Source: Liolophura sinensis
Lineage: Eukaryota; Mollusca; Polyplacophora; Chitonida; Chitonidae
DNA: 64,000 nt
Direction of reading: 5' to 3'
Assembly: GCF_032854445.1 (NCBI RefSeq)
Contig: NC_088296.1
Coordinates: forward strand, 15,921,485-15,985,484
This document shows positions 1 to 64,000 of this stretch, one piece after another. Each line of letters starts with the position of its first letter. Position 1 is the first letter of the stretch. The notes beneath the pieces were generated by a model. It did no database searches. It saw only the letters and a program-made list of their open reading frames with translations, and was not told where the DNA came from. The position numbers and the translations under genes were made by a program.

Positions 1-336
1 CACATTTTGTGGGACACCTCCCCAACCCAAGAAGTGCTTCCTAGCTATCACATTTTGTGAGACACCTCCCCAACCCAAGAAGTGCTTCCTGGCTATCACA
101 TTTTGTGGGACACCTCCCCAACCCAAGAAGTGCTTCCTAGCTATCACATTTTGTGGGTCACCTCCCCAACCCAAGAAGTGCTTCCTAGCTATCACATTTT
201 GTGGGACACCTCCCCAACCCAAGAAGTGCTTCCTAGCTATCACATTTTGTGGGACACCTCCCCAACCCAAGAAGTGCTTCCTAACTATCACATTTTGTGG
301 GACACCTCCCCAACCCAAGAAGTGCTTCCTGGCTAC
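1..336. repeat. 48-bp minisatellite, 7 copies, cut by window edge
   Basis: Seven units of 48 bp (CACATTTTGTGGGACACCTC and on, ending CTAGCTAT), nearly identical, starting at base 1, so more copies probably lie upstream. Because 48 is a multiple of 3, one frame reads as a 16-residue repeat (SYHILWDTSPTQEVLP), but the second unit has TGA in place of TGG, arguing against coding. Confidence 0.95.
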
Positions 337-788
337 ATGTATCTCATTTTCACATCCTAAATCCCACCTCCATACAAAACAGAAACTTTTTAACATAATG
401 CATTCTTTTAAGCATGAAAATAATTTGAGAAATGATGGTAAAGAATGTTGTAGACATACTGAAAGACATTCCAGACTAACAAAAATGATAAATGGTGAGC
501 TACCTGACCACTGATCTCGACCTACTCAAAGTCAGGGCCTTTCAACTTCACTGACCCATGACAAAGTAATTCATCATTTCAAATGAGGTACATGTGAGTG
601 TTAGAGTTAGAGTAGCTGTGTAGTCAACTGCCAGTATAGTTAGATAACGCAGGTGTGTGGCCATTTCAGATAAACTGGTAAGTCATACAATTTACATTTT
701 AATCATATTCAGACTTCTATTTATTTATTATTATTATTTCTTTTTTGATTTAAATAATTATCCTTGAATAATAGAACACATTCACCCT

Positions 789-1008
789 AGCTAATTCCTC
801 AACCTTTTCACATATGAAAGAGCAACTTTCAGCGCAAGTTATGCATGTTTTTAATTTGATTTTGGAGACAAACCTACATTGGATAAATTGGCCAGTTTCA
901 GAGGTTCACAAAAAGTATAATTGTATCAGATTACTCAGAATAATGCCTTCGGAATATACTCGAATACACAAATTGCAAAACATGCGAAAAAATTGAATAA
1001 TTACAGTA
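789..1008 (-). mobile_element. MITE family M1, copy 1
   Basis: About 220 bp bounded by CCTCAACCTTTTCAC on the left and TTGAATAATTACAGTA on the right. On the minus strand it reads like the copy at 15935-16136 (TTCGCATG TTGCAA, ATTATTCTG, TCATATG GAAAAGGTT). Confidence 0.6.
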
Positions 1009-1104
1009 GTGAGTATTTCCAGTAAAAAGTGAATCAAAGTCAAATAAAGTGGATCTGACTCACTGGAAATAAATATACAGGCATGTATCAATGAAAACAT
1101 TTAA

Positions 1105-1283
1105 GTTCAGCTCATGCTGGTTTCCTCTTCTACGTGGGAAGGCCTGCCAGTAACCTGTGGATGGTCGTGGGTTTCCCGGGCCTCTCCCCGCTTTCCTCAC
1201 ACCATAATGCTGGCCGCCATCGTATCAGTGAAATTTTCTTGAGTACAGCATAGCACACCAATCAATTGAGTAAATGAATAAAT
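1105..1283 (+). mobile_element. SINE-A, 5'-truncated
   Basis: Begins within the body (CAGCTCATGCTGGTTTCC) and ends in the AATAAAT tail. SINE-A consensus features used throughout: tRNA-like head (GGCTCAGTTGGTTAGCG and GAGTTCAAGTCCAGC), body ACGTGGGAAGGTCTG ... CCATAATGCTGGCCGCCGTC, tail CAAATAAATAAAT. Confidence 0.9.
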
Positions 1284-1471
1284 TCAGTGAAAACAGAAAA
1301 ACCTCCAAGGAAAAGTGACAGCTACCTGACAATGGCAGATAAGCTGACACTCCAAATTTGTGAAGCATTTTTATGTAGTTAAATGAAGATTTTTTGATTT
1401 ATTAGCTTATTTGATTCCATTTGATATACAATGACACCACAGGAGAGAGTTCACACTTTACTATACACATA

Positions 1472-1515
1472 TGGTGGTGGTGGTGGGGGGGGTGGGGGGG
1501 TGGGGAGGGGGTGGT
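1472..1515 (+). repeat. G-rich tract (potential G-quadruplex)
   Basis: GGT triplets followed by runs of 4-8 G separated by single T or A. Similar G-runs occur at 11739-11763, 39796-39817 and 41119-41137 (+) and as C-runs at 42221-42259. Confidence 0.7.
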
Positions 1516-2446
1516 AAACTTAACAGAACCCAAGGAAAACCTGTGACCATCTGCTGGTTGCTGACAGACCTTTCCATGTATGTACATATATACAGTACTA
1601 GTTTCATGGCAACTCCCCAGGTTGGACAAGTCTTTTTAGAAAGAATATGAATATTCATTATGTTGTATTAATGAATATGTATATGTATTGTAACCATGTG
1701 GGTGTACATATGAACATATTGAACTAGGAAAAGTGTCCTTTGTCATACATGTAGTTCAGGAGTTGCACAGATCATGAGTTGTCTTTTGTTAGATCTTTAC
1801 CGTGTAGAAATGTCTTAATAAAGGTTCTATTCTGAAGGAAGATTTGTTATTTGAAAATATTACCAATGGGGAAACTTGTTAGCTACAGTAGCTCAGTTCT
1901 GCACAGCCAACCCAGATTCATGTACCTGACCTGGTATTTCGTCCATGACTAAGTTGTCCATTTTTTCCAGTTCTAGGAGCTCTATTGATGTTAGAAAGGC
2001 GCTTTCAGAGGTGTTCGGAAGGTTTCCTAGTGGGTAAATGTAAATTTCAGCACCAGAAGTAATATCTCATAACATTTACTTGCCTCCATAAATGCTCTTT
2101 TTTTTTTTTGGTTGAATCTTTAGGTCGTTTAGGGTATGTGGATTGTAGAGTTGAGAGAAATCAGCCAGACTGATTGTGCTTGTCTTGAGTTGGAACTGAA
2201 GTGTGTAGGACAGAGAAGTAAAGGAAATGTTGAGGTGTTCTTTGACATAATTTGCCGCTTTGAATAATAGCAGGGACGTTTTTGGGACATTTTATGATAA
2301 ATCTCTTCATCACATTCTGTAATTAAGAATATTTTTTCAGTGGCATTCAGTTGTCCGTTTGATACTGGTGGAGCAAATCGGAGTGCCCAGGGAAATACGC
2401 AGTCATTCACCCGCTGCCTGACAAATCCCTTGACTTGAAACTACAG

Positions 2447-2695
2447 GATCAGTTGGTTAGCGCGCTAGCGCAGCGTAATGACCCAGGAACCTCTCACCAA
2501 TGCGGTCACTGTGAGTTCATCTCCAGCTCATGCTGGCTTCCTCTCCGGCCGTACGTGGGAAGGTCTGCCAACAACCTGTGGACGGTCATGGGTTTCCCTC
2601 AAGCTCTGCCCCGTTTCCTCCCACCATGATGCTGGTCGCCGTCGTATAACTGAAATATTCTTGAGTACAGCATAAAATACCAACCAAATAAATGT
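2447..2695 (+). mobile_element. SINE-A, nearly full length
   Basis: Has A-box-like CAGTTGGTTAGCGCGCTAGC and B-box-like GAGTTCATCTCCAGC, full body and AAATAAATG tail. It lies 137 bp before the coiled-coil exon at 2833. Confidence 0.92.
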
Positions 2696-2832
2696 ATAAT
2701 TTGAAGCTGCAGCATTTGAGCATGTTGTGGATTATTTACATATGCATTTAAGTTGCTTTTATATTTTAACATGTCTTTTTTTTTCTTTTTCTTGTATCTT
2801 AACATGTCTTCTGTTTAAATTGTATTTTCCAG

Positions 2833-2897
2833 ACAGAGATGTTCTACACAGCATTATGGAACAGTTAATGTTGAACTGCAATGGTCAGGACACGGAG
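2833..2897 (+). CDS. Coiled-coil gene, first visible exon
   Basis: Acceptor TATTTTCCAG and donor GTATAT bound 65 nt that enter in phase 1 and leave in phase 0. It encodes RDVLHSIMEQLMLNCNGQDT plus one Glu, a likely helix. The phase-1 entry shows that an upstream coding exon exists beyond the window or was not recognised between 1 and 2832. Confidence 0.65.
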
Positions 2898-5602
2898 GTA
2901 TATAATTCTGTACCAACAGCAGATGAATAAATATTTTATTTTCATTTTTACTTCAAAACTGTACCTTTAATAAGGTATTACTATGAGAGAAAACAAACTT
3001 GCAAACTGACCAGTTGAGACTAGAATGTTACACTGGAGGAAGGTTTTTGTGTTGTGTTACTCAAAATATGGGTTAATGTAAGAAAAATATATAAATGAAA
3101 AAATGACAAAAAACCCCAAAAAACAAAGGGTCTTAGCCACTATTAGTTTGATATTTACTATTTACCAAAGATAAGCCAGTTAGATGAAGAGAAATCAAAT
3201 GAAAAGTCTAGAATCAGTTCACGAAACACATTCATATCACTTTTGTATACCTTTCATACAGTACAAGTGAAATTTAGTGATTACTTACTTCAAGTGAATA
3301 CTTACTTCAGTATAAATGTAATTTTGTTCATGTTTATATTGAATATAATTTCATTGTGGGGGCCACTGTGGCTCAGTTGGTAAGCGTGCTAGCGTAGTGC
3401 AACGACCCAGGAGCCTCTCACCAATGCGATCACTGTGAGTTCAAATCCAGCTCATGCTGGCTTCCTCTTCCGTACGTGGGAAGGTTTGTCAACAGCCTGC
3501 ATATAAGTGAAATATTCTTTAGTATGGCGTAAAACATTAATCAAATAAATAAAATAAATCAAATAAATGATTTCATTGTTTTTGTCTGCATGTACTTCAT
3601 ATTCACGTACACCACATAAAGTTTAATGTAGTGTTACCTTGTGTATATAAGTCTTATGGTGTGAAGAACGTCTGTGTAATATGTGTACTAGACATTTCGT
3701 ACAGTACAGAAGTTTAACGTATAGTTTCGTATATCTTTCGTAAAGTATAGAATTTGTATATACTTCATAAAGTACAAATATAATTTTGTATGTACTCAGT
3801 AAAAATGTCATTTTGGAATGACTTCAAATAGCACAAATGTAATTTTGGAAACACTTCAAATAGTACAAATTTGTATGTACTTTATTTAGTACAAATGGAT
3901 AAAAGCCGAAGAATCTGGTGAGACAAACAAGGCCAACCCTAAATCTGCAGTGCGTAAACGGAGGACAAAGACTCTCAATATCAGTTTCGGAAGGAAAACA
4001 ACGATAAGGGTATGTTTGTTTATTTGCTCCAGCAAGAAGCTGTGTAAGTTAATTTGTTTCTTTCTTCAAAAAATGATTTGGGGTTTTATTCTTCTGTTAT
4101 TAATCATTTATTAAAGATAACTGTTTACAGGTATATGTGTTTGTGCATATTGAATACATGTCTGTGAAAGAAAGTTTGTATCAGTTCTTTAAGTGGAGTT
4201 ATGTCCCCTGTTTCAGGTGCCACTCTCAACAGCTAGGAGGAGAACAAAGTCTGCTGGGTCAGCCAATGGGACGACTCGTAACATAACTGTCAAACCAGCA
4301 TCAGGGTTACCGTGGAGAACTGCAGCCAGAGCCAATAGACACAGGCAAGACAATTCGGTGTTTCGGAGTTTTCATAACGATCTATGGGGAACATTGACCT
4401 TGAAAATTTGTCTAGGAAACATAAAGGCCACTTTAACAAAAATTCATATTTCAAAAAGTCATACCATAAATCAAGTAGAGTTTAGCCGCAAATTTCTGGC
4501 CATAAAGTTTAGTTGCAAATTTCTGGCCGTAAAGTTTAGCCGATTTGAGTTACTGGAGGAGTTGACAAGGGAGGTTGATCGCTCCCCAGATGTGCCGTAA
4601 TTCTCAGTGATGGTCTGGCTGCTGGCCCTTGCCACATGGAGTAAGCTTCCCAGGCATGGACTGAGAGAAGGGTGATTATACAACCACTAGACCCTCATTA
4701 AAACGTTGTTGGCTGTGCGTAACAAGCCATTGACTTGTTCTGAAGGTTCTGTCTGTTGGTTATTCAACCTGTGAAATTACTTTGTGGAAAATGATGTAAA
4801 ATTACCCCCATCCAGTTACTTCCACACAGTCTGAGTTGGTATGAGATGTTTGCCGCCTCTTTTGTGAATCTGGGGGCCAGTCTGTTTCCCTTCATCCAGA
4901 TAATCTTACTGCCATCACAAGTGAAACACTCTTTAAACATTGAATTCAAATCAAGTCAAATAACCGATGTAGTCAGAATCTATGGACATTTTTAAGAGCC
5001 ACTCCCAACCTGATTGCAGGGTGAGTTACATTTACTTCAACTATAAAAAATAAACAAATAAATAAATAAATAAGTTTTCTTCACATGTTGACAGTCCAAT
5101 CTCATTTCAGAGGTTTCCCACCCGAGTTGGATCCGCGAAGTCCGTCGATGTACGACCCGTCTAACGGGATGATTCCTCACCACGCCTCTAACCCGGAGCT
5201 GTCAGTCATCGTGGGTCATGAAGACAGCAATGAGGGGGACACGTTTGGGGAGCTGGGAAAGTTGGATCTGGAGGAGAGTCAGATAAACGGGGAAATCAAA
5301 CAGATTCGTGGTGTCAGGGTGAGCACCTTTTTATTTCATGCGGTATTGGTGTTTTTATGATTTTCATTCTTTTCAAGACTTTCTGATCATGTAAATATGT
5401 CTTCAAGAGGAAGTAAATGCTGGGGCTGTCCACACTTCTGTCATACTTTTGGAAAAAGAACTGTTACAAGTGCTTTCTCCGTCTGAAATGGTAGTGGCTG
5501 ATAAACAATATTCATGTACCTGGGTGACTTTCTACACCACTCAAATGATAAGTGGAGTAAATATCTGACAGAAATTGTCCCATTTTATGCAGTGAATTTG
5601 GA

Positions 5603-5633
<31 letters not shown>

Positions 5634-8600
5634 GGCAAGGCTGGAAACGTTATTACCGCCCTTTATATAACTGGTTGCTTTATACGTGCAAGCCGAAGTA
5701 AATTATGTCAGATATTTGCGTGCATGTTTGGATCTTTGAATAAATGCACTAATTGAGCAGGCATCCCTGTAGAACGTGCTTTGGCAAAGTTGTAATGGTT
5801 TACATGGGTGTCAGTTGCATGATTGGGGTGGCGCCATGAGAGACAGCTTTATAAGATCCATGCCACATAGCACTGTGCATTATTTCATCATATAAAGCTC
5901 ATTTTGGTGTCCCTGTACACTAAGTTCTCCGTCATGCTGTACTTTCTAGAATAAGAATGTACACTGTCTGTAGTTTCCTCAAGAAGAAACTTCAGTTTAA
6001 CAATAGGGTGATGTCACAACTATCATTTAAGATGTGGAGAAAGGCTGAGTAACTGTACATTCCTGTATGAGAAAGTATGAGGCGCAAAACTGTTCAGCGG
6101 TGGGAGGGAGTGGGGATACGAAGTGGGCAGATGGCATGTGGGCTGATCAGCGGTGGGAATACGAAGTGCGCAGATAGCATGTGGGCTGTTCAGCAGTGGG
6201 AGGGAGTGGGGATATGAAGTGTGCAGATGCCATGTGGTCTGTTCAGCGGTGGAAGGGAGAGGGGATGCGAAGTGTGCAGATAGCATGTGGGCTGTTCAGC
6301 AGTGGGTGGGAGTGGGGATACGAAGTGTGCAGATGGCATGTGGGCTGTTTAGTGGTGGGTGGGATTGAGGATACAAAGCACGCAGATGGCATGTGGGCTG
6401 TTCAGCGGTGGGTTTGAGTGGGGATACGAAGTGTGCAGATAGCCTGTGGGCTGATCAGCGGTGGGAAGGAATGGGGATATGAACTGCGCAGATAGCATGT
6501 GGACTGTTCAGCAGTGGGTGAGAGTGGGGATACGAAGTGTGCAGATAGCATGTGGGCTGTTCAGCGGTGGGTAGGAGTGGGGAAATGAACTGCGCAGATA
6601 GCATGTGGGCTGTTCAGCAGTGGGTGGGAGTGGGGATACGAAGTGTGCAGATGGCATGTGGGCTGTTTAGTGGTGGGTGGGATTGAGGATACAAAGCACG
6701 CAGATGGCATGTGGGCTGTTCAGCGGTGGGTGGGAGTGGGGATACGAAGTGTGCAGATAGCATGTGGGCTGATCAGCGGTGGGAAGGAATGGGGATATGA
6801 ACTGCGCAGATAGCATGTGGACTGTTCAGCAGTGGGTGGGAGTGGGGATACGAAGTGTGCAGATAGCATGTGGGCTGTTCAGCGGTGGGTGGGAGTGGGG
6901 AAATGAACTTCGCAGATAGCATGTGGGCTGTTCAGCGGTGGGTGGGAGTGGGGATATGAACTGTGCAGATAGCATGTGGGCCGTTCAACAGTGGGAAGGA
7001 GTGGGGATATGAACTGCGCAGATAGCATGTGGGCTGTTCAACAGTGGGAAGGAGTGGGGATATGAACTGCGCAGATAGCATGTGGGCTGTTCAGCGGTGG
7101 GTGGGAGTGGAGATATGAAGTGAGCAGATAGCATGTGGGCTGTTCAGCGGTGGGAAGGAGTGGGGATATGAACTGCGCAGATAGCATGTGGGCTATTCAG
7201 CAGTGGGAAGGAATGGGGATATGAACTGCGCAGATAGCATGTGGGCTGTTCAGCAGTGGGAAGGAGTGGGGATATGAACTGCGCAGATAGCATGTGGGCT
7301 GTTCAGCACTGAGAAGGAATGGGGATATGAACTGCGCAGATAGCATGTGGGCTGTTCAACGGTGGGAAGGAGTGGGGATATGAACTGCGCAGATAGCATG
7401 TGGGCTGTTCAACGGTGGGAAGGAGTGGGGATATGAACTGCACGGATAGCATGTGGGCTGTTCAGCGTTGGGAAAGAGTGGGGATATGAACTGCGCAGAT
7501 AGCATGTGGGCTGATCAGCGGTGGGTGGGAGTGGAGATATGAAGTGAGCAGATAGCATGTGGGCTGATCAGCGGTGGGAAGGAATGGGGATATGAACTGC
7601 GCAGATAGCATGTGGACTGTTCAGCGGTGGGAAGGAGTGGGGATATGAACTGCGCAGATAGCATGTGGGCTATTCAGCAGTGGGTGGGAGTGGAGATATG
7701 AAGTGAGCAGATAGCATGTGGGCTGATCAGCGGTGGGAAGGAGTGGGGATATGAACTGCGCAGATAGCATGTGGGCTGTTCAGCGGTGGGAAGGAGTGGG
7801 GATATGAACTGCGCAGATAGCATGTGGGCTATTCAGCAGTGGGTGGGAGTGGAGATATGAAGTGAGCAGATAGCATGTGGGCTGTTCAGCGGTGGGAAGG
7901 AGTGGGGATATGAACTGCGCAGATAGCATGTGGGCTATTCAGCAGTGGGAAGGAATGGGGATATGAACTGCGCAGATAGCATGTGGGCTGTTCAGCAGTG
8001 GGAAGGAGTGGGGATATGAACTGCGCAGATAGCATGTGGGCTGTTCAGCACTGAGAAGGAATGGGGATATGAACTGCGCAGATAGCATGTGGGCTGTTCA
8101 ACGGTGGGAAGGAGTGGGGATATGAACTGCGCAGATAGCATGTGGGCTGTTCAACGGTGGGAAGGAGTGGGGATATGAACTGCACGGATAGCATGTTGGC
8201 TCTTCAGCAGTGGGAAGGAGTGGGGATATGAACTGCGCAGATAGCATGTGGGCTGTTCAGCGTTGGGAAAGAGTGGGGATATGAACTGCGCAGATAGCAT
8301 GTGGGCTGTTCAACGGTGGGAAGGCGTGGGGATATGAACTGCGCAGATAGCATGTGGGCTGTTCAGCGGTGGGAGGGAGTGGGCATATGAACTGCGCAGA
8401 TAGAATGTGGGCTGTTTTTTTCACTTGTTAGGGAGCGTTACCACCCACCATTTTGTCATCCACAGTTTTCTTCAGTTGCAGAAAACAACTTCAAGAAAAG
8501 CCAGCTGTTGAAACCCACCATCTTTTAGAACGCTTTGGAAGCAGTCTTGGCAAGAGATCTGCTATTATTAACGCGTCCACGGCACATGTGCATGCGTATA

Positions 8601-11600
8601 AAAGTTATTTCATATATAAACAACTTTCAGCCGAATATAAAACGTTTGTACCTATGTAGATAAACAGGGAAGATTACCTGGGAGAAAATGTTAAGTGCTG
8701 ATTTGGGCAGCCACAATATCCATTAGTAAAATGGCTGGGAAAGCCTCGTATTGCAACAACAACGTACATGACTATTTGATAGTCCAGCGTTTTGTTGACG
8801 GATGCGCCATGAAGTTTGACACCTGCTACATGTAGTTTGCTTATTTTGCATCAGGTCTGCCAGCAACCTGTGGATGGTTGTGGGTTTCCTCCGGGCTCTG
8901 CCCGGTTTTCTCCCACCATAATGCTGGCCGCCGCCGTATAGGTGAAATATTCTTGAGAACGGCATAAAACTCCAATCAAATAAATAAAAACATACATATT
9001 TTGCATCACTTGCAGTTCGTCCGTGCGACCACCGGTAGAAGTTTTTCATAAATATATTATAGTGAGGGATTAGGGTAATACTGACAGCAGATTTAACATC
9101 AAGGGGTTTAACACAGTACTTCATTCTACAGTGTTCAGTCTTTGAACTACACAATCCCAAAACCCCAGGATAGTGAGAGATTAACGGATTCAATAAAACA
9201 GTAGCATTTACAATGGTTTATTCCACTAATGCTTACGACCCCTGGTGTGCTATAAGCTGGTATGATTAACTTCGATTATTGCCGCATACAGTTACTGAGT
9301 GGGGGGAGTAGGTCTACAAAGGCTGGAGATTGACAGACATACCTGTACCTACTATGTCATATATGTATACTATGTGCAAAACTCAAACAAATTTAATAAA
9401 TTTCAGCGTGTCATTTATTTATTTTTTTAAATAAGCAAGATTTTAGACACTGTGAAGGAATATATACGAATAATAAAATGATGTTCAACAGATGATACTG
9501 ATGATACTGATGATACTGATGACACATTTATATAGCAAGAAAGTGTGATGTCGAATCAGCATATCACATTACATCGATCAGTTGTTGCTCAAATTTCATT
9601 TTAAGGTCTGTCAATCTGGCATCCAGTTTTCTATATTTGCGTCTCTTGAGAGGAGGAGCTGCCCCGCCTTCAAGTTGCAAAGCCTTCAGTTCATTTGCAG
9701 TTAGTTCGGTCTTGATAATGGTGATGAACTCAGAAATGTTTAGATGGGCTTTCTTCACCATGAGATTTAGCTTTCGACGTAAGCCCTCCAAATGGTTGGT
9801 AGTTCTTGGTCCGTTTTTGTTATAGTTGTTCCATGTCTCTTGATCGAAGGCTCCCTCTATCCAAGTTTCAGTGACAAAGAGTCCAGCTGGGGCAGTGTTT
9901 GGAGAATCTCTGCCAGAGCTTGAAGCCAAACATCTTCAGTTAGGTTTCTGGGCAGTAATGGTGAAACTACCACTCGTCCAAATACAGTGGGTATAATTTT
10001 GGAATGCAATTCCATTCTTATCCAAAAATTGGAGTATTCAAACCAGAAGAATACAGAAGTGAGGGTTTTTTTTTCCAAGGCCTGCATCGAAAACGGTTTA
10101 TGAACAGAGCCCTATACACTTCTCCTTCGTTTGATGATATAGACCTGTATAAATTTTTGTTTAGCTGAACTCAGCTGACAAATTTTCAGGTACATGTAAG
10201 TTTATTTGGGATTATATCCGGGAATGTTTTGGACAGCGATGTACAGATCTTACATACTCTCGGATGTCATTTTGTCTTGTCAGTTCATGACCTATAATAC
10301 AAAAAAAAAAACAGCTGACAACATACTGTAGCTAAGCACAACTTGTTCAGTCGGTAATTGTTGTATAATTATTTCATTTGAAAGTTGTAAAATCACAATT
10401 CATGATAAAAGTCTTTACGTATTTACTGACAGCAGGGCTCTTGTTGCCGATGGGTGTGATTCGGCAGCTACTGTACACGTGCGGAAGTTAGCTCTGCGTA
10501 CTCTTGATTTCACCATCTCATCAAACACAGCGAAGTTGATTGGGATAGCCCTTGACCTAAGTGTCCATTTGGCGTTTTTAGAATACTGGTGATGTGTTGA
10601 AAATGGTGGAAAACACTGGGTGTTGCCCTTTACCATATTCTCCACCCCTTTAAACATGTATGGGGACAGGGCCAATATATTCTTGTCTGGACAATTCAGT
10701 TCTACGAATATGGGAAACTTCGGCAGCCATGCTTTCCTAAGAGAGAAATGATGATCACAATAAGCATTTAATACAAATTAAATTGTTTTCAAGTTTTATT
10801 TTTATATCCTCTTGGGACATTGAAAAAAATATTTGTTCCATGTAAAAAAAACAATTTAACGAATAAATTTAACAATTTAACGAATAAATTTAAATTTATA
10901 TGAACTTGTTTTTAAAAGTATATTTATGCGACATCAACTTTATTTTATGTTTGACGAGCAAACGATCACTAAAACTGCCAGCTTTGGTGTGTTTTAGGTA
11001 GAGCTTGAGCAGCTGAGGCGCCTCCTGAAGGAAGAGACTGACGCCAGAAAAGAGGCGGAGAGGAAAAATGTGGAGGTAAGACAGACTATCTTACTTGTAT
11101 TTGTGCTGGTAGTATTTCACCTGAAGTTTAGCATTTGTCAAATGGAGCATGTTTGCTAGATTCTGAGCGATTCATCCACCTTATAGGAGAAGTGAAAGAG
11201 TTTTATGTGAATTAAGTTTGACCGGCCAAGATAGTACAGTTGGTAGAGCGTCCGCTTCATAGGGTGGTAAATCCAGGGTCAATCCTGGGTCGAGTCACAC
11301 CTAAGACCTTAAAAGAGGAAGTTGTAACTTCCTCGCTTGGCGTTAAGCATGAAGGGATAGTGCAATGACTGGTTGACCCGTATTAGTATAATGGCTCGGC
11401 GGTGGGGCGGCTTACTTGCCTTTGGTAAGTCATCTCAGTGAAGCAGCACTAGATTAAAGAGTGTTTGAAATCTGTGCTGCAACAAGGAAGCACATTACAT
11501 GCACTCTTTGTTGTCATATGACTGAAAAATTTTTAAGCACGACATTAAACCTCTAGCACTCACTCACTCACTCACTCACTCACTCAAAAATATAATTTTA

Positions 11601-14544
11601 AGGTCTTAATCTGCTTCTGAAAATGCCTTTTTACATACCACCGTAAATCACGTAGAGTTTAGCCGATAATTTTAAATTGTGTATCCCATGATTCCTTGTG
11701 TCCAGTTGTGATTTGGTAATTTGGCACAAGAAAAGGAAGTGGTGGGGGGTGGGGGGGGGGGGGCAGTGAGGGACTGCTTGTTCACAAGATTGTACATACC
11801 TGGGACAAGATCAATAAATCTGCTCGCGCTTCACTGAATATGCAACTGTTAGCTCCAGAAGAATCGCTACACAGCTACTGCCAGAATGCACTTCCCAGGT
11901 ATGATGTGCTGAGTGATAAATGTGTGTACAGTCTAAAGTAGATAAATACCCAATTGTGTTTTAAAAGCTAATTAACAAATATAAATACAACGATTCACTG
12001 CTCCGGCTTACCGCAGTTGGGTTCAGCTTTACAGGTTTGCCCTTATTGGAGTAAGAAAACCCATTTTCATGTAGTTTGCTGTTGTCAGAACTTGTGGTCA
12101 CACCTTACCAACTAACAATTGCTTGCATTATAAGGAAATTTGGCGGGAAGCAGGTGCTAACAATTGCATGCATTACATGGAAATTTGAGGGGAAGAGGCA
12201 CCAGACTGAATGTATAACCTATTGAGTATGCAAATGTAAACAGCTGAGTTGTATTGATATCATGTCTAATCCCAGCCTTCCACACAGCTCTGGGTATAGT
12301 CTTTGAAGTTTCAACATTGTTAAGGAGGCCTGTCAATCACAGCAGAGACCCGATACGACCACCTGATGTGTTGGCAGTTGTGTTTAATTCTACTCTCTGT
12401 AAATGGGCTACATGTGTCGGGTAAACCACTGAAATACATCACTACATGGCTTTGCTGAAATGGTTTAGTAGCAAAGTCAAAAGTGGCCTCCCGCAAATTA
12501 CTGTAGAGGCATTTTGCTGAGTATGTGGCTGTATGTAAATGACCTTCTGTCTGCTAGTCTAGATTGGGCAGGAGATTTCACGCCTGGGGAGTTTACCCCA
12601 TGTGGCGAGAGCCAGCAGCCAGACCGTCACTGGGGATTACGGCACATCTGGGGACTGATCAGTCTCCACTGTCATCTCCTCCGGCAACTCAAATGGGCGA
12701 AGCTTTATGGCCAAACATTTTCGGCTAAACTTTACGTGATTTACAGTACATGTAATCTTGAAGAAGAATACTGTAAAGGTTAATTCTTCAACCTCTTTAA
12801 CTGCACCTGCAAGGAGTATTTTGAAACCTTCTGAGAGGAGTATGGGGTGTAGAGAAGGAGATTGCACAGTTTTATGAAGTGTGCATCTTACTGACAAAGC
12901 CAGATCATTTGAGCGTCATTTTCATTATAATTGCATGCATAAATTCCACTTAGCAAAAAAGTGCTTTAGAGGTTGAAAAGGTTGAAGATTTACAGTACAT
13001 GTATGTACAGTGTAGTGTAATGAAGAATGTGACTATTGTGTTTTCAGCTCAGCCTAGAGAACAAGCGGCTGAAGGATGAGCTTGTGGATTTGAGAGTAAA
13101 CCGTGGCAGCATCCTGGAGGAGGATTTGGTGTTAGAGAGTATAGAGGCTTCCTTCAGGCAGTTCCATTCTTTCTTAGATCTGCTCCGCGATGCTGGGTAA
13201 GCTTTTGTGCTTAAGTCCTAGTAATTAGGTTTTTAGGTCAGCAATTTTTTTTTCTTTTTTTGCCGTCGTGAATTGAATGGAACGGTAGTTTCTCCTTTTT
13301 TGCTGTTCCTCCCCTCTCCTTGAAGAAAAAAAATGATGTGGTAAAACATGACCAGGTTGCATATTTTGAGTAATTCTGCAAGTTGTATTCGTGTTAAAAA
13401 CGTATTTTGAAGTTTCTTATGAGGGTAAGATGGTAGCCTACTGGAAAATGTAAGTTTCACCACTAAATGATGGTAGTATTTTATGAAAACTATATGCATC
13501 TGAAAATGCAACTTTTGGTGCGAAATTTGAGGTCATTTTATACCATGTATCTAATACAACAAAAATGAAGCACATATTTACATGTATTCCTGACATAAAC
13601 TTTATTCAACTTTTTTTTTTTGTTCACTCAGCTTGGGTCAGCTCATCACAATGGCAGGATTGGATCAGGGCTCCATGCCATTTGGCCAAGGCTCTACATC
13701 ATTTGGTCAAAGGCCAGAGGGCAAGTTCAACTCTAAATCCAGTCTCCATGGCAACAAGGCCATGAACAAGCCAATCCTTAATCCTTCAGCAAGCCATCCA
13801 GTGAAGACAAAAGCTCAGAACCTGTTTGCAGGAGATATAAATTCGGCTCCTCAAGTGTCCACTTCCTACGGCTCTTATGAAGAAGGTCAGGCAATCACTT
13901 TCGGTCCCCATGGCAACAGTGGCCTTGGTAACAGAGTAAATGTTGCCAGCAGCATGGAGGATTTTCCAGATCCGGCCATGTCGGGAGTGGAAGAGAGTTA
14001 TGGGAGAAATCTACGGGAGATGAAAGTGGATGATTTGTATGAGAAACTGGTACAGGACACCAGAGAGGTTTTGAACACGGACTGGGAGTCCAAAATGGCG
14101 GAGGCCCAGAGTGGAGGCAAAACTAAACCATCCAAAGCAGGGGGACCTCTAAAAGAGGTGAGTGAAAAAAGCGTTAAAAGTGATGATGGAGCAAAGACAA
14201 CACCAGTCCTGAGAGAACCGGAGTTACCTTTGGGCTCTGTAAGAGGAGAGGACATTCATGATGTGGCAGACCTTGAATCCATGGACGGAGGCCGTGGAAC
14301 GAAGGGCGACAACTCTGCTGGCAGTAATAACCCTGGTGTGAGAAGAGAGGCAGGGCAGGAAATAGAAGCTAAGGACAGAAATGTTGATACCCCGGATCCG
14401 AAGTCTGGGCACAGCGAAGCAAACTACAGCATGGACGGCTTTGAAGAGTCCTATTTGAGTGAGAGAGGGGAGGTAATCCAAGACATTGATCTTTTAGGAT
14501 CTCCGTCTCCTCCGCTTCAAAACAGTGATGATGATGATTTCTAA
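2833..14544 (+). CDS. Coiled-coil protein gene, 3' portion (7 exons; 5' end outside window)
   Basis: Seven exons join in phase: 2833-2897, 3890-4009, 4217-4344, 5111-5318, 10998-11075, 13048-13196 and 13632-14544, giving about 552 residues and a TAA stop. The first visible exon starts with a split codon, so at least one upstream exon is missing. The order seen is: a short helical start, a basic stretch (KRRTKTLNISFGRKTTIR), a Ser/Thr/Arg-rich segment, an acidic linker (SVIVGHEDSNEGDTFGELGK), a two-exon coiled coil (VELEQLRRLLKEETDARKEA then LSLENKRLKDELVDLRVN), a hydrophobic helix (FRQFHSFLDLLRDAGLGQLI) and a long low-complexity acidic tail ending SDDDDF. No enzymatic motif, signal peptide or membrane segment is visible. 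The architecture is reminiscent of centrosomal or cytoskeletal coiled-coil proteins, which is inference only; I cannot name the family. Confidence 0.8.
3357..3570 (+). mobile_element. SINE-A, internally deleted
   Basis: Complete head (GGGGCCACTGTGGCTCAGTT), about 85 bp missing from the body, long AAATAAAT tail. Confidence 0.92.
3890..4009 (+). CDS. Coiled-coil gene, basic exon
   Basis: Acceptor TTTATTTAG and donor GTATGT bound exactly 40 codons, phase 0 on both sides. It encodes a Lys/Arg-rich segment containing KRRTKTLNISFGRKTTIR, plausible as a nuclear-localisation or nucleic acid/microtubule-binding patch. Confidence 0.65.
4217..4344 (+). CDS. Coiled-coil gene, exon with non-canonical GC donor
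   Basis: Acceptor CCTGTTTCAG; 128 nt ending in phase 2 at CACAG followed by GCAAGA. No GT donor nearby keeps the frame: the closest (after TTCG at about 4356) ends in phase 0, which does not match the next exon. A GC-AG intron is therefore the best model. The product is Arg/Ser/Thr-rich (STARRRTKSAGSANG). Confidence 0.65.
4461..4664 (+). mobile_element. Dispersed repeat R2, copy 1
   Basis: About 200 bp (CCATAAATCAAGTAGAGTTT to CACATGGAGTAAGCTTCCCA) matching 12580-12752 in reverse complement. This copy has an extra tandem copy of AAATTTCTGGCC-RTAAAGTTTAG. It lies in the GC-AG intron. Confidence 0.65.
5111..5318 (+). CDS. Coiled-coil gene, acidic linker exon
   Basis: Acceptor CTCATTTCAG and donor GTGAGC bound 208 nt that enter in phase 2 (completing Arg from AG+A) and end in phase 0. 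It encodes a Pro/Ser-rich then acidic segment (FPPELDPRSPSMYDPSNG, then EDSNEGDTFGELGKLDLEES). Confidence 0.75.
5600..5633. repeat. TA/TACA dinucleotide tract
   Basis: ATATATATACATATATATAT-type simple repeat in the large intron. Confidence 0.85.
6091..8416. repeat. 53-bp minisatellite, about 44 copies
   Basis: Units of 53 bp (GATATGAACTGCGCAGATAG plus CATGTGGGCTGTTCAGCGGT plus GGGAAGGAGTGGG). It occupies about 2.3 kb of the intron between the 5318 and 10998 exon borders. Variant units recur at fixed distances, showing block duplications (see findings). Confidence 0.95.
8850..8989 (+). mobile_element. SINE-A, 3' half
   Basis: From GGTCTGCCAGCAACCTGTGG to the AAATAAATAAAAA tail. Confidence 0.9.
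9491..9522. repeat. 9-bp repeat GATGATACT
   Basis: Three and a half perfect copies. Confidence 0.85.
9550..10087 (-). pseudogene. Decayed MULE-type transposase C-terminal fragment
   Basis: On the minus strand two overlapping frames (10087-9857 and 9929-9564) give pieces that together look like the end of an invertebrate MULE transposase: VWLQALAEILQTLPQL, then ETWIEGAF, WNNYNKNGPRTTNHLEG (the family's N-R-T-N-x-x-E-G-type signature) and a basic tail LKRRKYRKLDARL. A frameshift near 9900 separates them and the catalytic DDE part is absent, so it is inactive. It lies in the large intron of the coiled-coil gene, antisense to it. Confidence 0.6.
10415..10735 (-). pseudogene. Unrecognised coding-like fragment with 3' splice-site-like start
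   Basis: Reading leftward from TTCTCTCTTAG (about 10738) the minus strand is open to a stop near 10415 and encodes a composition-normal peptide (KAWLPKFPIFVELNCPDKN, ALSPYMFKGVENMVKG, STHHQYSKNAKWTLRS, INFAVFDEMVKSRVRRANFR). I do not recognise it. It could be a further piece of the neighbouring transposon on the same strand, or a lost host exon. No donor or downstream exon was found. Confidence 0.35.
10998..11075 (+). CDS. Coiled-coil gene, first coiled-coil exon
   Basis: Acceptor GTGTGTTTTAG and donor GTAAGA bound 26 codons in phase 0. The product VELEQLRRLLKEETDARKEA and on has leucines at heptad positions. The intron upstream (5319-10997) is the largest in the visible gene. Confidence 0.7.
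11222..11586 (+). mobile_element. SINE-B, full length
   Basis: tRNA-like head (ACAGTTGGTAGAGCGTCCGC and GGGTCAATCCTGGG), body AAGTTGTAACTTCCTCGCTT ... GTTGTCATATGACTGAAAAA, ending in (CACT)n. A second tRNA-derived family, distinct from SINE-A. Confidence 0.9.
11640..11672 (+). mobile_element. Dispersed repeat R2, terminal fragment
   Basis: CCGTAAATCACGTAGAGTTT AGCCG matches the terminus of the R2 copies. Confidence 0.5.
12580..12752 (-). mobile_element. Dispersed repeat R2, copy 2 (inverted)
   Basis: Reverse complement shares ACTGTAAATCACGTAAAGTT, GGAGACTGATCAGTCCCCAG, ATGTGCCGTAATCCCCAGTG and CACATGGGGTAAACTCCCCA with copy 1. A third short end copy is at 11640-11672. Confidence 0.65.
12769..12997 (+). 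mobile_element. MITE family M1, copy 2 (best termini)
   Basis: 229 bp from TACTGTAAAG...TCTTCAACCTCTTTAAC to GTTGAAAAGGTTGAAG ATTTACAGTA. Termini are imperfect inverted repeats beginning CTGTAAA and flanked by TA, as for Tc1/mariner-type non-autonomous elements. It sits 50 bp before the acceptor of the coiled-coil gene exon at 13048. Confidence 0.65.
13048..13196 (+). CDS. Coiled-coil gene, second coiled-coil exon
   Basis: Acceptor TTGTGTTTTCAG and donor GTAAGC bound 149 nt, phase 0 to phase 2. The product continues the heptads (LSLENKRLKDELVDLRVN) and ends in an amphipathic helix SFRQFHSFLDLLRDAG that continues across the next junction. Confidence 0.75.
13632..14544 (+). CDS. Coiled-coil gene, terminal coding exon
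   Basis: Acceptor GTTCACTCAG; one base completes Gly, followed by 303 codons and TAA. The start LGQLITMAGLDQGSMPFGQG is followed by a disordered, charged tail rich in Ser, Gly, Asp and Glu (for example DDLYEKLVQDTREVLNTDWE, which may form a helix) ending in SDDDDF. This is the longest open stretch of the gene and its codon use looks protein-coding. Confidence 0.85.
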
Positions 14545-14818
14545 TGTAAAAAGATTCCAGTCCAGTGGAGAAAATACCTGTCTTTCTTTCGAAAAGTTAA
14601 GGATTGCTAGTGAGGTAAATATATTTAATTTCAAGACACAGTTTGGTTCGATATGGTAATCTCTTCTTGACAAGAGAAACACAAAACAAATCTCTTACAG
14701 GCATGTTTGTTGCAAGCACATTCATCTCGAGAAAGTTTTGGCATATCTGATATCCAATCAAATACATGTCAGTGATAAGAATCATTTGTTAATTTATGTT
14801 CAGAGCATCCTGAAAATT

Positions 14819-14997
14819 TCAGGGGCCTGCGTGGCCCCATTGGGGCGTATTGCCCCAGATGCTTTTCACCAATGGGGTCGCTGTGAGTAAAGTCCAGCTT
14901 ATGCTGGCTTCCTCTCCAGACATACGTGGGAAGGTATGGCAGCAACCTGTGGATGGTTGTGAGTTTCCTCTAGACTCTGCACGCTTTCTGCACGTTT
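14819..14997 (+). mobile_element. SINE-A, 3'-truncated
   Basis: Head present but diverged; stops before the CATAATGCTGG block and tail. Within the likely 3' UTR. Confidence 0.85.
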
Positions 14998-15670
14998 TGG
15001 TAGGTATACATTTCATGCAGTATATTTAAGAGCTGGACCAAAAGGACAAATGTGAAACCGAAGTGGTTGACTCTAATAAGCTTGGTAAATATTTTGCACA
15101 GCTTTTACCAACATCCTTTGTGATAAATGGCTACAGCTGTACAGTTGTTATTCCTTGAGAGTAGTGTTTTTTGCATGAATTGGTGAATGTAACTGCTTTC
15201 TGACGACCTGAGGAATAGCAGTTAAAACATCATATCAAACCATTCCAAGAGCAGTTGTGATGACCTCATGGCCCCATCTGCATACGCATGTTTTCATAGT
15301 ACACCAAAGATCATACTTCACTGCAAATTTTCATTCATGTCCAGCAGTTTTGTTTTTTATCATGTAAATGTATATTTTCAGTTTTAATAATTTACTGTAC
15401 TCTCAAAGTTTAATGGAAAAATTGATTTGCATAAAACATTTGTTCATATATTTGTTTGTTTGAGTATATTCATTTCCAAGCCGTTTATTTCTAGACTGAG
15501 GATTTCTAGAAACATGTAGCACATGTATTAAACATATCCTGAAATTTAGTAGAAAGACAAAGATAAATTTTTATTATTATTATTATGATTATGGTTGTTT
15601 ATGTACGAGTATGTCTTAATTGTACAAGTGCTGTTTAGGATATTTCAGGTGTGCTTTTCAAAATGACTAA

Positions 15671-15767
15671 CTGTATTGATGATAGCTGTATTGGTGATTG
15701 ATGATAGCTGTATTGATGGTAGCTGTATTGATGATTGATGATAGCTGTATTGACGATAGCTGTATTT
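15671..15767. repeat. Short TAGCTGTATTGATGA repeat
   Basis: Five TAGCTGTATT motifs separated by GATGATTGATGA-like spacers. Confidence 0.8.
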
Positions 15768-15934
15768 TCTTAGAGTGTTGCTGTGAAAATAGGTGCATAA
15801 TTATAAGGCTGTGAGTGTCTGCAAATATAAATGTGGTTGAATAGACACGAAATTAATGTGTTTAAACAAATAACGGATGGAATGTAAAACAGTCACTCAC
15901 TGATTATCTGTGTGTTACAGGACATTAAGCAGTG

Positions 15935-16136
15935 TACCTGTATTTTTGTCAATCTTTTCGCATGTTGCAAGGTATTTATTCAAGCATATTTTGAAGGTAT
16001 TATTCTGTTTAGATTGATAAAAGTATACTTTTTACAAAGCCCTGAAACCGATCAAAGTCCAACCAATGCAGTTTTAAAAATGTGCATGAATTGCAATGAA
16101 AATTACTCCTTCATATGCGAAAAGGTTAAAGACTTG
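15935..16136 (+). mobile_element. MITE family M1, copy 3
   Basis: Left end TACCTGTATTTTTGTCAATC, right end CGAAAAGGTTAAAGACTT. Inverted relative to copy 1, with about 70% visual identity over alignable parts. No coding capacity. Confidence 0.55.
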
Positions 16137-16732
16137 TTTCCTCAGTGTGTATCAAGTTTTTATGGTGCAAAAAAAAAGATGGAAATCATTATGATGCTTT
16201 TTGGTGTGATCTTTTGACAAATTGACAAAATTTTACGAAGTCAGAGCCAACTACAGATGTCTTAGAGGCCTCCAGATTACAACATACACAAACTAGTACA
16301 TTGTAAATGTAGCTTAAATACTTTTAAAATTCTTTATATTTCTTATATTCTTTTTTTAAAACATGTATATTTATATTATTAGCAGTATTATTATATACTA
16401 GTACATGTGAATTGTATGTTTGCATAATACTTTATTAATTACCATGTATGTTTTTCTTCACTCTGTGTGACTACTGACTAGAGAAATCAAACCTCAGTTA
16501 CAAAAGTTTCTACATTAGCTTTGTTTATTGTTCACAAGACTGAAAAAAGGCTGGAAATTTTTAACAATCCTTATTTTATGGTTATTGTTTGTATTTTTAA
16601 CCTGATCAAGCCTGCAGTGCTTTATGTTGTGTGTCATTTCAAAATACATATTTCTGTATTACATTTCACATATGAAATATTTACTCAGACATGACAGGTG
16701 CCCCTGAACATGGATTCCTCAAGGACATTTCT

Positions 16733-16884
16733 GACTTGCCCTACATATTCTACCTTTTCCACTGCCTGTGCAACCAATATTATGAAATATTCTGAGAGAA
16801 CTATAGGGTGGTGAGAAATAATTTGAACAGTAAAATAATTTCTCTGAAAAAAGTGGTTTAGCGGTTAAAAATGTTTGAAGTCAG
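16733..16884 (+). mobile_element. MITE family M1, copy 4 (shortened)
   Basis: Shares TACCTTTTCCACTGCCTGTG CAACCAATATTATGAA and TCTGAGAGAACTATAGGGTG with copies 2 and 5; right end GCGGTTAAAAATGTTTGAAG. The middle is deleted. Confidence 0.55.
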
Positions 16885-17410
16885 AAAGTTATTCATCTTC
16901 ACAATGGTGGGTTTTTCATTATGTTTTCATATTGAAATTCATAACTTTAATGAGGTTAGTCAAAATTTTAAATTTCCGATTTTCACTTAAGTCAAAACTC
17001 ACTGTGGAATCAGCCCCAGGGTCATCATCTTCAAAGGTGTTCTAGATTGTAAACTAACATTCCAGCATAAGGGGAATGACTTACAAATAATGCACATGCT
17101 GGGTAAGTTTTGAAGAGCAGGTACCCTTGCTGCCAAGCATGGTGGTCAGGTCATTATGAGCACAAGTATTACAGTTGTAAACAGTTGCATTCCTTGTACA
17201 TGGTCTTGTATATATTTGGATATTAACTTTTAATGAACTGAATAAATGTTAGAAATTCATCACTTATGACATTTGCGTTTGCGTTTATCATAACAGAGCA
17301 GAGAACCAGGCCTTGTGTCACTAGTAAAAGATATGTATTGTAAAAAGAACTACAAAAGAATGGATGGACAAAGAGTCTGGGCCACCAGGGTGGGGAAGGG
17401 ATGTGATTCT

Positions 17411-17541
17411 GGGCCTGGTTTCTTAAAGGGGTCGTAACGTTACGCCGGCCTAATCACAGTGACGTCACCTACTGACGGCACACGGTGCCTTTGTATTTGC
17501 GACCAGAGTAACATCACGATTGTTTTGAGAAACCGCCCCTG
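17411..17541. mobile_element. Small TIR element (about 131 bp)
   Basis: Left end GGGCCTGGTTTCTTAAAGGG and right end (reverse complement) CAGGGGCGGTTTCTCAAAAC are imperfect inverted repeats of about 25 bp. GTGACGTCAC, a perfect CRE-type palindrome, lies inside at about 17459. Confidence 0.6.
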
Positions 17542-18338
17542 TAACACTGATGATATAAATGGTCACATTTTCACTTTTTCCAATACAAAACAGCGTGATT
17601 TTAGTTCATTCTTAAGTTAAATACCGGACTTTAACTGCTAGTTCAATATTAAGTATCAAGTCCAGCGCAAAAATTACTAAAATTTAAGAGTACACTTAAG
17701 AGTTATACAGAAAAGCTTCCAAACGTGTAAACAACGTAAATGAGAGTTATCTCCCCCTTTTATACGCAACGAAAGGCGAACATGGGATGTTTGGAACGCA
17801 ATTCTGGTCATGGTTGAATTGACGAGAATTGACGGTATTTCTTAAATATTTTGAGTGCACTCTTACTTTAACTTGGAGCCAGTCGCACATGTGCACCTAC
17901 ACTTCAAGGCCAAGCAATCAGACTGGCTAAATTACTTTGCTGAACGACTACGTGCACCTTGTCTGGATTTCTGAACAACAACAACACCATACTATATCGC
18001 GGTGGCCATGGTTGCGTTGCTACAGCATACATTGTTAAATGACAAAAGCATACAGTAATACACAGCCTCAGTCAAGCTGTCTCATATGATATCAAATGAC
18101 ATCTTTTATCGGCTAATTCGGGAAACTAATAGGATTGTCATAGTCGAATGCACAGAGTAATTACCGTAGCCTAGGCCTACAGTGTTAGTTCGAGAGTTCG
18201 AGAACTGATTCATTTGACATCAGTATAAAAGTTAGCTTTCTAATTTTAGCTCTCCGTCTGTCAGAATATAAAAAAGAGTTGTATTTCTGTATCTGTTGCA
18301 GGCCCTTTTATCTAGTTGTTACACTGAACAGCATAGCA

Positions 18339-18569
18339 TAATAAATAAGCTACGTAACACCGAAGAAATTCATGTTAACAATCTCATTATTTTTCGACTT
18401 CATTTAACAGTAGGCCTAAGTCATCCTCAGGAGAAATGTCACAATTCTCCTGAGGATGACTTAATTAATTAAAGTCAAAGTAATGAGATCGTCAAAATGA
18501 ATTTCTTCAGAGATGTTGCTTATTTATTGAAGGCCTCTACTGCCCCACAGCTCAGCTTGTTATATATAC

Positions 18570-18614
<45 letters not shown>

Positions 18615-18671
18615 TATATATATATATAACAAGCTGAGCTGTGAGGGAGTAGAGGCTTTCAATAAATAAGC
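18339..18671. mobile_element. Double foldback (two adjoining hairpins)
   Basis: Hairpin 1: arms 18339-18435 and 18445-18529 with a 9-nt loop; the inner part CATCCTCAGGAGAA is perfectly paired. Hairpin 2: arms 18518-18571 and 18622-18671 around a TA tract. The shared outer sequence is CAATAAATAAGC/GCTTATTTATTG. No ORF. Likely a non-autonomous foldback or MITE insertion. Confidence 0.75.
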
Positions 18672-19797
18672 ATTTAACCCATTTATGTGATTAAACCCAT
18701 TTATGTGATTAAACCCACAGCCTTTGCCTTATTTAAAGCACATCCAAGCACTTTACTCACCTTTGGCAGTAGCAAGCAGATGACAAGGTGAAAGATAATA
18801 TATATGAAGTCTAAGGAAATGAATAACAAATGGACGATATTCTAAGAAATACACCTGATAATAACCAGTGTGTTTAGGGGTTTAACACGCTCAATGTTTG
18901 TGTTCTCAGGGTTCAAAGATAAGAGGTTACACAACAGGCACGAAGTATCGAAAGCTCATTCTACTCCAAATCTAAAGAAAAGGTGAAAACAGCATCTTTT
19001 CTGCAATTTTTCTCTTTCACCTCTCCTTTAATTAAATTAATTTAGAGCCTGAACTATTTGTGTTTTTTAAGTTGGGACCAATGATCTATTTGACACTCAA
19101 TTTGGCTTCTTGGGATTTGGAATTAATAAGATAACATCACGTTTTTGAGGAGCCAAAAATGAAATGTTGGAGTATTTATTACCTAAAATGCTATTATTTT
19201 GAGCACTGAGCTTTAAACCAATGTACATTACGCTGAGCCACTATACATGTAGTTGACATAGACTTTTCAAAACGGTTAAAAAAGTGTGCACCAGTAGTTT
19301 GGCCTTTATGTGATATACATGTAGTATGAAATAATTACAAATGATTTATTTAATTTAATTTAAATACAAATTTCCAGGGTGAAACATTTTTCAAGAGAAT
19401 CCATAAGAAACCAGGGCAGCATGTAAACAATTATTTTTTAAATGTCTATCCCACAGATTTTGGGGAAAAAATCAATCAGTGCAAATCCAATTTAATTTTT
19501 GCTGTTATTTTGGAATAGCCCTCATATTTTCCTTTCACAAAATATCAGTCTTGCCTGTGCAGGTGAAACCATTTGAAATCGTTAAGTTCCTAGAATTTAT
19601 AGAACATGTGCCATTATAACATTTTCAAACTTTAGAATCACTAGACACTGTGTAAATAGTAAAGTTAAAATATTTTGTTTTTTAAAGGCAGTAATTTGAG
19701 CCGTTCATGGTAAAGAATTTGATTTGATACACCCTCTTAAAATTCCACATGTCGAGTTGGTGTCGTATATATAATATAAGTCCACGTCTTAAAAAGG

Positions 19798-19970
19798 ATA
19801 CAGAATCCATTCTGATTGGCTGGCGTGAGAGATTGACAAGTCCAGGCTATACTTTGCCTTTAAAAGCTGAATTTTATTCATGACACATTTGTTCAGGCAT
19901 AACAAAGGCCACAAGATTTAACCCAGTTATACTGATCTCCTCTGTCAGCCAATCAGCATTGATTCTGTAT
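19798..19970. mobile_element. Small TIR element upstream of METTL24-like gene
   Basis: 173 bp with about 28-bp inverted ends: ATACAGAATCCATTCTGATT GGCTGGC and, inverted at 19970, ATACAGAATCAATGCTGATT GGCTGAC. TA flanks CAGAATC on both sides, a Tc1/mariner-like target duplication. Confidence 0.75.
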
Positions 19971-20079
19971 TGCTTTCAAATTTCAAGTTCCCTTGCAGCA
20001 TATATATATAATAGGCTGATAACTTCAGATTTTGCTCTCCTCAAGGCTATTGTTCCTGTACTAAAGTATGACATGAAGG

Positions 20080-20235
20080 ATGCTCCACATACCCTTCCGC
20101 CGACGCAACTACAAGATCTTCCTAGTAGTTTTGTGTTTTGGGGTATTCTTGCTGTGGCAACTGCTAACAGTACAACCTGTCCCACCCAAACGGCACTATG
20201 TTGGCAGGCTGGATACGCTGTATCCAACAGTCAAG
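20080..20235 (+). CDS. METTL24-like gene, exon 1 (signal anchor)
   Basis: ATG followed by 52 codons to the donor TCAAG|GTATGC, phase 0. It carries the cytosolic RRR and the single membrane segment, then a short proline-rich stem. Another ATG at 20074 is in a different frame and does not encode the anchor. Confidence 0.8.
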
Positions 20236-23200
20236 GTATGCGTAATTTGTGTAGTAGTCTCGCACAACCACACTTGTCTCTTCCCTACCCCAGTCCATGA
20301 GAGAGTCTGGTACTGGGGTGTTACAATAATTCCAGATACACTAATGACACTCGGCAGCTCAAAATAATGATGTACATATGAGTGAGTATATAGCTTGCCT
20401 TACAGAGTAAGGAGAGGTATTTTGATAGTGGGAGCAGATGGTGTCGGGGTCCAGTTTGGTTAAAGGTTTTGGCCAATCATAGGGTTGCAGTAGCCATCCA
20501 CGGGTAACAATAGCCAATCATCGGTAGCAATTTTCATATGAAAGACCATGGCAGTCTTTTACCTCATAGCTCAACATTTTGCTCAGCCATTCACAGGGTT
20601 GCAGTTGCCTCCCATACTACATGGATTGCCAAATGCAGTTCGTGATTTGCATGACTGATTGAAAACGGTTGAAACAAAACCGAAATACTGAAACATGCAT
20701 CATCTCGTATCTTTCATTGATGCTACCACAATACTCTACTTTATGAAGCTTATCAGTGGAAACACAGTGTCAATCATTCTACATTTTTTTTTTAAATTTA
20801 GAGATCAATATTTGAATGTATAATATGACTTGAACTCTATGCAGTTTTACAAACTACTCAATGAGGTGAGCTACCCATATTCTCAGAATGCCTTGTTTTA
20901 AATGGCGTCTTATTAAATTCTTCCATTTTAAATGGTCTTCCTGTGTCTGGACGTTATGCTTGATGGAGTTATCTCCCTTGACGGAACTGCTTGAACACTT
21001 TCACAATATCTTCGAGACACTCTCATTCTAACCTGTGAGAGCTATGATACTTATCTTCATAACTTGATATCTGAATGTCAGTGTTAATCTTATTTTCAGA
21101 TTGCTGCTTGCTAAAAACTGTGCCATTAAAACTGTGTTTCAGCGTCGTCTAAGAACTCTCAGAAAACAGCCAGACATTATCCACTTGAACCATTCATCCA
21201 TTGTCTTATCAGATGATCAGTCTCCAGCTCAGGTGGAGGAAAATTTCTTCAGGTTCGTATATAACAATTCATGAATATGGCATTTAGCAATATTCAAATA
21301 AATAAATAAATAAATCTAGGTCGTCGTGCACAAAAACGAGCTGCGATCTACGTAAATTTTGACAACTCTTAAAGGATCGAGCTTTGTTTCACAAGGTATT
21401 TATGAGCATTGCAAACGATCTTTGTTAATCGTATGCATATTTTTGTCACAGTGTGTGTCTGATTTCATACAGTCAAGTGACTACACATACCTACTGGGTA
21501 AATAAGAGTCCTGCAAGAGTGGATGGAGTGGTGGATTGATTAGGTGTGAATGCAAATAATTTCGAATAATCAGCTCAGGTATGTCATTGCCTTAACCATG
21601 ATCATGTTTTTTATTCATTACCTTCACAGGTACATCGAGAGTAAAGATGTCCGTTGTGCTATGGCCCAGCGGTTAGGTCACCCTCACGACGGTGGGTGGA
21701 ATGTCTGTCTGTCACCCCCATATGGACTGAAGAAGCCGTGTATTGTGTTCTCTTTCGGGTAAGGATGGAAAGGCTCAGTGTACAGTGTAAAGGACTACCT
21801 GTTGCCACATTTCTAAAGACATGTTATTCAATTTTTTGTGGAAGTGGTGACACACTTCCATGACCTTATTCCAAAGTTAAACAACAAACAAACAAATAAA
21901 TCCACTTCAAATTATACTTTGTTATTTCTGGGCTATATAGCAGTATTGTTTTTGTTTTGCAGTATAAACAATGACTGGCAGTTTGATGAAGCGGTGTCCA
22001 TCCTTTACAAATGTAAAGTCTATTCTTACGATCCAAGGTAAATATTGAAAGTTTTGTATGTGTTCACAGGTGTAAGTCCATCGCAGGGTGGTTAGAAAGA
22101 AAAGAAAACTTTAATTTATGCGATAAATAAATCTAATAAAATCAGAATTTTTTACGCTTTATTTAATCATAGTTGTGATTTTATGTAAATTTTTGTAGAA
22201 GAATAAGTGCTAAGTAAACACAATATAAATAGAAACACTGGCATTGTCATGTTTGGCTAAAAACCAGAGCAGCTGGAGTCAGGCACTCGGACCCTGGACT
22301 CTTTCAATGCCTGGAGGTAATATTGTATAGCCTTGGATGGATCACCATATTCATTCTCACACTCTGTATCTATGGCCATACATCAGCCACCAGAGGGCGC
22401 TATGTAACTTGTGTGCATGTGACCAAACCAGTGATGGACGGCTGGAACTGTCTTCTCATTGGTTAATATACCAATGCTCTAAATCTAGGCTCACAACATG
22501 GCATTTCCAAGAGATGTGCAGTTTTTTGGTGTTTTTTTTTTTTCCATTCTTGGAATCCTTTAAAAGATTCTTTCTTTCAACCATGAAGACTAGTAAAATA
22601 AGGTGACACACCAATTTTATGTTGTGTTTTACCGGCAAGCTGGCACTAAAAAAAATCCAAAAATGGAATGAGAATAAAGCTGAAAAACCAGGATTTATTT
22701 TGTCTGGTAAATGACTGCTTTTCAAGACTTTGTGATCACGTAAATACATTGTGTATGTCTTCCACAGGAAAAATTGCTTGGTTTGTCGGAAATTTTTTCC
22801 AAAATGAGCTGATTTTTCAGAAAAAGGATTTGTTCCGGCGGAAAAGCAACAATTTATTTGACGTGGCCAGAGTGAGAAATTAAATGTTTGATATCCCTAA
22901 TAACACATGTTTTTCAATGTTTGATATCCCTAATAACACATGTTTTTCAATGTTTGATATCCTTAATAACACATGTTTTTCAATGTTTGATATCCTTAAT
23001 AACACATGTTTTTCAATGTTTGATATCCTTAATAACACATGTTTTTCAATGTTTGATATCCTTAATAACACATGTTTTTCAATGTTTGATATCCCTAATA
23101 ACACATGTTTTTCAATGTTTGATATCCCTAATAACACATGTTTTTTAATGTTTGATATCCTTAATAACACATGTTTTTCAATGTTTGATATCCTTAATAA

Positions 23201-24623
23201 CACATGTTTTTCAATGTTTGATATCCCTAATAACACATGTTTTTCAATGTTTGATATCCCTAATAACACATGTTTTTCATCGTTCCTTTTCTGACAGTAT
23301 GAACATGCAGTCACATGACCGAGGTGAACACATTCACTTTGAACCAACAGGCCTGGGCGGGAGAGATGAGACAAACCATAATGGCTGGAAACTGAGGACA
23401 TTCCACACATATCTGATCAATCTGGATCTGACTGAGGTGAGAAAAGAAAAAGATGGGATATAGCTTATTATTAAAACAACACTGACTTCCAAAACAATCG
23501 GAGGCCTAGTAGACTTTTTGGTTGAAAGTAATGACTTATAGAGGCTGTCAGACTTTTGATGCATAAGTTGCAAGTTCAAATCTAGATAAGCTATTTTTGG
23601 AAAGCCTGGAGGAATCCATTGCTTTGAGTGACTTGACAGTTATGGGCTGTTGGTCAGAACTTCAGGGAATCTGTTATGGGCTTTTAGCAAGCAAACAACA
23701 GTCATTATTTGCTCTGAGTGACTTCACAATTATGAAGCTTCACCAGCTAAGGACTGTTGGTCAGAACCTCAAGGAATCTGTAATGATCAACTAGCAAGCA
23801 AGCAACAGTCATTATGTCATTGAGTTATGCGGCTCTGTTTTAACTTATTATTTGTTTTATTTGAGGGGCCTCTGCGGTTGAGGTGGTTAGCAATGACACA
23901 GAAGTCTCTCACCGATGAGTTTGCTGTGAGTTCAAGTCCAGTTCATGCTGGATTCCTCTCCGATCGATCTTTGGAAGGTCTTGAGAAGCAATCTGCGGAT
24001 GGTTGTGGCCTTTCCTCAGGGCTCTACTGGATTTCCTCCTATCATAAAGCTGGCTGTCGTAGAAGTGAAATCTTCTTGAGTACAGAGTAAAACGCCAATC
24101 AAATAAATAAATAAATATTTGTCATAATTTACATGTAGTGATCGCAGTTTAAAATATTTTTAAGGAAACCGTTCAGGATATTTCATAGTTTGTATTTGTC
24201 TATTTCTGAACACCCAGTGTTGTTTTCATTTTCCAGAAGGCGATAGATTATTTGAAGTTTGACATTGAGTATTCAGAGTGGTCTGCCTTGGAAACCATGG
24301 CAACAGACGGCTCTCTGGAAAATGTGCGGCAAATCGGCTTTGAAATCCACACGCCGGAGCTCTTCAGGGCTTTTAAGATGAATATTCCATCGAAAAAACA
24401 CGACTACTTGAAAATGTATCAGACTTTAGCGAAACTCGAAGAGATTGGGTTTCGACGGTATGATCACCGCAGGAATCCATTCGGGGAATTCAGGTCAAAT
24501 ATTTCCGGGATCGTCCGAGCCTGCTGCTATGAGCTGTACTACCTCAACATGAAGTATTACACAGAACACCAACAGGAAATGGAACATGACAAACGAGTTG
24601 TTCAGTTATTTGATGACGGGTGA
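20080..24623 (+). CDS. METTL24-like membrane-anchored methyltransferase-family protein (6 exons)
   Basis: Exons 20080-20235, 21143-21252, 21630-21758, 21963-22037, 23298-23436 and 24237-24623 join in phase (996 nt, 331 residues plus TGA). All have GT-AG borders. Residues about 13-31 form one hydrophobic segment (FLVVLCFGVFLLWQLLTV) after RRR, a type II signal anchor, so the catalytic part should be lumenal. Then come a glycine motif with acidic follow-up (CIVFSFGINNDWQFDEAV, YSYDPS) and FDIEYSEW, matching motif I and the D-E-W motif of Methyltransf_22/FkbM-type proteins such as METTL24. Substrate and activity are not established for this family as far as I know. The predicted start has 110 bp between it and a TIR element; upstream 5' UTR exons cannot be excluded. 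Confidence 0.87.
21143..21252 (+). CDS. METTL24-like gene, exon 2
   Basis: Acceptor ACTGTGTTTCAG and donor AG|GTTCGT bound 110 nt, phase 0 to 2. It encodes RRLRTLRKQPDIIHLNHSSI and SDDQSPAQVEENFF, a linker with a possible N-glycosylation sequon (NHS), consistent with a lumenal position. Confidence 0.75.
21630..21758 (+). CDS. METTL24-like gene, exon 3
   Basis: Acceptor CCTTCACAG and donor GG|GTAAGG bound 129 nt. It encodes YIESKDVRCAMAQRLGHPHD, GGWNVCLSPPYGLKKPC and the start of motif I (IVFSFG). Cysteines and the GGW..C pattern are typical of this family. Confidence 0.85.
21963..22037 (+). CDS. METTL24-like gene, exon 4
   Basis: Acceptor TTTTGCAG and donor AG|GTAAAT bound 75 nt, phase 2 on both sides. 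It encodes INNDWQFDEAVSILYKCKVY followed by SYDP, i.e. the end of motif I and the acidic residue after strand 2. Confidence 0.8.
22387..22402 (+). promoter_or_regulatory. CTCF-like motif
   Basis: CCACCAGAGGGCGCTA matches the bilaterian CTCF core (CCASYAGRKGGCRS). It lies in intron 4 of the METTL24-like gene, about 480 bp before the minisatellite. A weaker match, GGTAGAGGGCGCTCC, is at about 37045. Confidence 0.45.
22884..23279. repeat. 33-bp minisatellite in METTL24-like intron 4, 12 copies
   Basis: Twelve units of 33 bp (ATGTTTGATATCCCTAATAA plus CACATGTTTTTCA), with a CCCTAAT/CCTTAAT variant. The array ends 18 bp before the acceptor of exon 5. All frames on both strands stay open across it, a consequence of period 33 rather than coding. 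Confidence 0.95.
23298..23436 (+). CDS. METTL24-like gene, exon 5
   Basis: Acceptor TTTTCTGACAG and donor GAG|GTGAGA bound 139 nt, phase 2 to 0. It encodes SMNMQSHDRGEHIHFEPTGL and DETNHNGWKLRTFHTYLINL. The acceptor lies only 18 bp after a 33-bp minisatellite. Confidence 0.85.
23612..23820. repeat. Direct duplication of about 100 bp
   Basis: Two diverged copies share TGAGTGACTTSACARTTATG, CTGTTGGTCAGAAC, GGAATCTGT and AGCAAGCAACAGTCATTAT. It lies in the last intron of the METTL24-like gene. Confidence 0.75.
23862..24116 (+). mobile_element. SINE-A, full length, diverged
   Basis: GAGGGGCCTCTGCGGTTGAG to AAATAAATAAATAAAT. In the last intron of the METTL24-like gene. Confidence 0.9.
24237..24623 (+). 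CDS. METTL24-like gene, terminal exon 6
   Basis: Acceptor TTCATTTTCCAG, then 128 codons and TGA. It contains FDIEYSEWSALETM, the conserved acidic motif, then a family-like C-terminus with RQIGFEIHTPELF, RYDHRRNPFGEF and CCYELYYLN. Confidence 0.9.
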   Translation, partial: KAIDYLKFDIEYSEWSALETMATDGSLENVRQIGFEIHTPELFRAFKMNIPSKKHDYLKMYQTLAKLEEIGFRRYDHRRNPFGEFRSNISGIVRACCYELYYLNMKYYTEHQQEMEHDKRVVQLFDDG

Positions 24624-24740
24624 TTGGTTTATTTATTTTAAATCCCCACAATGTTGAAACGTCTGTTTTCTTGATGTGAATTCTATGAAGTCATGATCAA
24701 AAGATTAAGCATCGCTTACTTAACCGACTTTAGCTTCACC

Positions 24741-24951
24741 TAACGTAATTTTCAACCGCCCCTGCAACCAATATTTTGAAGCATTCTGAGAGAACTTTGG
24801 GGTGTAGAGAAATAATTTGCACAGTTTTATGAAGCTTGCATCTTTATTGACACAAACAAAGCATATTTAGGGTGATTTTTCGTGATAATGTTATGCATAA
24901 ATTCCACTAAAAAGGTGCTTTAGTTGTTGAAAAGGTCAAAGATTTACAGTA
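24741..24951 (+). mobile_element. MITE family M1, copy 5
   Basis: Contains TTCAACCGCCCCTGCAACCA, TCTGAGAGAACTTTGGGGTG and the right terminus GTTGAAAAGGTCAAAGATTT ACAGTA. It lies just after the METTL24-like stop codon, within its likely 3' UTR. Confidence 0.6.
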
Positions 24952-25205
24952 ACAATATTTCGAAAATGTGGTTTCAAAAAGTTTAGATGCAGTTTTCAAG
25001 TAACATCATTACAACTACAGAGTGACATTTCAGTACCAATTGATGCTGCCAGCTAACAGCACAGTATAGGTACTTTTCTGTCTTGTAACATGGCAGTATT
25101 TCTAAGTGCTGGGTATCATTATTCCAACAATATTTGACACCCAAGAACATAATTAATAATCCTTATCTAATCCTGTTTAATTATTGTTCTATATCCTATA
25201 CACAT

Positions 25206-25551
25206 GAACTGCTTCAGTGGACTAATTGTTAGAGCGTCCACCCCGAAGATCTGGAGACCAAGGGATCAAACCTGGGTCAGGTCATACCAAAGACTTTAAA
25301 AATGGTAGTTGTGGCTGCTTTGCTTGATGCTCAGCAGTGAAAGGTTAGAGCAACTGAACATGACTGGTTGGATTGGTGTCATGTCTGGTGTCTTTGGCAT
25401 GATACTTTAGTGGCGCAAGCACATTGGCGGCATGGACTCGTCTTGCCACAGAAAGACACAGTATATGTACACACACCTAATGACTCATCGTGGCCATGTG
25501 ACTGAAAAATTGTTAAGTACGAACCCCAAGCATACATACATACATACATAG
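25206..25551 (+). mobile_element. SINE-B, diverged
   Basis: TTGTTAGAGCGTCCACCCCG and GGGATCAAACCTGGGTCAGG head; GCCATGTGACTGAAAAATTG near the end; tail of CATA repeats after CCCCAAG. Confidence 0.85.
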
Positions 25552-27167
25552 GTGATACATACATACCATACCTCCAAAGCAGAATGCAGAAATCAAGGAG
25601 TCTACACAGAATCAAAATGTTTCAAATGTAGCTTTCTTAAAAAAAAAAAAAAAACTTTCCTGGAGAGTATTTAATGATCTTTCATCATGTTTTAGTGACA
25701 CTGATAGATATCAGTAGTAGGTTCTATAAAGGCCACTCTTGGAACATGTAGTGAAAGGGTTAACCCATGTTTGTGAACAGTAAGGTGAACAAGGCTAAGA
25801 ATTTGTTATTCTTTTTTTCCTTTAGTTTAATTTTTCAGGCGTCAGTTTAACAGTGCATCCTTCTGTTTTTTATTTTATATCTTCTTATGATGACAATAAT
25901 TTCGCCATATTAAAACGTTCATGATATTTCTCTCGGTGATAACTATTATTTCACCTTACGACAGTATTTGTTATATTTCTATTGGTGATAATTATAATTT
26001 CACCTTATAATAATATTTATTTAACATATGTAAAAACCAACATTTACTGTAATACCAAAGTATAGTATTCAGAACTATGCAGGAGTCAGAACTTTCGTTG
26101 ATATTTCCTCTGATAATGATAATTTAATTTGATAATAAAATTTATAATTTCTTTAAGCAAAAACTAGCCAACATATATGACAGCAAGAAGAACATGATCT
26201 GAAATATCGGTTACCCGCACACGAGCAACACTTGTTGTACGTGTTTGAAGATTCCAGGGGCGAAAATCGGCCACATGTTTTTTTTCTTCCAAAAAAAAAG
26301 AAAAGTAATAATTTCATTCGTGTTCCTAAATATACTAACTTCATTTCTATTATTTTAATTTCCTGTCAAATGCGTGGGCTTATTAAAAGATGAAATGCTC
26401 TGGTGTGATATTTGTGAACGCATAATTCTTCAACTTTGTATACGGAAATAGGTATGTCAGTACTCAATATTCCACATTTATTACCAGGTCAAAGCGGAAA
26501 ATAATCGGCGATCCTTAAGCCTGTATTGGTCAGTCGAATTCAACACAGAACTTACAATATGTGAACTGATTTTTTTTATTTCAGTTGTATTTTACAAATC
26601 CTATTAAATACTTCATCCTGCTTTAATTCCAATGGTCAGTTCAGCAGCAAATAAATCGCACCTTGTGAACGCAGCATATGACACAGGAAATCGCATGAAA
26701 GTGGTTACACACTTCAAGATATCAATGGACTATATACCTAAAGTTACAAAGCAACTCTAGAGTATGTCGTTGAACAAACAAGCAAATGATTATAATGACA
26801 ACAATATTGTTCATAGGTTTACACGGAGGTATAAGTATATGTGCGAGGTAACAAAACTTCATACTGTTACACTACTTTAATCCACAACAGTTGTTGAGAT
26901 TTCCTTAGAAATTGAAAGACGTAGCACAACAAATGTTGTAAAATACCTAAGCGTATATTTCCCTATATGCGTCCAGAAAACTTTAAGTGGAGAGTGGTCA
27001 TCGTAATGGCAAAGTTTTCATGAAACATTTCTACAATAATGTTGGAAAGCAGCTTTTATGGTATCTTTACACCTTATGTTTGCCCTCGTAAAAGCGTTGT
27101 GTGTTATAGCGTTTTAACAATGTTTGCTTTTTGTACCTGTACTAACAGGACTATATGAAGTTTAACT

Positions 27168-27352
27168 CACTGTGAGTTCAAGTCCAGCTCCTGCTGGCTT
27201 CCTCTCCTGTCGTACTTGGGAAGGTCTGCCTGCAGCCTGGGTTTTCCCCGGGCTCTGCTCGGTTTCCTTCCATTATAATGTTGGCCGCCGTCGTATAAGG
27301 GAAATATTCCTGAGTATTCTTGCGTAAAACGCCAATCAGATAAATAAATTTA
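27168..27352 (+). mobile_element. SINE-A, 5'-truncated
   Basis: Starts at CTGTGAGTTCAAGTCCAGCT (B-box-like) and ends GATAAATAAATT. Confidence 0.9.
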
Positions 27353-27712
27353 AAAAATATGATGTTTAACATCTGCAGTCATTGTACTGACGATTGTAGA
27401 CATGTTTCAACGTCAGTGATTTGGGTTAAAGCAGTATTTTAAAAAGTTCTTTAAATAATATCTTGGTGACATATATATTTTGTGATGCCTATAATTCAGA
27501 TCAGGCTAATTAGACTCAGTGAATGTGTTTAGAAAGCTTTAAGTTGTCACAACTCTACTGTCATTATGAAGGCAGTTTTGATGTTTTCAACTCTATGTGG
27601 GCAATCCTGATAACGTTTTAAATTCTATTGTCATTGCGAAAGCAATGTTGATAACATGTTTTCAGTTTTTTTACGTCAGTGTAAAGGTTTGTAATCATTG
27701 TAACGTCAGTGT

Positions 27713-27955
27713 TTATTTTATTTATTTTGATTGGTGTTTTACGCCGTACTCAAAAATATTTCACTTATACGACGGTGGCCAGCATTATGGTGGGTGGAAA
27801 CCGGGCACAGCTCGTGGGAAACCCACGACCATCCGCAGGCTGCTGGCAGACCTTCCCACGTACGACCAGAGAGAAAGCCAGCTTGAGCTGGACTTGAACT
27901 CACAGCGACCGCATTGGCGAGAGACTCCTGGGTCATTACGCTGCGGCAGTGTTTA
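27713..27955 (-). mobile_element. SINE-A, nearly full length
   Basis: Minus-strand copy from the TTTATTTTATTTATTTTGAT tail to GGGTCATTACGCTGC. The only clear minus copy in the first 35 kb. Confidence 0.92.
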
Positions 27956-28563
27956 AGTATGTGGAAAAATACCCAAGCTAATTCCGTTAGTTATGAAATA
28001 ATTCATATGTGTAGTATTGAACAAAATCCAAAGAAAAGTACCTACCTCCTCCTACAATGTCGAAAATACGAGATTTACCTTCATTTTATTTTTTACACTC
28101 TGGACATGCTGGGTTGGTAAACAAAGACTTTAGATTGAAAATTTAACTCTAATTCACAGATACCAGGCAAGCAAATCACCTTGTATAATACAAGCTTGTG
28201 CTGCTGTTTATACCTTTGTTATAAAGTAGAAACCTTTGTATGTGATTCTTGGAAGAGACGGACAGTCTACGCACACACCCGTTTCAAAGATATGACCAAT
28301 ATTGTAACACATGTTCCTTGATGGCTCAAAATCAAAGTGCGTTCTATTTTTGTATGTATATATTTAAACTTGTTTTATGTGGGGTTTGGAAGGTTTAAAA
28401 CTATGTGAGTAGACTGGAGTTTTAGATGAAGGAAAATATGTTTACATGTATCTTTACATATCGCATTTCATTTATGTAACATTCCTCTGTCTTGTCTGCG
28501 ACCAGAAGTTTTACGTTTAAGTGACTCGTTGTTGTATTACATATTGTTAATACAGGATGTTGT

Positions 28564-28691
28564 CAATATTGCGTACTGGTAATATCGCACGTTACCAATA
28601 TTGCGTACTGTTAATATTGCACGTTACCAATATTGCGTATTGTTAATATTGCACGTTGTCAATATTCTGAACTGTTAATATTGCGTATTAT
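28564..28691. repeat. 32-bp tandem repeat, 4 copies
   Basis: Four units with exact 32-bp spacing (CAATATTGCGTACTGTTAAT plus ATTGCACGTTAC). AATATT is a palindrome, and each unit holds two near-inverse AATATTGC blocks. Confidence 0.9.
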
Positions 28692-30106
28692 TCAGATTGC
28701 ACTAACGACACGGTTGCTTTTATATAAGGATTGCACATGAAGATATCACACGAACTGAACACGTGCAGTATATATCTTACATGGGCATGGCCGGCGAACT
28801 TTCACAGGTTGGTATGCAAAGGCTGGGACTTTGCAAGCAGTGCCAACTGGTTAGAGTTTGGTAATGTCCAGCTATTATTAAAGAAATATTTTATTTTCAT
28901 CATGGGAGAAAGTTTGGGTGATTTGCTGTAAATGTTCAGGCTGTAAAATAGGCTTAATATTATTCGTATAATAACGAGAGGCATTTTTGTTTTGATTTCA
29001 ACGTCATTGTTTGTGATTGTATGGAACTATAAACCATCAAATATCTAAATCTTGTTTTATACACTGATAACTGGGGGAATAGCTCTTATACAGCATGAAT
29101 ATGGTCCATAAGTCCCACTTTAGAATCAAAAACATTTAAATCCATAGTGTGAATTGCGAAAAATATTATCCAAACTTAACACATACTTATTTTTACGTAC
29201 AGTTTTCTTATTGGATTGTGTTGATGATTTCTTCCCTTGTTTTCTCCTCTTCGTAACATTTTGTACCTCCATGCCGATATCGTGGAGGTATAAACATTTT
29301 ACATTTTGTACCTCTATGCGGGTGTAATAGAAGTATTAACATTTTGTTCCTCAGTGTCTTGTATTAGGACGTATTACTGATAGATTTCAGCTTTAGTATA
29401 CATTTACCAGTCTTAAAACTGTATCAAGTTAACAATATTAATTATTATAGCGTAATACTTTTTAATGGTTACATCATTTACTACATACTAGTATCCCAAA
29501 GAAAGGTCCAAAACGTGTAACGAAGCCGTGCGACTTCGAGAATAAATAAAGTGGTTGCTTTGCTTTATATTGGAAATTAATTTCATTTCTCTTTTGTTTA
29601 CGTATTATTTGAATTGTGCTCATTTTTTGACGTATAGGTGTTGGGGACATATTCATGTAACTCAGCGACAAAGATGTGAAAAAGAATTTTCATTTCTAGC
29701 CAACTTGACACATCCTTCCCAAAACAGTCATGCGCTGATATCAAAAAAAAAAAAAAAAAAAAAATCCGTGTTGACTTTTAGATTGAAAACTGAAAATATG
29801 GCCACTTCTTCACTTTGTTCGAGAGGGAAGGGGGAATGTAACACAGTATGTAAGATGAGCAGCATTAAACCACGAAGCTTACGAGGTATGAGTTCAATCC
29901 CAGGCATGAACAGCTAATTTTTACTTCCCCACGTCTCCAGTCGGATCCTCGGCGTACACCAAGCGCGGTCAGTGGCACTCAAACTGCTATTTGCGTATTC
30001 AATTCCACCAGTGTGGCGTCCAAATCAGTGCGTGACCTGGAAAGTTCGTCTGTATCTTGTCACTTGGTTTGTCCCACGTCAAACTCTTGTTAACCCTATT
30101 TATGAG

Positions 30107-30545
30107 AGCGCCTCTTTTTGCAGACCTATACCTGTTTTCATATGAATACGACTATATGCAGAAATTACTATATACGGAAAGTAATATCTTTAAAGGTCGA
30201 TCCGTTCCATTTACAAAGCGGTATATTGATGTACTGGCGTCAAATAACCCCCATATTGCTGAAGCGGTGAAGGAAATCAATCCGCCTTTATTGGATTTAA
30301 GGGAGACAACAGATAGTCGTGATGGTACATCTTATTTGGATCTATATCTGTACAAAGACGAACAAGGTCTCCTTTCACGCCGCCTTTACGACAAAAAGGA
30401 TAATTTCAATTTTGATATTGTAAGTTTATTTGGATAGCAATATACCAAAGGGTCCTGCATATGGCGTATACATATATCGCATTGTAGCATTTGTCAGATC
30501 TTGCGTAAAAGTTGTTAGTTCAAAAACTAGTTTGTCAAGGATACT
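30107..30545 (+). pseudogene. Reverse-transcriptase relic of a retroelement
   Basis: A 110-codon stretch begins APLFADLYLFSYEYDYMQ and contains RYIDVLASNNPH and SYLDLYLYKDEQG, LYDKKDNFNFDIV, matching the palm/thumb of an animal reverse transcriptase family. The YxDD-like box reads YIDV: one catalytic Asp codon is missing. At 30437 a stop intervenes, and a shifted frame continues with SNIPKGPAYGVYIYRIVAF, the next conserved block. The copy is therefore catalytically dead, frameshifted and truncated at both ends. The element class is not assignable from this piece. Confidence 0.65.
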
Positions 30546-31229
30546 CCATCAAACGTCTTCATTCTAAGTTTCTCAGATTTTAAAATGAGTATAACACTCG
30601 TCGGCAGGTATGGACAGAGCGTTCAGAATCTCTGGCGGTCTGCATTGTGATCAACCACATAGACGGCGCTGTTATCCCTATGTCCTTATCTATCGCATAA
30701 ATGTTATTTAACAACACAGATGGCCCTGGTTGCCGAGTGTAACCGTCTGTCTTGTAGACAGCGTTTATACAGACCAGCATGTCATGTGTAACATCATAGA
30801 TGGCGCCTCTTGTAGTATGAGATCTTTACATATTAACGGGAAAGACGTAATCGTCTGTTACTTTTGAATCACAATCTGTTCTGTTAAGGTCTGTAACGCT
30901 CGTCATTTTCAAACTGTATCTAATACCGCTTAACCTGGGGCTAGGGGCCGTAAAGGTAGCCATGCACATTACATCTGCATGATGCCCTTATGAACAGCTG
31001 CAGTCAAAGCGCGGCTGAGATACCCTGTTTAATTGTTATTTGACCTGGAACTCATTCATGCACTACGAATTTGAACTTTGATATGGAATTCATGCCTGGA
31101 ATATCAACTGTCTGCCCGGCATCATTGAAAACTGGTGTCGGACATGATGCTTATATTTATGGTTTCCCGCCACCGATGAAATTGATTTTGATGGTTTCAT
31201 TTTTGTTGAACAACATAAGGTGTGCGGGC

Positions 31230-31452
31230 CTGACCTAGTTGATAGGGTGTTGTCGTATGCAGCACAGTAACTCAAAGGCGTCTCACCAATGCAATCGCTG
31301 TACAGCCCATTCTGGCTTCCTCTCTGGTCGAACGTGGGGAGGTCCGTCATCAACTTGCGGATGGTCGTGGGTTTTCTCCTACCATAATGCTGGCGGCCGT
31401 CGTATGAACTATTCTTGAGTATACAGCTTACAACACTAACCAATTAAACAAA
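31230..31452 (+). mobile_element. SINE-A, diverged
   Basis: Contains GCGTCTCACCAATGCAATCG, body and a modified AATTAAACAAAT tail. Confidence 0.85.
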
Positions 31453-31570
31453 TCGCAAGAGGTGAACGCTGATTAATGACCTGCCTGTATTATACGGGAT
31501 TTTTCATATAATCATGCGTGCCTCCACGGTTTACAGTGCCATTGTGGCAATGAGTGGTTGTAGAGTCTGA

Positions 31571-31899
31571 GTGAGTGAGTGAGTGAGTGCTTGGGGTTTA
31601 ACGTCGTTCTCAACAATTTTTCAGTCATATGACGACGAAGGAATCATTAGGGTGCATGTACGTGTAATGTGCCTCCTTGTTGCAGGACGGATTTCCACCG
31701 CTCTTTTATTTAGTCCTGCCTCACTGAGACGACTTACCGAAGGCAAGCAAGCCGCCCCGCCCGAGCCATTATACTGATACGGGTCAACCAGTCGTTGCAC
31801 TATCCCCTTCATGCTGAACGCCAAGCGAGGAAATTACAACTTCCTCTTTTAAAGTCTTAGGTGTGACTCGATCAAGGATTGATCCTGGATCTACCGGTC
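31571..31899 (-). mobile_element. SINE-B, full length with target site duplication
   Basis: (GTGA)n tail, GCTTGGGGTTTAACGTCGTT, CAGTCATATGACGACGAAGG, CCAAGCGAGGAAATTACAAC and a tRNA-like head. Flanked by identical 12-bp TGTAGAGTCTGA at 31559-31570 and 31900-31911. Confidence 0.93.
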
Positions 31900-32198
31900 T
31901 GTAGAGTCTGACATGAAGTTCGCTAAACATATCCAACATATGGTATAGAAACTGAGTTTGCTGTGTTGATGAAAGGAAAAGTTGTTGACACCGATGCGTG
32001 AATTTTATGCAATGTGAAATCAACCAAGCTTTAGTTGAGTGAGATTTGCGTGCATTTTTTTTAGTCAGACACACATGTTCCCGAGACTTTCTTGTTAGTT
32101 TATGGAAAATTCATGTTGAGAAGCTCGTTTTTGAATGGGAAAATTTCCCGCCTAAAGTAGCCCGGGCCAAGGCTACATAGTTTGTTGTTCATACCTCG

Positions 32199-32328
32199 GT
32201 CTGGCAGTAACCTGCGGATGGTCATGTGCTAACCCGGGCCCCGGTGCCTCCCATCATAATGCTGGCCGCCGTCATATAAGTGAAGCACTCTTGGGTACGG
32301 CTGAAAACACCAAACAAATAAATAAATC
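32199..32328 (+). mobile_element. SINE-A, 3' half
   Basis: GGTCTGGCAGTAACCTGCGG to AAACAAATAAATAAAT. Confidence 0.88.
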
Positions 32329-32864
32329 TTGTCGTAATATACAAGTATGTATAATCGTGTGTACTGCGTGTACTCGTGCGCGCAGGTTGAAGTATTGTTG
32401 AGGATACACTCGGGATACACGCGTGATTTTGCGACAAACTTAAAATACAAAACCGATAGAAAGCCTCCATCACAGTGATAGTCAATACCTATAAACACCA
32501 GTGTGGATCGTCACAATGTGGAGAAGCTGTTATACGTATTTTAATGTTTGGATAACCAGTTTTACCGGCAAAGAAACAATCCTGAGAAAGATTCAAGAAG
32601 TTACCATATCCTTTTGAAAGTATCTTTCAGAGTTTTAGATGAACATTATAGGGGTAACATATTTATGACTGTGCTGCATATACACGTCCTGTAAGCATGT
32701 TCATTCAAAGTGTGTTAAAGTGTTTATGACAGAGCTTTGCGATTGAATTTAATGCCTTTAGAAGGAATGTACAGAATACGGTTAAAGTCTATACATGTGA
32801 GGGATTGACCTATCCGTTAATTGACAGCACAAACTTTTTACAACAGCTTGCGACATAGGTTCAG

Positions 32865-32867
32865 ATT

Positions 32868-32918
<51 letters not shown>

Positions 32919-32923
32919 TTTTA
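32865..32923. repeat. (TTTA)n microsatellite
   Basis: About 14 TTTA units. Probably grown from an antisense SINE tail, although little recognisable SINE body follows. Confidence 0.9.
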
Positions 32924-33169
32924 GCTTAGTGCGGAAGAAACTCGAGAAAGAAAAGAAAGAAGCGGTTCAAAGTGATAGGCCGCAGAGTAGGTTTTGCTCG
33001 TAAGAAACTACGTGTGCGTTTTCCCTTAATAACACTCTTGTGCTTTATTTTGTATATCTCGCTCTCGCCGCTCATGCATTGGACCTGAATTTGTGGCAAT
33101 AAAGCGATCGGCGACAACGGTGCTGCCGTTTGGGAAATCTGATCTTTGTTGAAGAATCCTTGGCTTCAG

Positions 33170-33330
33170 GCAAAATGGCGTACACACGTGAGAAAGCTCA
33201 TCAGTAGCTTGGCAATGCTCGATGGTTTCCTCCATGCAGTCATAAAACTGACCGCCATTTTTATAAGTGATATATATATATATATATATATATGAGCTTG
33301 GCGTTATGCGTCTATCAAACAAATAAATTA
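33170..33330 (+). mobile_element. SINE-A-like fragment with TA tract
   Basis: GGTTTCCTCCATGCAGTCAT AAAACTGACCGCC, ATAAGTGATATATATA and TCAAACAAATAAATT resemble a SINE-A 3' part with the ATAAGTGAAATATT block expanded into (TA)n. Confidence 0.5.
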
Positions 33331-33764
33331 AGACGTCAAAGACAAAAGTATCTTTGTATTTAAAAAGGCATGGAGTTACAATGTAGACCTGGCGGTATAC
33401 TCAACAATCAAGTAACTATGTATAAATATGCCTCGCTCCTCATCCACTTGGTACATGTACGACTTGTTACAACACCTTGTGGAATGCAATTACTGTTATT
33501 ATTGTAAATACGATATACTCTGTTCATTCATCCCACATGTCACTTGTTTTGCCACACGTCGCATGCCCTTTCGTTATGCTATACAAATGGCCACGAATAT
33601 TCGCACTCATCGTGCGGACGTAGTTTAAGAAGTACCAAGGGTTTCGTTTGACTGGCACTAAAGCAAAAGATAGCAAACGGAATTCGTCTATGTCTTGTCA
33701 AAATTATCGTTTAGTCATTATAGGAAAGTAACATTTATGGATGTCTTACACCGGCTGTAAGCGG

Positions 33765-33911
33765 GAAGGTCTGACAGCAACGTGTGGACGCTCGTGGGTT
33801 TTCTCCGAGCTGTGCCCCGTTTCCTCCCACCATAATGCTGGCCGCCGTGGTATAAGTGAAATATTCTTGAGCACGGCGTAAAACACCAATCAAATAAATA
33901 AATAAATAAAT
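33765..33911 (+). mobile_element. SINE-A, 3' half
   Basis: GGGAAGGTCTGACAGCAACG to (AAAT)n. Confidence 0.9.
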
Positions 33912-33914
33912 GGA

Positions 33915-35160
33915 TGTCCCATTTTTAGCCACTCGTATTGTCTTAATTTTCAATCGTTGGGACGATATTTCAAGATGTCAGCTCGGTTTGTCGAAGTAAT
34001 TAGGCCAAACATGTTTCAGTTTGATTTAGCCGGGGTATTAGGTAGATGTTCTTTACTTTTTACAAAGTAACAAATTTTACAAAATAAATTTTGCCGGAAA
34101 AGCTTTATTAAATGGTCTTTGATAAGACCATAACTTAAATGGAGTTTACTTTCGAAATATAGCTATAGTGTATAACAGCCTTTGCAACATATTTACCATT
34201 TATTAAGCTGATGTGCATTGATATGAATTCATAAGAATTAAAATTGTAATTTACTTTGCCAATGGAAATGACTGCAGTGTTTAGCTATGGCGGCCTGTAT
34301 TTTCCTTTGTGTATAAGCTATAATAGTCTGTCTTAAAACCCGAGCATACTTGCATTTGAACTGCTTCCTTTTTACCATTTATCTAACGTATGTGTAGTCG
34401 CATATGAATATAATGTGAAATTTTAGCTCTCGTTACCTTTGAAAAATAACTGTGCTGTGTAGTCATTGTGACATATTAAGCTGATATGTTTTCTTTATCT
34501 AACTCGTGATAGTGACATCGTCATTATAATGGGTTTTCACTTGTGACGAGTTCATTTGTCTGAACGCCTGTATACTTTATCAATATTTATCATTTGCCCT
34601 GTCCTACTTGTTCTATACCGTCCCTCATCAAACGACTCAATGTCGCGACACTTTGCTAAATCTGAAGGTCAAGCTGACTCGAATTTCACAATTGTTGACA
34701 AGCATGTTCTTTAAATTTAAAGGAGAATCGGTAAGGCGGAGAATCGGCCCCAAAGAGGTGCAAATTTCAAAATCCCATCACAATTGTGTAAATTTCCAAA
34801 TCACAAGTATAAAACTTGGTCGAATCACTGATAAATGTTATTTGGCCATAAAAGAGATAGTTGCTTATAGTAATAACACGCCAAAATGCACTCCCGATCA
34901 AAAACGACAATTTTTCGTTCAAACGAGGTATTGTGTATTTAGTTTACAATATGAAGACCAACGTTAACCAGAAAAATATCTTTACTGAAACTTTCATATG
35001 TGTATTTCTACGTGCTTTCAAAGTTTAGTTCTCGTTAACTTTGGTTTTCATATGTAAAAAGTAAACTTCATAATATGCAAGCTTTAGCAAGCTTAAAATT
35101 CGTATTTCCATCATCACTTGTTGGGCATGCGCCATAGTACAGTGAACAAACCAAGTCTCT
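33915..35160. other. Unannotated AT-rich stretch
   Basis: No gene seen. Recurrent faint motifs (TACCATTTATTAAGCTGATG / CATATTAAGCTGATATG) hint at an old duplication. An open frame at 34608-34967 has no recognisable domain. Confidence 0.4.
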
Positions 35161-35166
35161 TTGAAG

Positions 35167-35420
35167 AATTTATTTATTTATTTGATTGGTGTTTTACGCC
35201 GTACTCAAGAATATTTCACTTATACGACGGCGGCCAGCATTATGGTGGGAGGAAACCGGGCAGAGCCCGGGAGAAACCCACGACCATCCGCAGGTTACTG
35301 ACAGACCTTCCCACGTACCGCCGGAGAGGAAGCCAGCATGAGCTGGACTTGAACTCACAGCGACTCCTAGGTCATTACGCTGCGCTAGCGCGCTAACCGA
35401 CTGAGCCACAGAGGCCCCCC
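35167..35420 (-). mobile_element. SINE-A, full length
   Basis: One of the best copies: TATTTATTTGATTGGTGTTT through CGCTAACCGACTGAGCCACA GAGGCCCCCC. The internal GCATTGGTGAGAGG block is missing. Confidence 0.95.
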
Positions 35421-37365
35421 TCTTTGAAGAAAAGGTTGCGTTTCGAGAAAGAGTTCGAATCTTTGTTTCTCTTTCTGTCCTTTGTCAACATACTTTTTGT
35501 GTGAGAAAAGATACAGGCTGCCTTGCATTAAATAAATGATAACATGAATTAGAATGGATAATTGGTAAGCTATGGTATTACGTAACCTTTGGCAACTATA
35601 CGGCAATCATACGCGAATCCTGGTTGAGAGCACATCTGGTCCTCTAGCTATCAATAACATTAACATGTTATGCGCAGCGGAAGTATAAGGCTGAACGTTT
35701 CTTATATATGCATTTAACTGATTTGTGCATAATTGCGTGCCCAATAATTTTTCAAAAAGTTACATTTGTGGTGCAGTGATTTTCTCCACTCTACAGTGTC
35801 TGATGCAAAAGAAAAAGATATTTCAGTGCGGCTGGAGCAGTCTACCATTTTTTGGATTTTGTGACCTATACTTTGTTTCAGTCTATGTTTGGAGCTTTAT
35901 ACGTCACATGCTTGCCATATAACAGGAAAAGAAGTGTAAAACATAATTGAAAAAGAAGTAGCCTCACCAGTGTGTCAGCAGCTGTCACTCACAGCTGTAG
36001 TCAGTCTCGCTTCTTGAGGTGCACCATTTCTTGCACTGGGGCCGATTCCCCACTTTACCTTACCAGGCCCTTTATAACTCGGGGCTGTTTAACTTATGCA
36101 AAATAAGGTAAGAAGTAGGGCGTCTCTAAATCTGAGTGGAGGCATAGATTGAAAATATAAAGTGCATTGGACTTGCATTGAAATTGCATTGTTCCCAGGC
36201 TCGTCGGTTTGTGTGAGAAATGATATGTACCATTTCTGCAGTGCATTGTTTGAAGGCACCCTAGAACACCTCATCACTGATACATATTAGTGATTTTAAG
36301 AAAAATCATGCATTCTTTTGCTCATTCGTTTTTTTTTTAATTTATAGCTTTTCTGAATACGCACATGTAAGCCTATGTTTTATAAGCTCGATGATCACAT
36401 TAGCGCCTCTTTGGTTTCCATACGTTTTTTTAGCCAGCTGTGAACTAGTCTGAAGTTCATCTCAACCTCTTAGTCCCACTAGCTCCATATTTTCACATGT
36501 CGTGTTATGCTACGAGTTTGATAGTTGTGGCTTAAAAACAGACGTTCCGGTATAACAGGAAGTTCTTATGGTATGACACATCTAACATGCGTATTTCATT
36601 ATCCGTGGATTCAAAACTGATACTAAGCTCCAAGATAAGAGTCTATCATAGCTTTTTGCTGAAGTATCTAATATCGCTACCTACTTGTTTATGAAAAATG
36701 AAAGTTTTTAATTTTAAATAGATTGCACGTATTGCAGGTATGGTAAGAGGTTATCGTGACGAAAAGATCAATTCATGTACACTTTAATATAGACAGTAAT
36801 GGCAAATTCTGTGAAGTGGAGCTATGTGCAGACGACTTCCAAATGTTATTATTTATCTCTAAGACGCTGAAGATGGCAATCAAAGTAAACAATAAAAATA
36901 CATCTATGTGTATGCTGCCTACACTGCATTTATTCAGTACAGGTCATGCGCTGCCTTTCCCCTAATTAAATTTGTCTTGACCTACCTCTGTGTCTACACA
37001 GTGAATAAAAGTTATCGCCGCTACACATGTAGCACCTTCAACTGGTAGAGGGCGCTCCTCCCCTTTCTAAACAAAATGGCGCAGTATGTGCATCGGCGCA
37101 AGTGACGGGGATCATTAGTTCATAGGCTCTGGTCAAACGTTATTCATAAAGCTACTTGATTTTGATTTACAATTCCTCTGATAAACCTTTTTGTTTCTTT
37201 AGTTTTCTGATTGTTGTTTAACTCTTAGAAATATATTGGAAACCAACAACTTTTTTGCTTTTGAAACCGTGTTAATTTTATGTACGGGTATATACAGCAG
37301 TGATGGACATTTTAATATACAAATAAAAAAAACATACATTAATTCTTTAACGCTCAAGCGAAATA

Positions 37366-37527
37366 TTTATTTATTTATTTATTTGATTGGTGTCTTACGC
37401 CGTACTCAAGAATATATCACTTATACCACGGCGGTCAGCATTATGGCGGGAGGAAACCTGGCACAGCCCGGGTGAAACCCTTGACCATCCGCAGGTTGCT
37501 GAAGACCTTCCCACGTACAGAGGAATC
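37366..37527 (-). mobile_element. SINE-A, 3' half
   Basis: ATTTATTTATTTGATTGGTG to CTTCCCACGTACAGAGG. Confidence 0.9.
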
Positions 37528-38154
37528 AAGCGAAATTGAACGCGCATGTGCAGATGTGTAGCATATACAATACGTTGTTGCTGCAGAGAAATTGGTATTC
37601 ATATTGTCTGAGGTAAGAATGAAAAGATGACCTAAAATAGGGCATTACTGGTATACCTTAATCTGTTCTAGTAATTGTTCACCTCCATACAGAAGAGGTA
37701 TATAGGGTCTACAGTTTAGTGATGTCCCAGTCACAGATTATGTATACACTTGGAATGTAGTAATCTATGTGTGTCTTCAAAATCAAATGATGGGCTGTCA
37801 AACCTGTGTACGTAGGTCAACTCTATAGATAAAATAAAAAAGAAAAAAAAAAAGAAAAGAGGGCAAAGATTTACCTTAGTACAGTCTTATTAGAGATGGT
37901 TTTGTGGAAGTACACAGATGTTATGTTTCTAGATCTTACCAGTGAGATAATTAATCTGCAGTTTCTTCACCATTAAATGAGGCCTCAAACTTTACAACTA
38001 ATGTGCCATTCTGCTAAACATGCAGTCTCTATAAATGCAAAAGTCAGAAATCATCTTAGCTGTTTGTTTGCAGAATTGTTAAACATTGTACCGGTGACAC
38101 GTCCATGCTGACCCATGAAGTACAGCCAGGGCCTCTCGAGCACAAGAAGGCTTT

Positions 38155-39009
38155 GGGAGGTGCTTATTCAGTTTGGAAGATTGCTGTTTGGTTTGGGATT
38201 CTTATTTCATTTGGGAGATGGTTGTTTGGTTTGAGTGTTGCTTAATTTCATTTGGGAGATGGTTGTTTGGTTTGGGATTCTTATTTCATTTGGGAGATGG
38301 TTATTCAGTTTGAGAGATGCTTATTTCGTTTGAGATATATTTGTTTGGTTTGGAAGGTACTTATTTCATTTGAGAGGTGTTTGTTTGGTTTGGAAGATGG
38401 TTATTTCATTTCAGAGGTGCTTGTTTGGTTTGGGAAATGCTTGTTTCATTTGAGATATACTTGTTTGGTTTAGAATGGACTTATTTCATTTGAGAGGTGT
38501 TTGTTTGGTTTGGAAGATGGTTGTTTCATTTGAGAGATGCTTGTTTGGTTTGGAAGGTACTTATTTCATTTGAGAAATGCTTGTTTGGTTTGGGAAATGC
38601 TTGTTTCATTTGAGATATACTTGTTTGGTTTAGAATGGACTTATTTCATTTGAGAGGTGTTTGTTTGGTTTGGAAGATGGTTGTTTCATATGAGAGATGC
38701 TTGTTTGGTTTGGAAGGTGCTTATTTCATTTGAGAGATGCTTGTTTGGTTTGGGAAATGCTTGTTTCATTTGAGATATACTTGTTTGGTTTGGAAGGTAC
38801 TTATTTCATTTGATAGGTGCTTGTTTGGTTTGGAAGATACTTATTTCAATTGATAGGTGCTTGTTTGGTTTGGAAGATGCTTATTTCATTTGAGAGGTGC
38901 TTGTTTGCTTTGTAAGATGCTTATTTTATTTGAGAGATGCTTGTTTGCTTTGGATGATGTTTATTTCATTTGAGGGATGCTTGTTTGGTTTGGAACATGT
39001 TTGGGAGAT
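38155..39009. repeat. 40-bp dimeric minisatellite, about 21 copies
   Basis: Alternation of two related 20-bp modules, TTGTTTGGTTTGGAAGATGG and TTATTTCATTTGAGAGGTGC, giving a 40-bp period. Homogenised in the middle, degenerate at the left edge. Confidence 0.92.
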
Positions 39010-39795
39010 GTATTTTGGGCGTGTTCGCCTTTCATATCTCTGCGTGTTGGCGCACTTATTTTTCATGTGTCCCAGTATATGTGAATCTAGCCATATACGT
39101 TTCAATAAACGCCAAAACGGCACAACTAGCAGTAAACATCAAATCCTGTCCTACAAACTATGACAACAACCAAAGGGCAGAAAAGTGCCCCAAACCCTGT
39201 CGTAACCCGACCGATGCGAATAAAGGGACTTATTGGACGACTATATAAGGCATGCAATTAACTCTAATAAAATGATTACATTAATTAATAACTTTGAATC
39301 AGCGCGGCCGTAATCCTTTTCAATATCCTTGGGTAAATTTATGAATATTTCTTCCCTGTTTTAAAAAAATCTTTAGTTGTGATTCAGTTGTTATTTGGTG
39401 TGACTGACGTTTAAAATGAACGAAATTTCCGTTTGCTACACGTAAGATATCAGCTACATGGTTGATTTGCAGAAAAACGATTAAACTAGCATTCTAATGC
39501 AATTTAAGAATGTTCATACATTGGTTGGTAGGCCTATTAGCAACTTCATGCACTCAGTCATTGCGTCCAAAATCGAAACAGGACGCGAAAAAGTTTATTA
39601 TATTATATAAAATTGACATATCACTATTCAAATAGTTAAGATGATTTGTGAGTGCTCTGATTGACATGTTTCATTCATGATCTTTAACAAAACATCTGTG
39701 ATAAAAGTATCAAACTAAGAAACTTAAATGCGATCTGCACTTAATAAAAAGAAATATAGACTGGGGGTAAGTTTTCTTTGCTCAGTTTTTTTTTA

Positions 39796-39817
39796 GGGGT
39801 GGGGTGGGGTGGGGGGA
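39796..39817 (+). repeat. GGGGT repeat, canonical four-run G-quadruplex motif
   Basis: Four G-runs of at least 4 separated by single T. Confidence 0.7.
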
Positions 39818-41799
39818 GAACCGTCCATAGGTGAATATGTAGGCCTGTCCGACGTAGATAAACAGTAGTGTGTTAATACGCCGTCAAGTATGTATCCGAT
39901 GGCTGATCATTGTCAAATGTCACCATGACTTCTCGCATTATCTCGTTATCTACGTGGGTCTAAAAATTACAACTAATGCCTTGTACATTTAAAAAAAAAA
40001 TGCATCTATATGACAGATAGTTTTACTGTTAACGTGGAAGGGAGTTGTGATGAAATCGGAGATTATTAACATTGAGATGAAATCCGAAGTTAAGAAAGAA
40101 TGGAGACCACATTATGTCGACCTGGACCTAAGAGGACGCCATTTTCTCTTTGGATTATGTCTGATCCCTGCTCCGTGTTTTGTTAATTTTCATTCATATT
40201 TGCTCATGAACATTTCATTGAACTTAAGATTTTTTTTATACACATGACGACATAATATACTTTTATACATGGGTGGAGTCTAACATGTTTTAAAATATGC
40301 TTTGGCTCAGCTAGCTCTATTACCAATTCTTTATTATGTTATTTGTATAAGTTTTTTTATTTCTTTACATTTTATTTCTACGCCGTACTGAAGAATCTAT
40401 TTCCAATTCTGGGAACGGTCACGTGACCTGGCATCCTGGCCAAAGCCGTGGATTCTCTCGCTTTTGCTTCGCGTAGAGTAATGTGGACAAAATGCTCTGG
40501 ACGACACTCGTGTGGCCCTTTGTGCAGTGTATGACGTTCGTCGTAGACTTTCTCTAATATAATATGCATGCACCTATCTCGCAGATGTGAAAACCTGTCA
40601 GTAACTTGTCAAAGGTCGATGATTTACCAGTGCACTCCGTTGCACCTCACCTCTGAAAGTTGATGCCAGACAGCTTTCAGTCCCTGCTTTTGAAAGTTGC
40701 CTGACATAAACATGAGTGAAATGTAGATTACATTGTCTGAAATGTGTTATCTACATGTTTCTAATCAGATATCACCTTGATTGGGCGCAAATTGGCCGGA
40801 ATATCAGATAAACACATGCGCGATAAGTCCTGGGGTCGTGACCCCGCGTGACGAGGTGTGTTCAATGACATCATTAGATTGACAATGTAGGTGGGACATT
40901 TTCTGGGTCAAAAAGTCTCTTGGCTTGTAAATGCAAATTTATACGTAGTTGTGAAGGAACTAACAACAAAAACTCCCAAAATTTAAAAAAAAATGAACTT
41001 GTCTTGCACCACAAAAACGTTACGCTATAATAGGCACAAGAAAAAAAGTCTTTCGAAACATTCCAGAAAAAAAAAATCAGTTCGAGATTTTCGGGCATCG
41101 CAAGTATAGCAAAGAATTGGGGGGAGGGTGGGGGGGTGCTCGAAAAAAATAATGGATTCGTCTCTCACTGAATGATTGATATATATCTCGCGCTGCGACT
41201 TACAGTATAGGCCAAAGACAAAGGAGCTTTCTTCCAAACAGCAGCAAGGAACAGTTATACAAGCGAGTTTCCCATTGGTGGAACTACGTGGCTGTCACGA
41301 ACAAGCCGTAGGGAATTTAAACAAATGTATGTCAAATACAAAGGTCATGGCCTGGCGTGAGAATGAAGGCGGAAGCCGATTGCAGGTTAGCCCGCTTTTT
41401 TGTATGTAGGCTACTGACCGACTTTAATGTACTCTTATTGATTAGCATTAAATTCTATATTTCAGTTTGTTGGGCTCATTCCAGTTTACGGTGGTTACAT
41501 TCAATCAGTTCGCACACACGCACAAAAAACACCTGTGTTGTATGATCACAAACTTAATTGTGTTTTTTCCAACAAAGACTTCATAACGGATTTAACTTTA
41601 AACCAAGTCTAAAATTTTGTTCTTAGCCCAAAAATAATTGCATAACAATATATTCAATATGAAATTAATCTACTGATGTTATACTTTAGACTTTGGCCAA
41701 CTGTACTGGCTGCTGAATTTCGCTAAAATCTTAATTATAAAATTTGACTTAATATCGGTATTAGCTAATACACTTTCGAACAACCGGACCCTTGTATCA

Positions 41800-42085
41800 T
41801 ATTTAAACACCTTTGTTTTATGTTGAACTTAACTCAAGGTTTTATGTTGAAAGGATTGAACACAAGATTTGTTGTATGTTACACACAATACTTGTTGCAA
41901 AAAAGTTGTGTTGTTGTATTGCATAAATTACGCCATTTTGTTTCAACACAAGTTTGGATTTTATTATTTTGTAACACAAACATGCGTACATTTGTTTTGA
42001 ACATGTTTTTGCTGGGGTAACACATTTCTGTGTTGAATGTGAACAACACAAGTTGTTGTGTTAGATTTCAACACGAGTGTTATTT
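41800..42085. mobile_element. AACACAA/TTGTGTT-rich element
   Basis: About 280 bp with many AACACAA and TTGTGTT/TTGTTGT motifs in both orientations, for example CAACACAAGTTGTTGTGTT near 42044. Looks like a short palindrome-rich MITE or degenerate satellite; boundaries uncertain. Confidence 0.45.
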
Positions 42086-42220
42086 GTGCGCACCGAAATA
42101 AATCACGACTAAAAGTTGCTTTCCTTTCATCATATGGCTCGGTGGTATCAATAAACTGTTTATCCAATTAACTAAAGTTACTGAATATTAACATTGTCAC
42201 TCCGTTGTCCATGTAGAAAT

Positions 42221-42259
42221 CCGCCCCCCCCCCCCACCCACCCCCACCCCCACCCCCCA
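42221..42259 (-). repeat. C-rich tract
   Basis: Runs of 5-14 C separated by A; G-quadruplex potential on the minus strand. Confidence 0.7.
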
Positions 42260-43639
42260 TGTAAATCACCCGATAACTTAAATAATAGAATATTTAGTTT
42301 TAGGGGGCTGAAGAAATTCACTGAGTCAATACTAGAATGTATAACATTCGTAACCACAATGGTTTAGGTAAACTATCCGAAAACATAATCTGCATCAGAT
42401 GACTCTGTCAATCATTTTAGTCTAATGTACATAATACATATAAATAATATTTTTTATGTTAATAGATGTTGACATAAAGACTGTATTAGACGAACACCAT
42501 ATTATGTTGAATACAATACAGTTTTATGTTATAATAACAGAATATATTCTAGCATCACTCCAACGACAGACTGTGTTAAAAGTAAGAGATAATTTTTTTC
42601 TTAGTGTTATCAAGGGATGATGCAATAGTAGCCTAGACGTATGTTCCCATTTTATTCCAATCAAGACTGTTTAATCTTTTAGTTAGCGTACTTTATAGGT
42701 GTCAATATTTGCTCAGTAAGGACAGTTTTCAATTGGGTAATTTTCCACCACTCATTAACTGTGACAGTGTCACCTGTAGGCCCTAATCACAACCTGATAG
42801 AAAATTCCAACATACATGCACTATAGTGTGGAACATCAAGGTTACCTGTTTGTAGGGGTATGTTGAATACAACTGGTCAAATGGGTGTTCTTGATTGACA
42901 GTTTGTAGACGTTACAAGGACTCTCATTGGTCAATCCATTGTGGAAGCCGACTAGCTGTTAACCAATCGAGTTTGAAACGCATTTGAATCCAAATGACTT
43001 ACCATTTTGAATTAATGTCACGCTGAGAAGAGGGGTTTCGCATCACATGAACTATATCCTCGTCTGCATGAGTCATTGTGCCGCGCTGGCACCCTGATTA
43101 CTCGGCTTGTCTCATCAAGAACTAAATTTAAATACCATGAAAATAAAATCTGAGAGAATGTCTGGACACAGATGAAAAATTTAGAGAAAAAGGACATAAA
43201 CTAGAATTTTGAATATAACTAATATAAATGCAGTCCTCTAAACAAACTGATATATTTGGGAGAGTAAATGATGGAATTAAATTAAATAAATTGTTATTGA
43301 GCGAGAAACATCAATTTCTTACTCTTCAGAATATTATATCTGAACATCGGTTACCAAAATTAAACGATACTGATGGAACTGGAGGATAAAACATTTTTGT
43401 AGAGTTTTTTTTTTTAAATTCTTGATTGCTCCAATTGAAATATGGTTCTTCGCCCGTGCAGTTTGTGGAAAAGAAAGAATCTCTAAAGCTGTTTTTTCCT
43501 CTTGGAAACTTGTTACTGGTATCGTGGTGATCTTTATTTTTATATACATTGCTTGATGCATCATTCATGGGATTTGAAATGAATAGCAGGCGATGTACGT
43601 GTATGTAGCGGCATAGACGCTTTTGTATGAAACATAATT

Positions 43640-43955
43640 CTTCATACAATATATTAGAAACAACGCCTTTGTCTAACCCAGTCATAACACGCAGACCGTT
43701 AATTTGGGATATTTTCTATGGTCTTTATCTGACATTCAGCGATATAACCCCAAGCTATATCTCCATATTCCATAGGTGATGTAATAAAACATTTATGCAC
43801 AGTTTTTAAACACTTTCTACGTATTTAAAAACTCTGTTCATGCATAATTTTTATTGGCAGCCCGTACAAACTTGTCAATTTCTAGTGCAAGGTTTAAGAA
43901 CGACCCAGCCAAAAACATGTCTAATTCTATCAGAGGGCTGCGCTCCAGATATTAG
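43640..43955 (-). pseudogene. Possible LINE reverse-transcriptase C-terminal remnant
   Basis: On the minus strand, KTVHKCFITSPMEYGDIAW, GYIAECQIKTIENIPN and a following RSACYDW resemble the post-palm region of non-LTR reverse transcriptases (P-x-x-EYGD-x-x-W, then IE). Stops and frame shifts interrupt it on both sides. Weakly supported; alternatives are chance similarity or another element type. Confidence 0.35.
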
Positions 43956-46703
43956 TAACTACTAATGATCTATAGCACGTACACCTGTATCAAGGAGGAC
44001 GGAGCAAATCGCGCGTGGCCCGCGGCACGAGGATGGAGCAAATAAATAAATAAATAAAAATATGAAGAAGTTACAGAGCCGCATGTTTCATCTTGTCCAC
44101 ATTTCAATAGTTGTACCAGTGCCCGGATGGTGAACCCCAGACAACCCTTCTACACTCATCCAGGAAGGACGTAATCCGGGATTAGCTTAACCAACAGACT
44201 GTTGTGTTTAGCGGTCTTGTTCTAACTCGCAGACAAGGCGCAGCTTATTGACTTAGCGTATTTACTTCAGTAATTGCTTGTTAGCACGGACCAAAGAGAG
44301 GGCAGTCGTACTAAATAACTAAGCAAATATGACACGGTGTTTGACGTTAAAGGGAAATGTCACCGGGAACTGAGAAAACTAAACTGATTTGACCAAACCC
44401 ATAGTCCTTACAGCTCATGCATCGCTTCCTACATTCGCTTTATATCACTGCCGCGTGTAGCAATTTTTGTACAGGAACATTGAACGACCCTGAAGTCGCT
44501 GGGGTCGTGCATAAGTCAGAAAGTACAGAACCTCTGTCTCAACTTTTATATCTGTTAATACTTCATGCACATGCATTCTAATTATATTAAGTATGTTTAA
44601 CATTATTCTAACGGTCAAGTGACACAGTTTTATTGATAAATACTGGTTATAAGTCCGCCCAAGGACCCTAGCGGTGGTACTAAGTCCACACAAGCCCACC
44701 TGCGTCACACAGGCTCCACAGGTAAAGCTTGTCTAGTGATGGCAATGATGTTAAGCGAAGGTAAAGAGCGACACATACGCTGTAAGGAGTATGGGCCACT
44801 CCAACTTCATCAGTCTCTGCTAGCGGTTATAGAGCTGTTGTATAGAGAGTGCGCACTCCATGTAGAAGTATCTACGACGTGCGTTGTATCGAGGGAAGAA
44901 ACACCCCGTACAAAAGTAGGAATACAATACACTTCAAACTTTTAACTAGTATAGTATTGTTTATTGTTGATTACAGTGAAACAAAGAGTGAGTGAATTTG
45001 ATATATCTGACGTTTTCCGAGCCCAAACAAGGATGACACGGTTAACATAAAAGAACAAAGAAAATCAAAAACGAAGAACTTTGCAACCACACTGAACACC
45101 TTACCTCTGTTCTGTCGAGGACAAAGTATAGCTTTTAAGGTCTAGTTAAAAATGCTCAAATTTTACATACATCTGTATCCTAGCAACAGGATCTCGAGGG
45201 CATTTTAAAGAAAATTGCGCTTCAGTTTCTTCTTTATCATAGTTATCATGTTTATTGATTCTGAAAAGTCAGCGGTTTGACGGTGAAACATCCGACATCA
45301 ATATAAAAACGCAAAACATCATATCGTCGTACAGTGAAACTTATAAAACCATTAAAACAGATGACTGGTACTGAAAGAAGAAACGACCATTATCACTGGT
45401 GCAAAAACGAATGAATCTAATAAATAAAGAAATTTTTTTCTGAGTACCTTCGACACTGCACTACGTGCATGGCTTACAAGAACGCATAACTTAGCAGTGT
45501 GGTACCGACTATGAAAATCGTCACCAATTTCTCTGCATCTGCAACACTGATATACAAACCTTTCTCAGAGGCACATGCGCTGTCGGGAAGTATCGTAATA
45601 TATGGCAGACAATCTATTGCTGTTCTATGGACGTGACGTCACAAAAGCAGCATTGTTCAAGTGTGGCATTTACCATTTAATTCTAGAGGAATGAAGGGCT
45701 GGCTCGACCCCACTTTTAGTCCCCTACATTTACCAGTCTGGCAGGTCGCGTCTTCCATGTCTTTAAAACAAGGAGTTTAAAGGACTTTGGTTTTATCCAG
45801 GCTCCCTGGTGGTGATTAATGACGACTCTTAAAGAATCGGGGACGTGTTCCATTTTGGCTCAAGGCTGTATGAACTCTGTGGTTCATATGTCAAATCATT
45901 TCTTGTGTCTGTCCTTATATCTATATATTTTAATCCCTTGAATGTAAACATTTTCTCATTGTCACACTGTTTAATACCGATGGTACGGGAGAGCTCCTAG
46001 GCTTTGTGACGCCACTCGAGATGGCTATAACTTGGCAAAATGGCGTCAACAGTTGATTGGTTACTCATTTGACGATTGATTGCTATTTACTGTGCTGATA
46101 AGCGGGTGTAGAATTTTTTAAATATTTTACGAACATTTCTGGAATATCACTTTATTAACGAATTCAGGTTTTGTGCCTGACTTTACGTTTACTTTAACAG
46201 GTTTTCAATCGTATGACGACGAAGATTCAGTAGGTCAAACGCTTGAAGAATACTGTAGTACATCAGTCTGTTCTACTTCCCTATACTGAGACGTTAATCA
46301 TCTGTGGATTGATTCAAGGCGTCTGTATACATTTACCTGCAAACCTTCACGTTTATTGTTTTGAGATACGCTTCTTCTTCTTTGTTTATATATAATATAG
46401 GTATTTTTGTTCAGCATAGCTTTGTTTATTACCACAAATTTTACGTTATTTATAGGATTATGTTCATGTTACAACGGTAGCGGGTGGCGTTTGTATGATA
46501 TGAGGTGTCTGTGGTGTTTTAATTGTGCCACGTAAAGGCACGTGTGTGGGGAGCATTTCTTAGCCACGTTTTTTCCCCATGTCACCAACAAAACACCGTA
46601 AATATTGCACTATTCATTATATAATAACATCATTATTTATAGAATGAAGTATACCTCAGCTCAGTCTAGCCTTTACAAAGTAATTCCTTGACAAAGTGAC
46701 ATA

Positions 46704-46842
46704 TTTATTTATTTATCTGATTTTTTATTGGTGTATAAGGCCGCATATTCAAGAATATACACGAAGGTGGACAGTATTATGGTGGGAGGAAGCCGGGAGA
46801 GCCCACGATCACCCGCAGGTTGCCGCAGACCTTCCCACGTAC
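46704..46842 (-). mobile_element. SINE-A, 3' part, split by insertion
   Basis: Body ends at CCCACGTACG; the remainder resumes at 47193 with TACGGCCGGAGAGGAAGCC. See the nested-insertion finding. Confidence 0.8.
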
Positions 46843-46954
46843 GTTCAAGTGTGACATATTCTTGCAAAAATGTCAGGCATGTTGTTGATGAAGATGGCAG
46901 TCCTGCATGAGGAAAACCATTCGTTTTGGCGTCCTGATATTTATCTAAACTATG

Positions 46955-47100
46955 GGCCTCGCTGACTCAGATAGTTAAAACACTGGCTATCTGAGACTAT
47001 GGGGTTTTTGACCAGTGGGGTCTCGAGTTCGAATCCATCTCACGGTGTCGGGAGGTCATATGACTGAAAATGCCTGAGTAGGAATCTGGCCTATTTTATT
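46955..47100 (+). mobile_element. SINE-C (tRNA-like), inside the SINE-A split
   Basis: GACTCAGATAGTTAAAACAC resembles an A box and GTCTCGAGTTCGAATCCATC a B box; then GGTCATATGACTGAAAATGC. Not foldable as a normal tRNA gene by eye. Confidence 0.6.
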
Positions 47101-47192
47101 AAACAAACCAGTAGAACAGATTCTGGAAGAACTACATATAGCACATAGTCTAGGGCATACTTGATCAGGTCAACGATCTTGAGCATTCGACC

Positions 47193-47252
47193 TTACGGCC
47201 GGAGAGGAAGCCAGCATGAGCTGGACTTGAACTCACAGCGACCATATTGGTG
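47193..47252 (-). mobile_element. SINE-A, 5' part of the split copy
   Basis: TACGGCCGGAGAGGAAGCCA, GCATGAGCTGGACTTGAACT, CACAGCGACCATATTGGTGA. Confidence 0.8.
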
Positions 47253-47499
47253 ATAAACCATTTTTGAATTCAGCTCCACGACACTGCTAGTCTATTTCAA
47301 GAGTGTTTTAATGCAACGTGTCGATGATGTGAACAAGACGACGTATGTAAACCGGAGAAAATGTATAATAAGCTGGCAAATTTGTAATCTCCACCAGACT
47401 GGATGTCATATGTATTTATCACTGTATTAAAAGAAACTTCATTACCTTAAAAATGGTGAGCTGGTTTGTTTATTATGGAAATCGGACATTAACCATGTG

Positions 47500-47580
47500 T
47501 CTTAAAAATCCCCCAACATAAATCCGAGACATGACATGCCAGAGTTGGATTCGAACCCGCGACCTCACTGACTAAAGATA
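47500..47580 (-). mobile_element. SINE-C-like fragment
   Basis: Reverse complement has GTGAGGTCGCGGGTTCGAAT CC, a B-box-like block as in 46955-47100. Confidence 0.45.
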
Positions 47581-47905
47581 ATGATCTTCATCAAGATAAG
47601 TCTTTCTATAACTTTGTAAGTCAGCGAGGGTTGTACATACTCATTAGAAGACATATGAACACAAAACTGTAGTTGTATACAAGTGCATTTTAATGTGTAT
47701 TCCTTAAACATAAAATGTAACAGTGTTATATTCTCATAGTCAGGTAAACGAGAAATTATTCGACGGTACATAGCTATTTAAAGCACTGTTTCTGTATACT
47801 CTATGGTCATGATATCGCCTATAAAATAATACGTGGTAATCAGAGCAAGCAGAAGCAGATTTGCCTCACGCGTGAGCTTTTTTTTTTTTTTTGGCTTCAT
47901 GTACA

Positions 47906-48105
47906 CATTTGTGACATTTGCCTATATTAGGCAACATCTACACATGTGTGAAAGCAGCCTATATTAGGCACTATCTACCCATCTATAACATTTGCCTATA
48001 TTAGGCAACATCTACACATGTGTGGAATCAGCCTATATTTGGCCAGATATATACATTTGTGACATTAGCCTATATTGGACAACACATACACATTTGCCGA
48101 TATTA
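47906..48105. repeat. 37-bp tandem repeat with palindromic core, about 5-6 copies
   Basis: GCCTATATTAGGC or variants occur at 47920, 47957, 47994, 48031 and 48068 (37-bp spacing) and once more at about 48096. The core is an inverted repeat (GCCTA TAT TAGGC), followed by AACATCTACACATGTGTG, itself containing ACACATGTGT. Confidence 0.88.
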
Positions 48106-48730
48106 GAGTACAAGTTAACATTTGTGTTTCGGGAGTATATGGCATGTATCCCTGATATGTTACCTGTATAAATATATCAGTCTTTGGATCATACTATAAT
48201 TCCCAGGATTGTGTAGTGTACTTAGCAGTGGTTTTGGTATGCTCTTACAGCGCGAAAATCTAAATAAATATTTTCTTTGCACCGGCTATATTTCAAATTT
48301 TTTCAATATTTCTTTTACTGCGTAAATATATTTAACCCTATGACCATAACTGGTTTGATTATATGTAACCGTGTAGAAGAGAATATGCCTTTGGTGATGT
48401 GAGTATTACGGTCACCTAATCAGCACTTTTCCGATAGACGTTCCCTCGTATTAAATGTAAATAATGTAATCTAAGGAAGTTGATTCCACCGCTTTAAGTC
48501 AAACATTTTTAATTGGATATAAAATAATTATTCAAAATCCGGCCGTCAATTTTACAAACTTGACAAAAATGTAAGCTAAGCCTGTCCAAGCTTAATGAAT
48601 ATGAGTTAGTTTTTAACTGTTTGTCATAACCTTAGCCTCAGGTAAAAAAAGGAATAACTTTGAGTTCACGCTTTAAAAACAGACACTTTTAAACAGACGT
48701 AGATGTGCTAACACATATACCATAAACTGA

Positions 48731-48846
48731 AGTCGCTTCGCTATCTCGCTACCCTCGCTGCCTTACTTCGCTAGTTCGCTACCTCACTGCCTCGCTACCG
48801 CGCTTCGCTACCTAGTTACCTTGCTTCTCTACTTCACTGCCTCGCC
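48731..48846. repeat. Degenerate CGCTACCTCG-type short repeat
   Basis: About a dozen variants of CTTCGCTACCTCGCTACC in 115 bp with no fixed period, adjoining the 79-bp array. Confidence 0.7.
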
Positions 48847-48916
48847 CGGTATAGAAAGGTGGAGGTAACGAGATGTCCCTCTATCAGCTTCCATACTTCC
48901 GTTCACCTGCTCACTT

Positions 48917-49459
48917 TACAGAGTCAAATTGTATCAGAGACTGAAGTCTGGGCGATCCTAGGAATAATGGTGAATCCCCTCTATCATCTGCTGATTACAG
49001 AGTCAAATGGTATCAGAGACTGAAGTCTGGGCTACCCTCGGAGTAATGGTGAATCACCTCTATCATCTGCTGATTACAGAGTCAAATGGTATCAGTGACT
49101 GAAGTCTGGGCTACCCTCGGAATAATGGTGAATCCCCTCTATCATCTGCTGATTACAGAGTCAAATGGTATCAGAGACTGAAGTCTGGGCGATCCTAGGA
49201 ATAATGGTGAATCCCCTCTATCATCTGCTGATTACAGAGTCAAATGGTATCAGAGACTGAAGTCTGGGCTACCCTCGGAGTAATGGTGAATCACCTCTAT
49301 CATCTGCTGATTACAGAGTCAAATGGTATCAGAGACTGAAGTCTGGGCTACCCTCGGAGTAATGGTGAATCACCTCTATCATCTGCTGATTACAGAGTCA
49401 AATGGTATCAGAGACTGAAGTCTGGGGTACCCTCGGAATAATGGTGAATCACCTCCGTT
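48917..49459. repeat. 79-bp minisatellite, about 7 copies
   Basis: Seven units beginning TACAGAGTCAAATGGTATCA at 48917, 48996, 49075, 49154, 49233, 49312 and 49391. Two sub-types (GCGATCCTAGGAATAA versus GCTACCCTCGGAGTAA) are interleaved. Confidence 0.95.
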
Positions 49460-50002
49460 TATCAGCTGAGTCTTATGACATTCAAAATATAACATAGAAT
49501 AACAATCTCACGGAGATCAAAGGTTGTCAAGATGGTTTTAAATGCAACATGCATTGCCCTTTATAAACTGGTATTATATTTCACTCTTTGAACATAAAGA
49601 TGTGCGCATCATGCAGATCTTAATGGTCAAAGAGTGAAGTGTAAAAACAATGCAGATGCGTACATGTATTATATATAACATGTTTAGGGCATCCGCACTG
49701 GGGAGACAACATAAACCATGCTGTGAGCTTGTATACAGCCTGGTTTTATAAACAAGACAATATTTAAACCGACATCTGCACACCGAAGCCGATTCTACAA
49801 AGCCAGTTCTGATTTCAGTGAAATCTTAAAATAATATTTTAGACATTGTTATTTGGATCATAAAAATTAAATAAATAATGTTATCTTCCTAAATGTTACC
49901 ATCAGACAATGCTCCCTTTACCAAGAATAAAATCAGAAATGGTTTTGTGGAATCGTCCCCGGACTCTAGCACGTTTGTAACCACAGGGTTTTGCTTCTTT
50001 GA

Positions 50003-50100
50003 CTAAAGCCGTACTCAAGACATTTTCACTTACACGATGGCGGCGAGCGTGCTTCGGATAGAGGAAATCGGAATGCTCTGGGCAAAACCACCACAACTGG
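50003..50100 (-). mobile_element. SINE-A fragment
   Basis: AAAGCCGTACTCAAGACATT TTCACTTACACGATGGCGGC, then decayed. Confidence 0.7.
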
Positions 50101-50633
50101 GAAGATATGCTGCCAAAATTGTCCACGTGTTACTAAAGCACATAATCTCCATAAAACATAACGTAAGACTACACGAGATTACCACCTAATTCTGGAGAGC
50201 ATCAGAAGCAAGGAAATTTTGTCAACGCTCTGTACAAGAATGGGATTGCACCAGTATTGATGGACAAGCATCTTGAACCCTTGGCCACGACACTCTCTTC
50301 ATTTTTCCTATTCAACATGAGTATAATGTGTATTTCAGGTGCAGTAGCCTACATACCGAGCATGTAAGTATTGATCAGTAACGTTATGTCGCACATGCGC
50401 GTTAGGTCAAGTCTTTCGTCAGCTTCTTGTTGGAGCTGTGTGTTTTCATTAACTGTTCTCTCCACCGGAAGTTTTCACACCTTATCCCTGACGAAATAAA
50501 GCAATCATCATTCCTTGTTTTCATTACACATTGCATAAATATGTACATTACTTAATGTAACTAAAATTAATGTTTTGTATAAATAGCATTGTCTTTCGGC
50601 ATGTTTGGGCCTGTCTCTACATAATGTCCGTCC

Positions 50634-52015
50634 TCACAAATGTGTGCTTTCAGCGTCATTATTACTGTCTTGTAAATCAAACACCAAAATCTCACTAGCC
50701 TTCATCCGGCCATGCGTGATATACAACTTCTGGTCATCAGATATATGAACACCTTGAGGGCGTTTCAGTCCATGGTTTCTCGTCACCAAATTTCGAAGGA
50801 ATCCGCCACGCGGGCTGAACATGGAAATCCGGCTGTTGTAATGGTCAGCCACGAGGATGTTACCTTGGTGATCGGTACAGACACCGTATGGACATCGGAA
50901 ATAGCCGGAGGCCTGTCCATAGGAACCAAACTGAGACTTGAATTCTCCTTCCGATGTGAAAATTTTTATACAGTGGTTCCCGGAGTCCGACACGATTATG
51001 TCGCCATTCGGAGATACAGTTACGTATCTGGGTTGGGCAAATGACACTGCTGTGTTTAACTTATTTGTGACGAATGAATTCGATCCAGGTTCGAATGTGT
51101 GAACGTATACGTTATTTGACGTGGCGTCAGTGACGATGTAGCGGTCGTTTTTGTCCACCGCAAGTCCAGCAGGATTTTTGAAAATCTCATCGCCCACCCA
51201 TGCGATTTCCTTCCCGTGCTCATCGAGTATGCTCAAAGTCTTGGAACCTTTGAAAGTCACGGCCACCCAGCCGTGAGGCGATAGTACGATGTTCCAAGGC
51301 TGTTTTTTGTCATGTATCGCCAATGTTTTCACCGGTGCACCGAAATGATCGAAACTCTGTAGTTTACTGTTGACGTGATCCGTCACAATGATGTCGCCAT
51401 TATCAAGGGAGACAACCGACGTAGAGTCTTGGAGTTCACCGTCCTGGCGGCCTTTATGGCCGAATCTCAGGAGGGGAGATTTTCTCAGCTCAACTATCCC
51501 TTCGTCGTCTTCGAAAAAGGGATTGACAAATCCCTTAGTGCGGTTGTCTTCCACGTTAATTACAAATACGTCCGGATCAAGGGGAAGGCTTTTCCCTGAA
51601 ACGTTGTCATGGCAACATTTGTTCTTGTTGATGTTGTTATGATTGTTGATATGGGAAACCTCTAATGGTGCCAATTTCCAGGAAACGCGCTTGGGTCGTC
51701 CACGGATCCCGACCCTCCATCTGTCACTGGCGTTGTCACTTTCTTCCCACGAGTTCTCCAAACTCTCCGAAATCGTCGGCAGAGAGGCGTTGTAATTCGT
51801 CCTAAGGATTTCTTCCAAGTTTAACCTCGTGGTTTCTCCCGCTTCCTCCATGACCTTTTTTAGCAGCGCCACCTTCTTCCGGTAAGGATTCTGGGAGAGA
51901 ATTTCCTCCTGAATCTCCCTCGTGGTAATGTCTTCTAAAACCATGTACTCCAGAATATCTTGCAGCTCCTCTTGTCTCAGGCTATGAACGTTCTCCATTA
52001 CGGAATCAACAGTAC
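50634..52015 (-). CDS. NHL gene, exon 3 (beta-propeller)
   Basis: Acceptor TGTATTTGAGCAG after a pyrimidine-rich tract; 2 bases complete Gly, then TVDSV, an internal Met (ATG at 51998) and 454 residues to TGA. NHL signatures include RFGHKGRQDGELQDSTSVVS with DIIVTDHVNSKLQSFD, PAGLAVDKNDRYIVTDATSN, YVTVSPNGDIIVSDSGNHCI, QFGSYGQASGYFRCPYGVCT with NILVADHYNSRISMF, and PQGVHISDDQKLYITH. The exon reads open from the acceptor, so translation could also begin at its own Met. A stretch around NNHNNINKNK is low complexity. Confidence 0.93.
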
Positions 52016-55000
52016 CTGCTCAAATACAGATCAAAGAAAAATCCCTATGAGTATGAAGTATGGTTGGTGCGTGTTAGTATACTGCACTCCATAAATCCTA
52101 ATGTCTTTCCATCTTGGCATCTTGCCATTGGTAATACCAGCTTATGATAAAGTGGTCATTTGAAAATATAACACTTGATCCACTTAGAGGGATTACCCGG
52201 AACCCATAACAATGAAGGAATCTCTTGAACAATTAAAAAAATGTAAACAAAAAAAAAAAAACAAAAAAAAAAAAACAAATCGACAGGCGGTCACAAATTG
52301 CGACGTATGCATATTTCCATAATGCAACCCTCGATCAAGACCATGACGAACATCATCTCCAACAACAACAGAAGCTACGTCATCCACCATCGTGCTACAC
52401 GTCACAGCTAAAAAGTAACTGTGCTTATGGTACAGTAAATGGAGTAGAACCAGAGCAACGACGACAGTGTGGTAATTGGTATGATGGCTCATTTGGGTTA
52501 AGTTGTAAGCCGTGTGTCTTCATATAGCAATGCAATGGAGCCATATAACAATGTGACGTTTTGTTTATGTATTTATATATTTATTTATTTGATTGGTGTT
52601 TAATGCGTACTCAAGAATATTTCACTTATACGACGGCAGCCAGGATTATGGTGGAAGGAAACTGGTGGGAAGAAACTGAACTCACATCGACCACATGGAT
52701 GAGGGGCTCCGGAGTCATCGTATCGCGCTGGCACGCTATCCACCTTGGCCACCTTAGCTCCTTTGCTTATTAAGAAAGGATTCTCTTAGGCGGGTTATGT
52801 TCTTAACTTTAGGTTAAATTTTTGCAAGATGAGTTTTTGTAACTGAGATTGTGGTTTGAGGATGACTAGAACGGAACCTCATACAAAACATGGATTGAGG
52901 CGGTCTGAAAGGGAAGAGTTCAAATCCAGCATAACTTGTTTAGTGCCTATATGATACAGTTTTCGGCAAGCAATTTACATAGAACGACTGTCGCGGAATA
53001 AAACACTGTATGGCTCACTAAGAATAGTTTACATCCGATCAAAATGGTAAAATAAACAAATACAATTCCAAAACATTCGCATTTTAAAACTCAGATGCAA
53101 CAATGAGCGACTTGTTGTCAAAATACAGAGTGTAAAAAGCACGGTTTCCATAGAAACACGATTTTAATGACATCACTGAACATGATTTTTTTTTCTTACA
53201 GGTATGGCTATACGAGCAACAAAAAAGGCAGAGGAATTTACACCAGATCTTTTCATACCAAATTCAAATGCGTACACACGGAATGTGGTATAAAAATAAC
53301 GTTTTGTAGGGTCACGTGGTTCAGCATGTGGTTTGCAGGGATTACAGATAGGGTCGCGTTCTTCCTCATGGCCCCGTCTTATTCACGGAAATAGTGCAGA
53401 CGAGCTATATGACAAAATATACACGGCTCTATTAGCTGAGCTATGGTATAGCGTAAACAGCTGTATAATCTGTGATCTATGCAAGCTCATCGCTTTGTTA
53501 AAGTAACACTGAAACCATCAAGAACTTATTGAAAATGCTGTTTTTGTTACTTACTTGTACATTCGTTTTAGAAAATAGTCCTTCGCCAAAAGCGACATTT
53601 GTGTACATTGCACTTAAGAGATACAACATACAGACTGAGAGAAATACCATGGCAACGACAGCGAATACAGAACGACCAGTTCGACGAAAAAAGAGTAAAT
53701 GGGATGGTAATTTAACATATAACCATAACCTTCATACATATCTTAAAACAAAAGAAAATATGATAATCATAGACCTATTTTTGTAATGGGTAAACTACAA
53801 ATTCATAAAATAAATCGCTCTGAAAAATGTTATAAAACTTAATGTGCTAAGTTGCCTATGTCCATTATTCTTGACTATAAAACTTAATGGAACTAAACCC
53901 CATCACGCCCCTCCTTAAAAATGCCTTTAAGGCAAATAGAATCTGTCCACTTACAAAAGGGTCAAATAAGTGTGATCAGTCAATACTGTAACCGTAACAA
54001 CCTGATAACTGATGACTTTCAAGCGGGATTATGGTGAATTCCACGTTTGCAGTTGTTATATTTTTCAAAAACCCGTCCTCCTTTAAGTCATTACACTGTT
54101 TATTTTGTAACCTAATCGCAAAATTCTCAAAACATTCACATAGCCTAAAGAGTTAAGCCTGTTTAAAATTTGGAAAATATTTTAACCTATGCACTGTGGA
54201 TATGTAACCTTGAGTTAGTCTCTTGGATTGAATGACTCAAACCTTTTTAATTCGATACTTCATTAGACGCTTGGCAAAACACCTTACCCAGAAGCCCTCT
54301 CGTGTCTTCCGAGTGGCGCCATCGGCCGCCAAGCTTTCCCAGACACTCAAGTTGCACCCATTCTGACAACGACAGAACGGTGGCCATCTTGTTGTTGTTG
54401 TTGTTGCTGTTGTATTGTGTCGGGGTATGTTGTAGGTGTTACCCTCTGGCATTGACACAAAGACAGCTGATCTACTTATAGCCAAGACTTCACGAGTTAT
54501 GCCCCAGGTCACATGCATAGATATACACGCTGAGATGTACAAATTCCCCATTTACAGTATCGGCGAGCTATCTTAGATGAGATAATCTTTTCGGTCGTAT
54601 AGTGGTTAAATACCATCCTTTAGTATATAGTAGTACAGCGTTAAGGGGATTGGAGTCGGGTCAGGCGCAGGGGTCAGCGAGGGACGCGCAAATAAAGCAT
54701 GATACAAATTTAGGTGCATCAACGCCCGAAGAAAACTTGATAGTTGTCTTATGAATGAAATGTCCATGACAACGGCGTGAAACAATAGTGAAACAAATAA
54801 AATTAGGAAACTTGTGAAACATTTAATGTTAAATTTAACAGAGAATCTGTTGTCTGAGTGATGCTATAATGTATACAGCTCTAGTTCACGTTTCTACAGT
54901 TGACAGTCAAAACTGGTTTATTATTGGTGCAATAATTGACAAAGGTCTCCTGTACAGCCACTGTACACTGTAAAGCGAATATTTGTGAATTTCCATTTCA

Positions 55001-58000
55001 CTCTTGATTATTCGTCCTTTTTCATATTGTCCTAAACTTTAGCCCATTGACGGGACGTGATTTGCAAGAAAATTATATTTACGAAGTTTTATGAAAGTAG
55101 GCACTGATAAATAAATAAATTCAAAAACTTTATTAAAGTGACCCCTTGACCGTCTGATCTGTGGGTTAAGATCGACGACAGCCTGTCGAGGTCACCGAGT
55201 TTAACAGGTAGGCCTACATGATATAAGCTAGATAAAAACAGTGCCATATTAAAACCTGCTACGATTATACCGTTACAAATTTCAATTTATTTATTTATTC
55301 AGGTGAAGGGTGTTTTACGCCGTACTCAAGACTATTTCACTTATACGACGGAGGCCAGCAGTATGGCGTTAGGAAACCGGCCAGAGGCCGAGGGAAACCC
55401 ACTGCCATCCGCAGATTACAAATTTAAATGGTCCCTAATATATAACCTATCTCTCTGTGAGAAAGTTTGAAGAATAGCTCACAAATGTACGTCACGAATA
55501 CCTTATTAAAAACATGCACCCAACAGGCTTTCTGCTATACAAGTTTTCCATCAACGTTCTGTTTTCGTCATATTTGTTGACCCCGACGTAAAACCCCAAG
55601 CATACATGATAAGACTATGGAGAGTACAACGAGAGCAGCAACGACAGCTGACACGTGGTCACACGGAACATGTAAAACTCCTTGTCAGTTTACCTCAGTT
55701 GGGCGTTTTATTTTTTACAGTCCATGCGATTCCTTAAATTGTAGCAACTTACAAGTTTCCCAGTTCTACGGTTTTTTTTTAAATATTTATTTATTTATTT
55801 GATTGAAATTTCACGTCGGACTTAAGAATAATTCACATATACTACGTCGGCCTTGAAACCCACGACCATCCACAGGTTGCTGGAAGAGCTTCCCACGTAC
55901 GGCCGTCGAGGAAACCAGCATAAACCCACGACCATCCACAGATTGCTGGAAGAGCTTCCCACGTACGGCCGTCGAGGAAACCAGCATGGGCTGAACTTGT
56001 ACTCATCTCAACCGCCTTAGTGTGAGGCTTATGAGTCACTGTCCTGCGTTAACACGCTAAACATTTCGGCCGCGGAGGCCGCCGGGGTTTTCATGGTTTG
56101 TTTCGTAAATCGTACAGGTGTACGACAGTGTAATGTAGACAGAAAATAGCCCATGTACGTTTATTATTTGATGCATTTATTTATGTGTTTACTGTAATAT
56201 TTTCATGTACACCACATCTTGGCTATTGGTGGAAAAAGTAAATAAATAATTAATTAAAATTCACCAGTTTTAATATATTCAGTTTTGAAATAAGAATAAA
56301 CCAGATATTTAGGGAAGAAAAGGCGATACATGGTTATCTTCTTAAATACTTCGATGGTTATTGATTAATTGTTTAAACTAAGATAAAAAATGTAAAAAAA
56401 AAATGGATAGGCCTCAATGTTGTCGGGCAGCAGTTTGAATAATTTTTATTTTGCTGAAAATAACCAAACGTCGTTCTCAAGAAAAACTCACCAATAGACT
56501 CACTATCGTCGTTGCCATGGATACAGAACGAGGTCGGTGATCCGCCGTTAGGTTGTTCAAGGTCATGACCTCTGTTGGATTTTAACTCCCGTCCCGGAAG
56601 GTAAATCTCATTGCATAGGACCGGCATGGAATGGCTGTACCTCAATCTGGACATGCGCTGCAGGTACTCGGCCTCGCTATCACCATCGGACTGGGAGCTA
56701 TCGTCGACGTAGCCCGAGTCTGACGTCACTTCCGCTTGGAATCCTGGCTTGGATGTCATGTGCAGCTTTCCCAGCGCGCGCATTAATTTGTTGCTCTCAT
56801 CTTCGGATAAATTCAGGAGATAGACCATGTCAGGACTGAGCATCTTAATCGTTGCCATGGAGTCGAAATGCTCCAACGCCAGCATCTGACGAGTGTGTTT
56901 GCTGAGTTTGTTTGCGGTCGCCCATCTCCTGTACTCGAAGTCAACCAGTGAACTGAGCTGCATTTCTGAGAACAAACAAACGTTACTTTACGTTTATTAG
57001 CTTATTTACTAGATTAGAATTTACCCCGCAACTGCAATTTTACCCACATTGGAAGAAAGGACCTTCGCAACTCCATTTTCATTTAAATTGAAGAACCTTC
57101 TCGGCAACAAACAGGCAAAACCTTTTACTCTGATTTTGAAATACTTTGCAACAAAACAATCACCGGGTGTGCACTCATATAGGGACCATTCTAATTTGTT
57201 GTGAGTAACTTGTGTTGTCATGACAATGCTAAGAGATGGTTTAAAATATTTCAAGAAATACCCTGATATCAAGTCTTTGCCAAAGCAGCTGCTAGGCCTT
57301 AGCGCATTGTACTGAAGGGTTTCATTATGTACTGTGTGAAATTCATTTATTTATTTATTTGATTGGTGTTTTACGCCGTACTCAATGCCATCCGCATGTT
57401 GCTGACAGACCTTCCCACGTTCGGTCGGAGATGAAGCCAGCATGTGCTGGACTTGATCTCACAGCGACCGTGGGAGACTCCTGGGTCATTACGCTGCGCT
57501 AGCGCGCTATCCAACTGAGCCACGAAGGCTCCCGTGTGAAATTCAGAAGACACTTATTAAACAGCCCTTTAGAATAGTAAACAAACATCGTTTGAAGGCT
57601 GGCATTCCATTTCAAAGAGTTGATACATGTACTATGTGGTTGAAAACCGTGTGTATAGCCCTTGTTGTGCGATATTGTGTGGTTGCAAATCGTTCAGTTA
57701 CGGTTTTTCGTATAATTATATTTTCTTTTGAAGGCGTAAACTTCGTGAAGTTGAAACGCGTTTGTTCTCCTTTATAAACTATATAATATGGTTTAAGTTA
57801 ACTCAACAGCCATGTACTATGAAGGGAAACTCTTGTGGTTTCATGTGTTTCAGCACAATGTGGTTACGTTACATCATTAACTCTATATGTACCATGAGGT
57901 TGAAACTCATGCGTGTTCCTTTCTGTTTAAATACAATGTGGTTGGTTTTTCTCAACAACCATGTACCGTGAGGTTGGAACCCGTTTGGGTTGCTTTCTAT

Positions 58001-61000
58001 AAACATGCTGATTTCCTGTTTTAACAACAATGTCTCACGAGTTTGACCTTAGTGTGAACATTTTTGTATCCTGTACACTGTGGTTATGGTATATAACCAT
58101 GCATTTGCTTCGTGCTGATTTGCCATGTTGTATATCTACAGCAAAATGCAAGTAAACTAAACTGCGTTTCGTAAAGAACATAAAACAGAATTTAATGAAC
58201 AGAAGATAAGCGAAGATAATTTATTTATTTATGCATATTTATTTATTTATTTGAATTGGGTTTTACGCCTTATTCATTTATTTGTTTTTATTTCATTGTT
58301 GTTTTACGCCGTACTTAAGAATATTTCACTTATACGACGGCGGTGGGGGGAAATCGGGCACAGCCCGGGGGAGACCCACGCCCATCCGCAGGTTGCTGAA
58401 AGACCTCCTCACGTACTACTACACCGTATTCAAGAATATTTCACTTATACGACGGCAACCAGCATTATGGTGCTGGAACCCGTCTTAAAATTTTAAAAAA
58501 TGAGATGTCATCGATTTGACGGACGGACATACCTATCTATTTACCGCCAGACACAGACATTACATGTATGAGCTTACATATCAATTTTCTTCATTCAATT
58601 GTTTTTCTTTATTCACAAGAATACATGCTTTTAGTTAATGACAAACGCATTTCACAAAAAAAAAAACAAAAAAAAAACAGTTATGGTCGTAAAGTATACT
58701 GAGAAAATTATATTTTTGACGCTTCTGATTATTGTTTAACGCTGGAAACGGTCACACGCGCGTCGTTGACCGTGAGTTGTAACCAGACCCCTTCGAGCAA
58801 CGATAGCAGGGGAACCTGCAAGGTCCAAGGGCGGGTTCGAACCCACACCTCGCGATTGTTGTTACAATATATGGCAAAATGGTTATAGTTGTGATGAATG
58901 GCAAAACGATATTGGTTGCAAGGGACAGCAAAAATAGATGTCGCAGCAATGAGTATGAAAAATATTTATGGCCTCAATGCATGGATAGATGGTTGTAGCT
59001 GTAATGCATATCAAGATATACAATAGTAACGACGTCCATTGCTGCACTTACGTGACTCTATATAAAGAAGGGGTCTGCACCGTTATATGCAAAAAGCGTT
59101 CGTTTCCCCGGATGTTTCGGTCGCACATATTGACGTAAATGTTTTTATTTTTAGAAATGAACTTTTGTTAAATTCTTTCACACATTGTCTCTGAGTGAAT
59201 TGAATAAGGGTTTTACATTTATGTGACATAGAGAGCCCATTGCTGGTAAGTTCTGGGTGGGACATACAAGTGTAGATCCACAAAAGCCCTAATGAGAGAT
59301 AAAAGAGGACAAACAATTAATTATTTGTTTTGTGTTTATGGTTTAACTTCATACTCAATAATTTTTCACTTATACGACAGCAAACAGGTTTATGGTGGAG
59401 GACACCGAAGAGGAGCTGAAAGAAACAAACACGGGCTTTTCAGGTGGATAACAAACTTTGTGACTTAAAGTGGCAGCGCGCAAGCTGTATTCGAACCCGT
59501 GACTTCGTTGACGAGGGACCAATCGGAAGCATCTCAAACAACGCTTCTATGAGAGACAAATAGAAAAAGGTTCTTAAGCAAAATCTAAAAGAAGAAAAAG
59601 AAGTGAAAAAACTCACAAAGCAACGTACATTGCTTGATTTTAAGAGAGCGAAGTAAAAACTCACCAGTCTTTTTACCAAAGAAGCGCCTCATAATGATTA
59701 GTCGAATTTAGTTAATCCATAAAGCTGATAGACATATTAATGTGGACATTTCTAAACATGTGCTCTTAACGTAATTTCCCACGTAGTCTACAGAGCACAT
59801 GGCTGTATGTCTACTCACTCGTTCCCTTGCGTACAGGAGACTGGTGACTGCAAAACCGTACGTCATTTATATACGTAAGGAACAGACAAACAAAGTAATG
59901 GCAAACCAAGAAAAAAAGATTAAACAAAAAGAACTATTTTTACCATCGGTAGCGGCGTCCTTTTTTCCGCCCTAACTACCGGCTAACTAAGACAGCGTTG
60001 TATTCATCCGCGCACGCTTCTTTTCATAACTGAACGTCTTCTGTGCAATCATAAATGGCTACGGCTGGGGTTGTGGTGGACGTGGGTAAAAATGAACTAA
60101 TACGATGCCATTTCGAACCAAATGCTGTCTGGCCGAAGGCCACTGGCAGCTAACATTGAGGGTAATACTCTAAGCCAAGATCAAAATGACGTGTGATCCG
60201 ATAGATATCAGGCATATTCAGTATGTTTTTCTATCTAATCATTTGGAATCATTTTTTATTGTGCTGTGGAGGGATTTGCCCTTTAAAATATAAGGTATTT
60301 ATTGTCATAAACAGAACATGAAGTTCTTCTCAGCTCAAAAACCCACGACCACCTGCAGGTTACTGCAACACCATCCCGCGTAAGACCAACCGGATAGGAA
60401 GCCAGCATGAGCTGGACCCAGCTCACAGCGATCGCGTTAGTGGTAGGTTCCTGATTTCTAACGCTACCCTTGCCACCTAACAGCTACGTCATGGAGGTCC
60501 GACCCCAAAGCCTTGAAAATAACACGATGTTATCATAGGATACTTTGCTGAGTTTAAGCTGATGGTAGCTTAATAGTCGCACACTGAAAATATGAGTTTA
60601 ACTCTTAACCTGAACATTCTTGATTTATGTAAAAAGATAATCACGAAGTGCACTTTAAAGCCAAATCAAGACATATTTGTCTTGTTACGATACTTATCAC
60701 GTCTTCGCTTAATATAAATTCTAAGTAGACGAAAGTGGTCACTAGACAAAAAAATAACCTATGTTTCTGAGACGGCGTTTTGCACAAGGTTGATTAGAAA
60801 AAATGTTTAAATAAAGTTTGACACAACGAAAAGGAGCTATAATGACTACAAGTACTAAAACCTATGTGTACTAAGTCAAAGGAGAATACCACTAAGTGCG
60901 TATGGTTCACTTTTTGCAGTACATCATCGTCATGACGGAAGCTCTTTTCATTCAGGTTTGGACCCACAAGGAAATCCGAAACCTCCATTCACTGCTCCAC

Positions 61001-62860
61001 ACTGAAACAATATTTTGGTGAAGTTTTACAACAGAAAACACGCGTTTCTTTGTCTGTGTTAACACAGATAGGAGGGGAAAATGCTATTTGCTATATAGAG
61101 AATTCTTGTTAGTCTGTCGCCTTGTAAAACATATGCCCCACGTCAGGTGTCCATCAAGTGCACGAGCACGTGTCACCACGTGGTTTAGAGCATTCGGGTT
61201 CAATTTAATGATTTATTTCTTTGTTTAGTGATTGACTGAGTGACTGTAGGACCAACCGACTAATATATAACTGCTGCAATCAGGTCGTATTTACTGGATG
61301 ATTTCATTGATTATTTATTGACTGAGTGACTGAGTAGCATAAATTGACTAACGCACGTATATGTTGGTTGACAAGCAGGATTTTGGGTATCGGCTGATTT
61401 GGTGTTTTACGCCGTGCTCAAGAATATTTCACTTATAATTCGGCCGTCAGCATTATGGTGGGAGGAAACGGGGCCGAGCACGGAGGAAACCCATAGCCAT
61501 CTACAAGTTGCCGCAGCACCCTCCCACGTTAGGTCGGAGAGGAAGCCAGCATGAGGTAGACTTGAACTCACAACGATCGCTTTGGTGGGAGACTCCTGGG
61601 TCATTGGATGATACTCACAACGATCGCTTTGGTGGGAGACTCCTGGGTCACTGGATGACACAGACTGACTTGCAATGCATTGGCTGTGTTAGTAGATGGG
61701 TAATTGAGTGAGTGACTAACTGACTTACAAAATACACCAAACCATAAACTAACATCAATCACCTTGATACTGATTAAGTTTTTGTACTTTCACATATACA
61801 CATAAACCACATCAGCTGTGCAGGGGGGGGGGGGCTACAATCGAAAATCTTCGTAAATCAAATTTTTTGTAAATTGTTGCCAAGTTACGAGAAAATGACT
61901 TTTGTGAAATTCGCACCAGGCACGTGGATCTCTGCAGAGGTGTTTGAAATGACACGTAAAGGGGCATTTGACCATTGTATGCATATTCATAGGCCTACGC
62001 TTTTTCCACAAAAATCTCCGCCCTACCATAAACTACGATATCGCTGCAGTGCGTTATCCTTAACACTTTTTCTTTTGCGAATAATGTCAATGATGTTGGT
62101 GGTCAGTTGAACTGATCGTGCCCAAATCATGAACACCTGCTCAAACAGGTAGTTCCTTTTCCGTGATTAATGGAAATTTGCATGCATGGGTCAGTACTGG
62201 GCGTTCACGGTGACAGTAAAAGTGAAACACTGACCAAGTGCTAAATCTGACCGTCTCATTGTTAAGCGTATAAGAAACATGCCGAGAACAATAGAGCTAC
62301 TGAACTCTATTGTCATTCTTTTTTTTTACACATTATCTCTTTTTTATTGTGTTTGAAAAATTTCCGCGAGTTTGCCTGCCCGGAAACAGAAAGGGCACGC
62401 GGTGTATGGTTTGTGGACTAGCCGCGGATTTGGCTGTATAATAACACATCGGATGTATCCGGTAAAATCTCGGTAAATCTCGCGGTTTCTAAGCAATGAC
62501 GTTAGGAGCGCAGAGTAACTTCCCTTTCCAGAGTCACGTCATTGGTCATACAAGTGCATTGATAAACTGACATTAATGACTCATATGAATGCTCGCCGCC
62601 ACGTAACGTCAGTCAAATACCGTAGGGTGGGGCTCACACAGCCTCGCATGTGCCTTGATCTCGAAAGGCCGTGAAGAAATCTGGAACATCAGGTTTTGCT
62701 CAAAGTACGGCGTTAATAGCCTTGTTCATGGCAAAATTTTAACGTTACTATAAACAGGTAAACACAGCCCACGAGTGATTCAAAGTGCGGCCTTAATTTC
62801 ACATGTTGTGTTTTAGAACTATTTACAGCTGGCGTGTTTTTCTTTTTTTTTCTATTCTAG

Positions 62861-62896
<36 letters not shown>

Positions 62897-63616
62897 TTGA
62901 TACAACTATACTATCCTTGTCCTGTATATGTTATCATCACCGTAAATGCACTTACACGTATCCATAGTGACTGAAGTTAAACAAAAATTTTAAGAAATGT
63001 AGGAACCCTTTCATTGACATCAAAGGACCTAGTTATCTAAAAATATGCTTTACTACAAGAAAGCTCCGATGATAGATTTGATACTGATTTTTGTACTATC
63101 CACGTTTGTAATATTGATGTAAAAGCAAAGCATTAAAATACAGAAGTGGGTATGTCCCGAAATAAGAGGACATCTTACCAAGAAAGCAAACACGAATATA
63201 TTTTGAATTCTCATCACTGAAAATAAAATATCCTCACCAACTGCTAGCACTCCTTTGTCACGTAAATAATGCTGCGCATTTTATCCAATATGATTCGGAA
63301 AAATCTGCACGTATAGGATTACAACTGTCACAAAATAGCTTAATTATATAATCGTCAAACTATAAATAAATACATAATTTAAATGTTTTAGATATACAGG
63401 GTATAGTAGAATTGTAGAATATTTGAAAATTAGAAATTGCTAAAATTTGAAATAAAAATCATAGATTTCTCGCACAATTAATAATTTCTGCAGATATGGT
63501 ATAAATGTGTTTTAATTACCTGAAGACGACTTCCGGAGGCTCCCTCGTTCAATCAGGCCTAGTTTGTCAAGGCTGCCTGACATGCTCTTGTGGAGTAGTC
63601 GTTTTATGGTTGACAT
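50634..63616 (-). CDS. SAM-like plus NHL-repeat beta-propeller protein (3 exons with alternative first exons)
   Basis: Longest model: exon 1a 63616-63520, exon 2 56965-56492, exon 3 52015-50634; 1953 nt, 650 residues. Every junction is phase 1 and every border GT-AG. Exon 1a gives a basic N-terminus, exon 2 a SAM-like helical domain plus an acidic Ser-rich linker, exon 3 an N-terminal helical segment (ELQDILEYMVLEDITTREIQ) and about six NHL blades. NHL propellers of TRIM2/3/32/71 and Brat bind RNA or protein partners. No RING, B-box or cysteine zinc motif is visible, so this is not a classical TRIM E3 ligase. RNA or protein scaffold function is inference. Two further ATG exons (59692-59665, 54387-54288) end in the same phase. 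Confidence 0.85.
52567..52757 (-). mobile_element. SINE-A, internally deleted
   Basis: Tail, CGTACTCAAGAATATTTCAC and ATTATGGTGGAAGGAAAC present; it jumps to the head (GGCACGCTATCCACCTTGGC). Confidence 0.8.
54288..54387 (-). CDS. NHL gene, candidate alternative first exon 1c
   Basis: ATG in a strong Kozak context (CAAGATGGCC), 33 codons plus one base, donor CTTCTGG|GTAAGG. Encodes MATVLSLSEWVQLECLGKLG and WRHSEDTRGLL. It lies between exons 2 and 3, so a transcript starting here would lack the SAM-like exon and join exon 3 directly in phase. A CAA/TTG triplet run (54390-54413) sits immediately upstream of the ATG. Confidence 0.45.
55284..55418 (-). mobile_element. SINE-A, 3' half
   Basis: TTATTTATTTATTCAGGTGA to CCACTGCCATCCGCAGATTA. 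Confidence 0.88.
55783..56085 (-). mobile_element. SINE-A with internal tandem duplication
   Basis: Tail to head, with a 67-68 bp segment (AAACCCACGACCATCCACAG to GAGGAAACCAGCAT) repeated at 55856 and 55924. The GGTTTCC/GGGCTCTGCC block is deleted. Confidence 0.88.
56492..56965 (-). CDS. NHL gene, exon 2 (SAM-like domain and acidic linker)
   Basis: Acceptor TTTGTTCTCAG and donor G|GTGAGT bound 474 nt, phase 1 on both sides. The first ~65 residues (LVDFEYRRWATANKLSKHTR, then LLNLSEDESNKLMRALGKLH) show the spacing of hydrophobic residues expected of a five-helix SAM domain; this is a pattern match, not a proven fold. The rest is acidic and Ser-rich (SDSGYVDDSSQSDGDSEAEY), with RYSHSMPVLC, a plausible phosphorylation or 14-3-3-like site. 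As a symmetric phase-1 exon it can be skipped without a frameshift. Confidence 0.8.
57343..57532 (-). mobile_element. SINE-A, internally deleted
   Basis: TTTATTTGATTGGTGTTTTA CGCCGTACTCA then directly ATGCCATCCGCATGTTGCTG; complete head ending CCAACTGAGCCACGAAGG. Confidence 0.92.
57600..58110. repeat. Degenerate 67-77 bp tandem array
   Basis: Related units carrying CATGTACYATGAGGTTGAAA and ACAATGTGGTT recur near 57623, 57811, 57887, 57959, 58025 and 58071. Spacing of the clear copies falls from 77 to 67 bp. Old, eroded array inside the NHL gene locus. Confidence 0.6.
58216..58480 (-). mobile_element. Two or three clustered partial SINE-A copies
   Basis: Three repeats of the 3' signature (TTACGCC at 58263, GCCGTACTTAAGAATATTTC at 58306, CGTATTCAAGAATATTTCAC at 58424), consistent with serial insertion or local duplication. 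Confidence 0.8.
59330..59430 (-). mobile_element. SINE-A-like decayed 3' end
   Basis: GGTTTAACTTCATACTCAAT AATTTTTCACTTATACGACA then GTTTATGGTGGAGGACAC. Confidence 0.55.
59665..59692 (-). CDS. NHL gene, candidate alternative first exon 1b
   Basis: ATG at 59692, nine codons plus one base (MRRFFGKKT), then a strong donor G|GTGAGT. Basic like exon 1a, with the same phase-1 end. Splicing to exon 2 or exon 3 keeps the frame. Very short, so support rests on the donor, phase, strand and position. Confidence 0.5.
60338..60500 (-). mobile_element. SINE-A, 5' two thirds
   Basis: AAAACCCACGACCACCTGCA to CTACGTCATGGAGGTCC; the tail part is missing. Confidence 0.85.
61398..61655 (-). mobile_element. SINE-A with duplicated head segment
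   Basis: GATTTGGTGTTTTACGCCGT through AGGTAGACTTGAACTCACAA; a 46-bp block (ACTCACAACGATCGCTTTGG TGGGAGACTCCTGGGTCA) is repeated in tandem at 61567 and 61613. Confidence 0.9.
62861..62897. repeat. (TTA)n microsatellite
   Basis: Twelve TTA units in the first intron of the NHL gene model. Confidence 0.9.
63520..63616 (-). CDS. NHL gene, first exon 1a
   Basis: ATG at 63616 in good context (TTCAAGATGTC), 32 codons plus one base, donor TCTTCAG|GTAATT. Encodes MSTIKRLLHKSMSGSLDKLG and LIERGSLRKSSS, a basic Ser-rich N-terminus. The phase-1 end fits both exon 2 and exon 3. It is too short to stand out in a plain ORF search but fits the gene on phase and strand. Confidence 0.7.
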
Positions 63617-64000
63617 CTTGAAGTACCGTGATTCTACGGTATTAAAGAAATTTAAAAGAATATCCCTGAACCAGTTGTGTGAGACAACTTTCGAAAATTA
63701 TGACACCAATAAAAGTAAAGGAACGTGCAACTGTTGTGGATCAGTTATAGAGTTATTGGCGGAATTCCTTGTAACCGAGAGTATCTGTCGTGGATCCTTC
63801 ACAGTAGTATAGGCTAGAATACCATATAAACCAAAGTAACTTTCGTAGATGTGTTTTACTGCATTCTTGGCCGGATCCCTTCCAAACGAGGGTAACTGTC
63901 TTGGATCCCTTAGAGTAGTTTTGGGCAGTGCTCCGATGTAACCGAAAATAAAACTATTGCTTCAAGCAGATGCTTTCGTCCAAAAATCAATTTTCTGCTT

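Follow-up and report, generated by a model that had tools for sequence, protein, structure and literature searches.

The window, a 64,000-nucleotide stretch of Liolophura sinensis contig NC_088296.1, carries on its minus strand an NHL gene of three exons: a start exon, an exon 2 of phase 1-1, and a phase-1 terminal exon with the NHL propeller. Exon 3 contains NHL repeats (Pfam NHL PF01436, 1.3e-25), and its best sequence match in the PDB is the TRIM2 NHL (4e-51). Its NCBIfam matches were to propellers only, all below the curated cut-offs. TRIM-NHL proteins are defined by a tripartite motif (RING, B-box, and coiled coil) ahead of the NHL repeats. As in propellers of the TRIM2/TRIM3 type, the NHL repeats of this gene are C-terminal, but unlike in that type, exons 2 and 3 matched no RING or B-box family. 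Within the window, neither exon 2, exon 3, nor the peptide of candidate first exon 1c matched a RING or B-box Pfam family (E up to 1), and neither domain would fit within the short start exons. Six peptide patterns used to look for relatives of exon 3 in the viral and the bacterial/archaeal collections gave 13 and 83 pattern matches, 0 of which were confirmed. Across the whole window, ARAGORN and Rfam (gathering threshold) returned no matches. A literature search for three words of a SINE-like core also gave none. A bacterial-type promoter scan was set aside as having no bearing on an animal gene.

The first-pass annotation had assigned a SAM-like domain to exon 2, a label that our searches do not confirm. 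Pfam SAM matched neither exon 2 (E up to 1) nor its first 74 residues (E up to 10), and PDB sequence matches for this exon were at chance level only (E 0.76 to 1.5). The one NCBIfam match had an E of 0.17. Two single-sequence structure models, that of exon 2 with a mean pLDDT of 39.2 and another with 39.5, were both unusable. Part of exon 2 resembles a stretch upstream of a paralog of this gene (L010:6558-6668; 43% over 37 amino acids, E 3.6e-5, in a lax tblastn search of six loci); this match was absent from default tblastn at 1e-5 and from the whole-genome search.

Three ATG exons, designated 1a, 1b, and 1c, are candidates for the start exon (Table 1). Their coordinates and phases had been given correctly by the first-pass annotation: each exon stops one base into a codon at a fair-to-strong donor (scored in bits with a generic donor matrix), and the acceptor phases of exons 2 and 3 are as it described. 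It had also held that any first exon could join exon 2 or exon 3, which is true of 1a and 1b but not of 1c, which lies 3′ of exon 2 and can reach exon 3 only. Joins are open to the exon 3 stop for 1a-2-3 (650 aa), 1a-3 (492 aa), 1b-2-3 (627 aa), 1b-3 (469 aa), and 1c-3 (493 aa); at least two first exons reach the same acceptor in frame, in silico only. The peptide charges reported earlier also held, with 1a basic (7 K+R, 2 D+E), 1b basic (4 and 0), and 1c neutral (4 and 4). No base of 1a, 1b, or 1c is covered by self-matches of the window, and an origin of the first exons from window repeats was rejected. We likewise rejected 1a and 1c as duplicated exons (local score 21, equalled in 32.5% of 2000 shuffles). 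A search for the 1b and 1c stretches returned no second assembly match, a result that does not prove rarity.

Table 1. Features of the NHL gene and its candidate first exons (window positions)
Feature	Position	Strand	Details
Candidate first exon 1a, MSTIKRLLHKSMSGSLDKLGLIERGSLRKSSS + 1 base	63520..63616	-	97 nt; donor CAG|GTAATT, 8.3 bits
TATA-like site TATATAAATG, upstream of 1b	59864..59873	-	best octamer 10.0 bits
Candidate first exon 1b, MRRFFGKKT + 1 base	59665..59692	-	28 nt; donor CTG|GTGAGT, 10.6 bits
Exon 2, phase 1-1, in-frame ATG 56963	56492..56965	-	474 nt; acceptor TTTGTTTGTTCTCAG; donor 8.2 bits
CAA/CAG-rich leader adjoining 1c ATG	54388..54412	-	pattern search
Candidate internal first exon 1c, MATVLSLSEWVQLECLGKLGGRWRHSEDTRGLL + 1 base; exon 3 only	54288..54387	-	100 nt; donor TGG|GTAAGG, 8.4 bits
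Exon 3, terminal, N-terminal region + NHL propeller; in-frame ATG 51998	50634..52015	-	phase 1; stop TGA

At a donor threshold of 8.3 bits, three phase-1 candidates were observed against a mean of 1.11, and at least three occurred in 13% of 154 overlapping control windows. At 8 bits, the three observed compared with a mean of 1.08, and at least three were present in 5% of 60 first-order Markov sequences; at 8.4 bits, only two candidates were observed. Chance could account for this number of phase-1 candidates, and we rejected the view that three matching phases are improbable in themselves, since neither the control windows nor the Markov sequences give it clear support. The candidates were probably picked for fitting the acceptor. 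Phases agree among candidate first exons because the acceptor is shared, and such agreement is not in itself evidence of alternative promoters. The paralog (C2:15804820-15806151, about 166 kb away), whose exon 3 is 43% identical, has phase-1 acceptors at both exon 2 and exon 3. Sequence comparison thus indicates that the gene pair has long had phase-1 acceptors, and an inherited constraint probably requires phase 1 of every working first exon. Given that exons 2 and 3 have phase-1 acceptors, apparently in the paralog too, and that only phase-1 starts would be kept, the phase of the start exons needs no special explanation. The modest general lesson is that matching phases of first exons are a consequence of a common acceptor.

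The same counts favor a possible alternative, which we hold to be a serious if less probable one, in which the gene has a single promoter, 1a is real, and 1b and 1c are chance ATG-donor pairs picked because they fit. Against it stands 1c, the best of the three candidates, which is unusual in its combination of leader, start context, and codon score (combined rank, 4 of 48). The CAA/CAG-rich run next to its ATG is the sole match to that pattern on both strands of the window, and the start context (AAGATGGCC) is strong. Only 2.3% of 349 controls equalled its codon score, and its own frame is the best of the three. Exon 1c has only a weak TATA-like site (4.4 bits), and 65 nt before its ATG comes another ATG in a different frame. 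A phase-0 decoy ATG-donor pair in 1c's intron (53650-53555) scores higher than 1c when donor and start context are added together (12.4 versus 11.3).

Exon 1a is a fair candidate. Its closest upstream ATG lies at 209 nt, a gap this long being found for 1.2% of 1333 minus-strand ATGs; its codon score was equalled by 14% of 349 controls, and two other frames score higher. On the same strand in the 20 kb past the window, 0 of 7 rows held a phase-1 candidate of at least 8.3 bits.

For 1b, the features point in both directions. Its donor is the strongest in the interval, and it alone among the three first exons has a strong TATA-like site (scores of at least 9 occurring in 8.8% of 2000 random 275-bp minus-strand stretches), both of which argue against a single promoter at 1a. 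Its codon score was equalled by 40% of 1337 controls, that is, it carries no coding signal, and the 200 nt upstream contain six ATGs, five of them between the TATA-like site and 1b, as would suit a chance pair. Perhaps 1b is a leader exon, non-coding or weakly coding. In-frame ATGs also lie near the 5′ ends of exons 2 and 3 (56963 and 51998), and a first exon thus need not be coding. The first exons could then be mostly non-coding leaders with translation from those two ATGs, the phase match being irrelevant; at 1b, RNA would begin from the TATA-like site and the long frame from exon 2, possibly by way of a leader donor, CGA|GTGAGT at 59818, that scores 7.3 bits. We consider this unlikely, as 1c looks coding and the paralog does not share the arrangement: its exon 2 opens QCLADG, with no ATG at that spot, and its exon 3 reaches an in-frame ATG only at the eleventh whole codon.

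The paralog also bears on the number of promoters. It has one strong distal first-exon candidate (L010:29-140; phase 1, 12.3-bit donor), which favors a single start. The peptide of this candidate is unrelated, and its codon signal is close to nil (0.5 bits). Another candidate in phase 1, at L010:1774-1855, lies upstream of the paralog's exon 2 and scores 7.9 bits. Intron 2 of the paralog holds no phase-1 candidate of at least 5.5 bits. The 1a, 1b, and 1c peptides were not recognisable in the paralog loci (best tblastn E, 1.6), the paralog being a distant one at 43%. A peptide in common with the paralog's first-exon candidate was rejected, the score being equalled by 484 (1a), 1417 (1b), and 1073 (1c) of 2000 shuffles.

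Exon 2 of the paralog has a weak donor (5.3 bits) and, in this assembly, a frame break. Past the break the shifted frame still reads like exon 2 (7 of 19 residues identical), and the break may therefore be an assembly error. This matters for the five protein forms proposed in the first-pass annotation, in which each of the three first exons would be in use and transcripts from 1a and 1b could also omit exon 2. The phase 1-1 structure of exon 2 would let the frame survive skipping, and a paralog with a broken exon 2 frame might need skipping to make its protein, but there is no sign of exon 2 skipping in this gene and the break may not be real; we find five forms very unlikely. Quite unlikely, too, is a more elaborate account of a RING-less NHL gene pair in which promoter choice (1a/1b versus 1c) would set the presence of an uncharacterised exon 2 domain, 1b would be under uORF control, and the paralog, whose exon 2 frame is broken, would be fixed on a form without the whole domain.

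Alternative first exons are an ordinary route to several protein forms in animal genes. Our preferred reading, to which we give a probability of about one-half, is an ordinary animal gene of three exons that can start in more than one place. A distal first exon, most likely 1a, with 1b perhaps a second leader that need not be coding, would be spliced to exon 2 to give the long protein, and an internal promoter in intron 2 would start transcripts at 1c, which would be spliced to exon 3 to give a protein lacking the exon 2 part. It looks as though one or two of the three candidate first exons are real. The earlier proposal of alternative promoters is in this respect plausible, with supporting features for 1c and, less so, for 1a, while 1b lacks coding support as an N-terminus. 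Promoter activity, the junctions in use, and any functional difference between the forms are what we infer from sequence.

Two described genes offer parallels to a gene with more than one start. For plectin (PLEC), PMC8468861 describes a dozen first exons joined to a common exon 2 and giving short, differing N-termini. The several first exons of the chiton gene would do the same, although those of plectin are described from transcripts, whereas the chiton exons are predicted and one of them, 1c, lies downstream of exon 2. For RBM20 exon 1B, PMC13198548 reports a start site within the gene that yields a shorter form via an internal ATG in exon 2. Exon 1c is similarly a candidate intragenic start giving a shorter form, but unlike the RBM20 start, it would contribute 33 residues and an ATG of its own. 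Should 1c be in use, annotation with one start per gene would overlook the protein that lacks the exon 2 part, and a comparison of this protein with the long one could test what the exon 2 part does.

The three candidate ATG first exons of the NHL gene (1a, 1b and 1c) lie where the first-pass annotation had placed them, and one base of a codon ends each. Its observation that every one of them could join exon 2 or exon 3 in frame was correct overall, with the exception of the 1c-exon 2 join: 1c sits between exons 2 and 3 and is therefore joinable to exon 3 only. The five possible joins are all open to the stop (650, 492, 627, 469 and 493 aa). In-frame ATGs near the start of exon 2 (56963) and of exon 3 (51998) would also allow non-coding first exons. 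The propeller in exon 3 was recognized by Pfam NHL (1.3e-25), and the closest solved relatives of this exon by sequence are TRIM2 (4e-51) and TRIM3 (3.7e-46). Its acceptor (52016-52021) is a tandem one, GAGCAG, with which one extra residue is possible.

Features of the NHL gene and its paralog, the second NHL gene (bare coordinates, window positions; L010, numbering of the paralog's locus on C2, the contig carrying the window)
Feature	Position	Strand	Description
1a	63616-63520	minus	candidate first exon
TATA-like site	59873-59864	minus	TATATAAATG; 10.0 bits; upstream of 1b
1b	59692-59665	minus	candidate first exon
Exon 2	56965-56492	minus	474 nt; both ends in phase 1; upstream of exon 3
1c	54387-54288	minus	candidate first exon
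Exon 3 (terminal)	52015-50634	minus	~460 residues; NHL propeller at C-terminal end
Paralog first-exon candidate	L010:29-140		phase 1; donor 12.3 bits, MASNSWTKFWPQVLEKLRGSKKKDWKERHMMSVYNIS

Candidates were defined by a donor of at least 8.3 bits (scored with a generic metazoan matrix), an open ATG frame of 24 to 300 nt and phase 1. Outside exon 2, the region 52016-64000 holds exactly three, namely 1a, 1b and 1c. Control windows of equal size (154, overlapping, from the rest of the window and both strands) contained a mean of 1.11, with at least three in 13%, and 60 first-order Markov sequences at an 8-bit cut-off gave a mean of 1.08, with at least three in 5%. When the cut-off was raised to 8.4 bits, just two candidates were observed versus a mean of 0.85 in the Markov comparison. 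The plus strand of 52016-64000 yielded zero such candidates at 7.5 bits or more, and 20 kb further upstream on the minus strand 0 of 7 candidates were in phase 1. Given these results, the candidate count is at most suggestive; the first exons had probably been picked for their fit.

The proposal that alternative promoters create several protein forms is plausible where 1c and 1a are concerned; for 1b it is weak. We ranked the window's 48 donor-phase candidates by donor, start context and codon score, using a codon model whose training set comprised exons 2 and 3 together with exon 3 of the paralog, and 1c came fourth. Among 349 open ATG segments, 2.3% match or exceed its codon score, which is best in its own frame; its start context is AAGATGGCC, and the leader CAACAGCAACAACAACAACAACAAG immediately 5' of its ATG is the sole ATG-adjacent match to the leader pattern within the window. 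Upstream of 1a, 209 nt are free of ATG; among 1333 minus-strand ATGs, 1.2% have a gap at least that long. The codon score of 1a is matched or exceeded by 14% of the 349 segments, both of its alternative frames score higher, and a second ATG in its frame ranks 11/48. Among the three donors, that of 1b is the strongest (10.6 bits). Of 2000 random 275-bp stretches, 8.8% contain a TATA score of at least 9 bits. Five ATGs lie between the expected 1b transcription start (~59845) and 59692, and the 1b codon score is matched or exceeded by 40% of 1337 controls (combined rank, 22/48). The 1b ATG, if used, would need reinitiation or leaky scanning; 1b as a leader, with translation starting in exon 2, is as likely. 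A further donor-like site within this leader (59818, CGA/GTGAGT, 7.3 bits) would, if used, take out five of the six ATGs up to 200 nt upstream of 59692.

Most likely, a distal start would yield a long protein that includes the part encoded by exon 2; if 1c is real, it would mark an internal promoter for a form lacking this part. Here we infer promoter activity, junction use and any functional difference between the forms. This organization is of an ordinary kind, and multiple first exons are a well-known phenomenon. Reports describe a dozen plectin first exons, all spliced into exon 2 (PMC8468861), an alternative start of RBM20 with translation from an internal ATG (PMC13198548), and, in a bivalve (the Manila clam), splicing events of which a large proportion were alternative first exons (PMC9803972). 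In the titles and abstract openings of the library papers matched, no description of this gene was found for NHL/TRIM or mollusc alternative first exons, for NHL paired with the sterile alpha motif or, among the matches listed, for TRIM2/TRIM3 alternative promoters.

In the assembly containing the window (C2:15921485-15985484; 609 Mb, 632 contigs), exon 3 has one close relative, the paralog at C2:15804820-15806151, ~166 kb off on the opposite strand (43% identity, without stops, 357 bits); the next matches among the best-scored candidates are far weaker (at most 106 bits). SINE-like repeats suggest that the genome is that of a mollusc. A lax tblastn of six loci placed an exon 2 relative upstream of it (43% over 37 aa, E 3.6e-5), a match that a default run at 1e-5 did not give. 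A whole-genome search with exon 2 (E 0.001) returned the window copy as its sole match, so the paralog's exon 2 falls below detection there. This exon 2 relative is preceded by a phase-1 acceptor, TTGTTTCAG, and the paralog's exon 3 acceptor (L010:8774) is also in phase 1. Because phase-1 acceptors are found in the paralog too, they probably predate the duplication; for a coding first exon to be usable in either of the two genes, it has to end in phase 1. The neat parallel between the genes is weakened, since the paralog's first-exon candidate has almost no codon signal (0.5 bits), a further phase-1 candidate exists (L010:1774-1855, 7.9 bits), the paralog's exon 2 donor scores just 5.3 bits, tblastn of the loci and first-exon peptide comparison found none of the short 1a, 1b and 1c peptides in common, and the paralog's intron 2 holds no 1c-like phase-1 candidate at 5.5 bits or more.

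The exon 2 relative (C2:15802528-15803345; L010:6529-7346) has one frame break in this assembly. Past it, the likeness persists in the shifted frame (7/19 identical, E 1.7 alone), and given likeness on both sides, the break may be a recent event or an assembly error.

Elsewhere in the window, a plus-strand open frame (24210-24623) weakly matches an FkbM-type methyltransferase (Pfam 0.00037, 21.1 bits versus a cut-off of 22.7). A minisatellite of 53-bp units (6153-8416, ~43 copies) shows strong G over C skew, and twelve 33-bp units at 22883-23279 (98% match) have open frames on both strands, the minus frame encoding KHVLL(R/G)ISNIE repeats. About 1.2 kb past the NHL gene stop lies a tandem array of ~7 79-bp units (48916-49455).
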